Assembly (NCBI GenBank): GCA_036279355.1
Contig: DASUJH010000060.1
Coordinates: forward strand, 1-64,000
DNA from: Gemmatimonadales bacterium
GTDB lineage: Bacteria; Gemmatimonadota; Gemmatimonadetes; Gemmatimonadales; GWC2-71-9
Direction of reading: 5' to 3'
DNA length: 64,000 nt
Below, one piece after another: positions 1 to 64,000 of the stretch (the stretch's first letter is position 1; every line of letters starts with the position of its first letter). The notes under the pieces are model-generated. The model made no database searches. It worked only from the letters and a program-made list of their open reading frames with translations, and had not been told where the DNA came from. Position numbers and translations under genes: made by a program.

Positions 1-563
1 GTACGGCACTCGACAGCGTCGCCACGCAGCTCGCGCTCGCGCGACACGACTCGAGTGCAGGCGCCGAGCGCCGAACCGATACGGCGGCGGCGCGGACCGG
101 GCCTGCCGCATCGCCCGTCGGCGAGAGCGGTGGCGGCGCGAGCGCTGCGCCGCCTTCCTCGGCCGCCGACGCCATCGCCCGCTCGCGCGCCGCGCGGCGC
201 GCCGCCGTGCGGGAGCTTGTAGCACCACGAAGGGCGCCACCCCCCACCTGCGAGCCCGGTCCCGGCTACAACGCCGACGGCGCCTGCTTCGACGAGCGCC
301 CGAAACCGGTGGCGCCGCCGTTCGTGCCGCTCCCGGCGGATGCGGACCCCCATCCCGGCCCATCGATTCTCTGGGTCAAGGTCTCGACGGACGGCAAGAC
401 CCTCGCGGTTGACCCGCTCCGGCCCTCGCGAGACGGCGCGTTCGAGCGTGACGTACGCGCCTTCGCCAAGGACATGACCTGGTATCCCGCGACGAAAGGC
501 GGCACGCCGGTCGAGGCCTGGACCCAGATGATCTTCCGGCCGGCAATAACGGGCGCACAGTGA
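1..563 (+). CDS. TonB C-terminal-like protein, 5' end cut by window
   Basis: The reading frame is open from base 3 at the window edge to the TGA at 561-563, so the true start lies upstream. The visible 186 residues begin with a low-complexity Ala/Ser/Gly/Arg stretch, followed by a Pro-rich segment and a compact C-terminal domain. The closing part, with YPATKGGTPVEAWTQ near the end, resembles the TonB C-terminal energy-transducer fold (family pattern: pair of strands, then PAtxxGxPVxaw). Proteins of this type usually link an inner-membrane motor to outer-membrane receptors, but free-standing TonB-like domains of unknown role are also common. No exbB or exbD is visible nearby. The Cys in GACFDE may pair with another Cys upstream (CEPGPG). 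Family call is by motif only. Confidence 0.55.
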   Translation, partial: TALDSVATQLALARHDSSAGAERRTDTAAARTGPAASPVGESGGGASAAPPSSAADAIARSRAARRAAVRELVAPRRAPPPTCEPGPGYNADGACFDERPKPVAPPFVPLPADADPHPGPSILWVKVSTDGKTLAVDPLRPSRDGAFERDVRAFAKDMTWYPATKGGTPVEAWTQMIFRPAITGAQ

Positions 564-687
564 CGTGACGCTGCTCACAGGTTGGGCACTGTGAGGCAGT
601 TTCCCACGTTTTCCACAAAGTCGATCTTCGTTATTTTTGTGATGTGCAGCGCGTGAATCCGCCGCCTGCCGCAGCTTCCGCGGTGGG

Positions 688-716
688 TTGTGCGAGTTTG
701 TGGGTTGTCCTACGTT
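688..716 (+). promoter_or_regulatory. Putative sigma-70-type promoter upstream of nrdJ
   Basis: TTGTGC (688-693), a 17-base spacer and TACGTT (711-716) form a plausible -35/-10 pair. The same CCTACGTT core occurs before ybaB. A start near 722 would leave a leader of about 180 bases before nrdJ. I searched that leader for a cobalamin riboswitch or NrdR box and found none. The rest of the 564-904 gap holds a TTTTCCACA nonamer at about 609-617 and nothing else I can name. Confidence 0.35.
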
Positions 717-904
717 GGCGGTCCGTTTTCGGCGCCGCCGGTCGGAGTTCACGCTCGAAGTGAGTGAATGTGGTCGGGCGCGGCGCTGGTTGAGCCGATG
801 CAGAGCGAGCAGGTGCAGGTGCGGATGCAAAAGCGTTTCGCTGCAGAGAGTCTAACCCGCGCGTACGGCGCGGTTGCCTCGCCCAACTCCTTCACAAGCC
901 GGGG

Positions 905-3421
905 ATGTCGATGAGTCCGTCCACGCCACGGGACGCGGTCGCGCTGTCGTCCAACGCCCTTACGGTGCTCGCCAGGCGCTACCTGATGAAGGACGAATCG
1001 GGACAGCCGGTGGAGCAGCCCGCCGATCTCTTCGGGCGGGTGGCACGGACCGTGGCTCAACCTGACGCACGGTACGGGGCGTCGCCGGGCGCGGTGGAGG
1101 CGCTGGCCGAGGCGTTCTTCGGGATGATCGCGGGTGGGCTGTTCATGCCGAACTCGCCCACGCTCATGAACGCCGGCCGACCCCTCGGCCAGCTCTCCGC
1201 CTGCTTCGTACTCCCGGTGGACGACGCGATCTCGAACGGGCGGAGCGGCATCTACGACACGCTCCGCGCCATGGCCTTGGTACATCAGTCCGGCGGCGGC
1301 ACCGGGTTCAGCTTTTCCCGCCTCCGGCCCAAGGACGATATCGTGCGCTCGACGATGGGCGTGGCGTCGGGCCCGGTGTCGTTCATGTCGCTCTACGACG
1401 CATCGACCGACGTGGTGAAGCAGGGCGGCACCCGCCGCGGCGCCAACATGGGCATCCTGCGCGTGGACCACCCCGACATCCTCGATTTCATCACCTGCAA
1501 GGACGACACGACCAAGATCACCAACTTCAACATCTCGGTGGCCGTCACCGACGCGTTCATGCGCGCGGTCGAGTCCGACGAGATGTACGACCTCATTCAC
1601 CCCCGAACCCATGAGATCACGGGCCAGCTCCGCGCGCGCGACGTGTGGGCGATGATCATTCACGGTGCCTGGAAGACGGGTGAGCCGGGGGTCTTCTTCA
1701 TCGACCGGGCCAATTACTACAACCCGGTGCCGGCGCTCGGGAGCTATGAAGCGACGAACCCCTGCGGAGAGCAGCCGCTCTTGCCGTACGACGTCTGCAA
1801 CCTGGGCTCCATCAACCTCGGCGCCTTCGTGGACGAGGGCCGGATCGACTGGGACCGGCTCCGCCAGGTGATCCATCTCTCGACCCACTTCCTCGAGAAC
1901 GTGATCGACGCCAACCAGTATCCGTTGCCCGAGATCACCGATCTGGCAAACCGAATCCGCCGCATCGGGCTCGGCGTGATGGGACTCGCCGACGTGTTCG
2001 TCCGCCTCGGCATTGCCTACGACTCGGAGGAGGGCGTGGCGCTCGGCCGGAAGATCCAGCAGTTCGTGGACGAAGAGGCCAAGGTCGAGTCGGAGCGGCT
2101 CGCGGTGCAGCGCGGCGTGTTCCCCGAGTGGGAGCGGAGCATCTGGGGGCCGGACGCCACCTGCGCCCGCGGCTCCGAGGGCGAGCGCATCCGGCCGATG
2201 CGCCGGCTGCGCAACTGCAACGTCACCACCGTGGCGCCCACCGGCACGATCTCGATCATCGCGGGGTGCAGCTCGGGCATCGAGCCGCTCTTTGCCGTCG
2301 CCTTCATGCGGAACCAGGCCGGCGTGCTCATGCCGGATGTCAACGAGGACTTCGTCGCGGTCGCGAAGCGCGAGGGCTGGTATTCGGACGACCTGATGAA
2401 GCGCATCGCCGAGACGGGCCACATTGATTTTCCCGAGGTGCCGGCGCGCTGGCAGCGCGTCTTCGTCACCGCCAACCAGGTGAAGCCCGAGTGGCACGTC
2501 CGCATGCAGGCGGCCTTCCAGGACTTCAATGACTCGGCCATCTCCAAGACGGTGAACTTCGCCCACGCGGCTACTGAATCAGATGTCGAGACGATTTATC
2601 GCCTCGCCTACGGATTGGGCTGCAAGGGCGTCACGGTCTACCGCGACGGCAGCCGCGAGATGCAGGTCCTGAGCGCCGGCGCCACCGCAAAGAAGGTTCA
2701 GGAAAGTGCCGGCAAAGGCACGCGGAGCTCCGGCGTTGACGCCCCTACCGCCCTTACCGACTTGCGCGGCGAGCTCGCCGAGCTCAATGCCGAAAACGAG
2801 CGCCTGCGCCGCGCCGTCCACGAGCTCGAGGCGGAGAACCTGCAGCGGCGGCAGAAGCGGTCGCGGCCTGAGCTGTTGCGCGGCACGACCCGCCGCCTGG
2901 AGACGCCGCTTGGCACGCTCTACGTCACGGTCACGGAAGATGACCGCGGGCAGCCGTTCGAGGTCTTCATGAGCCTGGGCAAGGCGGGCGGGGCGCTCAT
3001 GGCGGATGTCGAAGCGCTCGGTCGGCTTATCAGCCTGGCACTTCGCTCGGGCATTCCGATGATGGAGATCTACCGGCAGCTTCGTGGCATCAGCTCCGAC
3101 CGCACGATCGGCCTGGGCCCCAACAAGGTGTTGTCGGTGCCCGATGCGGTGGGCATCGCGATCGAGCGGTGGATGCAGGACAAGCAAGGCGTGCAGCAGG
3201 AGCTTTTGCCGGGCACAGCGGGCGCGGCGCCGGATTCGACGGCCGAGCCGGCGCCGGTGGTCCAGCGCATCTCACCACAGGCCGGAGAGGGTGGGGCGCA
3301 GATGGCGTTCGGCGGGATGCAGGAGACGCTGTCGGGGGCGTGCCCGGACTGCGGCTCGCAGCTAGAGTACGCGGAAGGGTGCGTGAAGTGTCACGTGTGC
3401 GGGTTTAGTGAGTGCGGGTGA
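905..3421 (+). CDS. nrdJ: Adenosylcobalamin-dependent (class II) ribonucleoside-diphosphate reductase
   Basis: This enzyme makes deoxyribonucleotides in the cytosol, using B12 to generate the thiyl radical, so it works with or without oxygen. The 838-residue protein has NSPTLMNAG near residue 82 and a GQLSACF Cys near 100. It also has [18 protein letters not shown] with its Cys near 287, and [17 protein letters not shown] and [11 protein letters not shown] at the end of the catalytic barrel. A charged coiled-coil-like insert (about residues 619-655, with [20 protein letters not shown]) precedes a TSCPD domain. The tail is a Cys-rich zinc-ribbon-like end with CPDCGS and CHVCGF, the typical thiol-relay tail. 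Start: ATG 905; ATG 911 is an in-frame alternative, and neither has a strong Shine-Dalgarno. The linker DNA at about 2742-2758 matches a repeat found before dnaX. Confidence 0.95.
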
Positions 3422-3472
3422 GGGCATCGACGACGGCAGTATCGCGGCCTTGACGGCGCCAGCATTCTGAGC

Positions 3473-3507
3473 GGCGCCCCGGTCGGCGATTCGCGGAGCG
3501 GGGCGCT
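3473..3507. terminator. Inverted repeat between convergent nrdJ and chrA
   Basis: GCGCCCCG (3474-3481) pairs with CGGGGCGC (3499-3506) across a 17-base loop, extended by a G-T wobble. It sits between the ends of nrdJ and chrA and probably ends transcription in both directions. There is no T-run, so intrinsic activity is uncertain. Confidence 0.4.
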
Positions 3508-3515
3508 TGCGTTGG

Positions 3516-4721
3516 TCACCTTACCGCCGCTATCCCAAGCCCCACCCCCGCACCTGCCGCCACCAGCCATGCCGAGTTGACCTGTCCATAGAACAAGAGC
3601 CCCGCGCTCGCGAGCGCCAACCCGAGCGTCACGCCGTCCACGATTGCCGCCCGGCCCAGTTGCCAGGTCACCACCGCCATGAGCGCCAGCGACGCGACGT
3701 TGACGCCATCGAGCACCGCGCCCGCGAGCGGCGAACGCCGCAGCCGCGGGATCAGCGGCCCGCTCAGCGCGACGAATACGAATGCCGGCAGAAAAATGCC
3801 CACGGTCGCCACCGCGGCGCCGCCTGGACCGGCGAGCAAATAGCCCACGAACGTCGCCGTGGTGAACACCGGCCCCGGCGTCACCTGGCCCACCGCCACC
3901 GCGTCGAGCAGTTGCCGCTCGGTAAGCCAGCGGAGCCGCTCGACCAGATCCGCGCGCAGGAACGCGAGCAGCACGTACCCACTGCCGAAGAGGACGGCGC
4001 CGATCTTGACGAAGACCACGAACAGCCCCGTGAGCGTGCCCGGGCCCGCTGCGGTGGCGGCCACAGCGGCGGTGACGGTCGCGGTGGCGGCGCCTGCGGC
4101 GGCGCCCGCACCTCCAGCGGTGCCCGTGATACCGTGCATGGCCGGCAGCCGCCCGCGTCCGTCCCGCGCGATCCCGCGCGCCACCGCCATCACGAGTCCC
4201 GCCGCCGCGAGCACCGCGAGCTCATTCACCCCGAGCGCCGTCGCGATCACCGCGCCGACTCCGAGCGCCGCGAGCTCCCGACTCCGCACCGCCGTCCGGC
4301 CGAGCCGCCACAGCGCCTGCAGCACGACGGCGATCACCACCGGCTTCACGCCGTACAGAATCCCCGCCGCCGCCGGCAGCGAGCCGAAGCGGACGTAAAT
4401 CCACGCAACGGCGGTGACGATCAGCGCCGCGGGCAGAATGAAGCAAGCGCCGGCCACGAGCAGTCCCGGCCACCCCGCACGCGCGTGCCCGATGTGAATC
4501 GCGAGCTCGGTGGAATTGGGCCCGGGGATGAGATTGGTGGCGCCGAGATAATCGAGAAACTGCTCGCGGCTGAGCCAGCGCCGCCGCCGCACCACCTCGT
4601 CTTCCATCAACGCGACGTGCGCCGCTGGCCCTCCGAACGCGACGGTGCCTAGCTTGAGAAAGAGCCCGGCGAGCTCGCGAAACGGCGTGCGGGGCGGCGG
4701 CGCATCGCCGCGCGCGTTCAC
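3516..4721 (-). CDS. chrA: Chromate transporter, ChrA family
   Basis: A 401-residue inner-membrane protein made of two CHR (chromate transport) halves, roughly residues 11-190 and 220-395, each with about five to six hydrophobic helices. The first half carries FLKLGTVAFGGPAAH and NLIPGPNSTE; the second repeats this as FVVFVKIGAVLFGSGYVLLA and VGQVTPGPVF. Long-chain ChrA proteins of this length export chromate by proton or sulfate antiport; substrate here is inferred from family. Start is GTG at 4721, overlapping the stop of the upstream DUF1259 gene by four bases (GTGA), so the two are probably co-translated. A glycine/alanine-rich interdomain loop (about residues 195-225) is longer than usual. 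Confidence 0.9.
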   Translation of the reverse strand: MNARGDAPPPRTPFRELAGLFLKLGTVAFGGPAAHVALMEDEVVRRRRWLSREQFLDYLGATNLIPGPNSTELAIHIGHARAGWPGLLVAGACFILPAALIVTAVAWIYVRFGSLPAAAGILYGVKPVVIAVVLQALWRLGRTAVRSRELAALGVGAVIATALGVNELAVLAAAGLVMAVARGIARDGRGRLPAMHGITGTAGGAGAAAGAATATVTAAVAATAAGPGTLTGLFVVFVKIGAVLFGSGYVLLAFLRADLVERLRWLTERQLLDAVAVGQVTPGPVFTTATFVGYLLAGPGGAAVATVGIFLPAFVFVALSGPLIPRLRRSPLAGAVLDGVNVASLALMAVVTWQLGRAAIVDGVTLGLALASAGLLFYGQVNSAWLVAAGAGVGLGIAAVR

Positions 4722-5698
4722 TCTCCCGCCGCCGCGATGCGTGCGCTGTTCATCTGCGCGAGCGCTGCCTCGACACCGCGCGCCAACGTGGGCCCGTTGC
4801 CGGTGGCGTACCAGTGCACCCAGTAGTGCGCCGGCCCGTCGTCGAGCATGTGATTGTGCAGCGCGGTCACGTCGAGCCCATGTTCGCTAAGCGCGCGCAC
4901 CACGGACTCCACCTCGCTCGGCAGGAGATACAGCTCGCCGGTGTTCGCCACCCGGCCGCCGCCGAGCTGCTGGAAGACGACTTCCGACGCCGTTTCCAGT
5001 GCGCCGCTCGACTCGACAGGTCGTCCCCGCACCGTGAGCTGCTCGCGGCGCGGAAAGACATACTCGGCCACGCTGCCCTCGGCTTCCGAATGCGTGCCGA
5101 GCACCGCGTCGATGGCCGACCAGTCGGCGCGGCTCGGTTCGGGCTTAAGCGGCTTGAGCGGCGTGGCGCTCTTCGCGAACAGCGCGCGGAGCCGCTTCGC
5201 CACATCATCCGGCGCCCCCTCCGCCATCACGTGCACGTAGATGATGCGCGGCCGCTCACGCTGCAGGTGGTTGTGCACTGCGGTTACGTCGACATGTTGC
5301 CGGCGCGCCTCGGCCAGCACGGCCGGAACTTCGTCCTCGAGCAGGATGCTCTCGCCCATGGCGAGCACGCCCCGACCCGCCGGCATGAAGCCGATGTAGC
5401 TGGTGAACTCGAAATCGGGGTCGAGCGCGTCGCCGCCGATGCTGACGTGGAGGTCGCTCCTGGGCAGGTTCACGCGGAAGTACGGACCCTCGGCCTCGCC
5501 CTGGCCGAAGACCTTGCGGATCGGTGCCCAGCGGGGATCGCGCGCGCCCGCCAAGTCCTGCGCAGACCCCTGCGCGTGCGCGGCCGGCGGGACGAGCGTG
5601 ATGGGCGCCACCGCGGACAGGGTGCAGCCCATGACAACGACGACAATGTGACGAGCGACGCGAACGCGGCGATGCGGGCAATGGGTCTGGCTGGTCAT
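4718..5698 (-). CDS. Secreted DUF1259 (LppY/LpqO-like) protein
   Basis: 326 residues. A basic start and hydrophobic stretch ending in PAAHAQG look like a Sec signal peptide cleaved near residue 43. Two tandem DUF1259 repeats follow (about 55-175 and 190-318). Each begins with a lysine- or alanine-rich helix ending in KVFGQG or AVLGTH and contains a VTAVHNHL or VTALHNHM motif ahead of YVHVMAEG or YWVHWYATG. The paired HNH clusters suggest metal or oxyanion binding, but the biochemical role of this family is not established. It is the first gene of a two-gene unit with chrA, a pairing that suggests a role in metal-oxyanion stress (inference). Confidence 0.8.
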   Translation of the reverse strand: MTSQTHCPHRRVRVARHIVVVVMGCTLSAVAPITLVPPAAHAQGSAQDLAGARDPRWAPIRKVFGQGEAEGPYFRVNLPRSDLHVSIGGDALDPDFEFTSYIGFMPAGRGVLAMGESILLEDEVPAVLAEARRQHVDVTAVHNHLQRERPRIIYVHVMAEGAPDDVAKRLRALFAKSATPLKPLKPEPSRADWSAIDAVLGTHSEAEGSVAEYVFPRREQLTVRGRPVESSGALETASEVVFQQLGGGRVANTGELYLLPSEVESVVRALSEHGLDVTALHNHMLDDGPAHYWVHWYATGNGPTLARGVEAALAQMNSARIAAAGE

Positions 5699-5879
5699 GG
5701 ATCAAGCCTGCTTCGATCGATGTGGTTCGAACTGGATGTGATCCGCGGTGCGGGCACGGCCACGCAAGCGGAGATGCACGGCATGTACGTTCGCGCACGC
5801 TATGCTGCCGATGGCCGCCCGCCGCAACGACAAAGGGCCGGCGGTGCTGTTCGACATTGCACACCAGAGGAGGTGCAGG

Positions 5880-6098
5880 ATGACCAACCCGAACTATCCC
5901 GAGAGCGATCCGCGACACCATACGTCCAACATCAAGCGGATGCTCGCCGACACCTCGCGTCACGTGCGGGAGGACGTGAACAAGGTGCACGACCCGAAGG
6001 CGCAGGCGCTGTTCGAGACGACGGCGGAGGTCCTCGGCGGGCTGCAGAAGGCCTACACCCACTTCGAGCAGAGGCAGGAGCCGGCTTGGCGGGTATGA
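5880..6098 (+). CDS. Small conserved-looking protein of unknown function
   Basis: 72 residues, starting MTNPNYPESDPRHH. The start at ATG 5880 is fixed by an AGGAGG at 5868-5873, six bases upstream; an earlier in-frame start would add 44 low-quality residues and is rejected. The protein is hydrophilic and mostly helical by composition, with HVREDVNKVHDPKAQALFET followed by a second amphipathic helix. There is no signal peptide or membrane segment. I do not recognise the family. It stands alone, divergent from the DUF1259/chrA unit and convergent with the DoxX gene. Confidence 0.7.
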   Translation: MTNPNYPESDPRHHTSNIKRMLADTSRHVREDVNKVHDPKAQALFETTAEVLGGLQKAYTHFEQRQEPAWRV

Positions 6099-6176
6099 GC
6101 GGCGCCGGATGCGGCGCCGGAACGCGCGCCGAACGCCGGCGGGCGTCTCACCGCATGGGCTCTCGCCCCGGGCGCG

Positions 6177-6623
6177 TCAGGCTTCCCGCGACCCGCGCCG
6201 CCCGAGCACCGCATCCACTCCGTACGCCCCCGAGCCCGCCAGCAACAGCACCAGGGCCCCCGTGCCAAGCACGAGCGGGAACTCGATGCCCTTCCCGAAG
6301 AATCCGTTCTTCGCATGCACGAGCAGAATCGCCGAAAGCATGTCGATCACGAGCGGAATGGCTGCGAGGCGCGTGAGCAGCCCGATTAGCACCGCGATCC
6401 CGCAGAAGAGCTCGACCACCGCCACGAGCGGCGCGGTGAAGCCCGGGATCGGCACGCCCATGCCGCCGAACGCTTGCGTCGTTCCCCCGATGCCCCACAC
6501 GAAGAACTTCTGCCCGCCATGCATGATGAAGATGATCCCCACGACGATGCGGAGCACGAGCAATGCGGCGTCGATGTGGCGGGGGCGCGGTGCGCTGGAC
6601 GGTGCGGCGGCTGCGATCGGCAT
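6177..6623 (-). CDS. DoxX family membrane protein
   Basis: 148 residues with four hydrophobic helices and the DoxX signature RIVVGIIFIMHGGQK in the first helix, then PLVAVVELFCGIAVLIGLLTR and HAKNGFF between helices three and four. DoxX proteins are small inner-membrane proteins linked to quinone or thiosulfate metabolism and redox stress in a few species; the specific role here is unknown. The gene lies 12 bases downstream of the aldo/keto reductase on the same strand and is probably co-transcribed with it, which fits a redox or detoxification setting. Confidence 0.85.
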   Translation of the reverse strand: MPIAAAAPSSAPRPRHIDAALLVLRIVVGIIFIMHGGQKFFVWGIGGTTQAFGGMGVPIPGFTAPLVAVVELFCGIAVLIGLLTRLAAIPLVIDMLSAILLVHAKNGFFGKGIEFPLVLGTGALVLLLAGSGAYGVDAVLGRRGSREA

Positions 6624-6635
6624 GCGACCTCCAGG

Positions 6636-7568
6636 TCAGGCGGCCTGCGGCATGCGGGAATCGATGTCGGTAAGATCCGCCGCGGTGAGGGTCCAGTCGG
6701 CCGCGGCGGCGTTGGCGCGCACCTGGCGCGGCGACGTGGCGCCCGCGATGACCGACGCCACCGCGGGCTGCGCGAGCAGCCACGAGAAGGCGAGCTCGAG
6801 CACCGACCGGTGATGCGCCTCCGCGAAGGCGATCAGCTCTTCCACCGCGGTGAGATTCCGCTCGCTCAACAGCTCGTTGAACCTCCCGCCTCCCGAAATC
6901 CGGGTACCCTCGGGCGCGGGTCGGCCAAGTCGATACTTGCCCGTGAGCAATCCGCTCGCGAGCGGAAAGTAGGGCAGGAAGGCGAGTCCCGCGCGCTCGC
7001 ACTCGGCGAGCATGCCGCTCTCCGGCTCGCGGTGCAGGAGACTGTACTCGTTCTGCACGCTCACAAAGTTCGCGGCCCCCGGCCTCGCGGCGCTCGCCGA
7101 CTCGGCCTCTCGCAGGTCCGCCACCGAAAAGTTGGAGCAGCCGATCTCGCGCACCTTGCCCGCGCGCACCAGCTCGTCGAGCGCGCCCAGCGTGTCGGCG
7201 ATCGGCACCGACGGGTCCGGCCGGTGCAACTGGTAAAGGTCGATGACGTCGGTGCCGAGACGGCGGAGGCTCGCGTCGGCGGCCCGGCGCACGTACTCCG
7301 GGCGCGCGCCCTCACCTTGCCCTTGCAGCTTGCCACCGAACTTGGTGGCGATCACGACCTCTCGCCGCCGACTCCCAAGCGCCCGGCCCAGAAACTCCTC
7401 GCTCCGCGCGCCGCCGTAGATGTCCGCCGTGTCGAAAAGGGTGATGCCGGCGTCGAGCGCCGCGCGAACCACATCCGCGCTCGCCGCCTCATCGGTCCGC
7501 CAGCCGAAGTTGTTGCAGCCGAGGCCCACCGTCGAGGCCGTGAGCGAGCCGATCCTGCGGTGTTGCAT
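6636..7568 (-). CDS. Aldo/keto reductase
   Basis: 310 residues of NADPH-dependent TIM-barrel oxidoreductase. Visible features are the opening MQHRRIGSLTASTVGLGCNN, the catalytic LFDTADIYGG (Asp and Tyr), VVIATKFGGKLQG with the catalytic Lys, DVIDLYQLHRPD with the His, EIGCSNFS and VQNEYSLLHR. The C-terminal IAGATSPRQVRANAAA is the NADP-binding end. The start is placed at ATG 7568 because a GGAGCG lies seven bases upstream and the domain begins at once; the frame stays open further 5' but the added sequence is compositionally random. The substrate cannot be read from sequence. First gene of a likely two-gene unit with doxX. Confidence 0.9.
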   Translation of the reverse strand: MQHRRIGSLTASTVGLGCNNFGWRTDEAASADVVRAALDAGITLFDTADIYGGARSEEFLGRALGSRRREVVIATKFGGKLQGQGEGARPEYVRRAADASLRRLGTDVIDLYQLHRPDPSVPIADTLGALDELVRAGKVREIGCSNFSVADLREAESASAARPGAANFVSVQNEYSLLHREPESGMLAECERAGLAFLPYFPLASGLLTGKYRLGRPAPEGTRISGGGRFNELLSERNLTAVEELIAFAEAHHRSVLELAFSWLLAQPAVASVIAGATSPRQVRANAAAADWTLTAADLTDIDSRMPQAA

Positions 7569-7650
7569 GTCATCGCTCCAGATGAAGGGCCGACGCACTC
7601 CTAACCGGGAGCGCCGGGCCGCCGCGGTGATCGATGGCCGCGCGGCCGTC

Positions 7651-7678
7651 TGGACAGCATCGCGGCGCGGGCCATATT
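7651..7678 (+). promoter_or_regulatory. Putative promoter for the gene at 7718
   Basis: TGGACA (7651-7656), a 16-base spacer and CATATT (7673-7678) precede the start at 7718 by 40 bases. This is a reasonable match to the vegetative consensus in an otherwise GC-rich gap. Confidence 0.35.
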
Positions 7679-7717
7679 CCGACGTGCCCACATGATGGCC
7701 GCGATATCGGAGACGCC

Positions 7718-8128
7718 ATGAAGCTCGCCCTCTCTCTCGCGCTCGGCGCGTTGCTCGCCGGCGGAGCGCAGGATGCCTGGTATCATCTGACACTCACCCG
7801 GCTCGACTTCCCGCCCGACTCGATCGTGACCGCCGGCATCACCCTCACGCCCGAGCCCGGCGCGATGGATGCCACCCTCGCCCTCACGACCCGGTGTCAC
7901 GAGAAGGTGAGCGCCACCTATCAGGCGCGCGGCGCGGTCATCATGATCCGGCTCAAGGGGACGTCCGAAGTCCGCAACTGCCCCACGGCCGATGTCCCGG
8001 AGCTGTACCGGGCGCACTTCAAGCGCCTCAAGCCGAAGAAATACCAGGTGGTCGTCCTCAATTCCGACGATGACGACCACTGGCAGGGATGGAAGGCCGC
8101 CGTCGCAGACGTGCCGCCGGCAGAATGA
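7718..8128 (+). CDS. Small secreted protein of unknown function
   Basis: 136 residues. MKLALSLALGALLAGGAQD is a short signal-peptide-like start. The mature part is rich in beta-type sequence (WYHLTLTRLDF, SIVTAGITLTPEPGAMDATL) with two Cys (TTRCHEKV, VRNCPTAD) that could form a disulfide, and ends in an acidic DDDDHWQGW segment. I do not recognise the family. The start at ATG 7718 is chosen over in-frame starts upstream because only this one begins with a signal sequence. It converges on the ccdA-like gene with a gap of 36 bases. Confidence 0.6.
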   Translation: MKLALSLALGALLAGGAQDAWYHLTLTRLDFPPDSIVTAGITLTPEPGAMDATLALTTRCHEKVSATYQARGAVIMIRLKGTSEVRNCPTADVPELYRAHFKRLKPKKYQVVVLNSDDDDHWQGWKAAVADVPPAE

Positions 8129-8164
8129 GATGGGCGCGGCACGCCGCAATCGCGACCGTCTCGC

Positions 8165-8893
8165 CTACAACTGGCTGCGCAGAATTTCCGGCGTGAGTGT
8201 CTGCAGCCATCCCGAGAGCCGCGTGAACTGCCCGCTCACCATGAGCGCGCCCACGAACACGAGCAACGCGCCGCTCGTCCGCATGACCCAGGGCAGGAAC
8301 CGCCGGAACCGCTGGAACCACGAGAGGAACGAATCCACCGCAACCGCCGCAATGAGAAAGGGCACGGCGAGCCCGGCCGAGTACACCGCGAGCAGCACGA
8401 GCCCCTGTCGCACATCGTGCTGCGTGGCCGCGAGTCCGAGGATCGCGCCCAGCACCGGCCCGATGCAGGGCGTCCATCCCGCCGCGAACGCCATGCCGAT
8501 GAGACCCGAGCCGAGATAGCCCAGCGGCTTGTTCTGGACCTGAAGCCGCCGCTCCTGCTCCATGAAGGGAACGCGCACCACGCCGAGGCAGACGAGCCCG
8601 AACAGGATGATGAGCACGCCGCCCGCCCGCTGGAGCCAGAGCTGGTAGTAGCCGAGCGCGCGGCCGAGCGCGGTGGCGCTGGCGCCGAGCAGCATGAAGA
8701 CGAGCGAGAAACCGGCGACGAAGAGGAGTCCATGCAGGAGCGCGGAGCGGCGCCGCTTGGACAGCTCGGGCAGGGTGAGCCCGGTGAGGAACCCGACGTA
8801 CGATGGCACCAGCGGCAGGACGCAGGGCGAGAGAAAGCTCAGCAGTCCGGCCGCAAAGGCCACGAACAGACTCAGGTGTGCCGGGGATTCCAT
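8165..8893 (-). CDS. ccdA: CcdA-type thiol:disulfide transmembrane protein
   Basis: 242 residues with six predicted membrane helices, matching the short DsbD/CcdA family. The protein carries electrons from cytosolic thioredoxin across the membrane to periplasmic thiol proteins, including cytochrome c maturation factors. The key motifs are FLSPCVLPLVPSYVGFLTG in helix one and FAAGWTPCIGPVLGAIL in helix four, each with the redox Cys next to Pro. No cytochrome c synthesis genes are adjacent, so whether it serves cytochromes or other thiol proteins is open. It is transcribed alone. Confidence 0.93.
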   Translation of the reverse strand: MESPAHLSLFVAFAAGLLSFLSPCVLPLVPSYVGFLTGLTLPELSKRRRSALLHGLLFVAGFSLVFMLLGASATALGRALGYYQLWLQRAGGVLIILFGLVCLGVVRVPFMEQERRLQVQNKPLGYLGSGLIGMAFAAGWTPCIGPVLGAILGLAATQHDVRQGLVLLAVYSAGLAVPFLIAAVAVDSFLSWFQRFRRFLPWVMRTSGALLVFVGALMVSGQFTRLSGWLQTLTPEILRSQL

Positions 8894-8951
8894 GCGGTTG
8901 GTTCGGGGCTCGAGGTGACGATCGGACCCGGATACTTGCGGGCCTCCGCCG

Positions 8952-8980
8952 TTGGCGCAAGGGAGCGCCGCGCCTATCTT
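8952..8980 (+). promoter_or_regulatory. Putative promoter for the gene at 9036
   Basis: TTGGCG (8952-8957), a 17-base spacer and TATCTT (8975-8980). A start near 8987 would give a leader of about 50 bases that ends with a GGAGG ahead of ATG 9036. Confidence 0.4.
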
Positions 8981-9035
8981 CGTGCAGGCGGGGACTCACC
9001 CCGCGCCCTGGGCGACCCGCAACGGAGGACGACCG

Positions 9036-9305
9036 ATGGCTGATCCACAGGGTGGCACCCTCAAGCCGGTGTCGCCGGCCCGTGTGGCGGCAGAGCTCAC
9101 CAAGCTGAGTGAGATGCGGCAGAGCGGCGAGTTGGACGCGACGACGTACGACCAGCGCTTTGCCCGAATGATCGGTGAGCTGCGGGACCGGCGGATCGAC
9201 GGGAGCCGCGCCGACATTCTGGCCGCGCTCACACCGCTGGTGGAGCAGGGGACCGTGCGCCCCGGAGACTGGGCCCGCTTCACCAAGCAGCTCGGGCTCG
9301 CCTGA
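9036..9305 (+). CDS. Small hydrophilic protein of unknown function
   Basis: 89 residues from ATG 9036, which has GGAGG at 9024-9028, seven bases upstream; this fixes the start over an earlier in-frame ATG at 8952. The sequence is mostly helical: a segment with LTKLSEMRQSGELDATTYDQ followed by RFARMIGELRDRRIDGSRAD. The helix-turn pattern 'L..L...G.L....Y...' resembles the short SHOCT-like oligomerization helices, but the match is too weak to name. No membrane segment. Lies 37 bases before ispG and may share its transcript. Confidence 0.6.
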   Translation: MADPQGGTLKPVSPARVAAELTKLSEMRQSGELDATTYDQRFARMIGELRDRRIDGSRADILAALTPLVEQGTVRPGDWARFTKQLGLA

Positions 9306-9342
9306 GGGCGAGGTGATCCGCCGGACCATCTAACTTTCCCGC

Positions 9343-10602
9343 ATGCCGCTTCCAACCCGCCGTCCGACGCCCACGACCTGGGTCGGCCGCGTGCCCGTTG
9401 GCTCGTGCCATCCGCTCGTCGTGCAGTCGATGACCAACACCGATACCGCCGACGTCGGCGCCACCGTGCGCCAGGTGGCGGCGCTCGCGCGCGCGGGCAG
9501 CGAGCTGGTGCGGGTGACGGTGAACAACGAGTCGGCGGCGGCCGCCGTGCCCGAGATCGTCGAGGGGCTCGACCGGATCGGAGTGGCCGTGCCCATCGTG
9601 GGCGACTTCCACTATAATGGGCACCTGCTGCTCACCGCCTTTCCGGCGTGCGCCCGCGCGCTCGCCAAGTACCGCATCAACCCCGGCAACGTGGGCGGCA
9701 AGCGGCGCGACGAGCACTTCGGCGCCATCATCGGCGTTGCCGTCCGCAATGAGAAGCCCGTCCGCATTGGCGTCAACTGGGGGTCACTCGACCAGATCCT
9801 CCTCACAGAATTGATGGATGCGAACGCGCGCTCGGCCGAGCCGCGCGATGCGCGTGAGGTGACGATGGACGCGATGATCGAGAGCGCCCTCCGCTCCGCC
9901 GCGCTCGCCGAGTCGATGGGCATGCCGCACGAGCGGATCATCCTGAGCGCCAAGGTGTCGGGCGTCCAGGACCTGATTGACGTATATCGCCGGCTCGCCA
10001 CGCGCTGCGACTACCCGCTGCACCTGGGACTCACCGAGGCCGGCATGGGAATGAAGGGCACGGTGGCGAGCAGTGCCGCGCTTGCCGTCCTGCTCAACGA
10101 GGGCATCGGCGACACGATCCGGGTGTCGCTCACGCCGGAGCCGAACGGCGACCGTGCCGAAGAAGTGCGCGTCGCGCAGCAGATCCTGCAATCGCTCGGG
10201 TTGCGCAGCTTCACGCCGCAGGTGACGGCCTGTCCCGGCTGCGGCCGCACCACGAGCACCTTCTTTCAGCAGATGGCGCTCGACATCCAGACCTACCTCA
10301 CGGAGCGGATGCCGGTCTGGCGCGCGGAGCGCCCGGGCGTCGAGGAGCTGCGCGTGGCGGTGATGGGCTGCGTCGTGAACGGCCCCGGCGAATCGAAGCA
10401 TGCCCACCTCGGCATCTCGCTGCCGGGCACGTTCGAGGAGCCGAAGGCGCCCGTGTACGTGGATGGCCGGCTCCTCGTCACGCTCAAAGGCGACGGGATC
10501 GTGCCCGAGTTTCTCGCCATCCTCGACGAGTACGTCGCGACGCGATACGGCGTGCGCGATGCGGCCGCGGCCGGCGCTACCGCGACGCCGTCCTGTCGTT
10601 GA
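9343..10602 (+). CDS. ispG: 4-hydroxy-3-methylbut-2-enyl-diphosphate synthase
   Basis: 419 residues; the [4Fe-4S] enzyme of the non-mevalonate isoprenoid route that converts MEcPP to HMBPP in the cytosol. The barrel begins with [19 protein letters not shown] and carries [22 protein letters not shown] and [10 protein letters not shown]. The cluster ligands are the two Cys in ACPGCGRT (near residues 296-299) and the Cys in [11 protein letters not shown] (near 342). The length fits the bacterial two-domain form (no plant-type insert). No Shine-Dalgarno is visible, and a TAACTT sits only seven bases before the ATG, so the message may be nearly leaderless. Confidence 0.96.
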
Positions 10603-10617
10603 GGGCGATCTCGCCCT
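10602..10617 (+). terminator. Short hairpin right after ispG
   Basis: AGGGCG (10602-10607) and CGCCCT (10612-10617) pair around ATCT, starting on the ispG stop codon. It lacks a T-run, so it is only a weak terminator candidate. Confidence 0.3.
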
Positions 10618-10660
10618 TCCAATCGAGCACGAATTCGGCCCCACCCCCTCAGAGATCCCA

Positions 10661-10684
10661 AAGCGGCGGGCATCGTCGCCGCTT
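10661..10684 (+). promoter_or_regulatory. Perfect 8-bp hairpin in leader of peroxiredoxin-like gene
   Basis: AAGCGGCG (10661-10668) and CGCCGCTT (10677-10684) form a perfect stem with an 8-base loop, 22 bases before the start at 10707. It could be an ispG terminator without a T-tract or a leader element for the following gene. Confidence 0.35.
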
Positions 10685-10706
10685 ACTGCACCGAGAAGGA
10701 TGAACC

Positions 10707-11330
10707 ATGCATCGTTCCACGCCCCTCGCCACGCTCCGTTGCACGCTCGCGCTCGCCCTCCTCGCCGCCGCGGGCTGCGCCACGGCCACGTCCTCGGCCG
10801 AGCGATCGGTCGCCGAACAGTCCGGTTACACGCCGGCGGCGTTCGTGTCAGGCGGGCCGGAGCCGGGCCGTGCCGCGCCCGACTTCAACCTGCCGTGGGC
10901 GAGCCGTGACACCGCCGGCGGTCCGGACGATCCGTACGGCCTGTGGAAGGATCGCGGGAAGGTGATCGTGCTCGCGTTCTACCCGCACGACTTCACCCAT
11001 ACCGACAGCCTCGAGCTCGCCACGTTTCGTGACCGCTACGATGACCTGTTCGGCCCCGACGTGATCGTGGCGGGCGTGAGCGTGGATCCGCTCGCGACGC
11101 ACGCCCGGTTTGCCCGGACGCTCGAACTCCCCTTCCGCCTGCTGAGCGATCCGGACCAGGCGGTGGCTCGGCGCTACGGCAGCAGCGATACGGGTGGGAT
11201 CGACCGGCGCACGGTGTTCGTAATCGGGCGCGACGGGATGGTGGTCTGGCGTGCGATGAAGTTCAAAGCGACCGATCCCAAGGCATACAACGAGCTGCAA
11301 CAGGCCGTGCGCGCCGCGCGCCGTGGTTGA
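10707..11330 (+). CDS. Peroxiredoxin-like (AhpC/TSA fold) lipoprotein lacking the catalytic Cys
   Basis: 207 residues. The start is a lipoprotein signal with LLAAAGC, so Cys24 is probably lipidated. A thioredoxin-like AhpC/TSA domain follows (about residues 50-200): PGRAAPDFNLPW, KVIVLAFYPHDFTHTDSLEL, VIVAGVSVD, FRLLSDPDQAVARRYG and RTVFVIGRDGMVVWR. In active peroxiredoxins the motif reads FYPxDFTxxC; here the position of the peroxidatic Cys is Asp100 (codon GAC at 11004). No other Cys remains in the domain, so peroxide reduction by the normal mechanism is not possible. It may be a structural or binding protein of the envelope. A GAAGGA lies just before ATG 10707. Confidence 0.85.
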   Translation: MHRSTPLATLRCTLALALLAAAGCATATSSAERSVAEQSGYTPAAFVSGGPEPGRAAPDFNLPWASRDTAGGPDDPYGLWKDRGKVIVLAFYPHDFTHTDSLELATFRDRYDDLFGPDVIVAGVSVDPLATHARFARTLELPFRLLSDPDQAVARRYGSSDTGGIDRRTVFVIGRDGMVVWRAMKFKATDPKAYNELQQAVRAARRG

Positions 11331-11423
11331 GCGGGGACGCGGGCCGGCGCGACAAGCGGCGCGCGCGGGGACGCGGGCCGGCGCTCGGCTTGCCGCGCTT
11401 GCCGCGATTTCCGCTGCATCCCT

Positions 11424-12901
11424 TTGCGGAATCTCCCCGGCGCCATCTCGCGGGCCGCAGCACAATCCGCCGCCGCCCACGTGGACTCGCTGGCCGCCGC
11501 GTACTGGCAGGCCGAGCTCGGGCGCTTTCCCGAGTCGGCCACGATCCACGGCTTCGCGGGCCCCCGCAACGCCCGGCTCACCGACCTCTCGCCCCGCGCC
11601 GCGTGGGACGCCCGCCTGCACGAGCTGCTACGGGCCGCCGCAACGGTGGACGCCGAGCGGCTCGACCCCGCGGGTCGGGTTAACCTTGCCATGCTGCGCG
11701 AGGCGGCATCGAGGCAGCTCGCAGGCCGCATCTGGCGGCGCGAGCTCTGGACGGTGGATCAACTGAACGGCCCCCAAGTCGAGTTCGCGACGCTCGCGGC
11801 ACTCCAGCCGATCGGCACCGCGACGGAGCGGGCCCATCTGCTCGCGCGCTGGCGTCGCATGGGGCCCTATCTCGACCAGCACGTGAAGAACCTCCGCACC
11901 GGGCTCGACAGCGGCTACGTCGCGGCCCGGATCAACGTCGAGCGGGTGATCGATCAGCTCGACCGCCTGCTCGCCGACCCGCCCGACTCCTCGGCTTTGT
12001 CGGCGCCGGCCCGCCGCGCCGGGCGGGCGGGCGCGGGCGGATTCAATGCCGCCGTCCACGCGACCGTCCGCCGCGGCATCTACCCGGCGCTCCGCCGTTA
12101 CCGGGAGTTTCTCCGCGACGACTACCTGCCGCGGAGCCGCACCGAGCCGGGCGTGAGCGGCATCCCCTCCGGCGCGGCCTGCTACCGCGCGCTCATCCGG
12201 GTCCACACGTCGCTCAATCTTTCGGCCGACTCGATCCACCGGATCGGGCTGGAAGAAGTCGCCGCGATCCGGCGCGAAATGCTCGACGTCGCCCGGCGCC
12301 GCTTCCACTCCGAAAACCTCGACTCGCTCCTCCCCGCGCTGCCGCTCGACACGGGCCTCACGTTCGCGACCCGCGCCGAGGCGTTCGACACGGCCGAGCA
12401 GGCGGTGGCGCGCATGGAGCGGAAGCTGCCCGAGCTGTTCGGCCGGCTGCCGCGTCGGCGCGTTGTCGTCCAGGAGATGCCGGCGTTCGAGGAGCGCGAC
12501 GCGCCCGCCGCCTACTACTTCCCCGGCACCGCCGACGGGAGCCGGCCGGGCAGATACCTCGTGAACACCTACGACCCTCGCCAGCGCCCCCGCTACACCG
12601 CGGAGGTGCTGGCGTACCACGAGGCGGTGCCGGGTCACCACGTGCAGATCGCGCTGAGCCAGGAGCTGCCCCTCCCCGACTTCCGCCGGTACGGCGGCGG
12701 GAGCACGGCGCTGGTCGAGGGATGGGCGCTCTACACCGAGCGCCTGGCAGACGAGGCGGGGATGTACAGCAGCGACCTGGACAGGATCTCCGGAGCTTCC
12801 ACGATGCGGTGCTCGCAAACGGGGCGCTGGCGCTGCCGGTCCTGGCGGAGCAGGTACAGGCCTGGATCGCGACCCGGCGGCCCTCAGGTGGAGAGCGGTG
12901 A
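11424..12901 (+). pseudogene. DUF885 family (zinc peptidase-like) gene with internal deletion and frameshift
   Basis: The frame from TTG 11424 encodes a DUF885 protein through [17 protein letters not shown] (zinc-type motif, near residues 397-413) and [19 protein letters not shown]. Family members then continue for about 80-100 residues to a C-terminal helix of the type SFHDAVLxNGALPLPVLE. Here the good frame breaks after SSDLDR (about 12785). From about 12791 the frame one base back reads [20 protein letters not shown] and ends at TGA 12899-12901. So a segment is missing and the two ends are out of frame. The 5' end is also doubtful: a signal-peptide-like stretch (RLAALAAISAASLCG) lies in another frame from GTG 11323. 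It is either a decayed gene or an assembly error. If translated, the frame runs to 12911. Confidence 0.7.
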
Positions 12902-12911
12902 CGGCGCGTAG

Positions 12912-13246
12912 CAATTTGACGCGCGTGGTACCTGAATACCTGAAAAAGCCCATGTAGAAAATGTGAGTAAATCGAGCGTATGCATAAATAGATCGATGGT
13001 GGCGCCACTGTCGCCATGCGTGAGGTCAGATGAATGCTGCCAGCAAAAGCACAGCTTTAACAACGGCTTGTGCCGCCCACCTGACGTATCCGCTGAGGTG
13101 CGATCGAGTCCATCGAGCCCTGCATGGAGCGCCGAACGATATTCACTTCCTGGGCTTTTCCACATGTGGATTCGAGCCGTTTCGAGCACCCGCCGGACCG
13201 CGGAGTTGTCCACAGTCGCCAGCATTCGCCTCGAAATGTTGACAGC
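12912..13246. other. Gene-free, AT-richer gap with DnaA-box-like nonamers
   Basis: This 335-base gap is visibly less GC-rich than its surroundings, mainly 12,930-13,060. It holds a perfect 12-base palindrome, TCCACATGTGGA (13159-13170), which contains most of TTTTCCACA (13156-13164), and a second nonamer TTGTCCACA (13206-13214). Both differ from the DnaA box TTATCCACA at one position. GTGGCGCCAC near 13000 is another palindrome. No protein or RNA gene is supported. Confidence 0.3.
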
Positions 13247-14842
13247 ATGAGCGCGGACGCGACGAGCGGCATTCTCCGCGCCGATCGCGTGCTCACGCTG
13301 GCACCCGGCATCGTCGGCGACGCGATCTGGTGGGAGGACGGCCGCGTGCGCGCGGTTGGCGACGCGGCCCATCTCAACCGTGAGCGCCGCCGCGCCGGGT
13401 CGCGCCGCCTTCCCGAGTACGAGCTGCCTGGCGCAGTAGTCACCCCCGGTTTCGTGGACGGCCACACCCATTTCGGTGCTTGGGCGCTCTACCGGCGCCG
13501 GGTCCAGCTCGCGGGTGCAGTGAAGCGAGCGGAGGCGCTGCGGAGGATTCAGCGCGCGACCCCGGTGGACGGCTGGGTGCTCGGCCAGGGCTGGGATGCC
13601 AATGGGTGGGAGCGCGCGCCCGACCGCTGGGCCCTCGACGCGGTGCAGCCCGGCCCAGTGTTCCTCGAGTCAGTCGACATGCACGCGGCCTGGCTCAGCA
13701 GCGCAGCGCTCGGCGCTGCGGGCATCACACGGGACACGGCCGACCCGTTCGGCGGCGTGATCGTACGGGACGGCAACGGCGAACCCACGGGCCTCCTCAA
13801 AGAGCGCGCGGTCGACCTGGCGCTCCCCGCACTCCCCTTGGCGCATCCCGATCGCGTGCTCGAAGCCTTGCGTGCCGCGCAAGCCGAAGCGCACCGGCTG
13901 GGAGTCACAGGGCTGCACGATGTCGAAGGCGAGCCCGTGCTGGAGGCGTTTCGCCGGCTGGAGGCGGAGGGCGCGCTCACGCTCCGGGTGCTCTTCCATC
14001 CGCCGGTGGCCTCGCTGCCGTCGCTGGTGGCGGCCGGGGTCCGGAGCGGCGCGGGCTCCGAGTGGCTCGCGTGGGGCGGCATCAAGCTCTTCCTCGACGG
14101 CAGCCTTGGCACCCGGACCGCATGGATGCTCGGGCCCTACGAAGGCAGCCGCGACCGCGGCCTCGCCACCTCGACGCTCGAAGCCGCACGCGCCGCCACG
14201 ACCACCGCGGCCGCCGCGGGCATTTCGAGCGTGGTTCACGCCATCGGGGACGCGGCGGTGCGCCGGGCGCTCGATCTCTTCGACAACCTGCCGCGCGCCG
14301 CCATCCCGCACCGGATCGAGCACTTCCAGTGCGTCCACCCCCACGACGTGGGTCGCGCGGCGCGGCTCGGCGTCGTGCTCTCGATGCAGCCCGCGCACCT
14401 CCTCACGGACATTCCGCTGGTCGAGCGCCATTGGGGCGGGGGCCCGCGCGGCCGGGGCGCCTACGCCTTTCGCACGCTGCTTGGCACCGGCGCCGCGCTC
14501 GTCTTCGGGAGCGACGTCCCGGTAGCCTCGATCGATCCGCGCGACGGCATTTACGCCGCCCTCGCCCGCCGGTCCGCCGACGGCTCGCCGGCCAACGGCT
14601 GGCACCCCGACGAGCGACTCGACTTTGCGGCCGCGCTGCACGCGTACACCGCGGCACCCGCAGCCGCAGCAGGCGTGGCGGCCCGGCGCGGCACCCTCGC
14701 CGCGGGCAACGACGCGGATTTCGTCGCGTGGGAGGTGGACGGCGCCGCACTCCAACGCCCGGCGCCCGATGCCGCCGACGCATTCCGCCGCGCGAAGGCG
14801 CGACTCACGGTCGTGGGCGGGCGCATCGTGATGCGCGCGTGA
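13247..14842 (+). CDS. YtcJ-like amidohydrolase
   Basis: 531 residues of the amidohydrolase-3 type (YtcJ, N-substituted formamide deformylase relatives), a metal-dependent hydrolase of C-N bonds. Visible: TPGFVDGHTHFG near residues 68-78 (first metal His pair), WVLGQGWDANGW, VFLESVDMHAAWLSS, GGIKLFLDGSLGTRTAWM, SSVVHAIGDAAVRRALD, HRIEHFQCV and VFGSDVPVASIDPRDGI with the catalytic Asp. C-terminal GTLAAGNDADFVAW closes the small composite beta domain. Start is ATG 13247; the frame is open further upstream but the extra 41 residues do not look like protein. The substrate is unknown. No signal peptide, so cytosolic. Confidence 0.88.
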   Translation: MSADATSGILRADRVLTLAPGIVGDAIWWEDGRVRAVGDAAHLNRERRRAGSRRLPEYELPGAVVTPGFVDGHTHFGAWALYRRRVQLAGAVKRAEALRRIQRATPVDGWVLGQGWDANGWERAPDRWALDAVQPGPVFLESVDMHAAWLSSAALGAAGITRDTADPFGGVIVRDGNGEPTGLLKERAVDLALPALPLAHPDRVLEALRAAQAEAHRLGVTGLHDVEGEPVLEAFRRLEAEGALTLRVLFHPPVASLPSLVAAGVRSGAGSEWLAWGGIKLFLDGSLGTRTAWMLGPYEGSRDRGLATSTLEAARAATTTAAAAGISSVVHAIGDAAVRRALDLFDNLPRAAIPHRIEHFQCVHPHDVGRAARLGVVLSMQPAHLLTDIPLVERHWGGGPRGRGAYAFRTLLGTGAALVFGSDVPVASIDPRDGIYAALARRSADGSPANGWHPDERLDFAAALHAYTAAPAAAAGVAARRGTLAAGNDADFVAWEVDGAALQRPAPDAADAFRRAKARLTVVGGRIVMRA

Positions 14843-14944
14843 TGCGCGCGACCCTCAAGGTCCGCCTCGCAACGCGCCTCGCCAACCCTGCGACATCGCC
14901 CCGGCGCGGTTAAACTCCTGCCCTTCGACGGGAGAGGAGCGTTC

Positions 14945-16414
14945 GTGGCACCGACCGCCATTCGCCGCACGAAAATTGTCGCTACCCTTGGCCCCTCGTG
15001 GGACCGGCCCGACCAGATGGCCGCGCTGCTCGAGGCCGGCGTGAACGTCGTGCGCATCAACGCGTCGCACGGGACGCCGGAGCTCCGGGCCCGCTGGATC
15101 ACGCAGCTCAAGGAGGTCATCGCCGCGCGGAGTGCACAGGCGAGCGCCGCGATCCTGCTCGACATCCGCGGTCCACGCATCCGGGTCGGCAAGCTGCCGG
15201 CGCCGATGCCGCTCGTGCCGGGCCAGGAGGTGGTCTTCGCGCCGGAGGGCATCGCCGGGCCGGGCGAGATCCCGACCACCTACGCGGGGCTCGCGCGCGA
15301 CGTGGGGAAGGGCGCCACGATCCTGCTCGACGACGGCCTGCTCAACGTCGAGGTGCTGGAGAGCGATGGCGAGCGGATCCGTGGCTGCGTGCGCTACGGC
15401 GGCGAGCTCAAGGCGAACAAAGGGATGAACCTCCCCGGCATCGAGGTGAGCGCCCCCGCCGTGACCGACGCCGACCGCGCCGAGATCGAGCGCGCCGTGG
15501 CACTCGGCGTGGACTACATCGGCGTCTCATTCGTGCGAAAGAAGGAGGACATCGAGGACGTGCGCCGGCTGGTGCCGCGCTCCACCTGGCTCATCGCCAA
15601 AATCGAAAAGGACACGGCGCTCAACCAACTCGGCCCCATCCTCGAGGCTGCGGATGCGATCATGGTAGCCCGCGGCGATCTGGGCGTGGAGCTGCCGTTC
15701 GAGGAGGTGCCGCTCGCGCAGAAGCGGGTGATCCGCGAGGCCAACCTGCATGGCAGACCGGTCATTACCGCGACGCAGATGCTCGAGTCCATGGTCCATG
15801 CCCCGCGGCCCACGCGCGCCGAGGCTTCGGACGTGGCGAACGCGATCCTCGATGGCACCGACGCCGTGATGCTCTCGGCCGAGACGGCCGTGGGCGACTA
15901 TCCGCTCGAGGCGGTGCAGGCGATGACCCGCATCGCGCGCGAGCTGGAGCGGCACCGGCGCGGGCGGAGCCCGGCCTTCGACGTGGCCGTGGGGCGCCGG
16001 CGCGAGGAGATGGAGCGCGTCCATCGGGGCGATGTGCACGGCGCGCTCCCCACCCGCACCGAGGACGCCATCGCCGTCGCCGTGTGCGCGGCGGCGGAGC
16101 TGATGGCTGCACCGCTCATCGTCTGCTTCACCAGCAGCGGATTCACCGCGCGCACCGTCGCGTCGTACCGCCCCACGGTGCCGATCTTTGCCGTGACGCC
16201 CGAGCCCGAGACCTTCCGCCAGCTCGCGCTCGTCTGGGGCGTCGTGCCGGCGCTGGTGGATCACTTGCCCACCTACGACTCGATGCTCACGATCGCGCGG
16301 CACAAGCTACTCGAGCTCAAGCTGGCCGAGCCGGGCGAGCGCGTGGTCGTGACGGCCGGTGTCCCCTTCGATCAGCCCGGCACTACCAACCTGCTCAAGA
16401 TCGAAGCAGTTTAG
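14945..16414 (+). CDS. pyk: Pyruvate kinase
   Basis: 489 residues, catalysing phosphoenolpyruvate plus ADP to pyruvate plus ATP, the last step of glycolysis. It opens with RRTKIVATLGPSWDRPDQM, then NVVRINASHGTPE, LLDIRGPRIRVG, the catalytic TWLIAKIEKDTAL (Lys near residue 220), VARGDLGVELPFEEV, ITATQMLESM and DAVMLSAETAVGDYPLEAV. The C-terminal allosteric domain is shorter in its effector loop but ends in the usual VVVTAGVPFDQPGTTNLLKI. A charged insert (RGRSPAFDVAVGRRREE, about 340-365) joins the domains. Start is GTG 14945, preceded by GGGAGAGGAG. The next gene begins four bases after its stop. Confidence 0.96.
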   Translation: MAPTAIRRTKIVATLGPSWDRPDQMAALLEAGVNVVRINASHGTPELRARWITQLKEVIAARSAQASAAILLDIRGPRIRVGKLPAPMPLVPGQEVVFAPEGIAGPGEIPTTYAGLARDVGKGATILLDDGLLNVEVLESDGERIRGCVRYGGELKANKGMNLPGIEVSAPAVTDADRAEIERAVALGVDYIGVSFVRKKEDIEDVRRLVPRSTWLIAKIEKDTALNQLGPILEAADAIMVARGDLGVELPFEEVPLAQKRVIREANLHGRPVITATQMLESMVHAPRPTRAEASDVANAILDGTDAVMLSAETAVGDYPLEAVQAMTRIARELERHRRGRSPAFDVAVGRRREEMERVHRGDVHGALPTRTEDAIAVAVCAAAELMAAPLIVCFTSSGFTARTVASYRPTVPIFAVTPEPETFRQLALVWGVVPALVDHLPTYDSMLTIARHKLLELKLAEPGERVVVTAGVPFDQPGTTNLLKIEAV

Positions 16415-16417
16415 GAG

Positions 16418-17194
16418 ATGCGGCTCACCTTTCTCGGCACGGGCACTTCGTTCGGGGTGCCCCAGATCGGATGCGCCTGCGCGGTGTGCCGCTCGACCGA
16501 TCCGCGCGACCGGCGCACCCGGTCGGGCGCGGTGGTACGGACCGAGAGCGGCACCATCCTGATCGACACGCCGCCGGAGTTGCGCTTGCAGCTCATCGCG
16601 GCCGGCCTCTCGCACGTGGACGCGGTGCTCTACACCCACGAACACGCCGATCACGTGAACGGCATCGACGACCTGCGGATGTTTTCGCAGCGCCAGCGCC
16701 GGCCGCTGCCGCTCTACGGGCCGCCTGAAACGCTGGAGCGGATCAGGGCCTCCTTCCGCTACATCTTCGACGACGCGACGCCGCTCTACGCGGGCACCTC
16801 CAAGCCGGCGCTCGAGCTGCACGCGCTCGTGCCGGGCGAGCCCACGATGGTGGCGGGCGTCGATGTGCTGCCGCTCGCCTTCCAGCACGGGCACCTGCGG
16901 GTCTTCGGCTACCGGTGCGGCGATCTCGCGTACATCACCGACGTGAAGGAGGTGCCCGCGCCCGAGCGCGAGCGACTCCGCGGCGTGCGCGTGCTCGTGC
17001 TCAACGCGCTCTGGTGGCGCCCCCACCCGACCCACTTGAGCATCGACGAGGCGATCGCGGTGGCGCGCGACGTTGGCGCCGAGCGGACGTATCTCACGCA
17101 TCTCACCCACGAAACCGCGCACGCCGATCTCGAGGGCAAGCTGCCGGCGGGCATCCTGCCCGCGTACGACGGGCTCACCGTGGAGGTCCCGTGA
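16418..17194 (+). CDS. PhnP-like metallo-beta-lactamase-fold phosphodiesterase
   Basis: 258 residues. MRLTFLGTGTSFGVPQIGC is the typical start of the PhnP/YcbX-type hydrolases of the metallo-beta-lactamase fold, followed by a CACAVCRST Cys cluster that binds a structural zinc in PhnP. The catalytic metal site is VLYTHEHADHVNGIDDLR (residues 69-86), with further ligands in FQHGH, AYITDVKE and LTHLTHETAH. PhnP cleaves cyclic ribose phosphates; no phosphonate genes are nearby, so the substrate is uncertain. It is wedged between pyk and pgi, with a GTGA overlap to pgi, suggesting one transcript. Confidence 0.88.
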   Translation: MRLTFLGTGTSFGVPQIGCACAVCRSTDPRDRRTRSGAVVRTESGTILIDTPPELRLQLIAAGLSHVDAVLYTHEHADHVNGIDDLRMFSQRQRRPLPLYGPPETLERIRASFRYIFDDATPLYAGTSKPALELHALVPGEPTMVAGVDVLPLAFQHGHLRVFGYRCGDLAYITDVKEVPAPERERLRGVRVLVLNALWWRPHPTHLSIDEAIAVARDVGAERTYLTHLTHETAHADLEGKLPAGILPAYDGLTVEVP

Positions 17195-18579
17195 TCCGGT
17201 TCAACTATGGCCGCCTGCTGGCGGACGGGCTCGACGGCGAGCACGGGCTCCCGCGCGCGGTGCTCGCCGAGCTGGGCCAGCGCTTCGGCGCCGTGCAGGC
17301 AGAGGTGCGCGAGCGTCGCGCCGCGGGCGACTACGGCTTCTACGATCTCGTCGCACAGGACGCCACGGTGGACGAGATCACCCGCTTCGCGGAGGGTCTG
17401 GGCCAGGCGTACGATCACGTCCTCGTCCTCGGCATCGGCGGCTCGGCGCTCGGCACCAAGGCGCTGCTCAACGCACTGCGTGCCCCGGCCTGGAACGAGC
17501 TGGACGACGAGGGGCGCGACTTCTTTCCGCGCCTCACCGTGCTCGAGAACGTCGATCCTACATCGGTCCGCGCCGCGCTCGACCGGATCGATCCGCGCCG
17601 CGTGCTGGTGAACGTCATCAGCAAGTCGGGTGGGACCGCGGAGACGATGGCGCAGTATCTCGTCGTGCGCGGATGGCTCGACGAGACGCTCGGTGCCGCG
17701 GCGTACCGGCACCTCGTCTTCACGACCGATCCGGCGCGGGGCGCGCTGCGCGAGCTGGCGGGCCGCGAAGGCATCGCCACGCTGCCCGTGCCGCCGGGGG
17801 TGGGCGGGCGCTACAGCGTGCTCTCGCCGGTGGGCCTCCTGCCTGCGGCGCTCGTGGGCATCGACATCCGCGCGCTGCTCGACGGCGCGCGGGCGGCGCT
17901 TGGGCGCGCAGAGCCCGACGAGCTGCTCGAAAACGCACCCGCACTCTACGCTGCCCTCCTCTGGGCGGCCGACACGAGGCTCGGCGCGCGCATCCACGTG
18001 CTGATGCCGTATAGCGACCGGCTGCGCGAGCTCGCCGAATGGTTCCGGCAGCTCTGGGCAGAGAGCCTGGGCAAGCGGGTGGACCGGCGCGGCCAGACGG
18101 TACACGTGGGACCGACGCCGGTGGGCGCGGTGGGTGCCACCGACCAGCACAGCCAGGTGCAGCTCTTCATGGAAGGGCCGTTCGACAAGGTGCTGACATT
18201 CGTGACCGTAGAAGATTTCGGCGTCGACGTGCCGATCCCATCGCGGTCTGACCTGCCGGCCGACCTCGCATATCTCCCTGGCCACACGTTGGGCGAGTTG
18301 CTGCACGCCGAGGGCGCCGCCACCTCGGCGGCGCTCGCCCGAATGGGGAAGATGAACTGCACGCTCAGGCTGCCGGCCGTGTCGCCCGAAAGCGTGGGCG
18401 AGTTGATCATGTTCTTTCAGATCGCGACCGGGTACGCGGGCGTGTGGTACGGGGTGGACCCGTTCGACCAGCCGGGCGTCGAGTTGGGCAAGCGGCTCAC
18501 GTTCGCTGCGATGGGTCGCCCGGGGTACGCGGAAGAGAAGGGCACCGGGCGCGAGGCCTCGCCGACCGACGAGGTCTGA
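17191..18579 (+). CDS. pgi: Glucose-6-phosphate isomerase
   Basis: 462 residues; interconverts glucose-6-phosphate and fructose-6-phosphate. The sugar-isomerase pair of domains shows VLVLGIGGSALGTKAL (near 76-91), VNVISKSGGTAET (near 139-151), VFTTDP, GGRYSVLSPVGLLPAAL, LMPYSDRL and VGATDQHSQVQLFMEGP with catalytic residues. C-terminal MNCTLRLPAVSPESVGELI is typical of the shorter bacterial and archaeal-like PGIs. Start is GTG 17191, overlapping the stop of the upstream hydrolase by four bases; longer in-frame starts lie inside that gene and are rejected. Third gene of a pyk-hydrolase-pgi run. Confidence 0.95.
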   Translation: MIRFNYGRLLADGLDGEHGLPRAVLAELGQRFGAVQAEVRERRAAGDYGFYDLVAQDATVDEITRFAEGLGQAYDHVLVLGIGGSALGTKALLNALRAPAWNELDDEGRDFFPRLTVLENVDPTSVRAALDRIDPRRVLVNVISKSGGTAETMAQYLVVRGWLDETLGAAAYRHLVFTTDPARGALRELAGREGIATLPVPPGVGGRYSVLSPVGLLPAALVGIDIRALLDGARAALGRAEPDELLENAPALYAALLWAADTRLGARIHVLMPYSDRLRELAEWFRQLWAESLGKRVDRRGQTVHVGPTPVGAVGATDQHSQVQLFMEGPFDKVLTFVTVEDFGVDVPIPSRSDLPADLAYLPGHTLGELLHAEGAATSAALARMGKMNCTLRLPAVSPESVGELIMFFQIATGYAGVWYGVDPFDQPGVELGKRLTFAAMGRPGYAEEKGTGREASPTDEV

Positions 18580-18605
18580 GCCCGGCTTTCCGCAGGGAGG
18601 GCGCA

Positions 18606-19526
18606 ATGCGCCTCACAATCACCCGCCTCGTGGCGGTCGCGGGGCTCGTGCTCGCGCTCGGCGCGACGACGTCGGCCGCCGCTCACACCAGCGCACCGCC
18701 GGCACCATCGGCCGCCCGCATCACCATCCTCTACGACGCCTTCGGCGGACGCGCGGGGCTCACCCGCGACTGGGGCTTTGCCGCGCTGGTCGAATACGGT
18801 GGCAAACGGATTCTGTTCGATACCGGCGACAATGCCGCCATCTTCGAGCGAAACGTGCGCGCGCTCAAGATCGACCTGCGCACGCTCGATTTCGTGGTGA
18901 TCTCGCACCGACACAGCGATCACATCGCCGGGCTCGCCTATCTCCTCAAGGTGAACCCGCGCGTCACGATTTACGCGCCGAGGGAGGGATTCGGCGTGTT
19001 TGGGTCGGCGCTGCCGGCGACGTTCTACCGGCGGAACGATTCACTTCCCGCGCGCATGCGGTACTTCGACGGCGAGCCCGCTGACACGCTCCGGTTCGGC
19101 CAGGCATGGCCCGATGCGCACTTCGTTCTGGTCGACAGCGTGACCCAGATCGCACCAGGCTTCTCGATCATCTCGACCGTGTCCGACAAGCCGGGCACAC
19201 TCGAATTGCGCGAGATTTCGCTCGCGGTGGCGACGCCGGCGGGGCTCGTCCTGCTGGTGGGCTGCTCGCACCCGGGCATCGAGCGAATCGTCCAGGCCTC
19301 GGCCGAGGTGGGCCCACACGTGCACATGATTTTGGGCGGACTGCACCTCGTGACGACGCCGGACGACGAAATTGAGCGGATCGCGACGGCATTGCACGAC
19401 CGATGGGGCATCGATCGCATCGCCCCAGGCCACTGCACCGGTGAGCCAGCATTTGCGGCGCTCTGGCGCATGTTTGGCGCGCGGTACGTATATGCGGGGC
19501 TCGGTACGGTCATCGAGGCCACATAG
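18606..19526 (+). CDS. Secreted metallo-beta-lactamase-fold hydrolase
   Basis: 306 residues. The first 29 (MRLTITRLVAVAGLVLALGA and on to SAAAHT) form a signal peptide; the start at ATG 18606 has GGGAGGG just upstream. The mature protein opens with ITILYDAFGG and GFAALVEYGGKRILFDTGDN, then FVVISHRHSDHIAGLAYLL (metal-binding HxHxDH), LLVGCSHPGIERIV and GGLHL, with a late APGHCTGEPAF. This layout matches the subgroup annotated as dihydropterin-aminobenzene 5'-phosphate synthase-like hydrolases; that name comes from archaeal pterin synthesis and probably does not describe a periplasmic bacterial protein. Substrate unknown. Confidence 0.85.
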   Translation: MRLTITRLVAVAGLVLALGATTSAAAHTSAPPAPSAARITILYDAFGGRAGLTRDWGFAALVEYGGKRILFDTGDNAAIFERNVRALKIDLRTLDFVVISHRHSDHIAGLAYLLKVNPRVTIYAPREGFGVFGSALPATFYRRNDSLPARMRYFDGEPADTLRFGQAWPDAHFVLVDSVTQIAPGFSIISTVSDKPGTLELREISLAVATPAGLVLLVGCSHPGIERIVQASAEVGPHVHMILGGLHLVTTPDDEIERIATALHDRWGIDRIAPGHCTGEPAFAALWRMFGARYVYAGLGTVIEAT

Positions 19527-19552
19527 CTCGCGCGCGGCGGATCGGTAGCCGT

Positions 19553-19581
19553 TTGACCCGCCCTTCCAATCGGCCTACATT
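19553..19581 (+). promoter_or_regulatory. Strong putative promoter of the class II aldolase gene
   Basis: TTGACC (19553-19558), a 17-base spacer and TACATT (19576-19581), 48 bases before ATG 19629. This is the best consensus match in the window and shares the CCTAC(A/G)TT core with the candidates before nrdJ and ybaB. Confidence 0.55.
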
Positions 19582-19628
19582 AGCCGGACGAAGCGTCGGT
19601 AGATGTTGCCCATGCAAGGACTTCACGC

Positions 19629-21044
19629 ATGTCTGATGCAGTGCGCGAGGCGATAGGAATTTACGGCGGTGCGGTGGCGCAGAGCGGCGCGGGCGTCGCG
19701 GTGCGGGACGCGGCCGCGCTCCGTTCTTCCGCCACCGACCGGCTGGTGGGGCAGGCGGTGTTCGGTGAGGGGGCCGAGCGCGACGCCGGGCGCTGGCTGC
19801 TCTGGGAGCTGGGCCAGGCCACCGGCGCTCGGCCGGCGTCGATTCACGATCTGTACATGGCGCGCGGCCGCGGTGAGTGCGGCGGGTTCACCGTGCCCGC
19901 CATCAACGTGCGCGCGATGGCGTACGACACCGGGCGCGCGGTGTTCCGCGCCGCGCGGGCGGGCGGGGTGGGCGCGCTCATTTTGGAGATTGCGCGGTCC
20001 GAAATCGCCTACACCGACCAGCGGCCGGCCGAGTACGTGTCTGTAATGCTCGGCGCGGCGCTCCGCGAGGGCCATACCCTTCCGCTCTTCATCCAGGGCG
20101 ACCACTGCCAGGTCAACGCCAAGAAGTACGCCAGCGACCCCGACGGCGAAATCGCGGAGGTGGAGAAGCTCATCGCGGAAGAGATCGGCGCGGGGTTTTA
20201 CAACGTCGACGTCGACACCTCGACGCTGGTCGATCTCTCGCAGCCCACCCTCGCCGAGCAGCAGCGCGCCAACTACGAGCGCGCCGCCGGCATCACCCGC
20301 TTCATCCGCCGCCGCGAGCCGGACGGCGTGACCGTGTCGGTGGGCGCCGAGATCGGCGAAGTGGGGATGAAGAACAGCACGGTCGAAGAGCTGCACGCGT
20401 TCATGGATGGGTACAACGCGAGCCTTGCCTCGCTCGGCTCGTTCGCCGGGATCAGCAAGATCTCGGTCCAGACCGGCACCAGCCACGGTGGCGTGGTGCT
20501 CGCCGACGGCAGCATTGCGGAAGTCAAGCTCGACCTCGCGGCGCTCGCGGCGCTCTCCCGCGTGGCGCGCGAGCGATACCACCTGGCCGGCGCGGTGCAG
20601 CACGGTGCCAGTACGCTTCCGGCGGATGCATTCGGCAACTTCCCCCGCGTCGAAACCGCCGAAATCCACCTCGCCACCAACTTCCAGAATATCATCTTCG
20701 ACCACGCCCGCCTGCCCGCGCCGCTCCGCGCCGCCGTCAAGGCGTGGCTCGGAGAGAACGCGCAGGGCGAGCGCAAGGCGGGCGACTCGGAAGAGCAGTT
20801 CTACTACAAGGCGCGCAAGCGGGCGATCGGCCCGTTCAAGCGCGAGCTGTGGGAGCTGCCGGACGACGTGCGCGGCGCGATCGCCGCCGACCTCGAGCGG
20901 ATGTTTGCGTTTCTCTTTCAGCAGCTCAACGTGAACGGCACGGCGGACCTGGTGCGGCGCCACGTGGACGCGCCGCTGCAGCATCACGCGACCCTCAAGC
21001 CGGCGCTGGTCGCCGCGGCTGACGACCCCGACGCCGGGGAATAG
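19629..21044 (+). CDS. Class II fructose-bisphosphate aldolase family protein
   Basis: 471 residues, longer than the usual 300-360. A 70-residue N-terminal extension precedes the zinc-dependent aldolase barrel. Visible: RGECGGFTVPAINVRAMAYD (family opening), LFIQGDHCQVNAKKYA with the zinc-binding His near residue 158, GFYNVDVDTSTLVDL, VSVGAEIGEVGMKNSTVEEL and YHLAGAVQHGASTLPADAF (phosphate-binding region). Class II aldolases split fructose-1,6-bisphosphate into triose phosphates; with pyk and pgi close by, that role is likely, but the long subclass is less studied and a related ketose phosphate is possible. It is followed at 10 bases by the ytxH gene. Confidence 0.85.
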   Translation: MSDAVREAIGIYGGAVAQSGAGVAVRDAAALRSSATDRLVGQAVFGEGAERDAGRWLLWELGQATGARPASIHDLYMARGRGECGGFTVPAINVRAMAYDTGRAVFRAARAGGVGALILEIARSEIAYTDQRPAEYVSVMLGAALREGHTLPLFIQGDHCQVNAKKYASDPDGEIAEVEKLIAEEIGAGFYNVDVDTSTLVDLSQPTLAEQQRANYERAAGITRFIRRREPDGVTVSVGAEIGEVGMKNSTVEELHAFMDGYNASLASLGSFAGISKISVQTGTSHGGVVLADGSIAEVKLDLAALAALSRVARERYHLAGAVQHGASTLPADAFGNFPRVETAEIHLATNFQNIIFDHARLPAPLRAAVKAWLGENAQGERKAGDSEEQFYYKARKRAIGPFKRELWELPDDVRGAIAADLERMFAFLFQQLNVNGTADLVRRHVDAPLQHHATLKPALVAAADDPDAGE

Positions 21045-21054
21045 GGAGGACACC

Positions 21055-21471
21055 ATGGTGCATCGCAGGGAGCCTCGCGAAGTGATCTACCTCGACCGCG
21101 GCGGCGACGCCTCGGTCAAGTGGCTGCTCTGGGGCGCGGTGCTCGGCGCCGGCGTGGCGCTGCTCTACGCGCCGCGGAGCGGGGAGGAAACCCGCCGCAC
21201 CTTGCAGCGCAAGCTCTGGAAATTCCGCGCGATGACCGAGGAGAAGCTCGACGAGCTGACCCAGCAGTTGGGCGGGGCGCGCCGGGCCTCGCTCGCCGAC
21301 CTCGAGGACGAGGAGGAGCTGGACGAGGAGGACGAGCTGGAAGACCCGCTCGAGGAGGAGGGCCCGGCGCGCGGCGGCGTCGCCGGCGCGCGGCAGGAGC
21401 TCGAGCGCCGGCTGGGCGAGGCCCGCGCCCGCCGTCGCGCTGACGCGGAGCTCGAGGAGCCGCTCGCCTGA
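21055..21471 (+). CDS. YtxH domain protein
   Basis: 138 residues. One membrane helix (WLLWGAVLGAGVALLYAPRS, about residues 22-41) is followed by the YtxH signature of a Gly-rich helix, APRSGEETRR and a basic amphipathic helix. The rest is cytosolic and highly acidic, with runs of Glu and Asp (about 82-105), then a charged helical tail. YtxH proteins are small stress-linked membrane proteins of unclear function. An AGGGAGGACACC just upstream supports the ATG at 21055. Its stop overlaps the CTG start of the BrkB gene (CTGA). Confidence 0.75.
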   Translation: MVHRREPREVIYLDRGGDASVKWLLWGAVLGAGVALLYAPRSGEETRRTLQRKLWKFRAMTEEKLDELTQQLGGARRASLADLEDEEELDEEDELEDPLEEEGPARGGVAGARQELERRLGEARARRRADAELEEPLA

Positions 21472-22421
21472 GCGGCACGCCCAGGCGGGCTTGGTACCAG
21501 TCATTCCGCGGGTTCGTCTGGCGCACTCTCGAGGCCGCCGACGAGAATCATGTCCCGTTCTACGCCAGCGCGCTCACCTTCGACGCGCTGCTCGCGGCCA
21601 TCCCGTTCGTGCTGCTCGTGCTGGTCGGATTGAGTCTCGCGGCGCAGGCGCTCGCGCCGGCGCACGTCACCTTCGGAGACGGCTCGGTCAACCCCTCGGA
21701 ATATTTTCATCGCTTTCTTCCACCGCACTCGACCGCGCCGGGCCAGGATCCGTTCAGCCTGGTCGAGGGCGTGCTGACGAAGATCCTGCGCAACCGCGCG
21801 ACGCTGTCGCTGTATGCCGCGCCCGCGTTCATCTGGTTCAGCACCCGGCTCTACGCGAGCGCGCGCACGGCGCTCAACGAGATCTTCGATGTGTCCGCGC
21901 GGCCGGAGCCGGCCCGGTCAGTGGTCGTCGCCTACCTGCTCGGCAAGCTGCGCGACACGGCGCTGGTGCTCGCCACCGTGCTGCTCTTCCTCGCCAACAC
22001 CGTGCTCACCGGCGGCCTTGCCTATTTGCAGTCGCGTGGCACGGCGGTGGCGCCACAATTCCGGTTCTTCGTTTCGACACTCGGACGGGTGCTGGGCGAG
22101 GGGCTCGCATTCGCCTTCCAGCTCTCGCTCTTCTATATCACCTATCGATATGCGTCGCGCCGCCGCCCGCGCTGGCGCACCGCATTGCTCGCGGCAACGT
22201 TCGCCGCGGTTGCGTTCGAGATCGCCAAACGGCTCTACGCGCTCTACCTCGCGCACTTCGCCTCGCTCACCGGCCCCTCGGGCGACGCCAACATCGGCGC
22301 GATCGTCCTCTTCGTGCTCTGGGTGTACTACACCGCGGTGGTGTTTCTCCTGGGTGGCGTCGTCGCCGAAATCTGGGACCTCAGAAAGCTGCAGCAGCGC
22401 CAGCGCGCAATCCTCGCCTGA
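21468..22421 (+). CDS. YihY/BrkB family inner-membrane protein, probable CTG start
   Basis: 317 residues if begun at CTG 21468. The YihY/BrkB family (about six membrane helices; function unsettled, once called RNase BN) normally opens with a Trp/Phe-rich amphipathic helix and VPFYASALTFDALLAAIPF. That sequence is present in frame here, from codon 21471 onward, but the only start-like codon between the frame's upstream stop (21441) and about 21600 is CTG 21468. A GAGGAG at 21454-21459 is eight bases before it. The first ATG or GTG inside the gene would delete the conserved opening. Later conserved parts are LYAAPAFIWFSTRLY, FEIAKRLYALYL and NIGAIVLFVLWVYYTAVVFL. Coupled to ytxH by overlap. Confidence 0.8.
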   Translation: MSGTPRRAWYQSFRGFVWRTLEAADENHVPFYASALTFDALLAAIPFVLLVLVGLSLAAQALAPAHVTFGDGSVNPSEYFHRFLPPHSTAPGQDPFSLVEGVLTKILRNRATLSLYAAPAFIWFSTRLYASARTALNEIFDVSARPEPARSVVVAYLLGKLRDTALVLATVLLFLANTVLTGGLAYLQSRGTAVAPQFRFFVSTLGRVLGEGLAFAFQLSLFYITYRYASRRRPRWRTALLAATFAAVAFEIAKRLYALYLAHFASLTGPSGDANIGAIVLFVLWVYYTAVVFLLGGVVAEIWDLRKLQQRQRAILA

Positions 22422-22520
22422 GCGCGGTGCCCTGGCGCCGTTGCCGCGGGCGCACCACCTTCATCCGCCGTTTCTCACCCACCGTCGTGCCGTTCCACCG
22501 GTTTCGAGAGGAGGCCTCTC

Positions 22521-23006
22521 ATGAAAGCCATTCGCCTGGAGGTCGTCGGATTTGTGGCGCTTGCCGCGATCGGCTGCGGCGGCCCGCCCAGGCCCGCCGC
22601 GGCCGCCGCCGATGATCCGTCACCTGCGGCGCTCTCCGCCGCCGATGAGGCAGGCGTGCGCGCTGTCGATTCCGCGTGGGCCGCCGCCGCCAACCGGGGC
22701 GACGCGGCGGCGCTCTCGGAGCTGTATGCGTCCGATGCGGTATATCAGGCCCCCGACGCGCCGCCGGTGACTGGGCGGGATGCCATCGCGAAGGAAATGA
22801 CCGGCCTGATGCAGCTCAAGCCGGCCGGGATGACGCTCAGGACGGAGAAGGTGGAGGGGCGGGGCGATCTCGCCTACGCCGTTGGCCAGTTTGCGATGAC
22901 GGTGAACGGCCAGACGACGACAGGGCACTATGCAGAGGTGTTCAAGAAGCAGGGGGACGGGTCGTGGAAGTACGCGGTCGATGCTTGGGCGATGAATGGG
23001 AAGTAG
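22521..23006 (+). CDS. SnoaL/DUF4440-like lipoprotein
   Basis: 161 residues. A lipoprotein signal (FVALAAIGC) places Cys19 as the likely lipid anchor. The Ala/Pro-rich linker leads to a nuclear-transport-factor-2-like fold: VRAVDSAWAAAANRGDAAAL, LYASDAVYQAPDAPPVTGRD and GHYAEVFKKQGDGSWKYAVD. This is the pattern of DUF4440/SnoaL-like domains, small cone-shaped binding or isomerase folds. No catalytic residue can be assigned. A GAGAGGAGG lies ahead of ATG 22521. It is followed by the SRP RNA gene. Confidence 0.8.
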   Translation: MKAIRLEVVGFVALAAIGCGGPPRPAAAAADDPSPAALSAADEAGVRAVDSAWAAAANRGDAAALSELYASDAVYQAPDAPPVTGRDAIAKEMTGLMQLKPAGMTLRTEKVEGRGDLAYAVGQFAMTVNGQTTTGHYAEVFKKQGDGSWKYAVDAWAMNGK

Positions 23007-23063
23007 GGGCCACGGGGAGGCGGCCTTGCCGCCCTTTCCGTTTCCCCAGCCACTGCATCGGGC

Positions 23064-23069
23064 TATATT
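23064..23069 (+). promoter_or_regulatory. -10 element of the SRP RNA gene
   Basis: TATATT ends six bases before the predicted 5' end of the SRP RNA at 23075, the spacing expected for a -10 box. The -35 region, 17 bases upstream, is only TTTCCC. Confidence 0.45.
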
Positions 23070-23074
23070 CGAGA

Positions 23075-23173
23075 TGCCCCAGGTCCGAAGGGCGCCGGCG
23101 CGTGAACCGCGTCAGGACCTCGCCGGTAGCAGCGCTAAGCGATGTCCGGTGTTGCTTCGGGGTGCCTGGGGCA
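23075..23173 (+). ncRNA. ffs: Small bacterial signal recognition particle RNA (4.5S RNA)
   Basis: About 99 bases that close by pairing of TGCCCCAGG (23075-23083) with CCTGGGGCA (23165-23173). Inner helices are CCGAAG/CTTCGG and GCGCCGG with CCGGTGT. The conserved SRP core follows: GTGAACC, TCAGG opposite AGCAG (the Ffh-binding symmetric loop) and the CTAAGCG strand. It guides membrane-protein nascent chains to the membrane with Ffh and FtsY. Its place just before dnaX is the classic bacterial order. Odd: between TCAGG and AGCAG the sequence is ACCTCGCCGGT, which folds as ACC/GGT with a five-base TCGCC loop, not the usual GNRA-type tetraloop. Confidence 0.9.
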
Positions 23174-23178
23174 ACTTT

Positions 23179-23289
23179 CATGGGCGGTAGAGACGATAGA
23201 GGCGGTAGGGGCGGCAGGGAGCTCCGCCGGTCGAGTCCCTACCGCCCTTACCGCCTCTACCGCCCTCACGGCCTTTTCTACCGCCCATG
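23179..23289. repeat. Long imperfect inverted repeat built of GGCGGTAG/CTACCGCC units
   Basis: The left arm (23179-23220) starts CATGGGCGGTAGAG and the right arm (23236-23289) ends CTACCGCCCATG. The inner 20 bases of the arms pair with one mismatch and one G-T. The outer part pairs less evenly. The unit CTACCGCC or TTACCGCC recurs every 8-9 bases in the right arm. The last ATG of the right arm is the start codon of dnaX, so in RNA the hairpin would bury that start. It may be a terminator for ffs, a mobile palindromic repeat or a translational control. Confidence 0.75.
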
Positions 23290-24918
23290 CAGATCGCGTT
23301 AGCCCGCAAGTACCGTCCGAAGCGCTTCTCAGACCTTCTTGCGCAAGACCATGTCAGCGCCTTGCTCAGGGGCGCGGTGGCTCGCGACCGGGTGGGGCAC
23401 GCTTACCTGTTGACCGGCCCGCGCGGGGTGGGGAAGACGACCGTGGCCCGCATCCTTGCCATGGCGCTCAACTGTCCCCATCGGCCGGAGTCGGGTGAGG
23501 GAGCGGACGACCTCGCGGGCGAGCCGTGCGGCGTGTGTGAGGACTGCCAGCGGATCTGGAACGGCTCGGCCAACCTCGACGTGGTCGAGATCGACGCGGC
23601 GAGCAACCGCGGCGTCGACGATGCGCGCGAGCTGCGCGAGCGCGCGATGTACGCGCCGTCGAAAGAGGGCCGGTACAAGGTCTACATCGTGGACGAGGCG
23701 CACATGCTCACGCGCGAGGCGTGGAATGCGCTGCTCAAGATCCTGGAGGAGCCGCCGAAGCGCGTCGTCTTCGTGTTCGCTACGACCGATCCGCAGAGGA
23801 TCGCGGCGGCGGCAGCACCCGTGCTCTCCCGGCTCCAGCGGTTCGATTTCCGCCGCATCGGCCCCGCCGCGATCCGCGACCGGCTTCGCGCCGTGCTGAA
23901 GGAAGAGGAGATCTCGGCCGACGACGACGCGCTCACGCTCATCGCCCGCCACGCCGACGGGGGCATGCGCGACGGCCTCTCGATGCTCGACCAGTGCCTG
24001 AGCCTGGGTGAGGGCGCGGTGACCGCCGCGCGGGTGCGTGAGGTGCTGGGCCTCGCCGGCGACGAGCTGTTCGCCGAGCTGCTCAGTCTCGTCGCCGAGC
24101 GCCGCCCGGCCGGCGTCTTCCCTCTGGTCGAGCGCCTGATGGAATCGGGCGCCGACCTGGCCGAGTTCATGTCCGGCGCCGCCGACACCTGCCGCTCATT
24201 GCTCCAATTGCAGCTCGGCGGCGACCCCGACGGCCTCACCGAGGCCATGCGTAACACCCTCGCCGCCTACCGCGATCGCCTGGAGCCCGGCGACCTCCTC
24301 CGCATGCTTCGCCTCTCGGCCGAGCAGGAGGCCGCAATCCGGCGGAGCGCCAACTCGCGCCTCGTCGTCGAGACTCTGCTTTTGCGCTGGACGATGATGG
24401 ACCGCATCGTGGATTTGCGGGAGGTGATCTCCGGCACCCCGCCGGCCGAGCCCCCGTCCCTTTCTGCGCCGCGACCCCGCACCGAGCGTACCGCGCCGAG
24501 CGATCCCGCCGCGCCGCCGAGCGCCCCGATCGCGTTCGCGCTCGACTCCCTCCGCGCCGAGTGGCCCGCGCTCGTTACGGCCGTCCGCACAAGGGCCCAG
24601 TTCCTCGGGGAAGCGCTGGCCCTCGCCACCCCAGTCGAGGCCGCACCGCCCAAGCTCGCCATCGAGCTGCCCGCCGCGAGCGCCTATTTCGCCCGCATGC
24701 TGGAGGAGAAAGCCGCGCAGATCGAAGAGGTGCTGGCGCGCGTGCTCGCCCAGCCCGTACGCCTCGCCGTCGCCGTCACGTCGGCGGACGGCTCCGCCGA
24801 CCGCCCCGAGCGCCTCACCGAGAGCGCCAGCCGGGCCGAGCGCCTGCGCCGCCTTCGAGACCGGGACCCGGCCCTCGACACGGCGGCCGACGCGTTAGAT
24901 TTGGAGATCGTCGAGTAG
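23287..24918 (+). CDS. dnaX: DNA polymerase III subunits gamma and tau
   Basis: 543 residues; the clamp-loader motor of the replisome. The AAA+ module shows the opening LARKYRPKRFSDLLAQDHV, Walker A GPRGVGKTT (near residues 45-53), a four-Cys zinc module between about 62 and 86 (with EPCGVCEDC), Walker B VYIVDEAHML, sensor-1 VFATTDPQRI and LSRLQRF as the SRC-like arginine-finger element. A Pro-rich linker (about 385-405) leads to a C-terminal domain that would be tau-specific. Its ATG is the end of an inverted repeat and has no clear Shine-Dalgarno. No slippery A-run was seen, so a separate gamma product is not evident. Confidence 0.96.
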   Translation: MQIALARKYRPKRFSDLLAQDHVSALLRGAVARDRVGHAYLLTGPRGVGKTTVARILAMALNCPHRPESGEGADDLAGEPCGVCEDCQRIWNGSANLDVVEIDAASNRGVDDARELRERAMYAPSKEGRYKVYIVDEAHMLTREAWNALLKILEEPPKRVVFVFATTDPQRIAAAAAPVLSRLQRFDFRRIGPAAIRDRLRAVLKEEEISADDDALTLIARHADGGMRDGLSMLDQCLSLGEGAVTAARVREVLGLAGDELFAELLSLVAERRPAGVFPLVERLMESGADLAEFMSGAADTCRSLLQLQLGGDPDGLTEAMRNTLAAYRDRLEPGDLLRMLRLSAEQEAAIRRSANSRLVVETLLLRWTMMDRIVDLREVISGTPPAEPPSLSAPRPRTERTAPSDPAAPPSAPIAFALDSLRAEWPALVTAVRTRAQFLGEALALATPVEAAPPKLAIELPAASAYFARMLEEKAAQIEEVLARVLAQPVRLAVAVTSADGSADRPERLTESASRAERLRRLRDRDPALDTAADALDLEIVE

Positions 24919-24951
24919 CCGCATCCGCCGGTTCCCGAAGCCCGTATTCGG

Positions 24952-24980
24952 TTGCGGCGCGATTTGACCCTTCCTACGTT
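24952..24980 (+). promoter_or_regulatory. Putative promoter of the ybaB-recR run
   Basis: TTGCGG (24952-24957), 17-base spacer, TACGTT (24975-24980), 34 bases before ATG 25015. The CCTACGTT core is the same as in the nrdJ candidate. Confidence 0.4.
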
Positions 24981-25014
24981 TGGCGGAAAGCGCCGCAAGG
25001 CGCCCCGGGTGACA

Positions 25015-25341
25015 ATGGCGGGATTACCCGAATCTATGGCCGACTTCCAGCAGCTCCTGCAGTTGAGCCAGCAGGTGCAGGGTCGCCTGCAGCAACTGCA
25101 GTCGGAGCTCGCGGGTCGCACGTTCGAGACGAGTGCCGGCGGCGGGCTGGTGCGCGTGACCGCGGACGGACGGGGCACGGTGCGCGGCATTGCGATCGAT
25201 CCCGCCGTCTTTCAGGAGCACGACGCCGAGTTCCTCGCGGACCTCGTGCTGTCGGCGGTGGCCGAGGCGCAGCGCCGCGCCGCCGATCTCCTGCAGGCCG
25301 AAATGCGGAAGGTCCAGCCGTTCCCGTTTCCATCGCTCTGA
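25015..25341 (+). CDS. YbaB/EbfC family nucleoid-associated protein
   Basis: 108 residues. YbaB proteins are dimeric 'tweezer' DNA-binding proteins, nearly always encoded between dnaX and recR, as here. The N-terminal helix is Gln/Leu-rich (DFQQLLQLSQQVQGRLQQLQ), followed by the beta hairpin FETSAGGGLVRVTADGRG and VRGIAIDPAVF, then a long C-terminal helix with AEAQRRAADLLQAEM. The start is ATG 25015 or ATG 25036 (MADFQQLL); neither has a strong Shine-Dalgarno. The stop is two bases before recR. Confidence 0.92.
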   Translation: MAGLPESMADFQQLLQLSQQVQGRLQQLQSELAGRTFETSAGGGLVRVTADGRGTVRGIAIDPAVFQEHDAEFLADLVLSAVAEAQRRAADLLQAEMRKVQPFPFPSL

Positions 25342-25343
25342 AC

Positions 25344-25933
<590 letters not shown>

Positions 25934-25934
<1 letters not shown>

Positions 25935-26203
25935 TGGGCTCGCGCACGGGGGTGTTCGCGGGGGCGGCGGCGGCGGGCTTCGTGGCCGGCTGGTTCACGG
26001 CGCAGCACCGGTTCGAGCGGCACCGGGCCGATCTCTTCAGCGCGCGGCCGCTCCGCCGGCTCGCGGCGCTCGGGTTCCTGGCGGGCCAGAACGGCGTCGA
26101 GACCATCCGCCTGCTGCGCGATTACGTCGCGTGGGAGCACCATCCGGTGCTCCGCCGGCGCGCGCACGCGATCGTGCGGCGCATGGAGGCCGCGATTCGT
26201 TGA
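25934..26203 (+). CDS. Small protein with one N-terminal membrane helix
   Basis: 89 residues from ATG 25934, which overlaps the recR stop (TGATG). The N-terminus GVFAGAAAAGFVAGWFTAQH is a Gly/Ala-rich helix likely to span the membrane. The remainder is basic, with two helices, RPLRRLAALGFLAGQNGVET and LRRRAHAIVRRMEAAIR. I do not know the family. Its stop overlaps the TTG start of the roadblock gene, so it sits firmly in the recR to mglA run and may link the MglB-like protein to the membrane (inference). Confidence 0.75.
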
Positions 26204-26700
26204 CCGGCGCTCCGGCGAGCTGGTCGTTCGGCGAAGCGGACGCGGAAAAAATGCGCGCCGTGCTTGCCGGATTCTTGAGGGAATCGGGCGCGCGCACGGC
26301 GCTCGTCGTCGATCGGTCCGGGCAGCTCGTCGCCACGGTGGGCGAACCCCCCGCGTTCGATCCGACGGCGTTCGCCTCGCTCACGGCGGCGGATTTCAGC
26401 GCCAACGACCAGCTCGCCCGGCTTCTGGGCGAGCAGGAGTTCGGCACGCTCTTCCACCAGGGCGAGCGCGAGTCGATGTACCTGGCCGATGTGGCGCGCC
26501 GGGTGATCCTGGTGGTGCTGTTCGACACCCGCACCACGCTTGGGCTGGTGAAGCTCCGGGCGCGGCACGCGGTGGGCGCGCTCGACGGGATCTTCACCGC
26601 GATGTTCGAGCGGGATGGCGCCGGCGGTCCGCGGCGCGGCATGGAGACGGAATTCGTGGGCGAGGCGGAAAGCGAGATCGACAAACTCTTCGGGGCCTGA
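26200..26700 (+). CDS. Roadblock/LC7 domain protein, MglB-like
   Basis: 166 residues. A roadblock/LC7 fold spans about residues 15-135: LAGFLRESGARTALVVDRSG, VATVGEPPAFDPTAFASLTA, FHQGERESMYLADVARRVIL and TTLGLVKLRARHAVGAL. In gliding and polarised bacteria such proteins (MglB) act as GTPase-activating partners of MglA. The mglA gene follows 15 bases downstream, which supports that role. The start is TTG 26200, overlapping the previous stop (TTGA), with GGAGG at 26185-26189; ATG 26250 would cut the domain. A 30-residue acidic tail, ending SEIDKLFGA, extends past the fold. Confidence 0.85.
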   Translation: MTGAPASWSFGEADAEKMRAVLAGFLRESGARTALVVDRSGQLVATVGEPPAFDPTAFASLTAADFSANDQLARLLGEQEFGTLFHQGERESMYLADVARRVILVVLFDTRTTLGLVKLRARHAVGALDGIFTAMFERDGAGGPRRGMETEFVGEAESEIDKLFGA

Positions 26701-26715
26701 GGGAGACGCCGACGC

Positions 26716-27390
26716 ATGTCGATGATCAACTACGCCTCACGCGAGATCAACTGCAAGCTGGTGTACTACGGCCCCGGGCTCGGCGGCAAGACGACGAACC
26801 TGGAGCACGTGTACAACAAGGTGGCACCCGCGTCGCGCGGCAAGATGATCTCGCTCGCCACCGAGAGCGAGCGCACCCTCTTCTTCGATTTTCTGCCGGT
26901 GGACCTCGGGACCATCCGAGGGTTCAAGGTCAAGTTCCATCTCTACACCGTGCCGGGGCAGGTTTACTACAATGCGTCGCGCAAGCTCATCCTCAAGGGG
27001 GTGGACGGCGTCGTGTTCGTGGCCGACAGCCAGATCGACCGGATGGACGCCAACATCGAATCGATGCAGAACCTGTACGAGAACATGGCGCAGTACGGCT
27101 ACGACATGACGAAGCTGCCGTTCGCGGTGCAGTACAACAAGCGCGACCTGCCCAACGCGGCGCCCGTCGCGGAGCTGCAGGCGGCGCTCAATCCGGGCTG
27201 GCCGGTGTCGGAGCCGGCGCGGCAGCGGACGACGCCCGATCCGTATCACGACGGTGAGCAGCTCGTCTTCGAGCAGGATGGCCAATGGGTGGAGCGCGCC
27301 CTCTGGTTCGAGGCGGTGGCCTTGACCGGGGATGGGGTGTTCGACACCCTCAAGGCGATCAGCAAGAGCGTGGTGAAGGGACTCGGCTAG
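26716..27390 (+). CDS. mglA: MglA-type small Ras-like GTPase
   Basis: 224 residues. MglA is a cytosolic GTPase switch for cell polarity and motility. Motifs: [20 protein letters not shown] with the P-loop at residues 19-27, [17 protein letters not shown] as switch region, [19 protein letters not shown] (with PGQ in place of the Ras AGQ), [20 protein letters not shown] and [10 protein letters not shown] for guanine recognition. An insert of about 35 residues ([18 protein letters not shown], near residues 163-190) separates NKRD from the C-terminal helix and is longer than I expect for MglA. A GAGGGAGACGCC precedes the ATG. No motility genes are seen nearby. Confidence 0.93.
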
Positions 27391-28032
27391 GTGGCGGGAA
27401 TGTGGACCCTGCCCAACATCATCACGATCGTCCGGATCTGTTTCACCCCGATCATCGCGCTGTTGCCGTTCATCGAGGGCTACTGGCCGAAGCTCATTGC
27501 GCTCGTCGTCTTCATCATTGCCGCGGTGAGCGACGTCTTCGACGGCCGCCTCGCCCGCTCGCGCAAGCAGGTGACCAACCTCGGCATCCTGCTCGATCCC
27601 ATCGCCGACAAGCTGCTCCTCTTCGCGACGCTGATCCCGATTTACTGGATCTCGCGCCAGCGGCACGACTTCTACGACATCCCGATCTGGGGCAGCATTC
27701 CGCTCTGGGTGTGCCTGCTGCTCATCGGCCGGGAGCTGGCGATGACGTGGTTCCGCTGGTGGGCCAAGCAGCGGGGCGTCGTAATCCCGGCCGGCGGCGC
27801 CGGCAAGCTCAAGACCGTCATCCAGAACATCTTCATCGGGGCGACGATCGCGTGGTTTGCGTTCAGGGATGCAAGGAAGCCCCTCGGGTGGGAGCACAGC
27901 CGGTGGGCGGAATACTGGAATGAATTTCACGGCGGCTTCGTGGCGGTGACGCTCGCGGTGGCGACGTTGCTCACGGTTTATTCCTTTGCGGTCTACCTGT
28001 ACAGGAACAGGGGGCTGTTTTCAGGGCGATAG
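27391..28032 (+). CDS. pgsA: CDP-diacylglycerol-glycerol-3-phosphate 3-phosphatidyltransferase
   Basis: 213 residues in the inner membrane; forms phosphatidylglycerol phosphate from CDP-diacylglycerol. The CDP-alcohol phosphotransferase motif DGRLAR...G...D...D is complete (DVFDGRLARSRKQ, then LGILLDPIADKLL). Four or more hydrophobic helices follow, and the C-terminus ends in TVYSFAVYLYRNRG. A loop with PAGGAGKLKTVIQN is typical of PgsA. The start is GTG 27391, immediately after the mglA stop; ATG 27400 (MWTLPN) is an equally good choice. Co-directional with mglA, but the functional link is not known. Confidence 0.92.
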   Translation: MAGMWTLPNIITIVRICFTPIIALLPFIEGYWPKLIALVVFIIAAVSDVFDGRLARSRKQVTNLGILLDPIADKLLLFATLIPIYWISRQRHDFYDIPIWGSIPLWVCLLLIGRELAMTWFRWWAKQRGVVIPAGGAGKLKTVIQNIFIGATIAWFAFRDARKPLGWEHSRWAEYWNEFHGGFVAVTLAVATLLTVYSFAVYLYRNRGLFSGR

Positions 28033-28053
28033 GCACCCGGTAGTGTTCCTCCC

Positions 28054-29334
28054 ATGAATTTCGAAATTCTTACCATCGGCACCGAGCTCGTCCTCGGCCT
28101 CACCCTCGACACCAATGGGGCTGAGATCGCCCGTACGCTCTCCGAGTCCGGCGTCCGCATCGTGCGGCGGACGGCGGTGGCGGATCGGGGCGATGAGATC
28201 CGGGATGCGGTACGTGATGCACTCGCGCGTACGGGTGCGGTGATTACGACCGGCGGGCTCGGCCCCACGCGGGACGACATCACCAAGCGGATCGTGGCGG
28301 AGTTGTTCGGGGCGCCGCTCGAGTTCGACGAGGCGGTGTGGCAGGCGCTGGTTGCGCGCTTTGCGCGGTTCGGGCGGGTGCCGGTGGCCTCCAACCGGGT
28401 GCAGGCTGAGGTGCCGCGCGGGGCCCTCGTGCTGCCGAATCGGTGGGGAACGGCGCCGGGGCTCTGGATGGAAGGGGAGCTGGACGGCGGCGGGTCGCGC
28501 GGGCTCGTGATCATGCTGCCCGGCGTGCCGATCGAGATGGCGAACCTACTGGCGCACGAAGTGGGGCCGAGGCTCGCGGCGCGGGCGGGTGGCCAAACGG
28601 TGCGCTCGGCCGTCGTTCGCACGACCGGGATCCCCGAGTCGACGCTGGCCGAACGGCTGGGAGAGATCGAGGACGCGATCGCGCCGCTCACGTTGGCGTA
28701 CTTGCCGGGGTGGCCGGGCGTTGATCTCCGGGTCACCGCGTGGAATCTCCCGGTCGCCGAGGCCGACGCCAGGCTCCGCGCGGCGGTCGGCCTGCTGCGC
28801 GATCGCGCCGGCGGCCACGCCTACGGCGAGGGCGGTGATGACCTGGCTGCCGTGGTACTCGAGCTGGCGCGAGCGCAGGGGCTGCGAATCGGGGTGGCAG
28901 AGTCGTGCACCGGTGGTCTCGTGGGTGCGAGGCTCACGGACATTCCGGGCAGCTCCGACGTCTTCGTCGGCGGCGTCATCTCCTACGACGACGCGATCAA
29001 GAGCGCGTTGCTCGACGTGCCGGAGGCGGTGATCGGCCGCTACGGCGCGGTGAGTGAGGAGGTGGCGCGCCTCATGGCGGAGGGCGCGGTGCGGCGGCTC
29101 GGTGTGGATCTCGCGGTGGCGGTGACGGGCATCGCGGGTCCGGGCGGCGGGAGCGCGGAGAAGCCGGTGGGGACGGTGTGGTTCGCGCTGGCGCACGGCG
29201 AAAGGGTCAACACGCCGGCGCGGTTCACGATCGAGACGAGCGCCACGCGGGCGCTGTTCGTCGGAACGCGTGCGGAAATTCGGGCACGAGCGGCGCAGGC
29301 GGCGCTGTATCTCGCGGCGCGCCGCCTACGGTGA
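28054..29334 (+). CDS. cinA: CinA family protein (competence/damage-inducible, NMN deamidase)
   Basis: 426 residues with two domains. The N-terminal molybdopterin-binding-like domain has ILTIGTELVLGLTLDTNG, VITTGGLGPTRDDITKRI and IMLPGVPIEMANLL. The C-terminal CinA domain has RIGVAESCTGGLVGARLTDI, VFVGGVISYDDAIKSALLDV, VTGIAGPGGGSAEKPVGTVW. CinA-type proteins cleave ADP-ribose and deamidate NMN, recycling the by-product of DNA ligase, and are often near recA; here the neighbours are recR and pgsA. It ends the run that starts at dnaX. Confidence 0.93.
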   Translation: MNFEILTIGTELVLGLTLDTNGAEIARTLSESGVRIVRRTAVADRGDEIRDAVRDALARTGAVITTGGLGPTRDDITKRIVAELFGAPLEFDEAVWQALVARFARFGRVPVASNRVQAEVPRGALVLPNRWGTAPGLWMEGELDGGGSRGLVIMLPGVPIEMANLLAHEVGPRLAARAGGQTVRSAVVRTTGIPESTLAERLGEIEDAIAPLTLAYLPGWPGVDLRVTAWNLPVAEADARLRAAVGLLRDRAGGHAYGEGGDDLAAVVLELARAQGLRIGVAESCTGGLVGARLTDIPGSSDVFVGGVISYDDAIKSALLDVPEAVIGRYGAVSEEVARLMAEGAVRRLGVDLAVAVTGIAGPGGGSAEKPVGTVWFALAHGERVNTPARFTIETSATRALFVGTRAEIRARAAQAALYLAARRLR

Positions 29335-29361
29335 CTACCGACCAAATCGATCAACTCCCGG

Positions 29362-29699
29362 TTAGGCTTCTGACGCAAGTGCGACCCTGTCGGGATCCGC
29401 GTCGCGCAACGCGCGAAGCCCCCGCCCGGTCGGAACCCAAACCGTCGGCTGAAGCTTCATCGCGCTCGCGATTATTGTCACATCGCGCACCGGCTCGGCG
29501 CCGGCCGGCACCGCGGCTGCGGGCGCCGCCGCGCTCGCCGGCACGGCCTCGCGCTGACGGACCGCCGCGCCGCGCCACTCACCTGCCGCTCCCCCCGGAA
29601 ATCGTAGACCGCCGGCCGCACGAGCCGCAGCCCGGCCACCTCGTGCAACTGCGTGAGGTATCGTGTGTAGGCTCGGAGCCCGAGCTCGAGCGTGCGCAT
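29362..29699 (-). pseudogene. Small minus-strand gene with apparent frameshift at a G6 tract
   Basis: ATG 29699 has an AGAGGTG just upstream and opens MRTLELGLRAYTRYLTQLHE, which looks like real protein. In the start frame the sequence turns Arg-rich after VYDFRG and ends at 29478. A shift of one base inside the C6/G6 run (29591-29596) gives a better continuation (GEWRGAAVRQREAVPAS) that reaches VRDVTIIASAMKLQPTVW and stops at TAA 29362-29364. The joined product would be about 112 residues. It is either a lost base, a slippage site or chance. The remainder of the 29335-29825 gap shows nothing else. Family unknown. Confidence 0.4.
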
Positions 29700-29825
29700 G
29701 GTGCACCTCTTTCCATTACTGCCGGCCCCTCGTCTAATGCGTTCAGTGTGGTAGATGGCCGCTGCACCGGATTTTCTCCCCGTCTCATTATCTTTCGCCT
29801 GTCCCGTGGATGGGTGGATGTGCCT

Positions 29826-30563
29826 GTGAAGAACGACAAACGATTCTCCGACCAAAACCGCGACCGCGGCCGCAGGGGCGGCCCCGGCGGCGACCCGAAC
29901 GGCCCCGACGAGCCGATCCATACCCCCGCCGGCATGGCGGACCCCGCGTCCTCGCGTGGTCGCGCCGCCGACGGCGCCGACCTCGCCTCGACCGACATGA
30001 GCCAGCGTCCCGCCGGCGCTCGGCCGGAAGACGTACAACCGCCAGCCGAGTACGCGCCGGACCCGGGCACTGCCGCCGGCGTCCCGGCCGAGCCTGAGGC
30101 CGAAGCCGTCCGCCGACTCGAGGGCGAAATCGCCGAGTTGCGCGACCGCCAGCTCCGCCTCGCCGCCGAGTTCGACAACTACCGGAAGCGCGTCACCCGC
30201 GAGCGGAGCGAGTTGAGCGACCGCGCCCAGGCCGCGTTCGTCCTCCGTCTGCTCGACGTGCTCGACGACTTGGACCGCATCGTGGCCGACTCCGCGAGCG
30301 CCCCGCCCGATGCACTGCGCGAAGCGCTCACGCTCGTCGACCGCAAGCTCCGCAAGGAGCTGGAGGCCGCCGGCGTCGAGCGTATCGATCCCGCCGGCGA
30401 AACCTTCAACCCGAGCGAGCACGAGGCCGTCTCGACCGTACCGCCGCCCAGCCCTGCGCAGGACCACATGGTGAGCGCGACATTCCAGAACGGCTATCGC
30501 TTCAAGGGTCAGCTGGTGAGACCGGCGCGGGTGCAGGTCTATTCCACCCACGGCGCCGGCTGA
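29826..30563 (+). CDS. grpE: GrpE nucleotide exchange factor
   Basis: 245 residues; releases ADP from DnaK. The first 90 residues are disordered and rich in Asp, Pro, Gly and Arg. A long coiled coil follows (EAEAVRRLEGEIAELRDRQL, about 93-120, then LAAEFDNYRKRVTRERSE), and then the GrpE head with VLRLLDVLDDLDRIV, GETFNPSEHEAVSTVPP and GYRFKGQLVRPARVQV. Start is GTG 29826; in-frame GTGs a few codons upstream cannot be excluded. Two bases separate its stop from dnaJ. dnaK and hrcA are not in the window, and no CIRCE element was seen. Confidence 0.93.
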   Translation: MKNDKRFSDQNRDRGRRGGPGGDPNGPDEPIHTPAGMADPASSRGRAADGADLASTDMSQRPAGARPEDVQPPAEYAPDPGTAAGVPAEPEAEAVRRLEGEIAELRDRQLRLAAEFDNYRKRVTRERSELSDRAQAAFVLRLLDVLDDLDRIVADSASAPPDALREALTLVDRKLRKELEAAGVERIDPAGETFNPSEHEAVSTVPPPSPAQDHMVSATFQNGYRFKGQLVRPARVQVYSTHGAG

Positions 30564-30565
30564 TC

Positions 30566-31693
30566 GTGGCTGCAAAGGATTTCTACCAGGTGCTGGGCGT
30601 GCCGGACACGGCGAGTCAGGCGGACATCAAGAAGGCCTACCGCCGGCTCGCCAAGCAGTACCACCCCGACGCGAACCCGAACAACCCGCAGGCGGCTGAG
30701 CGCTTCAAGGAGATTTCCGAGGCGCACGCCACGCTCTCGGACGCCGAGAAGCGGAAGCAGTACGACCAGATGCGGAAGCTCGGCGCGTTCGAGGGATTCG
30801 CGCGGCGCCCGGCGGGCGCAGGTGCCGGTGCGCGCGCGGGTGGCCCGGGCGGGTTCGGGGGCACGGGTGCGCCCGGCGGCTTCGGTGCCGAAGAGGTCGA
30901 CATCAATGACCTCGGCGGCTTCGGCCTGGGCGACATCTTCTCGTCAATCTTCGGGCGCGGACGGCGAGAAGAGCGCGGCGAGAGCCTGGAGACGCTGCTC
31001 GAGGTGCCATTCCGCGTGGCGATGCTCGGCGGCAAGGTGCCGGTGACGCTTCCAGTCACCGAGCCGTGCCCGACCTGTCACGGGAGCGGGGCGGCACCCG
31101 GTGCCGCGCTCATCACCTGTCCCGAGTGTCAGGGACGCGGCACCATCTCGTTCGGCCAAGGCAACTTTGCCGTGAATCGTCCGTGCCCGCAGTGCCGCGG
31201 GCGCGGCAAGATCCCGTCGACGCCGTGCCCCACCTGCTACGGCGCGGGCGAGGTGCGCACCGAGCGGCGCGTCATGATCACGGTACCGCCCGGCACCGAG
31301 ACCGGTACCCGCGTGCGGCTCACGGGCCAGGGCTCACCCGGTCGCGCGGGCGCTCCCGCCGGCGATCTCATCATCACCTTCCAGGTGCAGCCCGATCGCT
31401 TCTTCACCCGCGAGGGGCTCGACATCGTCTGCGAGGTGCCGATCAACCTGGCGCAGGCGGTGCTCGGTACCCGGCTCCGCGTGCGCACGCTCGACGGCAA
31501 GAAGGTGATGCTGCGGATCCCGCCCGGCACCCAGCCCGGGCGGCGTTTCCGCATCAAGGGCCAAGGGGTCGAAGGGAAAGGCCGCCGCGGCGATCAGCTC
31601 GTGGAGATCAAGGTGACGCTGCCCGAGACGCTCACCGCCGAGCAGCAGGAGATGATGAAGAAGTTCGCGGACGCGACGGGGATGGCGCACTAG
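30566..31693 (+). CDS. dnaJ: Chaperone DnaJ
   Basis: 375 residues; co-chaperone that feeds substrates to DnaK. J domain at residues 4-68 with YHPDANPNN (HPD at 33-35), a Gly/Ala-rich linker (about 80-120), then the zinc module of four CxxCxGxG-type repeats (CPTCHGSG, CPECQGRG, CPQCRGRG, CPTCYGAG, about 165-232). The C-terminal substrate-binding domains have VPPGTETGTRVRLTGQG and LRIPPGTQPGRRFRIKGQGV. Start is GTG 30566. It is grouped with grpE and converges on the TPR gene with only 15 bases between the ends. Confidence 0.95.
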   Translation: MAAKDFYQVLGVPDTASQADIKKAYRRLAKQYHPDANPNNPQAAERFKEISEAHATLSDAEKRKQYDQMRKLGAFEGFARRPAGAGAGARAGGPGGFGGTGAPGGFGAEEVDINDLGGFGLGDIFSSIFGRGRREERGESLETLLEVPFRVAMLGGKVPVTLPVTEPCPTCHGSGAAPGAALITCPECQGRGTISFGQGNFAVNRPCPQCRGRGKIPSTPCPTCYGAGEVRTERRVMITVPPGTETGTRVRLTGQGSPGRAGAPAGDLIITFQVQPDRFFTREGLDIVCEVPINLAQAVLGTRLRVRTLDGKKVMLRIPPGTQPGRRFRIKGQGVEGKGRRGDQLVEIKVTLPETLTAEQQEMMKKFADATGMAH

Positions 31694-31708
31694 CGCCATC
31701 CCTCTACA

Positions 31709-32749
31709 TCACGCGACCTGGCAGGCAAGCATTCGTTCGTCCATGTCCGCCACCTCGTGCTGCGCCCCCAGCATCTGGTAGGTCCTGCGGGCCTCCAACA
31801 GAAAACTCTGCGCCTCTTTCACACGACCTCGCTCGCGATACAGCTCGGCGAGGTCTCGCCATGCGTCCGCCTCGGCCAGCGGACAGTCCGCCGCCCGCGC
31901 CACTTCCACCGCCGAGCGCAGGTGCGACTCGGCCAGCGTCGGCTGGTCGAGCGCGCGGCTGACCACGCCTGCAAGCCGGTGCGCCCCGGCCAGGTCGCGC
32001 CGGGCCCCGAGGCGCGTGAAGGCGCGCAGCGCGCGCTCTACCAGCGTCCGCGCGCCCGCGTACTGCCCGAGCGCGGCCTGCACCTCGGCCCGGTTGAGGG
32101 CCGCGAGCGCGGTGAGGTGCACATCGGCCACGGCCTGGGCGAGCCGCTGACAGTCGCGGTAGTGCGCGTCGGCCTGCTGCCACTGGCGCTGATCCGCGTG
32201 GAGCATGCCGAGGTTGTGATACGCGATCGCGCAGCCGCGGGTGTCATGCGCGCGCTCGCAGGCGTCGAGTGCGCGGCCGTAATGCATGAGCGCGGACTCC
32301 CAGTGGCCCTGGGCGCTGTCGATGATGCCGAGGTTCTCCTCGACCTTGCCGATCACGGAAACATCCCCGGCGGCGAGCTCCAGCGCGCGGACGAAGCTGG
32401 CCCGTGCCTCCGCGAGCTTTCCGTGCTCGAACGCGAACCCGCCGAGCGCATTGAGCGCCTCCGCCGCCAGGTCCGGCAGCTCCGCCGCCACCGCCGCGTC
32501 CAGGCTCCGGCGGCAGCATTCGCGGGCCGCTTCCGGTTCCGCCTTCCGATGGTGCAGCACGCCGAGCCTGCGGAAGGCCTCGGCCCGCACGCGGGAGGAG
32601 GGCCCGCCGGCCGCCGAGTCAATCGCCGCGGCGTAACACTCGACCGCTTTGTCCATACGTCCCGCGAGGTCGTGCCGGCGGCCCTCGTCGAGGCACCGCT
32701 CGGCACTCCTCTCGTCGGTATCGTCGCCCGGATTGCTGGCGATCGCCAT
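31709..32749 (-). CDS. TPR-repeat protein, paralogue of the TPR/HD-GYP protein
   Basis: 346 residues, almost wholly tetratricopeptide-like helices (about seven repeats), e.g. AECL..., ALNALGGFAFEHGKLAEA, EENLGIIDSAQGHWESALMH, AYHNLGMLHADQRQWQQADA, ALNRAEVQAALGQYAGA and AWRDLAELYRERGRVKEAQ. There is no signal peptide and no output domain. It aligns repeat by repeat with the N-terminal 370 residues of the HD-GYP protein at 33932, which is on the other strand 1.2 kb away; compare YHNLGMISADRHRWDEADSY. TPR proteins bind partner proteins, so this may compete with or regulate the HD-GYP paralogue (inference). Confidence 0.85.
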   Translation of the reverse strand: MAIASNPGDDTDERSAERCLDEGRRHDLAGRMDKAVECYAAAIDSAAGGPSSRVRAEAFRRLGVLHHRKAEPEAARECCRRSLDAAVAAELPDLAAEALNALGGFAFEHGKLAEARASFVRALELAAGDVSVIGKVEENLGIIDSAQGHWESALMHYGRALDACERAHDTRGCAIAYHNLGMLHADQRQWQQADAHYRDCQRLAQAVADVHLTALAALNRAEVQAALGQYAGARTLVERALRAFTRLGARRDLAGAHRLAGVVSRALDQPTLAESHLRSAVEVARAADCPLAEADAWRDLAELYRERGRVKEAQSFLLEARRTYQMLGAQHEVADMDERMLACQVA

Positions 32750-32808
32750 CCGCGCCTCCCGGTTTCACGTGAGCCTTTCCACTCCGGTCCGGCAGTCACG
32801 GATGACGA

Positions 32809-33384
32809 TCAATAGTGAATGGCGTAGCGGCTGAAGTGGCCGATGCCCGCGCTGACGGTCTTCTGCCGGAGGTCGACCGTGGACTTGAGCGTCTCGAGCA
32901 GATTCAGCGACTCGCTCACATAGTCGATGCCGAGCAACGCGCCGTGCGGCAGGAGGCAGCCGGAGTAGCTCATGGTGAGCGTCGGCTTGGCCGAGGCCTT
33001 GAAGCGGAGCCCTTCAGGCGAGAAGCGGACGCTTCGCACCCGGCTCGACGGGGTCTCCATCGTGATGGTGACCGTGCGCGAGAGCGCGCCTCTCGGCACG
33101 ACGAGCTTATGGCCGCTTACCGAAATGCTGCCGCCCGCGGGGCCGATGCTCTCGGTCGCCTTTGCGTACGACTGCGGGCTACAGGTGAGCAGATCGAGCG
33201 TAGCGCCGACCGTTGAGGTCAACGCACCCGCAGTGGAGCTCACCGTCGAGATCGCGGTGCCGATCAGATTTTCCGATGGCGCGGGCGGCGGAGCGGAGGG
33301 GCCGGTAATGCCGCCGTCCGAACAGCCGGTAGCGACGGTGGCGAGGAGCGCTGCGGTAAAGGCGGCGCCAGCGAGGACGCGCAT
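32809..33384 (-). CDS. Lipoprotein with ZU5-like beta domain
   Basis: 191 residues from ATG 33384, which has GGAGGGC a few bases upstream. The signal MRVLAGAAFTAALLATVATG ends at Cys21 (TGC), the likely lipid anchor. After a Pro/Ser-rich linker, a segment with IGPAGGSISVSGHKLVVPRG and VTITMETPSS resembles the ZU5-type 'AGG..S....L.VP.GAL' pattern seen in secreted bacterial proteins. Two later Cys (LLTCSPQ and YSGCLLPH) could form a disulfide. Role unknown. It lies 59 bases upstream of the TPR gene on the same strand and may be co-transcribed with it. Confidence 0.8.
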   Translation of the reverse strand: MRVLAGAAFTAALLATVATGCSDGGITGPSAPPPAPSENLIGTAISTVSSTAGALTSTVGATLDLLTCSPQSYAKATESIGPAGGSISVSGHKLVVPRGALSRTVTITMETPSSRVRSVRFSPEGLRFKASAKPTLTMSYSGCLLPHGALLGIDYVSESLNLLETLKSTVDLRQKTVSAGIGHFSRYAIHY

Positions 33385-33931
33385 CAAGCCCTCCGGGAGA
33401 TGGTCGAAACTGCGGGCCATCCGCCATTCGGCGGACGCCGCACCCATTGACCGACTCCCAGACGCGCTCGACGCGTCGCGGACCACCTTCGGCACCGAGC
33501 TATCTCACCGGTCCTCTGATGAGACCCCTGGTTTTGCGGCCCCGGATCGCTCCGGGTGTGCTCTTATCGGGCAGTCGGTTTTTTTGTTGGTGCGCCGGCA
33601 GGTTGCCCGGCGCGCTCGCCCGTCGCAACGGATGTGCCGGGGTACGAAGCGCAACCGATGGCAGCGCAGCGGCGGCGACCGACGCAGCGCACACGCGAGT
33701 GGGAGAAGGCGTTAGCCCCTGCCCGCTCCGAAGTGCGCCACGCCTTGCGCGGATGCCCGGCTGGGCCAGCTCCTGCAATCCGCTAACGGATTGCATTTCC
33801 TCCGCGCAACTGATTGCAGCGGGCGGCCTCGGCGGACCCGCTCGCGCGGCGGTCCGGGCGCTGTGCATCCGGCAGCGGCGCGGCCGGCCGGGTATGGCGA
33901 TTGCCTCGCGTCGTCTCGTCCATCCCGCGGA
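33385..33931. other. 547-base gap between divergent genes with palindrome
   Basis: This gap separates the lipoprotein/TPR unit from the divergent TPR/HD-GYP gene. It contains CCCGGA-TCGC-TCCGGG near 33541-33556, a run of seven T at about 33580, and the palindrome listed separately. No protein-like reading frame is convincing. Promoters for both directions must lie here, but no clean -35/-10 pair was found. Confidence 0.5.
33774..33795. promoter_or_regulatory. Perfect 9-bp palindrome, possible operator
   Basis: TGCAATCCG (33774-33782) and CGGATTGCA (33787-33795) are exact inverted repeats around CTAA. A further half site, GATTGCA, follows about 20 bases later. The lack of a T-run and the place 137 bases before the TPR/HD-GYP start suggest a protein-binding site more than a terminator. 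Confidence 0.45.
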
Positions 33932-35617
33932 ATGCTATCCGACGTGACCCATTCGATGCGATCGAACGGCGCGAACGGTTCCGGGGCGCCCCGGGCGCTC
34001 GCGCCGGGGGCGCCACGACCAATCTTCGAGCGCTCGCCCGCCGAGGCGACGCTCCGCGCGGCCTTGCAGCGCGACCGGGAGGGGGCCACGGCCGAGGCGA
34101 TCGCCGGGTTCACTGCGGCCGTGGAAATGGCTGAGGAGAGCGGAGAAGATGCGGTCTTCGCAGAGGCATTGCGCCGGCTGGCGGTCGTTCGGCATCGGAG
34201 CGGCGACACGGCGCCCGCCCGCGAGCTGTGCCAGCGCAGCTTCGACATCGCCACTCGCCGCCTGGCCGACGCGCGCCTCGGCGCGGAGGCGCTGAACGCG
34301 CTCGCAAGCTTCGACCTCGAGGCGGGCGCCATCGAGTCGGCGGAAGAGACCTACCGGCGGGCGCTGGTGCTCGCCCGCGACATCGCCGCGGTCCGCGTGG
34401 CAATCGAGCAGAACCTCGGCATTCTGGCCAACATCCGCGGCAATTACACCGACGCGCTGGCGCACTATCACCGCGCGCTCGAGGCGGCGCAGGGTGGCGA
34501 CGATCAGCGCAGTTGTGCGGTGATCTATCACAACCTGGGCATGATCAGCGCCGATCGACATCGGTGGGACGAGGCCGACTCCTACTTCCGGCAGAGCCGC
34601 CGGATTGCCGAGGAGGTGAAGGACGCGCATCTCCGCGGCCTCTGCCTGCTGAACCACGCGGAGGTGCACGTCGCCCGCGGGCGGATGGAGCAGGCGCTCA
34701 GGTACGCGGAAGGCGCGCTGACTGCCTTCGACGAGCTGCACGCGCATCTCGACAAGGCGGACGCCTACAAGGTTATAGGCGTCGTGTTCCGCGAGGTGGG
34801 CCGCACGGCGCTCGCGGAGGCGCGCCTCAAGACGGCAGTGGAGTTGGCCGCAAGCACCGGCGGTGTCCTGAGCGAGGCGGAGGCCACCCGCGAGCTGGCC
34901 ATTCTCTCTCAGTCCACCGGCCGGAACCAGGACGCGCTGCGGCTGCTCAGCGCATCGCATAAGCTTTTCCGGCGACTCGACGCGCGGGCGGACCTGGTTG
35001 ACGTCGCGTCCAAGATGGACCGGCTGGAGGCGACCTATCTCGCCGTGGTGCGCGAGTGGGGCCGGTCGATCGAGTCGGCGGACACCTACACCCACGGCCA
35101 CTGCGAGCGGGTGGCGGACTACGGCGCGGCGGTGGCCGGCGCGCTCGGGCTCGACGACGGGGTGGTGACCACGATCCGGCTCGGCGCCTACCTGCACGAC
35201 CTCGGGAAGGTGCGCATCCCGCACGAGATCCTGAACAAGCCGGGCCGGTTGACGGACGTAGAGTTCGGGGTAATGAAGAAGCACCCGGAGTGGGGGCTCG
35301 AGCTTGTCGCCGACATCGAGTTTCCGTGGGACATCAAGCCGATCATCCGCTCGCACCACGAGAAATACGATGGCAGCGGCTATCCCGACGGGCTCGTGGG
35401 CGACGCAATTCCGCTCGGCGCGCAGGTCATCTGCGTGGTGGACGTGTACGACGCGCTCACCACGACGCGCAGCTATCGCGCGGCGATGTCGAAGGAGGAA
35501 GCGCTCGGGCGGATGCGGGAGAGCGGGCACTGGTGGCGGCCGGACGTGTTCGCGGCGTTCGAGCGGGCGATCGGCCACCCTGGCGCGGACGGGCAGCGCC
35601 AGGGTGCCGCGGCGTAG
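33932..35617 (+). CDS. TPR-repeat protein with C-terminal HD-GYP domain
   Basis: 561 residues. Residues about 25-370 are TPR-like helices (ALNALASFDLEAGAIESAEE, EQNLGILANIRGNYTDALAH, YHNLGMISADRHRWDEADSY). A helical linker (DLVDVASKMDRLEATYLAVV) leads to an HD-GYP domain (about 375-550) with YTHGHCERVADYG, YLHDLGKVRIPHEILNKPG (HD at 422-423), MKKHPEWG, IIRSHHEKYDGSGYPDGL and DVYDALTTTRSYR. HD-GYP proteins with these residues hydrolyse cyclic di-GMP. No receiver domain is present; the TPR part may take its place as the sensor. Start ATG 33932 or 33956; neither has a good Shine-Dalgarno. No diguanylate cyclase is nearby. Confidence 0.9.
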   Translation: MLSDVTHSMRSNGANGSGAPRALAPGAPRPIFERSPAEATLRAALQRDREGATAEAIAGFTAAVEMAEESGEDAVFAEALRRLAVVRHRSGDTAPARELCQRSFDIATRRLADARLGAEALNALASFDLEAGAIESAEETYRRALVLARDIAAVRVAIEQNLGILANIRGNYTDALAHYHRALEAAQGGDDQRSCAVIYHNLGMISADRHRWDEADSYFRQSRRIAEEVKDAHLRGLCLLNHAEVHVARGRMEQALRYAEGALTAFDELHAHLDKADAYKVIGVVFREVGRTALAEARLKTAVELAASTGGVLSEAEATRELAILSQSTGRNQDALRLLSASHKLFRRLDARADLVDVASKMDRLEATYLAVVREWGRSIESADTYTHGHCERVADYGAAVAGALGLDDGVVTTIRLGAYLHDLGKVRIPHEILNKPGRLTDVEFGVMKKHPEWGLELVADIEFPWDIKPIIRSHHEKYDGSGYPDGLVGDAIPLGAQVICVVDVYDALTTTRSYRAAMSKEEALGRMRESGHWWRPDVFAAFERAIGHPGADGQRQGAAA

Positions 35618-35835
35618 ACGGGACCGCCGCTCGAGCTACGCCGGCAGCACGCCGATGCCATGGGTCTCGGGCACTTCCTGCACCTGCCCAGGCCAGCTCC
35701 GTCACGTTCGAAGTTCGCGGCCTGACCCACCGTTGGCGCCTCCGGGAGTGCGACGCGGCTGGGGCCGCAGTTTGGTCCCGGGTAAACGAGCTGAGGGTCG
35801 GGACGGTTCCGCAGCGGCGATGAGCGGTCGCGCGG

Positions 35836-37953
35836 CTACAGCTGGCTGCGTGTGCCCTCAGCCAGCACGCGGTGCGTGGATCGCTCGCCCTCGGCATTGC
35901 GCGGCTGGCGCTGCAGGTACACCCCGTCCGCCCCGAGCTCCCACGCCTGCCGGTTGTCCTTCCACATGAGCTCGAGCAGACTCAGGATCGTGGCGCGGTG
36001 GGCCGGCGAGTCGATCGGCACCACGCATTCGATCCGCCGCTCGAAGTTGCGGGGCATCCAGTCGGCCGAGCCGATGTAGACCTCGGCGTCGCCGCCGTTC
36101 AGGAAGTAGTACGCGCGCGAGTGCTCCAGGAAGCGGCCCACGATGCTGATCACGCGAATGTTGTCGCTCACCCCGGCGAGCCCCGGCCGGAGGCAGCAGA
36201 TGCCGCGGACGATGAGATCGACCGCGACCCCGGCCCGCGACGCCTCGTAAAGCGCCGCGATCAAGTCCGGATCGACCAGCGCGTTGAGCTTGGCGAAGAT
36301 CCATGCGGGCCGCCCCGCCTCGCGGTGGCGGATCTCCCGCCGGATCATCTCGAGGAAGAACTCGCGCATGCCACGCGGCGCGACGATGAGCTTGCGGTAG
36401 GCCGCCGGCTGCGCGAATCCGGTGAGCACATTGAAAAGATCTGTGAGATCGGCACCCAGCTCGGCGTTGTCGGTGAGCAGGCCGAAGTCGGTGTAGAGCC
36501 GAGCCGTCTTGGGGTTGTAGTTGCCGGTGCCGATGTGCACGTAGCGGCGCATCGCGTCGCCTTCGCGGCGCACCACCAGCATCACCTTGGCGTGGGTCTT
36601 GAGCCCCGGCACCCCATAGCTCACGTGCACGCCCACGTCTTCCAGCCGCTGGGCCCAGGTGATGTTGTTCTCCTCGTCGAACCGCGCCTGCAGCTCGATC
36701 AGCACCGCCACCTGCTTGCCCCGCTCGGCGGCCTGCGCCAGCATCCGCGCGATGCTCGAATCGCCGCCGGTTCGGTAGAGCGTCAGCTTGATGGCGACGA
36801 CGTCCGGGTCCTCGGTGGCCGCCTGGATGAAGCGCTCCACGGAGGTGGCGAAGCTGTCATACGGGTGGTGCAGGAGGACGTCGCCTTCGCGGATCACCTC
36901 GAAGATGCTGCGCGGGCCCGCGAGGCGCGGCTGCGTGCCCGGGTGGAACGGCGGGTCCTTGAGCGCGGGCAGGTCGAGCGAGGTGAGGCTCAAGAGGTCG
37001 GCGGTGTCCAGCAGGCCCAGCACCTCGTACACGTCGTCACTCGTGAGCGGTGCCGCCGGCTGCTCCTGGTCCTCGCTGAACTCGGCCAGCAACAGCTCGC
37101 GGAGCGATGCCGGCATCGACGCGTGCACCTCGATCCGCACCACCTCGGCGAACCGGCGGTTCCGCACCTCCTCCTGGATCAGGCTCAGCAGGTCCTCGGC
37201 CTCGTCGTCGTTCTCGATCTGGAGATCGGTATCGCGGGTGATGCGGAAGGTGTACCAGCCGAGGATCTCGATGCCGGGAAAGAGCATCTCGAGATTGGCG
37301 CCGATCACCTGTTCCAGCGGCACGAAGCTGTGCGGCGCTGTGAGCGGCACCCAGCGCGGCAGGATCTTGGGCACCTTGACGCGGGCAAAGCGCTCCTCGC
37401 CGTCGGCGCCGCGGAGGGCCACCGCAAGCGAAAGGCTCAGGTTCGAGATGTAGGGGAACGGGTGCCCGGGGTCCACCGCGAGCGGCGTCAGCACCGGAAA
37501 GACGTTGGTCTCGAAGTAGCGGTCGAGGTGCGCGCGATCGGCCGCGGGGAGATCCGCCACCCTCAGCGTGAGGTGCACGCCGTGCGCCGCGAGCGCCGGG
37601 AGCACCTCCTGCATCAGGCAGATCCGGTGCTGCCTGCACAGCTCGCGCACCGTGGTCGAGATGGCGCGGAGCTGGTCTTCCGGCGTCATGCCGTCGGCCG
37701 TGCGCTCGCCGATTCCGACCGCGAGCTGCTGCTTCAGGCCCGCGACGCGCACCTGGAAGAACTCGTCCAGGTTGCTGCTGAAGATGCCCAGGAACTTGAG
37801 CCGCTCGAGGAGCGGGGTGCGGGGGTCCTGCGCCTCGTGCAGCACCCGGCGGTTGAACTCGAGCCAGGACAGCTCGCGGTTGAGGTAGAGCGACGGGTGG
37901 CGAAGGTCGGGCGGCGCTGCCGCGGTCGCCGGAACTTCGGAGAGCGAGGTCAC
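35836..37953 (-). CDS. ppk1: Polyphosphate kinase 1
   Basis: 705 residues; reversibly polymerises the gamma-phosphate of ATP into polyphosphate, at the inner membrane face. It opens with SLYLNRELSWLEFNRRVLHE (N domain), then FLGIFSSNLDEFFQVRVAGL. The catalytic region has GDVLLHHPYDSFATSVERFI, VAIKLTLYRTGGDSSI, VSYGVPGLKTHAKVMLVVRR (with the His expected to be phosphorylated) and YVHIGTGNYNPKTARLYTD. The C-terminus has DLIVRGICCLRPGLAGVSDN and RNFERRIECVVPI. Start is GTG 37953, nine bases after the upstream YvlD-like gene, so it ends a long minus-strand run. Confidence 0.96.
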   Translation of the reverse strand: MTSLSEVPATAAAPPDLRHPSLYLNRELSWLEFNRRVLHEAQDPRTPLLERLKFLGIFSSNLDEFFQVRVAGLKQQLAVGIGERTADGMTPEDQLRAISTTVRELCRQHRICLMQEVLPALAAHGVHLTLRVADLPAADRAHLDRYFETNVFPVLTPLAVDPGHPFPYISNLSLSLAVALRGADGEERFARVKVPKILPRWVPLTAPHSFVPLEQVIGANLEMLFPGIEILGWYTFRITRDTDLQIENDDEAEDLLSLIQEEVRNRRFAEVVRIEVHASMPASLRELLLAEFSEDQEQPAAPLTSDDVYEVLGLLDTADLLSLTSLDLPALKDPPFHPGTQPRLAGPRSIFEVIREGDVLLHHPYDSFATSVERFIQAATEDPDVVAIKLTLYRTGGDSSIARMLAQAAERGKQVAVLIELQARFDEENNITWAQRLEDVGVHVSYGVPGLKTHAKVMLVVRREGDAMRRYVHIGTGNYNPKTARLYTDFGLLTDNAELGADLTDLFNVLTGFAQPAAYRKLIVAPRGMREFFLEMIRREIRHREAGRPAWIFAKLNALVDPDLIAALYEASRAGVAVDLIVRGICCLRPGLAGVSDNIRVISIVGRFLEHSRAYYFLNGGDAEVYIGSADWMPRNFERRIECVVPIDSPAHRATILSLLELMWKDNRQAWELGADGVYLQRQPRNAEGERSTHRVLAEGTRSQL

Positions 37954-37962
37954 CTTGCCGCC

Positions 37963-38328
37963 CTACGGCTTTCGCCCGCCCACGAAGAGCGTCAGCACGG
38001 TGCTCACGATCCCGATTACGAGCCCGCCCCAGAGCGCGGGCCAGAAGCCGTCCACGCTGAAGCCCAGATGCCAGAACGTGGAGAGCCAGGCAGTCAGGAT
38101 GAGCAGCACGGCGTTGATCACCAGCATGAAGAGGCCGAGGGTGATCACGATGAGCGGGCAGCTCAGCACGGTGAGGATCGGGCGCACGAGGGCGTTGATG
38201 ATGCCGAATACCGCCGCCACGATGAGCAGCCGTCCGAACCCGCCGGTGAAGTGCACGCCCGGAATGAGATAGACGGCGACGAGCAGCGCCGCGGCGTTGA
38301 TGAGCAGCCGGATGATGAGATGGCGCAT
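37963..38328 (-). CDS. YvlD/phage-holin-4-like small membrane protein
   Basis: 121 residues with four hydrophobic helices: RHLIIRLLINAAALLVAVYL, GRLLIVAAVFGIINALVRPI, CPLIVITLGLFMLVINAVLL and ALWGGLVIGIVSTVLTLFV. The pattern with NALVRPIL and LG.F..VINA is that of the YvlD family (DUF360, phage holin family 4), inner-membrane proteins of unknown role. ATG 38328 overlaps the stop of the S9 peptidase by one base (ATGA), so translation is coupled. Confidence 0.85.
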   Translation of the reverse strand: MRHLIIRLLINAAALLVAVYLIPGVHFTGGFGRLLIVAAVFGIINALVRPILTVLSCPLIVITLGLFMLVINAVLLILTAWLSTFWHLGFSVDGFWPALWGGLVIGIVSTVLTLFVGGRKP

Positions 38329-40439
38329 CAGCGGGGGCGCGCCACCGAGGGCGCTGCGGAGGTGGCGGAGGCTGGCGCGAGATAGGTATCGAGCCAGTCG
38401 AGCACGGTGCCCCACCAGAGGCGGCGGTTGCGCGGCTTCACCACCCAGTGCCCCTCGTCGGGAAAGTAGAGGAACTTGCCCGGCACGTGGCGCAGCTCGA
38501 GCGCGGTAAAGGCCTGGTAGCCCTCCGACACGTCCACCCGGAAGTCCTGCTGGCTGTGCACGATGAGCATCGGCGTGCTCCAGCGATCGATGAAGTTGGA
38601 GGGCGACCAGCGCTCCAGCAAGGCTCGCGCCGAGGGGGAGAGCGGCGTGCCGCCGAACTCGTGGGTGGGGAACCACAGCTCCTCGGTCGAGCCGAACATG
38701 GAGCGGGTGTTAAACACCCCGTCGTGCGCCACCAGCGCCTTGAAGCGGTCGGTGTGGCCGGCGAGCCAGTAGATCATGTAGCCGCCGTAGGAGGCGCCGG
38801 CCGCGCCCATCCGGTTGCGATCGACGTAGGGCAGGGCCGCCACGACGTCGAGGCCCTTCATGAGATCGGTGTAGGGCGCGCCACCCCAGTGGCGCGAAAT
38901 GCTGTTGGTGAAGCGCTGGCCGTAGCCGGTCGAGCCGTGGAAATTGACGGCCGCGATCACGTAGCCGCGCGCGGCGAACATCGCGTAGTTCCACCGCGCG
39001 TGCCACTCGTCGAGCCAGGCGCCCTGCGGGCCGCCATGGATGAGGTAGATGAGCGGGTAACGCTTCGAACGGTCGAACCCCGGCGGCTTCATTGTCCAGC
39101 CGAATACCGAATCGCCATGAGCGCCGACGAAGCCGAACGGCTCGACAGGTGGGAGATCGAGTGCCGCGAGCGCCGAGTCGTTGACGTGAGTGAGCGGCGC
39201 GGCGCCGCTCCCGTCGAGCGCGGCGTGCCAGAGCTCGGCTGGGCGGTTGCCGCTCTGGCGCAGGAAGACCATCCCCCCGCCGGCCGGTGCCAACTGCAGA
39301 GACGTGTTGACGCCGCCCGCGACGAGGCGGGTGCGCCGCCCGCTCGGCACGTCGATGCGGTACAGCACATTCGTCCCCCGCTCCTCGACCTCGACCATGA
39401 GTGCATGGCCATCGGGCGTCCAGGTGAGAGTGGACGGGCTCAGCATCCAGCTTGGCGTGAGCGAGCGGCGGCGGCCGCTCGCACGATCGTACAGAACGAT
39501 CTCCTGCCGGTCAGCCTCGAACCCCGGCGTGCGCATCGCGAGGTACGCGATGGTGCGGCCGTCGGGCGAAAACGTGGGGCTGTGGTCGTTAGCGTGGCTC
39601 GTCGTGATCGCATGGCGTCCGCTGCCGTCGGGCGCCATGACGAAGATGTCGTTGTTGGTGCTCGTGGCGACGACGGAGTCCGGATTATAGACGACGGCCA
39701 TCTCGTCGCCCGAAGGCGAGAAGGCCACGTCCGCGCCGCCCAGCGCGAGCGTCGGCACGTCGCGATCGAGTGGCGTGACGTCCACGGGGGGCCCCGCCGT
39801 GTCGCCGCTCTCGGCGAGCGGCACGCGGAGCACGTGCTGGCGCAGGCCCGCGCGCCAGTCGGTCCAGTGGCGATAGAAGAGATCGGTCCAGATGCGCGCG
39901 TCGGTGGGCTGGCCGTCGTTCCGCGCGTCGATTTCCTGGTGCGCAGGCCACTTGAGGTCGGTGACGACGTAGAGCGCTCGGCCGTCGGGGCTCCAGTAGA
40001 AATCGGAGATGCCGGTGGGCACGGCGGTGACGCGGGTGGGAGTGCCGCCCGGTGCCGGCATCCGCCAGACCTGGTCGTTACTGTCGCCCTTCGCGAGGAA
40101 CGCGAGAACGCGCCCGTCGGGCGACCAGCGCGGTGCGTGCTCGCTGCCCTGGATGTTCGTCGCTTCGCGCGCGTTGGCGCCGTCCGCTCCGACGAGCCAG
40201 ATGCGTCCGACGTTCTTGTTCTGCTCCAGAGATGGGGTGGTGATGGTGAACGCGACGCTCTTGCCGTCCGGCGAGAGCTGCGGGTCGCTCACCACGTGGA
40301 GCGAAAGGAAATCCTCCACCGTCACGGGGTGCCGGGCCGGGGCCGGCGACTGAGCCCGCGCAGTGATGGGCGCGAACACGAAGAAGACGGCCGCAAGCGG
40401 CGCGACCGCCTGGAGCGCGGCGCCTCCGCGCCGTCTCAC
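38328..40439 (-). CDS. Secreted S9 family serine peptidase
   Basis: 703 residues. A signal peptide ([21 protein letters not shown]) sends it to the periplasm. A seven-bladed propeller (about 40-430) contains repeated [26 protein letters not shown] and [13 protein letters not shown] 'SPDG' motifs, as in TolB/DPP-IV. The alpha/beta-hydrolase domain has [39 protein letters not shown] with Ser550, [10 protein letters not shown] with Asp632 and FPDEGHWVV with His664, a complete catalytic triad. Members are dipeptidyl- or acylaminoacyl-peptidases. Start is GTG 40439, overlapping the mnmA stop (GTGA). Confidence 0.93.
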
Positions 40440-41494
40440 GCGATCACCCCGCCGCCCAGCACCCGCCCGCCATCCCCGTACAAGACGCCCGACTGCCCCG
40501 GCGCGATGGCGCGCACCGGCTCGGCGAGCGCCAGCCCCATCGTGCCGTCGCCCGCGGAGATTACCGTGGCCGGCACCGCGCGCGCGCGGTAGCGGAGCTG
40601 CACCTCACACCGGTCGTCCGCGCCGAGCGGATCGGCGAGCCAGTTCACCTCGTCGAGCCGCACGCGCCGGCCCAGCAGGTCGCCGGCCGTGCCGAGGACG
40701 ACCTCGCGCGCGCCGGGGCGGATCTCGACTACGTATCGGGCCTCGCGGCCGCCACCGGGCACGCCCTTGCGCTGGCCCACCGTGTAGCGCGCGAACCCGC
40801 GGTGCTCGCCCACGACTTCGCCCGCGGTGGTGACGAACGCGCCCGGCGCGAGCGCGGGGGCGCCGGGCGGCAGGTGACGCTCGAGTACCGCGGCGTAGTC
40901 GTCGTCCGGCACGAAGCAGATCTCCACCGACTCCTCCTTGTTCGCAGTGGTGAGACCCAGGCGCCGGGCATAGGCGCGCGTTTCGGTCTTGGTCAGCTCG
41001 CCGACCGGCGTCAGCATCCGCGCGACGACAGCGCGGTCGATGCCCCAGAGGAAGTAGCTCTGGTCCTTGGCGGCGTCGCGGCCGCGATAGAGCGCGGCGT
41101 CACGAGCGACGGCATAGTGCCCGGTGGCAATCGCGTCGCAGCCGAGCGCGTCGGCGTGGGCCAGCAGGTCGCGGAACTTGGTGAACGAGTTGCACCGGAC
41201 GCACGGAATCGGCGTCCGGCCCCGGCTGTACTCGCTCACGAAGTTCTCGATCACGTGCCGGCTGAAGCGGTCCTCGAGGTTGAGGACGTAGTGCGGAATG
41301 CCGAGCGCGTGGGCTACGTCGCGCGCGTCGGTGATCGAGTCGAGCGAGCAGCAGGGGCGATCGGGGACGGCGTCGCCGTAGCAGAAGAGCTTCATCGTGG
41401 CGCCGATCACGTCGTAGCCCTGCTCCACGAGCCGCGCCGCGGCCACCGAGCTGTCCACGCCGCCCGACATCGCGACCAGCACCCGCGCGCTCAT
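40436..41494 (-). CDS. mnmA: tRNA-specific 2-thiouridylase MnmA
   Basis: 352 residues; adds sulfur to U34 of tRNA for Lys, Glu and Gln. The PP-loop is [17 protein letters not shown]. The catalytic Cys pair is in [17 protein letters not shown] and [15 protein letters not shown]. Further conserved parts are [16 protein letters not shown] and [12 protein letters not shown]; the C-terminal beta barrel is [15 protein letters not shown]. It overlaps the stop of the cysteine desulfurase upstream (ATGA), which supplies the sulfur, so the pair makes metabolic sense. Confidence 0.96.
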
Positions 41495-42687
41495 CGCCCC
41501 AGCACTCCGGCGAGCGCGCGCACCTTGGCGACGACCTCGGGGAACACAGCCGCCGCGCTGTTGACGTCCGCATCGGTCGTGGCGCGGCCCAGGCTGAATC
41601 GGATGGCGCCGATCGCCAGCTCGCGCGGCACGCCCATGGCCGTGAGCACGTGCGACGGCTCGACCGCGCCGGTGGTGCAGGCGGAGCCGCTGGAGACGGC
41701 GACGCCGGCCAGGTCCATGTGCATGAGCAGCGCCTCACTGTCGGCGCCGGGGACGCAGAGGCTGAGAATATGGGGGGCCTGCATGTCGCGCGACGCATCG
41801 CCATCGACCGTCACGCTGGCGTCCGGCACGGCGGCGACAAGTGCGTCGCGCAATCGAGCCCGGAGCGCCGCGAGCCGCGCCACGTGCGCCGGCCGCTCCC
41901 GCGCCGCCAGCTCGGCCGCTGCGCCGAAGCCCACCGCGCCCGCGATGTTTTCAGTGCCCGGCCGGACGCCGCCCTGCTGGCCCCCGCCGTGGATGAGCGG
42001 CTCCAGCAGCTTGGGCTCGCGCGCCACCAATGCGCCGACACCCTTCGGCCCGCCGATCTTGTGTGCCGAGACGCTCAGCAGATCGCAATCGAGCTCACGA
42101 AAGCCGAGCGCGCGATTGCCGAACGCCTGCACCGCGTCGGTGTGAAAGCGTACGCCCGCAGCCCGGCAGCGGCGGGCGATTTCCCCGATGGGCTGCACGA
42201 CCCCGGTCTCGTTGTTGACCCACATCACCGACACGAGCGTCGGCCGCTCGGCGGCGGGCGCGGCGAGCGCCTCATCGAGCGCCGCGAGGTCGAGCAGCCC
42301 GTCGCGCCCCACCGGCAGCAGGGTCTCGCGCCCGTCAAACACCGCCACCGCGTGCGCCGCCGCCAGCACCGCCTTGTGCTCCGTGCCGGGTGTGGCGACG
42401 TGCGCCAGCTCGCCCCGGTGCCGCATCGCGAGCGCCAAGCCGAGGACGGCGAGATTGTCGGCCTCGGTGCCGCCCGAGGTGAAGAGCACCTGCGCCGGCT
42501 CCGCCCCGACGGCCGCGGCCACCTGCCGCCGCGCCTGCTCCAGCCCCGCGCGCGCCGCGCGCCCGAAGCGGTGCGGGCTCGACGGGTTGCCGAACGCCTC
42601 CGCGCCCAAGTACGGGAGCATGGCGTCCCGCGCTTCGGGGCGGACCGGCGTCGTCGCGGCGTGGTCGAGATAGACGGCGGAAGGCAT
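41491..42687 (-). CDS. Cysteine desulfurase (IscS/NifS family)
   Basis: 398 residues; PLP enzyme that takes sulfur from cysteine onto its own Cys. Opening is [20 protein letters not shown]. Then [73 protein letters not shown] with PLP Lys210, and [20 protein letters not shown] with catalytic Cys337. The C-terminal [14 protein letters not shown] is typical. The start at ATG 42687 begins the fold; longer in-frame starts run into the bshB1 gene. Downstream coupling to mnmA suggests it is dedicated to tRNA thiolation, though iron-sulfur assembly is not excluded. Confidence 0.94.
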
Positions 42688-42718
42688 GGCGGAAAGATAG
42701 CGCAGCCGCCGCCCCGGC

Positions 42719-43435
42719 TCACATGCTCTGCACGCCGAGCGCCACGACGTCATCCACCAGCACGGTCTCGTGGGTGAAGAATGGCTCGCCATAGCGGCAA
42801 CGCACGAGCGAGCCGTAGTGCGCGTTCTGGGTGGCGATGAGCGAGTAGAAATCCTGTCCCGTGGGAAAGATCTCACCCGCGGCGCGCGCGCCGTCGAACT
42901 GGCTCGCGTAGCAGCGGATCGCCTCGAGCTTGCGGTCGAACTGGGCGCTGATGTCCACCACGAACGTCGGCTTGACCGGATCCTCGCGGTAGGCGAGCGC
43001 GTGCAGAATCTTGTGCGGCCGGTGCGGCGTGCCGCCGGCCTCGTAGCGCGTGAGCCCCGCGAGGAAGCAGGCGTCGCGGCCCAGCTCGGCGGCCACCCGG
43101 TGATCCGGGTGGCGCGCCATGGCGAAGGGCAGGATCACGAGCCGCGGCGCGAAGTGGCGGATCTGCTCCACCACCATGCGTCGGGCATCGTCGGTGTTGG
43201 CAAGGTGCGCGTCGGGCAGACCCGCGTTCCGCCGCTCCGCCACGCCAAGCACCCGCGCCGCGGCTTCCGCCTCCCTGGCGCGGAGCTCCGCGCTCCCGCG
43301 CGTGCCCGTTTCGCCGGCCGTGAGATCGAGGATGCCGGTGGTGTGACCCTGGTCCCTGGCGCGGAGCAGGGTCCCGCCACAGGTGAGCTCCACATCGTCG
43401 CGGTGCGCGGCGATGGCGAGCACGTCAACGGGCAT
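42719..43435 (-). CDS. bshB1: BshB1-like LmbE-family deacetylase (bacillithiol synthesis)
   Basis: 238 residues. PIG-L/LmbE zinc deacetylase fold: VDVLAIAAHRDDVELTCGGT (metal motif HxDD), ILDLTAGETGTRGSAELRAR, ERRNAGLPDAHL, VILPFAMARHPDHRVAAELG and KILHALAYREDP. This arrangement, with TAGExGTRG and AHYGSLVRCRYGEPFF, matches the BshB1 subgroup, which deacetylates GlcNAc-malate to GlcN-malate in bacillithiol synthesis. The other genes of that route are not in the window. Pro of the usual HPDD is Arg here. Its start overlaps the DUF4349 gene by 11 bases. Confidence 0.88.
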   Translation of the reverse strand: MPVDVLAIAAHRDDVELTCGGTLLRARDQGHTTGILDLTAGETGTRGSAELRAREAEAAARVLGVAERRNAGLPDAHLANTDDARRMVVEQIRHFAPRLVILPFAMARHPDHRVAAELGRDACFLAGLTRYEAGGTPHRPHKILHALAYREDPVKPTFVVDISAQFDRKLEAIRCYASQFDGARAAGEIFPTGQDFYSLIATQNAHYGSLVRCRYGEPFFTHETVLVDDVVALGVQSM

Positions 43436-44366
43436 CGGACAACCTCCGTCGGTAGGCGCCCATGGAGCGGCGCAGGAGGAATATCGCCGCGGCGCCGAGA
43501 ATCGCCAGCGGAATGAGGTAGCCGGTGAGCGCGATCGCCCCCGCGGTAAGCGCCACGAGATTCCGCCACGCGGTGCGGAGCGCTTCCTCGATCGGGTTCT
43601 CTCCCGCTGCCACGATGGGCCGCGGCTCGTGCAGCGAGACGCTCAGCGTGCTCACCACGCTCCGCGCGCGAAGGTAGCGGAGCCGGCCGTCGTACCGCTC
43701 GATCTCCTCCCGCACCCGCGCCAGCTCGCGCTCCACCTGAAGGACGTCGGAGAGCTTGCCGGTGCGGGTGGCGAGGAGATCGATGAGCCGCTCCTCCAGC
43801 TTCCGCGCGTTGGTCTCGCGCGCCGTCACGTCGACGAACTCCTCGCCCACGTCCTCGGCCGAGACGTTGACGTACTCGACCCGGCCGATGGGGCGGAGGC
43901 CGGCCACCACGTCGTCAAAGCGGGCGGACGGCACCCTGAGCTCGAGCGTCGCGGAGCGGCTCTGATCGCGGCCGGCTTGGATGGCGGTGTTGCCGACGTA
44001 GCCGCCCACGCGCAGCGCGATGTCGCGGAGCGCCGTGACGGCGGGCTCGATCGAGTCCACCTCGACGCTCGCGTTGCCGGTGCGGATGACCATGGCGGAC
44101 GTGGACGGATCTGCGCCGGGCGGGAGGTCGTCGCCGCGGCCGGCCCGGGCCGCAGCTCCGAGCGCGTCGGCCGCCTGCGCAGTGCTTTGGCTGAGCTCCG
44201 CAGGTGACGCGACGGCGCGGCGGGCGGCCTCATCCATCACTTTCGCCTCGCCGGCGACGTTCCGCGCCGGCTGATCCTTCGAATTCCGGACTGCGGCCGG
44301 ACGCTGACATGCGATGAGCACGGCCGCGAGCGCGGACGCGCGCACGGCGCAACGGATGATGCGCAT
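43425..44366 (-). CDS. DUF4349 lipoprotein
   Basis: 313 residues. Signal ends in AVLIAC (Cys20), a lipobox. The DUF4349 core spans about 85-300: MVIRTGNASVEVDSIEPAVT, VGGYVGNTAIQAGRDQSRSA, ELRVPSARFDDVVAGLRPIG and VDVTARETNARKLEERLIDL, followed by a coiled coil (VLQVERELARVREEIERYDG) and VSTLSVSLHEPRP. The last helix, VALTAGAIALTGYLIPLAIL, is a membrane anchor. The role is unknown. It lies 97 bases after the fourth permease of the export locus and may belong to that transcript. Confidence 0.87.
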   Translation of the reverse strand: MRIIRCAVRASALAAVLIACQRPAAVRNSKDQPARNVAGEAKVMDEAARRAVASPAELSQSTAQAADALGAAARAGRGDDLPPGADPSTSAMVIRTGNASVEVDSIEPAVTALRDIALRVGGYVGNTAIQAGRDQSRSATLELRVPSARFDDVVAGLRPIGRVEYVNVSAEDVGEEFVDVTARETNARKLEERLIDLLATRTGKLSDVLQVERELARVREEIERYDGRLRYLRARSVVSTLSVSLHEPRPIVAAGENPIEEALRTAWRNLVALTAGAIALTGYLIPLAILGAAAIFLLRRSMGAYRRRLSDAR

Positions 44367-44463
44367 ATGCCCTCAGGGTTGGAGTCCGGGGGAGATGCGC
44401 GGGGTGCCGCGCCGTGCACATGGCGCCCGCACGCACGGGCGCCGCAGGCCGGGCCGCCGCGTG

Positions 44464-45699
44464 TCACTCGTGCCGAAGCGCCTCGACCGGGTCCATCCGC
44501 GCCGCCCGATTCGCGGGATAGAGCCCGAACGCGAGTCCGATGCAGGCGCTCACCACTACGGCGAGTGCCGCGCTCCAGAGCGGCACGCCGGACTGGAACT
44601 GGAGCGCCGTCTTGAGCAACTCGCCCATGGCGAGGCCGACCACGATGCCGATGAGCCCGCCGAGCGAGGTGAGGGTCGCGGCTTCGACGAGGAACTGCCA
44701 GAGGATTTCGCGCCGGGTGGCGCCCAGGGCCTTGCGAAGGCCGATCTCGTGGGTGCGGTCGGTCACCGACACCATCATGATCGCCATGACGCCGATGCCG
44801 CCCACGAGAAGCGCTACGCTCGAGAGCGCTACCATCGCGATGAAGAAATAGCGGGTGAACCGGCCGACGACGTCGAGGATCTGGTCCTGCGCCACGAGAT
44901 CGAAGGTATTGGGGACGTCTGGCCGGAGATTGCGCGCGCGGCGGAGCGCCACCGCAACCGCGTCCTTGGCGTCGGGCACCGCCACGCCATTCCGCGCCCG
45001 CACCGCGATGAAGAGATCGTAACTCTCGTTGTAGCGAAACTCGTTCCGGCCGGTGCGGTAGGGCATGATGCCGGCGATCTCCTGGCCGGGCGGCTCGAAG
45101 ATGTTGCCGGGCTTCTGATAGACGCCGATCACCTGGAGCGCCACGCCGTTCGCGCGGACCGTCTTGCCGAGCGGGTCGGTCTGTCCGAAGAGCCGGCGGG
45201 CGACGTCGTCCTCCAGCACGATCACGTCCGCGCCGGACACCTCGCCGCGGGTGAAGAGCCGGCCACGAAGCAGGGTGCCGCCGATGATCTCCATGAACCG
45301 GTCGTCGGCGGCGTAGACGATCATCGTCTGGGTGTGCTCGCCCGCCACGGCGAGGCGCGCGAACACCTGGATCCAGAGCTGGGCGTACCCCACCTGCGGC
45401 ACTCGGCGGATCGCGTCGGCATCGGCGGCGTCGAGCACCGGGCGGATGCGGTACTCGTACGGCAGGCGGTTCGCGTCCATCGGCGTCGCGGTGAAGAAGC
45501 GGAGCACGTAGAACACCTGCGGCCCCGCGACCTCGATGGCGTTGAAGATCTGGGTCCGGATGCCCTGGACCAGCGACGCCATCGTCATGACCGTCGCCAC
45601 GCCGATCACGACGCCCAGGATGGTGAGGAAGGAGCGCAGCTTGTTGGCGCGGAGCGCGCCCAGCGCAATGCCGGCGCCTTCGCGGGCGCTGCGGATCAT
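44464..45699 (-). CDS. FtsX/MacB-type ABC permease (P4)
   Basis: 411 residues. MacB-type: N-terminal helix with LRANKLRSFLTILGVVIGVA, a large periplasmic MacB_PCD-like domain (about 45-265), and three C-terminal helices, with the FtsX core MMVSVTDRTHEIGLRKALGA and TLTSLGGLIGIVVG, ending in NRAARMDPVEALRHE. It has no ATPase of its own. By its opening (GIRTQIFNAIEVAGPQVFYV) it resembles P2 more than P1 or P3, so P4 and P2 look like one half of a duplicated pair. 24 bases separate it from P3 upstream. Confidence 0.92.
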   Translation of the reverse strand: MIRSAREGAGIALGALRANKLRSFLTILGVVIGVATVMTMASLVQGIRTQIFNAIEVAGPQVFYVLRFFTATPMDANRLPYEYRIRPVLDAADADAIRRVPQVGYAQLWIQVFARLAVAGEHTQTMIVYAADDRFMEIIGGTLLRGRLFTRGEVSGADVIVLEDDVARRLFGQTDPLGKTVRANGVALQVIGVYQKPGNIFEPPGQEIAGIMPYRTGRNEFRYNESYDLFIAVRARNGVAVPDAKDAVAVALRRARNLRPDVPNTFDLVAQDQILDVVGRFTRYFFIAMVALSSVALLVGGIGVMAIMMVSVTDRTHEIGLRKALGATRREILWQFLVEAATLTSLGGLIGIVVGLAMGELLKTALQFQSGVPLWSAALAVVVSACIGLAFGLYPANRAARMDPVEALRHE

Positions 45700-45723
45700 C
45701 GGGAGATCACCGTCGCACGCCCG

Positions 45724-46968
45724 CTACTCGACCCGGAGCGCGCCGATCGGATCGAGTCGGGCGGCGCGGCTCGCCGGATAGACGCCAAAGACGATGCCCG
45801 TGCCGCCGCCTAGAAGGAGCGCGACCACCACCGACCAGAGGGTAATCCGCGCGGGAAGAGGCGTGAAGTGCGCCACGCCCGCCGCGAGCAGCCACCCGGC
45901 CGCGACGCCGAGCAGGCCGCCCAGGCTCGAGAGGACGAGCGCCTCGACCAGAAACTGGCGCCGGATGTCGCGCCGGCGCGCGCCGAGCGACTTGCGGAGG
46001 CCGATCTCGCGGGTGCGTTGGGTGACGGTCATGAGCATGATGTTCATGATCACGATCCCGCCCACGACGATGCCGATGCCTACTACGGCAGGAATCGCCG
46101 TGAACAGGAGCCGAGTGAGGCTCTTCCAGAAGGCGACCAGCGCATCGGCCTTGTCCACCGTGAAGTCGTTGCTCTCGTCGGGCCGGAGCCGGTGGGCGAT
46201 GCGCATCGCCTCTTCCGCCCGCGCCATCCCGCCGTCGATCGCCTCGGCGCTCGCCATCTTCACGGAGACCACGGTGGTCTTCCGGCGCCCGTACATCGCC
46301 TCGAAGGTGCTGAAGGGGACGAGGACGAAGGCGTCGAACGACTGCCCCAGCACGCGGCCCTTCTTGGCGATGACGCCTTTCACCGTGAGCTCGTAGCCGC
46401 CGACGCGCACCGGGCGGCCCACCGCGGCGGCGGGATCGTCGAAGAGCCGGTCGGCGATGTCCCAGCCCAGCGCCGCGACGTAGCGCCGCTCGCGTACGTC
46501 CGGCTCGGTGAGCGGCGAGCCGTACGCGTAGCGGTAGTCCTGCACGAGCTGGTAGGGCGGGGTGATGCCGAAAACGGCGACGCCGGTCACGGCGCGGCTC
46601 CCATGCGACACGTCGCTCACCGGCGTGGGCCAGCCCGACTGCAGCGCCACCGCTTCGGCATCGGGGAGCGCCTCGCGCACCGCCTCGGCGTCGTCGAGGG
46701 TCACGAGCGGACGCTTGGCGATGGCGCGCACCTCATCGTCGTCCAGCAGTCCCACGGCGATCGGGTTCCGGCGCACCTGGAAGGCGTTGGTACCGATCAT
46801 GGCACCGGTGAGATTCTCCTTCACGTACGCGTTCATCCCCTGGATGATCGCGACGACCACCACGAGGAACCCGACGGAAACGATGATGCCGAGCAGGGTG
46901 AAAAACGAGCGGAGCTTGGCGCCGAGGATGGCGTGGACGGCGAGGCGGAAGGCTTCCGTGAGGGGCAT
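45724..46968 (-). CDS. FtsX/MacB-type ABC permease (P3)
   Basis: 414 residues from ATG 46968. Same fold as the other three: LGAKLRSFFTLLGIIVSVGF, a periplasmic domain (about 40-275), then [40 protein letters not shown] and a C-terminus [15 protein letters not shown]. The sequence AYVKENLTGAMIGTNAFQVR near the start is closest to P1. The frame is open much further upstream, but that part overlaps P2 antisense-style and is rejected. It is 20 bases after P2. Confidence 0.92.
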   Translation of the reverse strand: MPLTEAFRLAVHAILGAKLRSFFTLLGIIVSVGFLVVVVAIIQGMNAYVKENLTGAMIGTNAFQVRRNPIAVGLLDDDEVRAIAKRPLVTLDDAEAVREALPDAEAVALQSGWPTPVSDVSHGSRAVTGVAVFGITPPYQLVQDYRYAYGSPLTEPDVRERRYVAALGWDIADRLFDDPAAAVGRPVRVGGYELTVKGVIAKKGRVLGQSFDAFVLVPFSTFEAMYGRRKTTVVSVKMASAEAIDGGMARAEEAMRIAHRLRPDESNDFTVDKADALVAFWKSLTRLLFTAIPAVVGIGIVVGGIVIMNIMLMTVTQRTREIGLRKSLGARRRDIRRQFLVEALVLSSLGGLLGVAAGWLLAAGVAHFTPLPARITLWSVVVALLLGGGTGIVFGVYPASRAARLDPIGALRVE

Positions 46969-46988
46969 GCGCGAAACATAGCCGCCGG

Positions 46989-48227
<1,239 letters not shown>

Positions 48228-48277
48228 GGAACCGCCGCGGCGGGGCCGCCCCCGCTGCACCGTGGCCGCCGCGCCCG

Positions 48278-49519
48278 TCACTCGGCCCTCAGCGCGATGA
48301 TGGGGTCGAGCCGCGCCGCGCGGTACGCCGGATACACGCCGGCCGTGACCCCCACCGCGACGCCGAGCACCACCGCGAGCCCGATCGACCACGTTGCCAC
48401 CGCGGCCGGGAGCGGCGTCACCGCCTTCACCACGAACGCGAGCACGAGCCCGGTGCCGATGCCCAGCAGCGCGCCGGTCGAGGCCAGCGTCGCCGACTCG
48501 ACCACGAACTGGGCCAGGATGTCGCGCCGACGCGCGCCAAGCGCCTTCCGGATGCCGATTTCGCGGGTGCGCTCGGAGACGGCCATGAGCATGATGTTCA
48601 TAATGACGATGCCGCCCACGACGAGCGAGATGCCCACGAGCATCGGCAGGGCGAGAAAGAGAATCCGGGAGATCTTCTGCCAGGTGCCGAGCGCCCCCTC
48701 GGCGGTCTGAATGTAGAAGTTGTCCTCTTCACCCGGCTTGAGCCGGCGGGCGATGCGCATGTACTGCTCCGACTCCGCCACCGCCGCCTGCATCGCTTCG
48801 GGCGAATCCGTCTTGGCCCAGAGCTCGTGCACGACGTTGGCCGCGCACAACTCGCGCCGCGCGGGCGAGGTGAACGGCACCAGCGCAAAGCGGTCGAGCG
48901 AGAGCCCGAAGAGCGTCCCCTGCCTGGCGATCACACCCACGACGCGGTACGGCAGCCCCGCGATCTCGAGGACGCGGCCCACCGGGTCGAGGTTGGGAAA
49001 GAACTTTTCGCGCACGAGATCGCCGATCACGATCACCGGCAGACCCGCCTGCACCTCCTGCGCGGTGAACGCGCGCCCCTCGGCGATCGTGTAGTTCTTG
49101 ATCCGCGCGTACGCCTCGTCCGCGGCATAGAGCTGGATCTTGCCACGGAGCTTGCCCTGGGTGGCGGGCGTGTTGTCGTCGAAGCACACCCGCGCAAAGA
49201 TGGTGGGCGTCTTGACCTGCGCGGCGAGAAATGCCGATTCCTCGTAGTTCACCCGCGGGCGGCGGAGCCAGAGCCGCCAGGTATCGTCGGTGACATTGCC
49301 GTTGTCGATGGCGGGAAAGCGGCGGACCTCGAAGCTGTTGACGCCGATGAGCCCGTTGGCGAACCGCTCCCGCATGTACTCGTTCATCCCCTGCACGACC
49401 GACACCACCGCGATGAGAAACGTGACGCCGATGAGTACGCCGATGAGCGAGAAGCCGCTCTTGAGCTTCTGGGTGCGGATGGTCCGGAGCGCCATCCGCA
49501 CGGCCTCGAAGAGCGGCAC
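48278..49519 (-). CDS. FtsX/MacB-type ABC permease (P1)
   Basis: 413 residues from GTG 49519, ten bases after the ATPase stop. [20 protein letters not shown] is helix one; [20 protein letters not shown] starts the periplasmic domain. The C-terminal core is [20 protein letters not shown] and [17 protein letters not shown], ending [15 protein letters not shown]. It is nearest to P3. As the first permease after the ATPase, P1 with P2 would form the primary heterodimer. Confidence 0.92.
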
Positions 49520-49529
49520 CGACCGGGCC

Positions 49530-50231
49530 TCAGGCCGCTGCGTCGCGGGTGGCGCGGTCCGACGCCACCCGGCCGTCCCGGAGCACCACCATCCGCTCGG
49601 CATGCGCCGCGATGTCGGCCTCGTGGGTCACCATGATCACCGTCTGCCCCTGCGTGTGCAGCTCGGCGAAGACCCCCATGATCTCGTCGCTCGTGCCGCT
49701 GTCGAGATTGCCGGTGGGCTCGTCCGCCAGGAGAATCGAAGGCCGGTTGACCAGCGCCCGGGCGATGGCGACCCGCTGCCGCTGCCCGCCCGACAGCTCG
49801 TTGGGCCGGTGCTGCATCCGGTCGGCGAGTCCCACGCGCTCGAGCGCCGATTGGGCCACCTCGCGCCGCGCCCGCGCGCTCGTGCCGGCGTACACCAGCG
49901 GCAGCTCGACATTGTGCAGCGCCGTGGCCCGCGGGAGCAGGTTGAACGTCTGGAACACGAACCCGATCTCCCGGTTCCGTACCCGCGCGAGCGCGTCGTC
50001 CGAGAGGCGCGACACCTCCTGCCCATTCAGCCAGTACTCGCCCGAGGTCGGGGTGTCGAGGCACCCGAGCAGGTTCATCAGCGTGGACTTGCCGGACCCC
50101 GAGGGGCCCATGATGGCGACGTATTCGTTGCGGCCGATGTCGAGCGAGACGCCGCGGAGCGCGCGCACTACCTCGCTCCCCATCTCGTAGTCGCGCGTGA
50201 GGTCGCGCAGGCGGATCACCTGGTCGGTCAT
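49530..50231 (-). CDS. MacB/LolD-type ABC transporter ATPase
   Basis: 233 residues, a free-standing ATPase. Walker A is [16 protein letters not shown], the Q-loop region [20 protein letters not shown], signature [18 protein letters not shown], Walker [13 protein letters not shown] and the H-loop [16 protein letters not shown]. This is the usual set for mechanotransmission exporters, in which ATP turnover drives the periplasmic domains of the permeases. Only this one ATPase gene is present for four permeases. Its ATG overlaps the adaptor's stop by four bases. Confidence 0.95.
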
Positions 50232-51520
50232 GATACCTTGCTCTCCTTCTTGGGCTCGGGCGCCTGCTTCACCCGGGTGCTGTCCTTCAAGTCGCGGATG
50301 GCCTGGTAGGTGCCGGCGACGATCGTTTCGCCCTCGCGCACGCCGTCGAGCACCTCGAAGTATTCGTCGCCCGCAATCCCCACCTTGACCGGCCGGAAGC
50401 TCGCGATCCCGTCGCGCACCACGAACACGCCCTCGGTTTCCTTCTTGCGGAACTTCCGGGTGCGCATCGTGTCGGGCCCCTCCGGACCCGCTTCGTTCGG
50501 CACCTTCTCGTTTTCGCGCACGGTGAGCGCGATGATCGGAATCGAAAGCGCGCGCGGCCGCGTGTCGGTGACGATGCGCGCGGTGCAGCTCAGGTCCGGG
50601 CGCACGTCCTGCGGCGGGTTCTTGAGCGTCACCTCGACGTCGAAATCCACCGCGCGGTCATTCGTGCCGGGGTTGCTGCCGCCCGTCGCCTGCGAGTTGT
50701 CCAGCTTGGCGCTGTTGCCGATCTTGGTGACGCGGCCGAGGAACGTGGTGTCGGGGTAGGCGTCGATGCTCACCGCCACCGAATCTTCGAGATGGAGCCG
50801 CACCACGTCGGTCTCGTCCACCTGCACCTTCGCCAGGATCGTGGACAGGTCGGCGATCGTCATGAGGAGCGCCGTTTCCTTGGAGAACGTGCCGGGCACG
50901 GCGACCTCGCCCTCCTCCACCGGCAGCCGGACCACGCGTCCCGAGATCGGGGCGAAGAGCCGGGTGCGCGCAAGATTGTCGCGCGCCTCCTTGAGACTCG
51001 CGCGTGCCTGGTCCACCTGCGCCATGTTCGACTGGTAGACCGACACCGCCACGTCGTACGCCTGCTGCGCCTGCTCCACCGCCTCGGGTGCGATGAGCTC
51101 GGGCGCGGTGCGCTTGATCTCGAGCGAGCGGTCGAGCGTGCGCTTGGCCTGGTCGCGGTTGGCCTTTGCCTGCAGCACCGCCGCCTCGTTCGAGGCGAGC
51201 GCCGCCTCTCCGCGCGACACGGCGCCCTCGAACTGAACCGGATCGATCTGCACCAGGAACTGGCCCTTCTTCACCCGGTCGCCTTCCTTCACCGCGATGT
51301 GGGTGATGCGGCCCGTCACGTCGGCGCTCACGTCGACCTGCTTGTCGGCCTCGAGCTTGCCGCTCGCCGTGACCGCCGCCACGAGGTCCCGGCGGCCGAC
51401 CTGCTCGAGCCGCACCTCGACCGCCTTGTTACGCCGCTTGGCCGCGGCCGCCGCGATGAGGCCACCCGCGCCGATCACGATGACGCCGATGATGAGTCCG
51501 ATCTTCATGCCACGCGACAT
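50228..51520 (-). CDS. MacA-type periplasmic adaptor (HlyD/RND family)
   Basis: 430 residues. One N-terminal membrane helix ([20 protein letters not shown]), then the barrel-lipoyl-hairpin plan: [20 protein letters not shown] and [14 protein letters not shown] (first lipoyl half), a coiled-coil hairpin about residues 85-175 ([20 protein letters not shown]), [20 protein letters not shown] (second half), a beta barrel with [15 protein letters not shown] and the membrane-proximal domain. A Lys/Glu-rich loop (about 345-365, [13 protein letters not shown]) is unusual. It would bridge the permeases and the TolC channel. Confidence 0.93.
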
Positions 51521-51532
51521 GACTGCTCCTCG

Positions 51533-53092
51533 TCAGCGAAGGGGACGGCCGACCGCGGCCTCGAGGGCCGCGAAGGCACGGTGGTAATCGTACACGGCGG
51601 TGACGTAGTCTGCCTCGGAACGCTCGACCGCCGACTGCGCGTCGGTCACCTCGAGTGCCGTGCCGAGGCCGACGCGGTAGCGATCCTGCGCCAGCCGGAG
51701 CTGGTCGCGGGCCGCGGCGCGCCCGACCTCCTGCACGCCGATCGTCTTATATGCGGTGGTCAGGCCGAGGAACCGCGCGTGTACGCTGGCGCGCACCGCG
51801 AGTCCCTGGGCCCGCGCGGCCTCGTCCGCGTCCTCCTCGTCCGCCCGCGCCTGCGAAACCCGCAGCTCCCGCCCGAAGCCGCTGAAGATGGGGAGCGAGA
51901 GGGTGACCGTGGCTTGAAACGGTTGGCCGGCAAAGCCGAAGGGGAAAACGTCGTTCCGGCTCCGCACCAGTGCGGCGGTGGCCGGATTGAGCGACTTGCC
52001 CGTCGCGTCGAGCCCGAACGTGCCGAAGCAGTCGGGCGTCGTCCCGCCCAGATTGAGGCCGGTCCGCACCTGGTTGTTGAACTGGCAATCGGCGGCCTGG
52101 CCCTGCGCCGTCTGGAGCTGCTCGCTCAGCAACTGATTCTCGTTGGTGAACTGCTGGGCAAAGCCGGACCAGCCGGCCTGCGCCGTGAGCGTGGGAAAGT
52201 ATTCGGACTTGGCGGCTCGCACGCTCGCGCCCGCAGCCGAGCTGCGCTCGCGGAGCGCGCGGAGCGAGGGATTCTCGCCCTCCGCCATCGTGATCAGCTC
52301 GTCGAGCTTGAACCGCGGCTCGGCCACGGTGAATGAGTCGGTGAGCGCGATCTGCTCCACCGGCGCCGGCGGCACCACGCCCATCCGGCGGAAGAGCTCC
52401 AGCTTGGCCTCGTTCTCCGTCTGGAAGGCGCGGAGCAGCGTCACCTGCGAGGTGCCACGCGTCGCCTCGGCCTGGCGGACATCGAGCAGCGTGGCCTGGC
52501 CCACGCGGTAGCGCGTTTGGGCGAGCCGCAGGAACTCCTCGTTCCGCCGCACCTGCTCCCGCGCCACCTCGGTCTGCGCCACCGCGTCTTCCGCGGTGAG
52601 ATACTGGTCGGTCACGTCGAAGCGGAGCCCCACGCCGGCGTTCTCGATGTCCTGGCTCGTCGCGCGCTCCAGCGCCTTCTGCTGGCCCGGGCCCGCGAGC
52701 GTCTTGCCGTCGAGCTGCATCTGCAGGCCGATCGAGTAGGTGGACCGAAGAAACGGCGAGGTCTGATTGAAGAAGGCACCGAAGGTGGATTGCCCGGACC
52801 CGGTGTAGCCCAGGTCGCTCGCCACCTGCACGCTCGGCAGGAAATTGCCGTACGCGTTGCGCACGCCCCAGCGAGCGGGCCCGGCGTTGTTGAGCGCCTG
52901 CCGGTACACCGGACTGTGGCGCCGAGCCTGGGCGAGTGCGTCGGAAAGTGTGAGCGTCGCGAGCGGTGCCAACCGGGGCACGAGCGCGGTGTCCTGCGCG
53001 GCCATCGAGTCCTTCGCCGCGGTCGAGTCCTGGGCCAGGAGAGGCCGGACCAGACCGAGCGTCAGGACGAAGAGGACGAGCCGACAATGCAT
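51533..53092 (-). CDS. TolC-family outer-membrane channel
   Basis: 519 residues from ATG 53092. The signal is MHCRLVLFVLTLGLVRPLLA. Two OEP (outer-membrane efflux) repeats follow, with helices such as TLSDALAQARRHSPVYRQAL, EEFLR.. type heptads (VRRNEEFLRLAQTRYRVGQA) and, near the end, AAARDQLRLAQDRYRVGLGT and VTDAQSAVERSEADYVTAVY. The Cys pair (DCQFNN and PDCFGTFG, about residues 345-370) in a long loop is unusual for TolC proteins. It is first in the run, so its promoter probably drives the whole locus. Confidence 0.92.
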   Translation of the reverse strand: MHCRLVLFVLTLGLVRPLLAQDSTAAKDSMAAQDTALVPRLAPLATLTLSDALAQARRHSPVYRQALNNAGPARWGVRNAYGNFLPSVQVASDLGYTGSGQSTFGAFFNQTSPFLRSTYSIGLQMQLDGKTLAGPGQQKALERATSQDIENAGVGLRFDVTDQYLTAEDAVAQTEVAREQVRRNEEFLRLAQTRYRVGQATLLDVRQAEATRGTSQVTLLRAFQTENEAKLELFRRMGVVPPAPVEQIALTDSFTVAEPRFKLDELITMAEGENPSLRALRERSSAAGASVRAAKSEYFPTLTAQAGWSGFAQQFTNENQLLSEQLQTAQGQAADCQFNNQVRTGLNLGGTTPDCFGTFGLDATGKSLNPATAALVRSRNDVFPFGFAGQPFQATVTLSLPIFSGFGRELRVSQARADEEDADEAARAQGLAVRASVHARFLGLTTAYKTIGVQEVGRAAARDQLRLAQDRYRVGLGTALEVTDAQSAVERSEADYVTAVYDYHRAFAALEAAVGRPLR

Positions 53093-53202
53093 GCGTGGTG
53101 TCCTTGTGCGAGGCGAGTGCGACGGGCCCACTTACGAAGGCCCATCCGGAGAAGTTTCAGATTGTGACGACGAGAGGTAACTGACTGATGTGCTGGCGGT
53201 TG

Positions 53203-53859
53203 TTACTTCGTCGCCCGCGAGGCCACGATGCCGGCCGCGGGCAGTTCCACCCGCTGGACCCGGCCGAGCGCGTCGGTCACGATGGTGCCGGTGATATCGC
53301 CGGTAAGGCGGGTGCGCACGGCGTCGGCATCGCCGCCCGGCTCGCGGCGCGCGACGAAATCGGCAACGCGACGGGTGCGGGGAAAGACGGCGGTCAAGTG
53401 CGCGCCGGACGCCGAGGCGAGGTCGGCGACCGCTCCGTAGAGCGAATAGACGGCATCGTCGAGCAGTACCACGTCCCGGCCGCCCGGCATCTCGCGCCCC
53501 GCCTCCGACCCCTTGGTGATCGAGCGCACGATGAGCCGCGCCCCCGATCCCGCCGCAAGAATGACGAGATTCCCCTCGGGCCCCTGCACGTCGAGCTCGA
53601 ACTTGGCGATGCCCAGGTCGGCGGTGCGCTCGAGCGTGGCCTCGATGCGAAGGCCGGCGCCGGGATAGTGCGCGTCCGCCGTGAGCGTGGACCCGCCGGC
53701 CCGCGCGCCGGCCCGGCTGAGCGAATATTCCTCCCGGCCGATCTCGCGCCCGTTCTGCTGCACGGTGAGCACGACGTCGAACCGCGCCTGCGCCCGGGCG
53801 GGGCGCACGAGTGGCGGCGCCGTGGCAAGCAGCAGCGGGATGGCGAGCAGGATGCGCAT
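53203..53859 (-). CDS. Secreted protein of unknown function
   Basis: 218 residues. MRILLAIPLLLATAPPLVRP, then ARAQA, is a signal peptide. The mature part is beta-rich: FDVVLTVQQNGREIGREEYS, then GLRIEATLERTADLGIAKFE and a C-terminal TGTIVTDALGRVQRVELPAA. The 'GxxIGxEEY' opening resembles a class of secreted proteins with repeated strand pairs, but I cannot name it. It lies 17 bases downstream of the creatininase-family gene on the same strand and upstream of tolC by about 110 bases. Confidence 0.7.
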   Translation of the reverse strand: MRILLAIPLLLATAPPLVRPARAQARFDVVLTVQQNGREIGREEYSLSRAGARAGGSTLTADAHYPGAGLRIEATLERTADLGIAKFELDVQGPEGNLVILAAGSGARLIVRSITKGSEAGREMPGGRDVVLLDDAVYSLYGAVADLASASGAHLTAVFPRTRRVADFVARREPGGDADAVRTRLTGDITGTIVTDALGRVQRVELPAAGIVASRATK

Positions 53860-53876
53860 GAAGCTCCCGTCCGGGC

Positions 53877-54509
53877 TCAGGTGCCGGTGAGGCAGCGGCC
53901 GACGCGGTCGAGGATGAATCTATACAGCCGCTCGCCCTTGCGTGCCGACGCCGGCAGCGCGCCGCGCGCAAGCTCCAGGCGCACCAGCGAGGGCGCGAGG
54001 TAGAGCATCAGCGAGGTGTCGAGCTCGCCGCCCTGTGCGGGTGCGGCAGGCACCTCGAGCAGGTCGCCGAAATCGAGCCCGAAGATGTCGATGGCCATCG
54101 TGCTGGCCTCGTCCGTCCGGATGGTGCTCAGGGCTTCGAGGTGCGGATCGGCCGCCTGCGCCGTGATGATGACGAACTCCCGCACGCCTGCCCCGTCCTC
54201 CCACGACTCGATAAGTTCGTTCATGACCCGATGCAGCGTCTTGCGGCGGAGCGCCGCCCCTCCTGGAAACGGGTGGGCCGGGGGCTGGACGCCGTACTCG
54301 ACCGCCGGCGCGCGCACCACGCCGAAGGCGGAGGAGAGGTCGTCGGCCAGGTGCTCGACGATGATCGTGTCGCAGCCGAGCGGGAGGTGCGGGCCGTGCT
54401 GCTCGGTGGTGCCGACCGGCACGATCAGCGTGGGCCGCGCGAGGAGGCGCTCCTGCACGGCGATCGGGCTCATCTCCTTGAGCCGCCAGGGATGAGGTTC
54501 GTGAGGCAT
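53877..54509 (-). CDS. Creatininase-family protein with altered metal site
   Basis: 210 residues. The first metal half is normal: LIVPVGTTEQHGPHLPLGCD with Glu, His and Asp ligands. In active creatininases and FAPy deamidases the next motif is NGHGGN or NGHYEN, which gives a His (and in creatininase a Glu); here the same place reads FVIITAQAADPHLEAL, so Asn-Gly-His is Thr-Ala-Gln. The later GGELDTSLMLYLAPSLVR, usually H.GE.ETS.ML, also has Gln for His. The second metal site is probably lost. Start ATG 54509; it overlaps the 5' end of the divergent kinase gene by 18 bases. Confidence 0.85.
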   Translation of the reverse strand: MPHEPHPWRLKEMSPIAVQERLLARPTLIVPVGTTEQHGPHLPLGCDTIIVEHLADDLSSAFGVVRAPAVEYGVQPPAHPFPGGAALRRKTLHRVMNELIESWEDGAGVREFVIITAQAADPHLEALSTIRTDEASTMAIDIFGLDFGDLLEVPAAPAQGGELDTSLMLYLAPSLVRLELARGALPASARKGERLYRFILDRVGRCLTGT

Positions 54510-57500
54510 CTCGCTCGCTGGTGGATGGTGCTGGTGCTGCTCGACGGCCTCGTGGCCGTCGAGTGGTTGCGGCGCCCGGCGCCGCTCTGGGTTGCGCTCG
54601 CGTGGCTCGGCGGCGGCCTCGCCGCGCTCGCGGTGCGGCCGTGGCGCGGGTGGAGACGTCCCGCGGTGGCCCTCGCGCTCGCGGCGCTGGCTCTCGGGCT
54701 CACCGCGGCCCAGGCGCAGCTTCGTACGATCGAGACCGACTGGACCGCGGAGCGTGAGCACCTGGTCAAGGTGGCGAGCAGCACGCTCAACGACCAACTC
54801 CACGCCGCCTACCACGCCGTGGCCCACCTCGCCGAAGAAGGTGCCGCCGCGGCCGACGGCGACCGCGAGACGGCGTTTCGCCGCCTCGGACGCGCGGTGC
54901 CCACGCAGGGACCCGAGATGGGCGTCACGATCGTGGGCCGGGCCGGTCTGCCGTGGGCCTGGGCCGGGCGCCAACGCCTCGATCCGCTGGCCCGGGGCGA
55001 CTCGGTCGCGGTGCGGACCACCGGATATTATGTCGTGCTTGAGGCGCGGCGCCAATCGCCGAGCGGGCGCATCGCGGTTGCGAGCCTGTTGATCTGGGCC
55101 CATCCCGTCGTGCCGGAGCGCGCACGGAGCCTCACCGAACTGGTGCGCCGCCAGACCGACGTCACCCTCCAGGTATACCAGCCGGGCCAGGCGCCCAGCG
55201 ACCCCGACGTCTTCGCCTACCGCGAGCCCACGCCGGCCGGCGCGCGCGCGCTCTTGAGCGTGCTGCCCATCCCGCCCGAGCAGGGGGCGGAGAAAGAGCT
55301 GGCGCTCGAGCGAGGCACCCGCGCGGTCACCTGGCTGTTGCTGCTCGTGCTGGCGCTCGCCTTTGCGCTCGCGCGGCGGCCGCTCGAGCGCTATCTCGTG
55401 CTCGCGTTCGTCCTCTTTCTCGCGGTGCGCGCGCCCCCCGGCGTTGCGCTGGGCGCGCGGGCTCTCTTCTCCCCGGCCACCTACTTCCGCCCGCTCCTCG
55501 GTCCGCTCTCGAGCTCGGCCGGCGTGCTCGCCCTCACCGGATTCGTGCTCACGCTGGCCGGCGTGGGGCTCTGGCGCCGCCGGCCGGCGCGGCGGTGGTA
55601 CGGCGTGGCGGCGGGGGTGGTGCTCGTGCTCGCGGCACCGTGGCTCGTAACCGCGCTCGCACGCGGCATTACGCCGCCGGCGGGTGGCGCGCCGCCGGGG
55701 CTCTGGCTCACCTGGGAGCTCACACTCGTGTTCGCGATGTCGGCGCCGATGGCGGCGGCCGCAGCGCTCTTCCGCGCGGGCGCCGCGGCACCGCCCGCAA
55801 GCAGCCGGGTCTGGACCGGCGTCGGTATCGCGGTGCTCGCGGCGGTGGTGGGCGTCTTCGTGTGGAGCCCGGAAGGCGGCTGGCCGGAGTGGTACCTCTT
55901 TCTCTGGGCGCCGGCGCTCATCCTCGTCGCGTTGCCGGCGCCGCGCGCGGCCACGATAGCCGGCATCGGAATCGTGGCCGGCAGCGCGGCCGCTCTTTCC
56001 ACCTGGGGCGCGGAGCTGAGCGGCCGGCTGCAGGTGGCGCAGCGCGACATCGCGCGTCTGGGGGAGGAGCCCGATCCATTCGCGGTGCCGCTGCTCGAGA
56101 GCTTCGGCGATGTGGTGCGCTCCGGGCACCCGCCGGCTACTGCGTCCGAGCTCTATGCCCTCTGGGGCGGCTCCGAGCTCAGCGATCAAGGATATCCCGC
56201 GCACCTGGCGCTCTGGTCAGACAGCGGCGCGCTCCGCGAGGAGCTGCCACTCGACTCGCTCGACCTCCCGCTCCCGCTCGTCTCGTCGCTGGTGCGCGGG
56301 CTGGCCCCCGGCATGAAGCAGGCGGTGACCCCGCTTCGGCGGATCCCCGGCGTCACCTACGTGCTCGTGGTGCGCGCGGGGCCCGACAACGTGCTGAGTG
56401 TAGGAGTGGGACCGCGGTCGCGGCTGGTGGCGCCGGGGCGGTTGGGCCGGCTGCTCGATCCGGAGCGGCGCGGCTCGTCGCAGTATCGGCTCACGCTCTC
56501 GCCGCCGGCGCCGGAGCTCGATGTGGGGCAGGCGCCGCTCACGTGGCGCCGCGAAGACTGGTACTTGCGGAGCGAGCACAACCTCGCGTTTCCCGGCGGC
56601 GCGCGTCAGGTCCACGCGGAAATCGATCTGCGCGGCCCGCTCCCGCTCTTCGTGCGCGGGTTGCTCGTCGTGCTCTTCGACGCCGGACTGCTGGCGCTGG
56701 TCTGGGCGCTGGCGGAATTCGTCTCCGGCGGCCCGCTGCCCCGGCTCCATCTCAAGAGCCTCTCGCGCTCGTTCCGGTTCCGCCTGGCCGTGACCCTTGC
56801 CACGTTCTTCATCGTTCCCGCGGTGGGCTTTTCGGGCTGGGGGTTCGCGCGGCTCGCTGCGGAGGCGGAGCGGGGGCGCGACCTGCTCATCACCCAGACG
56901 CTGCGCGACGCGCTCCTCGGCTCGGCCGGGCTCGAGCACGCGGGCCCGGAGGAGCTTGAATCCAGACTGGGCGACGTGAGCCGGCGGATCGACGCCGATC
57001 TGGCCTTCTACCGGGGGGGCGCGCTCGTCGCCACCAGTGCGCCGGTGCTCCAGGATCTCGGCGTAGTGGGCCGGCTGATGGACCCCGCGGCCTTCCGCGC
57101 CCTTGCGCTAGGTGGCCAGCTCGAGCTCACGCGCGCCGGCCCGATGCCGGAGCTGGGCGAGCGCATCGGCTTTCGCGTGGTCCAGCCGGGGCCGCCCAGC
57201 ACCGTCGGCGTGATCGCAACCCCGCAGCTCGCCGGCGATTCGAATCTCGGCGCCAAGCAGCTCGACCTGGCGCTCGTGCTCCTGCTCGCGACCATCGCGG
57301 GCGTGGCGGCGGCGCTCGTCGGCGCGCGCCGAGTGGCGCGCGCGCTCACCCGGCCGGTCTCCGAGCTCCGCCGCTCCGCGGTGGCGCTCGGTAAGGGGCT
57401 ACCGATGCCGGCTCATTCGGCGCACCCGCCTCTCGAGTTCGAGCCCGTCTTCGGCGCGTTCGAGCGCATGGCGGCCGACATCAGCGCCAGCCAGACCGCG

Positions 57501-58547
57501 CTCGAGGAGGCGCGCCGCCGCACCGCGACGGTGCTCGCCACCGTGGCCACCGGCGTCGTGGCGCTCGACCCGAACGGCCATGTGCTCATCGCCAATCGCC
57601 AGGCCGTCGATCTCCTCGGGATGCGGCTCGGCGAAGGCGACGCGTTCCTCAAGGGTCTGAGCGCCGAGTGGGTCCTGCTGGCCGATGCCGTCCGAGACTT
57701 CCTCGCGGCACCCGCCGCCGCGGACGCGGGCGCCGAGCTCACCGTGGGCGGCCGCCGCTACACCGTGCAGCTCGCCTCGCTCGGCTCCGACGTGCGCGGC
57801 GCCGTGCTCGCCCTGAGCGACGTGACCGACCTCTCCCGCGCCGAGCGGGTGCTCGCCTGGGGAGAGATGGCGCGTCAGGTGGCGCACGAGATCAAGAATC
57901 CGCTCACCCCGATGCGGCTCGGCATGCAGCACCTCACGCGGGTGTGGCGCGATCAGCAGGCTGATTTCGACCGCACGCTCGAGGAGACTTCCGCGCGCAT
58001 CCTGCGCGAGATCGACCGGCTCGACACCATCGCGCGCGCGTTCAGCCGCTTCTCGGCGCCCGCCGGCGTGCCCGCGGTGCACGAGCCGCTCGAGCGGCTC
58101 GACCTCACGGTAGTGGCGCAGGAGGTGGTCGAGCTCTACCGGCTGGCGGGCGCGGGATCGGGCGCGGCCGTGGAGCTCACGACCGACGGGGCCGCATGGG
58201 GCGCCGCGCGGCGCGACGAGGTGAAGGAAGTGCTGGTGAATCTGATCGAGAACGCGCGCAACGCCGGCGCGGCGACAATTCGCGTGGCGGTGGCGCCCGG
58301 CTGCCTGCGCGTGCACGACGACGGCGACGGCATCGCGGCGCATCTGCTGCCGCGAATCTTCGAGCCGCGCTTCTCGACCACGACGAGCGGCTCGGGGCTC
58401 GGGCTCTCGATCGTGCGGCGGCTGGTGGAGAGCTGGGGCGGAACGGTGGAGGTGGAGAGCGAAGCGGGGCGGGGAACCACGGTCACCGTGCGGCTCGAGC
58501 CGGCGCCCGAGCCGGCGGCGCCGGCCGGCGCCGCATCGGACGCATAG
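54492..58547 (+). CDS. Very large NtrY-like membrane sensor histidine kinase
   Basis: 1351 residues. Three helices in the first 75 residues, a periplasmic part (about 75-275), eight hydrophobic helices (about 279-510), a second extracytoplasmic region (about 512-720), two helices (near 720-745 and 765-790), a third region and a last helix (about 926-948). HAMP, a PAS-like domain (ATVLATVATGVVALDPNGHV) and the kinase follow: ARQVAHEIKNPLTPMRLG with phospho-acceptor His1132, NLIENARNAG, VHDDGDGI, FEPRFSTTTSGSGLGLSI. The end fits NtrY, but its N-terminus is far larger. No response regulator is adjacent. Start ATG 54492; ATG 54525 would avoid the overlap. Confidence 0.9.
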   Translation: MRFVRHLARWWMVLVLLDGLVAVEWLRRPAPLWVALAWLGGGLAALAVRPWRGWRRPAVALALAALALGLTAAQAQLRTIETDWTAEREHLVKVASSTLNDQLHAAYHAVAHLAEEGAAAADGDRETAFRRLGRAVPTQGPEMGVTIVGRAGLPWAWAGRQRLDPLARGDSVAVRTTGYYVVLEARRQSPSGRIAVASLLIWAHPVVPERARSLTELVRRQTDVTLQVYQPGQAPSDPDVFAYREPTPAGARALLSVLPIPPEQGAEKELALERGTRAVTWLLLLVLALAFALARRPLERYLVLAFVLFLAVRAPPGVALGARALFSPATYFRPLLGPLSSSAGVLALTGFVLTLAGVGLWRRRPARRWYGVAAGVVLVLAAPWLVTALARGITPPAGGAPPGLWLTWELTLVFAMSAPMAAAAALFRAGAAAPPASSRVWTGVGIAVLAAVVGVFVWSPEGGWPEWYLFLWAPALILVALPAPRAATIAGIGIVAGSAAALSTWGAELSGRLQVAQRDIARLGEEPDPFAVPLLESFGDVVRSGHPPATASELYALWGGSELSDQGYPAHLALWSDSGALREELPLDSLDLPLPLVSSLVRGLAPGMKQAVTPLRRIPGVTYVLVVRAGPDNVLSVGVGPRSRLVAPGRLGRLLDPERRGSSQYRLTLSPPAPELDVGQAPLTWRREDWYLRSEHNLAFPGGARQVHAEIDLRGPLPLFVRGLLVVLFDAGLLALVWALAEFVSGGPLPRLHLKSLSRSFRFRLAVTLATFFIVPAVGFSGWGFARLAAEAERGRDLLITQTLRDALLGSAGLEHAGPEELESRLGDVSRRIDADLAFYRGGALVATSAPVLQDLGVVGRLMDPAAFRALALGGQLELTRAGPMPELGERIGFRVVQPGPPSTVGVIATPQLAGDSNLGAKQLDLALVLLLATIAGVAAALVGARRVARALTRPVSELRRSAVALGKGLPMPAHSAHPPLEFEPVFGAFERMAADISASQTALEEARRRTATVLATVATGVVALDPNGHVLIANRQAVDLLGMRLGEGDAFLKGLSAEWVLLADAVRDFLAAPAAADAGAELTVGGRRYTVQLASLGSDVRGAVLALSDVTDLSRAERVLAWGEMARQVAHEIKNPLTPMRLGMQHLTRVWRDQQADFDRTLEETSARILREIDRLDTIARAFSRFSAPAGVPAVHEPLERLDLTVVAQEVVELYRLAGAGSGAAVELTTDGAAWGAARRDEVKEVLVNLIENARNAGAATIRVAVAPGCLRVHDDGDGIAAHLLPRIFEPRFSTTTSGSGLGLSIVRRLVESWGGTVEVESEAGRGTTVTVRLEPAPEPAAPAGAASDA

Positions 58548-58558
58548 GCGTCAGCCGT

Positions 58559-59920
58559 CTAGTCGAGCCCCGACCCGGCGAGCCCGATCAGCTCCGGCTC
58601 GTTGTCCGCCCGCTCGAGCAGCTCGCGCGCCGCCCGCATTTGGCGGTCGTCCATCAGCCGGCGCCGGCTGCCCGGCTCCTCGCCGAAGAGCGTGCGGGCG
58701 ATCTCGTACCCGAGCTGCCGATCGATGAACGATGCCGCGCCGTCGAACGTCGCCGGCGAAAGCTCCACGTTGTGGCGGAGCAGCGCCGCGCGCACCTGCT
58801 CGCGCATCGCGGAAGTCACGGTGAACGTATCGGAGACGATGTTGCCGTTGGCGCGGGCGTTGAGCGCGCAGTCGGCGAGCGCCGCCCGAAACGCCGAGTA
58901 GCTGCTGCCGAGGGAGTCGAGGAAGGCGCGTTCGCCCGGGGTGTAGGCCTCGCGGGAGACGACGAGGTCGGGGATGATGCCCTGGCCGTCGGCGAGCGGG
59001 CGGCCGCCGTCGGTCCGGTAGCGTACGCCGCGCTCGGCCGCCGAGCGCCGCCGCGCCGCCACGATGCTGTCACTGCGGGTGCGCGGCCGGTGCACACTCC
59101 GTCCGCTCGGCGTGAACCAGCGCGCCGTGGTGAGCTTCACCGCCATGTCGCTCGTGAGCGGGTAGGTGGTCTGGAGGACGCCCTTGCCGTAGGTGGGCTG
59201 GCCGATGAGCACCGCGCGGTCGTGGTCCTGCAATGCGCCCGCGATGAGCTCGGCCGAGCTGGCGGTGCCGTCGTTTACGAGGAGTGCCAGCTTGAGTCCC
59301 GGCCACTGCTCGGCTTCCGGTGCCACGTACACCTTCGAGTGTCCCGCGGTGCGGCCACGGGTGACCACCACGGTGTCACCCTTGGGGAGGAACAGCTCGG
59401 CCACTTCGACGCCCTGCTTGATGAGGCCGCCCGGATCGTTGCGCAGGTCGAGCACGAGGGAGCGCATGCCGCGCTTGCGGAGATCCCAGATGACGCCCGA
59501 TAGCTCGTCGGCCGCGCTCGCACTCAGCGAATGGAGGGCGACGTAGCCGACGGTGGGAGTGACGAGGAGGCCGGGCGAGGTGGCGGGGATGTGGATCGGG
59601 TGATCGGCGAGCGCGCCCGGCGTCGGGATCTCTCCGGTGCCGGACATCTGTCGATTGAAGTCACGGTAGCCGTCGCCCATCAGCAGCTCGGCGTACGGGT
59701 CCTTGATCTGGTCCACCAGGGTGCGCGCCGTCTTCTGGAACAGCTCCGTGCCGTTCGGGGCCACCAGCGCGTGGTCGTGGATGATCGAGAGCACCGTCTC
59801 GAGAATCCGGGCCTGCTGGTAGAGGTTGCCGTCCGCCGAGTCTCCGCGGCGGACGAGCCACCCGCCGGAGAGAAAGGAAAGGACGGCCACGAAGGCAAGG
59901 GCGCCCAGGCGTTGCTTCAT
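58559..59920 (-). CDS. S41 family protease lacking the PDZ domain
   Basis: 453 residues with an N-terminal signal or membrane anchor (LGALAFVAVLSFLSGGWLV). The cap region (ARILETVLSIIHDHALV through DPYAELLMGDGYRDFNRQMS) is followed by a 30-residue linker, then by GYVALHSLSASAADELSGVI. Family members have an 80-90 residue PDZ domain there. The catalytic core is complete: LVLDLRNDPGGLIKQGVEVA, LLVNDGTASSAELIAGAL with Ser221 and GQPTYGKGVLQTTYPL with Lys246. The 190-residue C-terminus is mostly helical. PDZ domains gate substrate access in Ctp proteases, so this one may be ungated or need a partner. Convergent with the kinase gene, 11 bases away. Confidence 0.88.
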   Translation of the reverse strand: MKQRLGALAFVAVLSFLSGGWLVRRGDSADGNLYQQARILETVLSIIHDHALVAPNGTELFQKTARTLVDQIKDPYAELLMGDGYRDFNRQMSGTGEIPTPGALADHPIHIPATSPGLLVTPTVGYVALHSLSASAADELSGVIWDLRKRGMRSLVLDLRNDPGGLIKQGVEVAELFLPKGDTVVVTRGRTAGHSKVYVAPEAEQWPGLKLALLVNDGTASSAELIAGALQDHDRAVLIGQPTYGKGVLQTTYPLTSDMAVKLTTARWFTPSGRSVHRPRTRSDSIVAARRRSAAERGVRYRTDGGRPLADGQGIIPDLVVSREAYTPGERAFLDSLGSSYSAFRAALADCALNARANGNIVSDTFTVTSAMREQVRAALLRHNVELSPATFDGAASFIDRQLGYEIARTLFGEEPGSRRRLMDDRQMRAARELLERADNEPELIGLAGSGLD

Positions 59921-60039
59921 CGGTGGAGGTCTCCGAGGCTCGCGGTGACATCACCGCGAAATGCCAGATCCTTCGCCGCTTGCACCGGCGCGGCGGGGGT
60001 AACTGACGGGAATAGAGCCGGTTGTTAGGGGTCGGGCAG

Positions 60040-60558
60040 ATGGCGGGCAAATACGGGGCCGTGCGGATGGCACTGTGGCTCGTGGCCGTGATGGCGGCGC
60101 CGCTCGGCGCGCAGATGCGAGCGGGCAACGGTGCCGCGCAGCCGGATTCGGCGACACCAAGTGCGGCGGCGCCGAGCGCGCTGCACGCGGCCATGCCACC
60201 GATTCCGAACGGCGACCTGGGCTACACGTTCTGCCGAAACGGGCTGGCTGAGACCTGGATTCGCGCCGACGTGATCGGGACGGCGCAAGCGGATGAGGTT
60301 CTGGCGCACGAGGCGGTGCACCGGGCGCAGGCGGCAGCCGCGCCGAGTTGCGAGGAGTTCTTCGCGAGCGTGCGCTCGGCGCGGCGGGTGGTGGAGGTCG
60401 AGATTCCGGCGTACTGCGCGCAGTGGCGCGTTGTGGCGGCGCGGGGCGCCGAGCGCGCGGCGACGCTCAGGGAGTACGCGTATCGGATTTCGGCGCAGTC
60501 GGGGGCGATGGAGAATCGGATCGACGTGCTGGAGATGTTGAAGCGGGCGTGCCCATAG
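60040..60558 (+). CDS. Secreted protein with HEAVH motif
   Basis: 172 residues from ATG 60040 (a TTG at 60022 would add six). Signal: MALWLVAVMAAPLGAQ. After an Ala/Pro/Ser-rich spacer comes GYTFCRNGLAETWIRADVIG and then DEVLAHEAVHRAQAAAAPSC. HEAVH fits the HExxH zinc-peptidase pattern, and three Cys (FCRN, PSCEEF, YCAQW) plus a fourth at the end (KRACP) could form two disulfides. The C-terminal half is helical with no clear third ligand. It could be a small metallopeptidase-like or zinc-binding protein; I do not recognise the family. Confidence 0.65.
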   Translation: MAGKYGAVRMALWLVAVMAAPLGAQMRAGNGAAQPDSATPSAAAPSALHAAMPPIPNGDLGYTFCRNGLAETWIRADVIGTAQADEVLAHEAVHRAQAAAAPSCEEFFASVRSARRVVEVEIPAYCAQWRVVAARGAERAATLREYAYRISAQSGAMENRIDVLEMLKRACP

Positions 60559-60709
60559 CGGCGCCCGGGCCCGCGGCGCTTCGGCGGCGCATGATGATGC
60601 GGGCGTTGGGCATTCGGCTGCGTGCCGGCGCGCCGTGCCGCGGTTTCCGGGTCCATGCTGCGCGCGTGTCGAGCGATAGGTTCTGCGGAACCTCGCCCCG
60701 GCGGCTCTC

Positions 60710-62248
60710 ATGCTCGCGCGCATCCGATCGGCCGCCGTCTTCGGCATCGATGCCTATGCGGTGGACGTCGAGGTGGACATTACGAGCGGGCTGCCGTCCT
60801 TCGTCACGGTCGGTCTACCGCAGGGCGCCGTGAAGGAAAGCCGCGAGCGGGTAAGCGCGGCGCTGGTGAACAGCGGGCTCGAGTTTCCGCTCCGGCGGGT
60901 GACCACCAACCTCGCGCCGGCGGACCGGCCCAAAGCCGGCTCGGCGTTCGATCTCCCGATCGCGCTCGGCATCGTGGCGGCGAGCGGGCAGGCGGCGGCG
61001 GCGGCGCTCGACGGGGTGCTCGTCGTGGGTGAGGTCGGGCTCGAGGGCGATCTCCGGCCGGTGCGGGGCGCGCTTTCGATTGCGCTCGCGGCGCGCGGGC
61101 TCGGTTGCCGCGGCGTGATCGTGCCCGCGGCCAATCTGGCCGAGGCGGCCGTTGTGGATGGCATCGAGGTGCGGGGTGCCGCCACGTTGCGGCAGGTGTA
61201 CGAGTTCATGGCGGGCGGGGCCGAGCTTCCGCCGGCCCGCACCGATCCGGCGGCGCTGCTCGACGGTGTCGCGGGCGACGTCGCCGACCTTGCTGATGTG
61301 CGGAGCCAGGCCGCGGCCAAGCGCGCGCTCGAGGTGGCGGCGGCCGGATCGCACAACGTGCTGCTCATCGGCCCGCCTGGCGCCGGCAAGACCATGCTCG
61401 CCCGCCGGCTTCCGGGCATCCTGCCAAGCCTTACTCTGGACGAGGCGCTGGAGACGACGCAGGTGCAGAGCGTGGCTGGCATGCTGCCGGCCGGTCAGGC
61501 GCTCGCCACCGGCCGCCCGTTTCGAGCGCCGCATCACACGATCAGCGACGCGGGTCTCATCGGCGGCGGCTCGTGGCCGCGCCCGGGCGAGGTGAGCCTG
61601 AGCCACGGCGGCGTGCTCTTTCTCGACGAGCTGCCGGAGTTTCGCCGGAACGTGCTCGAGGTGTTGCGCCAGCCGCTGGAGGACGGCGTGGTGACGTTGA
61701 GCCGCGCGGCGCGGAGCGTCACGTTCCCCGCGCGGTTCATGCTCGTCGCGGCGATGAACCCCTGTCCATGCGGCTACGCGGGCGATGTGCTGCGCGAGTG
61801 TCGCTGTGCGCCGGAAGCGGTGGAGCGATATCTGGCGCGGATCTCAGGGCCCCTGCTCGATCGGATCGATATTCATCTCGCGGTGCCCGCGGTGCCGTCG
61901 CCGGAGCTCACCGCGAACGATGGGGCCGAGCCGAGTGCGGTGGTGCGCGCGCGGGTGGAGGCGGCGCGGGCGCGGCAGCGGCACCGATTCCGGGGCAGAC
62001 CCGACCTGCATTCCAATGCTCACATGCAATCGCGTGACCTGCGGCGGTTCTGTCCGGTGGGTGAGCCGGCTGCGTCGCTGCTGAGAAGCGCCGCGGAACG
62101 GCTAAGTCTATCGGCGCGAGCGTGCCATCGCGTCGTCAAGCTCGCACGCACGATCGCGGACCTCGCTGGCGACGAGGTAATCGGCGTAGCCCACCTGAGC
62201 GAGGCGATTCAGTATCGGAGTTTGGATCGGAGGCGTGCTGCGGTATGA
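60710..62248 (+). CDS. comM: ComM/YifB family AAA+ ATPase
   Basis: 512 residues. ComM proteins are hexameric helicase-like ATPases that promote branch migration in natural transformation; YifB homologues occur widely. The N-terminal Lon-S16-like domain has LARIRSAAVFGIDAYAVDVE, FVTVGLPQGAVKESRERVSA and AFDLPIALGIVAASG. The Mg-chelatase-type ATPase has LLIGPPGAGKTMLARRLPGI, FRAPHHTISDAGLIGGG, GVLFLDELPEFRRNVLEVL and MNPCPCGYAGD with a Cys-rich CRCAPEAVERYL. The C-terminal domain is LSARACHRVVKLARTIADLA. There are no other competence genes nearby except cinA at 28 kb. Confidence 0.94.
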   Translation: MLARIRSAAVFGIDAYAVDVEVDITSGLPSFVTVGLPQGAVKESRERVSAALVNSGLEFPLRRVTTNLAPADRPKAGSAFDLPIALGIVAASGQAAAAALDGVLVVGEVGLEGDLRPVRGALSIALAARGLGCRGVIVPAANLAEAAVVDGIEVRGAATLRQVYEFMAGGAELPPARTDPAALLDGVAGDVADLADVRSQAAAKRALEVAAAGSHNVLLIGPPGAGKTMLARRLPGILPSLTLDEALETTQVQSVAGMLPAGQALATGRPFRAPHHTISDAGLIGGGSWPRPGEVSLSHGGVLFLDELPEFRRNVLEVLRQPLEDGVVTLSRAARSVTFPARFMLVAAMNPCPCGYAGDVLRECRCAPEAVERYLARISGPLLDRIDIHLAVPAVPSPELTANDGAEPSAVVRARVEAARARQRHRFRGRPDLHSNAHMQSRDLRRFCPVGEPAASLLRSAAERLSLSARACHRVVKLARTIADLAGDEVIGVAHLSEAIQYRSLDRRRAAV

Positions 62249-62493
62249 CGAAGCGCGCATCCAGCGTTTGCCTTTGACAAAAACCTCAACCTGCTTGCGG
62301 CTGTTGATGCGCGTCCGCCCCTTGCCGTTCCGGAAATCGACACCGCAACGCCTTCCTCCCATCTTCCCCCGGCAGCGGCACCACGCCGCCGCGACTCAAG
62401 ACTTTACCACACTGGGCGGCTTCGAGCCCGACACGCGCCAGAGCGGCGGCCGGACCTCCCGTAGTGCACCCCTTCAGCCGGCAGGAGGATTCC

Positions 62494-62940
62494 ATGCCCG
62501 CGCAAGCCACCATGCTCTCACCGCAGCAGCTCATCGACGCCGCCAAGGCGCCCGAGATCGCCTTCGGCAACAAGGACTGGAACGCCGTGAAAGCGGCGAT
62601 CACCCCCGACTTCGTCTACGACGAGATCGCCACGGGGCGGAAAACGAACGGTGCGGACGAGGCGCTGTCGCTCTGGAAAGGATGGGCCGCCGCGTTCCCT
62701 GATTCCAAGCCCACCTTCCACAACGCCGTCGCGAGCGGCACGACGGTCGTGCTGGAAGCCACCTGGAGCGGCACCCACAAGGGACCGCTGCTCACGCCGA
62801 ACGGCACCGTCGCACCGACCGGCAAGCGGATCGACGTCCGCGCCTGCATCGTGAACGAGATGGCGGGCGAAAGGGTCCGCGTGCAACGCCACTACTTCGA
62901 CATGGCCACGCTGCTCCGCCAGCTCGGCGCCGGCGCCTGA
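62494..62940 (+). CDS. SnoaL-like protein (possible ester cyclase type)
   Basis: 148 residues from ATG 62494, fixed by AGGAGG at 62483-62488. NTF2/SnoaL fold: LIDAAKAPEIAFGNKDWNAV, ITPDFVYDEIATGRKTNG, ALSLWKGWAAAFPDSKPTFH and VVLEATWSGTHKGPL. The last part, GKRIDVRACIVNEMAGERVR and VQRHYFDMATLLRQLG, follows the SnoaL ester-cyclase pattern (W.G...P.....H and YFD at the end). Cytosolic, no signal. It differs from the lipoprotein at 22.5 kb of the same fold class. Substrate unknown. Confidence 0.85.
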   Translation: MPAQATMLSPQQLIDAAKAPEIAFGNKDWNAVKAAITPDFVYDEIATGRKTNGADEALSLWKGWAAAFPDSKPTFHNAVASGTTVVLEATWSGTHKGPLLTPNGTVAPTGKRIDVRACIVNEMAGERVRVQRHYFDMATLLRQLGAGA

Positions 62941-62985
62941 TCCACACGCATCGGGCGGGGCGCCGGATGGCCGCCCCGCCCGCCG

Positions 62986-63834
62986 TCACACCCGGCTCAG
63001 CTCGATGATGCTCGACGCCTTCCGCATCATCTCCTGCCGGCGCCGGGTCACGGCCATCAATCGCCAGAGCCACATGCCGGCCGGCGTCCGCTGGAGGCGG
63101 CGGCCCTCGTCCAGCATGATCCGCTCCTCCGTACACGCCCAGCCGTAGGGGAGAAAGAACTTCGGCCCCTCCTCCGGCCCGAAGTGCATCGGCGCGCCGC
63201 CCCGCTCCAGCGCCTTGCCGTACCGGCGCTGCATGAACTTGAGAATCCAGGGCGACGCGACCTCGGCGAGCCACGTCGCGAAGCTGAGCGGCGCGTGCAG
63301 GTCGGTAGCGAGACTCGCCACCTGCTCGGGCTTGAGGTAAGCCAGCAATCCCTCGGTCACCACGACGACGCGGCGCGACTCGCCGCCCAAGCGCGCGAAA
63401 AGCGCGCGCCGGCCCTCGAGATCGGTGAGGTCGAGCGCCACCGTCTCGAGCCGGCACCTCGGCGTTTCCCCCGCGAGCTGCTCGGCCTTGTACGCCAGGA
63501 TGCCCGGCAGGTCCACGTCCACCCACCGCAACCGTGCCGGAAGGTCGAGCCGGTACGCCCGCGCGTCCAGCCCGGCCGCGAGGTTGAGCACCGTATCGCA
63601 CCCGTCGCGCGTGACCGCCCGCATGATCAGCTCGTCGAGCACCGCCGTGCGCACGATCATCGCCCATGCCATGCCGCGACCCCAGCGCAGGCCGCGCACG
63701 ATCTGTTCGCCCTGCTCGCCGGCGAGCCGCCGCGCGAACGGGTCGTGGAAAAGCGCGTCGGGCCGCTCGGTCTCCATCGCCCGGTAGAAGGCGACCCACC
63801 GCGCCGTATCCGAGATGTGCGTGATCGGGGCCAT
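62986..63834 (-). CDS. SAM-dependent methyltransferase, leucine carboxyl methyltransferase-like
   Basis: 282 residues of the LCM/Ppm1-like class (also annotated TIGR00027). Features: SDTARWVAFYRAMETERPDA, DALFHDPFARRLAGEQG, CDTVLNLAAGLDARAYRLDL (SAM site), RWVDVDLPGILAYKAEQL and RVVVVTEGLLAYLKPEQVAS. C-terminal FFLPYGWACTEERIMLDEGR closes the domain. These enzymes methylate carboxyl groups; in bacteria they often act on polyketides or small acids, but no biosynthetic cluster is present. The ATG is 9 bases past the arfB-like stop. Confidence 0.9.
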   Translation of the reverse strand: MAPITHISDTARWVAFYRAMETERPDALFHDPFARRLAGEQGEQIVRGLRWGRGMAWAMIVRTAVLDELIMRAVTRDGCDTVLNLAAGLDARAYRLDLPARLRWVDVDLPGILAYKAEQLAGETPRCRLETVALDLTDLEGRRALFARLGGESRRVVVVTEGLLAYLKPEQVASLATDLHAPLSFATWLAEVASPWILKFMQRRYGKALERGGAPMHFGPEEGPKFFLPYGWACTEERIMLDEGRRLQRTPAGMWLWRLMAVTRRRQEMMRKASSIIELSRV

Positions 63835-63843
63835 GGCGTTCTC

Positions 63844-64000
63844 CTAATCCTCGTCGTGTCGCGCCGGCCGGCGCGTCCGCTTGAGCGCACCGCGGCGGCG
63901 CTTCCGGTCGAGGCGCTGAGCCTTTGCCGCCGCAGGCGGGCGAGTCCGCTTGCGCGGCTTCCGCTCCGCCAGCGCGCGCCGCACCACTTCTTTCAATCGC
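63844..64000 (-). CDS. arfB: 3' end of ArfB-like ribosome-rescue hydrolase, cut by window
   Basis: The last 51 residues of a gene entering from the right edge, ending TAG at 63844-63846. The reading is RLKEVVRRALAERKPRKRTR, then a basic tail with KAQRLDRKRRRGALKRTRR and HDED. This matches the C-terminal tail of ArfB/YaeJ peptidyl-tRNA hydrolases, which inserts in the empty mRNA channel of stalled ribosomes; the usual form is RPTKPS..AK..RL..KKRRG..K..R. The GGQ catalytic domain would be beyond the window. Nine bases from its stop the methyltransferase starts. Confidence 0.75.
   Translation of the reverse strand, partial: RLKEVVRRALAERKPRKRTRPPAAAKAQRLDRKRRRGALKRTRRPARHDED

Follow-up and report, generated by a model that had tools for sequence, protein, structure and literature searches.

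Five-base apical loops in the SRP RNA of Gemmatimonadota and their possible relation to FtsY

Five-base apical loops are the normal state of SRP RNA in the phylum Gemmatimonadota, which makes them broader in distribution than first thought. We found them in 139 of 183 genomes (55 of 69 genera), with four-base loops in the other 44. The SRP RNA analyzed here has the loop UCGCC. On balance we consider it probable that this is an ordinary SRP RNA with the five-base loop typical of its phylum, that the loop adopts a GNRA/URRC-like turn with an extra base, and that FtsY still docks on it. The GGAA tetraloop is regarded as the near-universal bacterial handle for recruitment of the SRP receptor, and also as a drug target. 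Gemmatimonadota offer a natural mutant series of this handle, with GGAA, GGCA, GAAA, GAGA, UAAC and UAGC as well as some nine or more pentaloops, each accompanied by its own FtsY. Such a series would show what counts in the loop, be it the turn, the exposed G or the pair of end bases. No earlier description of five-base loops in Gemmatimonadota was found in the literature searched, which covered few SRP papers, and priority is not established.

The SRP RNA gene and its apical hairpin

The gene, a small bacterial SRP RNA gene (ffs/4.5S-type), lies on the forward strand at positions 23077-23174 of the window, by which we mean the whole stretch of 64,000 nucleotides analyzed. It matches RF00169 from end to end, model positions 1-97 of 97 being covered, and scores 45.4 bits where the gathering threshold is 40 (E 1.4e-6); it is the only SRP RNA copy in the genome. 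The conserved symmetric loop that binds Ffh can be recognized from the sequence and from an alignment with 39 relatives: GUCAGG (23111-23116) forms its 5' side and AGCAGC (23128-23133) its 3' side. This core has its flanking helices, and both Ffh and FtsY are encoded in the same genome, as is expected for a bacterial small SRP RNA. In its length of about 98 nt, its core, its closing helix, its covarying stems and its single copy the RNA resembles other RF00169 members, and it differs from the consensus in having a five-base rather than a four-base apical loop. It is best read as a functional, ordinary member of the family with a variant apical loop.

The apical hairpin consists of ACC (23117-23119), the loop UCGCC (23120-23124; U1, C2, G3, C4, C5) and GGU (23125-23127). 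The original prediction had placed this five-base loop where a GNRA-type tetraloop is usual, and the RF00169 score, the fold and the covariation of the stem bear it out. The cmscan alignment to RF00169, which had been proposed as a check, has five loop positions where the model has four, and the compilation of loops across the phylum agrees. When the apical stretch is folded by itself, it forms a stem of 3 bp with a loop of 5 nt. Among 39 aligned related SRP RNAs, every countable cell of the apical stem (100%) is paired, the lowest pair being A-U in 28, G-C in 8 and C-G in 3. Since this pair varies while pairing is kept, the boundaries of the loop are fixed by covariation and not by a single sequence; the stem is preserved through compensatory changes. 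The structure outscores all 500 shuffles in covariation and also surpasses all slid versions. A chance match of the SRP model is ruled out by the RF00169 score together with this covariation. Minimum-energy folding of the whole RNA did not recover the SRP fold, which is expected given its non-canonical internal loops, and its result was left unused.

As the source is a draft genome of 60 contigs, the loop might be suspected of being an error of sequencing or assembly. However, 17 of the 183 genomes have the identical UCGCC loop, and it recurs in public MAGs that were assembled independently (for example L067, L071 and L079). Such recurrence in independent assemblies rules out a base-calling error in practice, and we regard an artefact of any kind as extremely improbable.

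Downstream of the SRP RNA, on the same strand, is dnaX (23287-24918; DNA polymerase III gamma/tau; NF004046, 415.8 bits over cut-off). A synteny scan found dnaX in this position at 15 of 30 loci checked, the present locus included. The two genes are separated by a near-perfect palindrome of 113 nt (23178-23290) containing TACCGCC/GGCGGTA nonamers, with a folding energy of -79.1 kcal/mol (z -8.5), and the ATG of dnaX sits inside its right end. The palindrome belongs to an interspersed family of hairpins that has 22 pattern matches at about 15 sites in the genome. Most relatives that share the gene order have dnaX nearer to the SRP RNA than it is at this palindrome-bearing locus. Elsewhere in the window there is a c-di-GMP-I riboswitch (33488-33572, reverse strand, 48.7 bits).

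Loop sequences in Gemmatimonadota and beyond

Near-identical SRP RNAs in named public records indicate that the source genome is a member of Gemmatimonadota. Loops were compiled by pattern and covariance searches, and fifteen distinct sequences were found in the 183 genomes. The pentaloops are CCGAA (49 genomes), CCGCA (38), UCGCC (17), GUGCA (11), UUGCC (10), GUGAA (9) and a few others; the tetraloops are GAAA (29), GGAA (5), GAGA (3), UAAC (3), GGCA (2) and UAGC (2). Relatives carrying GGAA, together with deviating raw reads, had been named in the original prediction as what would speak against the loop. Among the 183 genomes, GGAA was found in the 5 just listed.

The pentaloops obey strict sequence rules, with the consensus [C/U/G][C/U]G[C/A][A/C]. 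When each loop type is counted once per genus, which gives 65 pentaloop types, G occupies position 3 in all 65, a pyrimidine invariably fills position 2, and position 4 is restricted to A or C. The two end bases are coupled: they are C..A in 32 types, U..C in 18 and G..A in 13, with 2 exceptions, and the association of U1 with C5 has a Fisher p of 7e-14, a value uncorrected for kinship. The tetraloops of the phylum have end pairs that also occur in the pentaloops, namely G..A in 16 (GNRA-type) and U..C in 2 (URRC-type). The fixed G3, the coupled ends and the fixed stem all fit a GNRA-like turn to which one base has been added.

Closely related loops of different length suggest where a base may have been gained or lost. 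On the FtsY tree, GGAA/GGCA adjoin GUGAA as a sister pair. Within single genera, GGCA is found along with CCGCA/UCGCA, and UAAC/UAGC along with one UCGCC genome. GUGAA set beside GGAA, and CCGCA beside GGCA, point to the second base as the extra one, so that G3 would correspond to the second G of GGAA. Comparison of UCGCC with UAGC in one genus suggests that it is the fourth base instead.

Beyond the phylum, we scanned a genome collection with one genome per species (84,980 species), which returned at least 117 stretches. The scan pattern held the core GTCAGG/AGCAGC fixed and may miss rare cases elsewhere. Among the matches listed, five-base loops are nearly confined to Gemmatimonadota. A wide occurrence of the pentaloop in other phyla is not supported: apart from the records described next, those stretches among the matches listed that come from outside Gemmatimonadota have no SRP-like flanks on inspection and look like chance hits. 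When ten of the scan stretches were submitted to cmscan, two of them (L096 and L101) proved to be SRP RNAs. One record titled Gammaproteobacteria (SB0675_bin_31, L164) has a typical Gemmatimonadota SRP RNA with a GUGCA loop and is probably a mislabelled or mis-binned MAG. A further record (L142) has, on its reverse strand near 1.9 kb, the SRP-like core GUCAGGGCC-CCGCA-GGCAGCAGC; the record also holds a tRNA gene cluster, and Rfam gives no SRP RNA match to this core. The sole weak candidate outside Gemmatimonadota among the matches listed is a CCGCA-loop SRP RNA at positions 1630-1729 of L080, with 27.3 bits, below the gathering score.

FtsY and the re-shaped tip of the RNA

How could a five-base loop serve a receptor known to use four? 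The E. coli loop takes hold of FtsY in an early complex; the GTPases then relocate to the RNA's distal end, where hydrolysis is triggered (PMC4737761, PMC5454536). The FtsY basic patch K399, R402, K405 and K406 is reported to contact the RNA (PMC11404819), and so are S362 and D366 around F365, residue 366 being reported to take part in RNA recognition (PMC6059433). The genome under study encodes Ffh (C19:50237-51517; TIGR00959, 554 bits, over cut-off) and, on the same contig as the SRP RNA, FtsY (C60:234388-235203, L181; TIGR00064, 321 bits, over cut-off). Aligned to E. coli FtsY and numbered accordingly, this FtsY retains W343, F365, D366, K399, R402 and V403 and departs from E. coli in having R for K406 and A for both K405 and S362.

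The original prediction had taken the altered loop to imply either a corresponding change in FtsY or a weaker dependence on it, and had proposed that the contacting residues be inspected. Inspection found most of them kept, and neither alternative is supported by the proteins compared. Of the 109 FtsY proteins compared from Gemmatimonadota, 108 conserve K399, 107 conserve R402, and all have V403 and W343; no split between five-base and four-base loops was found in the conservation of K399/R402. A matching change in the basic patch is ruled out, its residues K399 and R402 being near-invariant across both loop lengths. As FtsY retains most of the residues known to contact the loop, targeting by SRP is probably normal despite the altered shape of the RNA tip.

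The same conservation bears on the idea that Gemmatimonadota have lost the FtsY tether. If contact with the loop were no longer needed, the loop would be free to drift in length and sequence, and the receptor would rely on the distal site and on contacts between proteins. The best FtsY tree implies no fewer than 12 changes of loop length, which speaks for such drift, as do the fifteen loop sequences in the phylum. But drift would hold neither G3 in every pentaloop type nor the coupling of the end bases, and the K399/R402 patch is near-invariant. We consider this loss improbable.

In our preferred reading, a docked pentaloop, UCGCC would most likely fold as a GNRA/URRC-like turn. Its first and last bases would lie opposite one another, as U..C in UCGCC and as G..A or C..A in the loops of relatives; an additional base, presumably one of the two suggested above, would be looped out, and the invariant G3 would be presented at the place of the second G in GGAA. 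FtsY, with its K399/R402 patch and Asp366, would dock on this five-base tip to give the early SRP-receptor complex, and would afterwards move to the distal site.

There are precedents for parts of this scheme. Known GNRA-like pentaloops, with one base looped out, have this base at four insertion sites, three of which contact protein, and UMAC loops take a GNRA-like fold (PMC12550061). The pentaloops of phage boxB (PMC12550061) share with UCGCC the five bases and a purine at position 3, and they are read by a protein; GUGAA and GUGCA of the relatives fit GNRNA by sequence. UCGCC itself has neither G1 nor A5, since it starts with U and ends with C; boxB is moreover another RNA with another partner. 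With five bases it is not a GNRA tetraloop (G-N-R-A) either. It resembles URRC/UMAC tetraloops in its U..C ends, and two such loops, UAAC and UAGC, occur in another genus of the same family; it differs from them in its length and in having G at position 3. Compared with E. coli 4.5S RNA and its FtsY, the genome has C-G pairs beneath the loop and the receptor residues K399, R402, V403, F365 and D366, and it differs in having UCGCC for GGAA, with U..C instead of G..A ends and one more base. In moss chloroplast SRP RNA (PMC5115805) the tetraloop has also been abandoned in an otherwise standard SRP RNA; there the loop is of about 10 nt and cpSRP54 binding is weak, whereas the Gemmatimonadota loops have five bases and strict sequence rules.

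Residue 366 of FtsY and the loop G

One FtsY residue does vary with the loop. We ranked all FtsY columns by their association with G at position 3 of a pentaloop or position 2 of a tetraloop. Residue 366 had been singled out by eye before the ranking, which still covers every column; it came first of 279 columns when all 103 rows were used, and in family f2 alone it took second place of 280, with column 297 about equal to it there. An acidic residue 366 (Asp or Glu) accompanies the loop G in 67 of 74 genomes and is found in 7 of 29 genomes that have no such G. Of the 22 genomes with GAAA loops, 21 have Ser, Gln, Thr or Asn at this residue. Residue 366 tracks the presence of the loop G and not the length of the loop; outside family f2 no association with loop length was found (rank 167 of 280). 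The placing of the extra base at the second position, as suggested by two of the comparisons above, agrees with this association.

Another potential explanation is that loop and FtsY, chiefly at residue 366, evolve jointly, and that the base-specific contact has shifted from that of E. coli. The ranks of residue 366 and the single acidic residue among the 22 GAAA genomes argue for it. Against it, independent changes on the FtsY tree are few: on a tree built without column 366, three independent pairs of loop G and residue 366 fall on well-supported branches, and the sign test, which is underpowered, is not significant. The rule is also broken. Asp is found with loops that have no such G, namely GAAA (G229), GAGA (G021) and UAAC/UAGC, and non-acidic residues with loops that have it: Ser or Asn accompanies UCGCC (G223, G080, G241), and Asn accompanies CCGAA. 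Moreover, residue 366 in the source genome is Asp as in E. coli. We think such joint evolution unlikely.

Tetraloops without the G are nearly limited to families f1 and f2, and a class-wide search for more of them added no clear independent lineages beyond these two, so Gemmatimonadota alone are insufficient to settle the link. The association at residue 366, which comes largely from one family and involves few independent branches, is a lead. A tentative and rather doubtful extension of it would be that the phylum swapped the SRP tetraloop for a GNRA-like pentaloop with covarying ends and a fixed G read by FtsY residue 366, loop and receptor being co-adapted. If correct, the natural variants would allow the reading of the G by Asp366 to be tested.

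The Ffh-binding core has its own variants. In five genera of family f2 (g38, g48, g50, g63 and g68; for example L005, L008, L015 and L016), GUCAGG is replaced by GCCAGG together with replacement of AGCAGC by AGCAAC. Both strands are hit together, which makes this a coupled change of the symmetric loop in a core that is otherwise fixed. Further single departures in the core motif are GUGAGG in L048 and L049 and GUCAGAG in L053 and L054.
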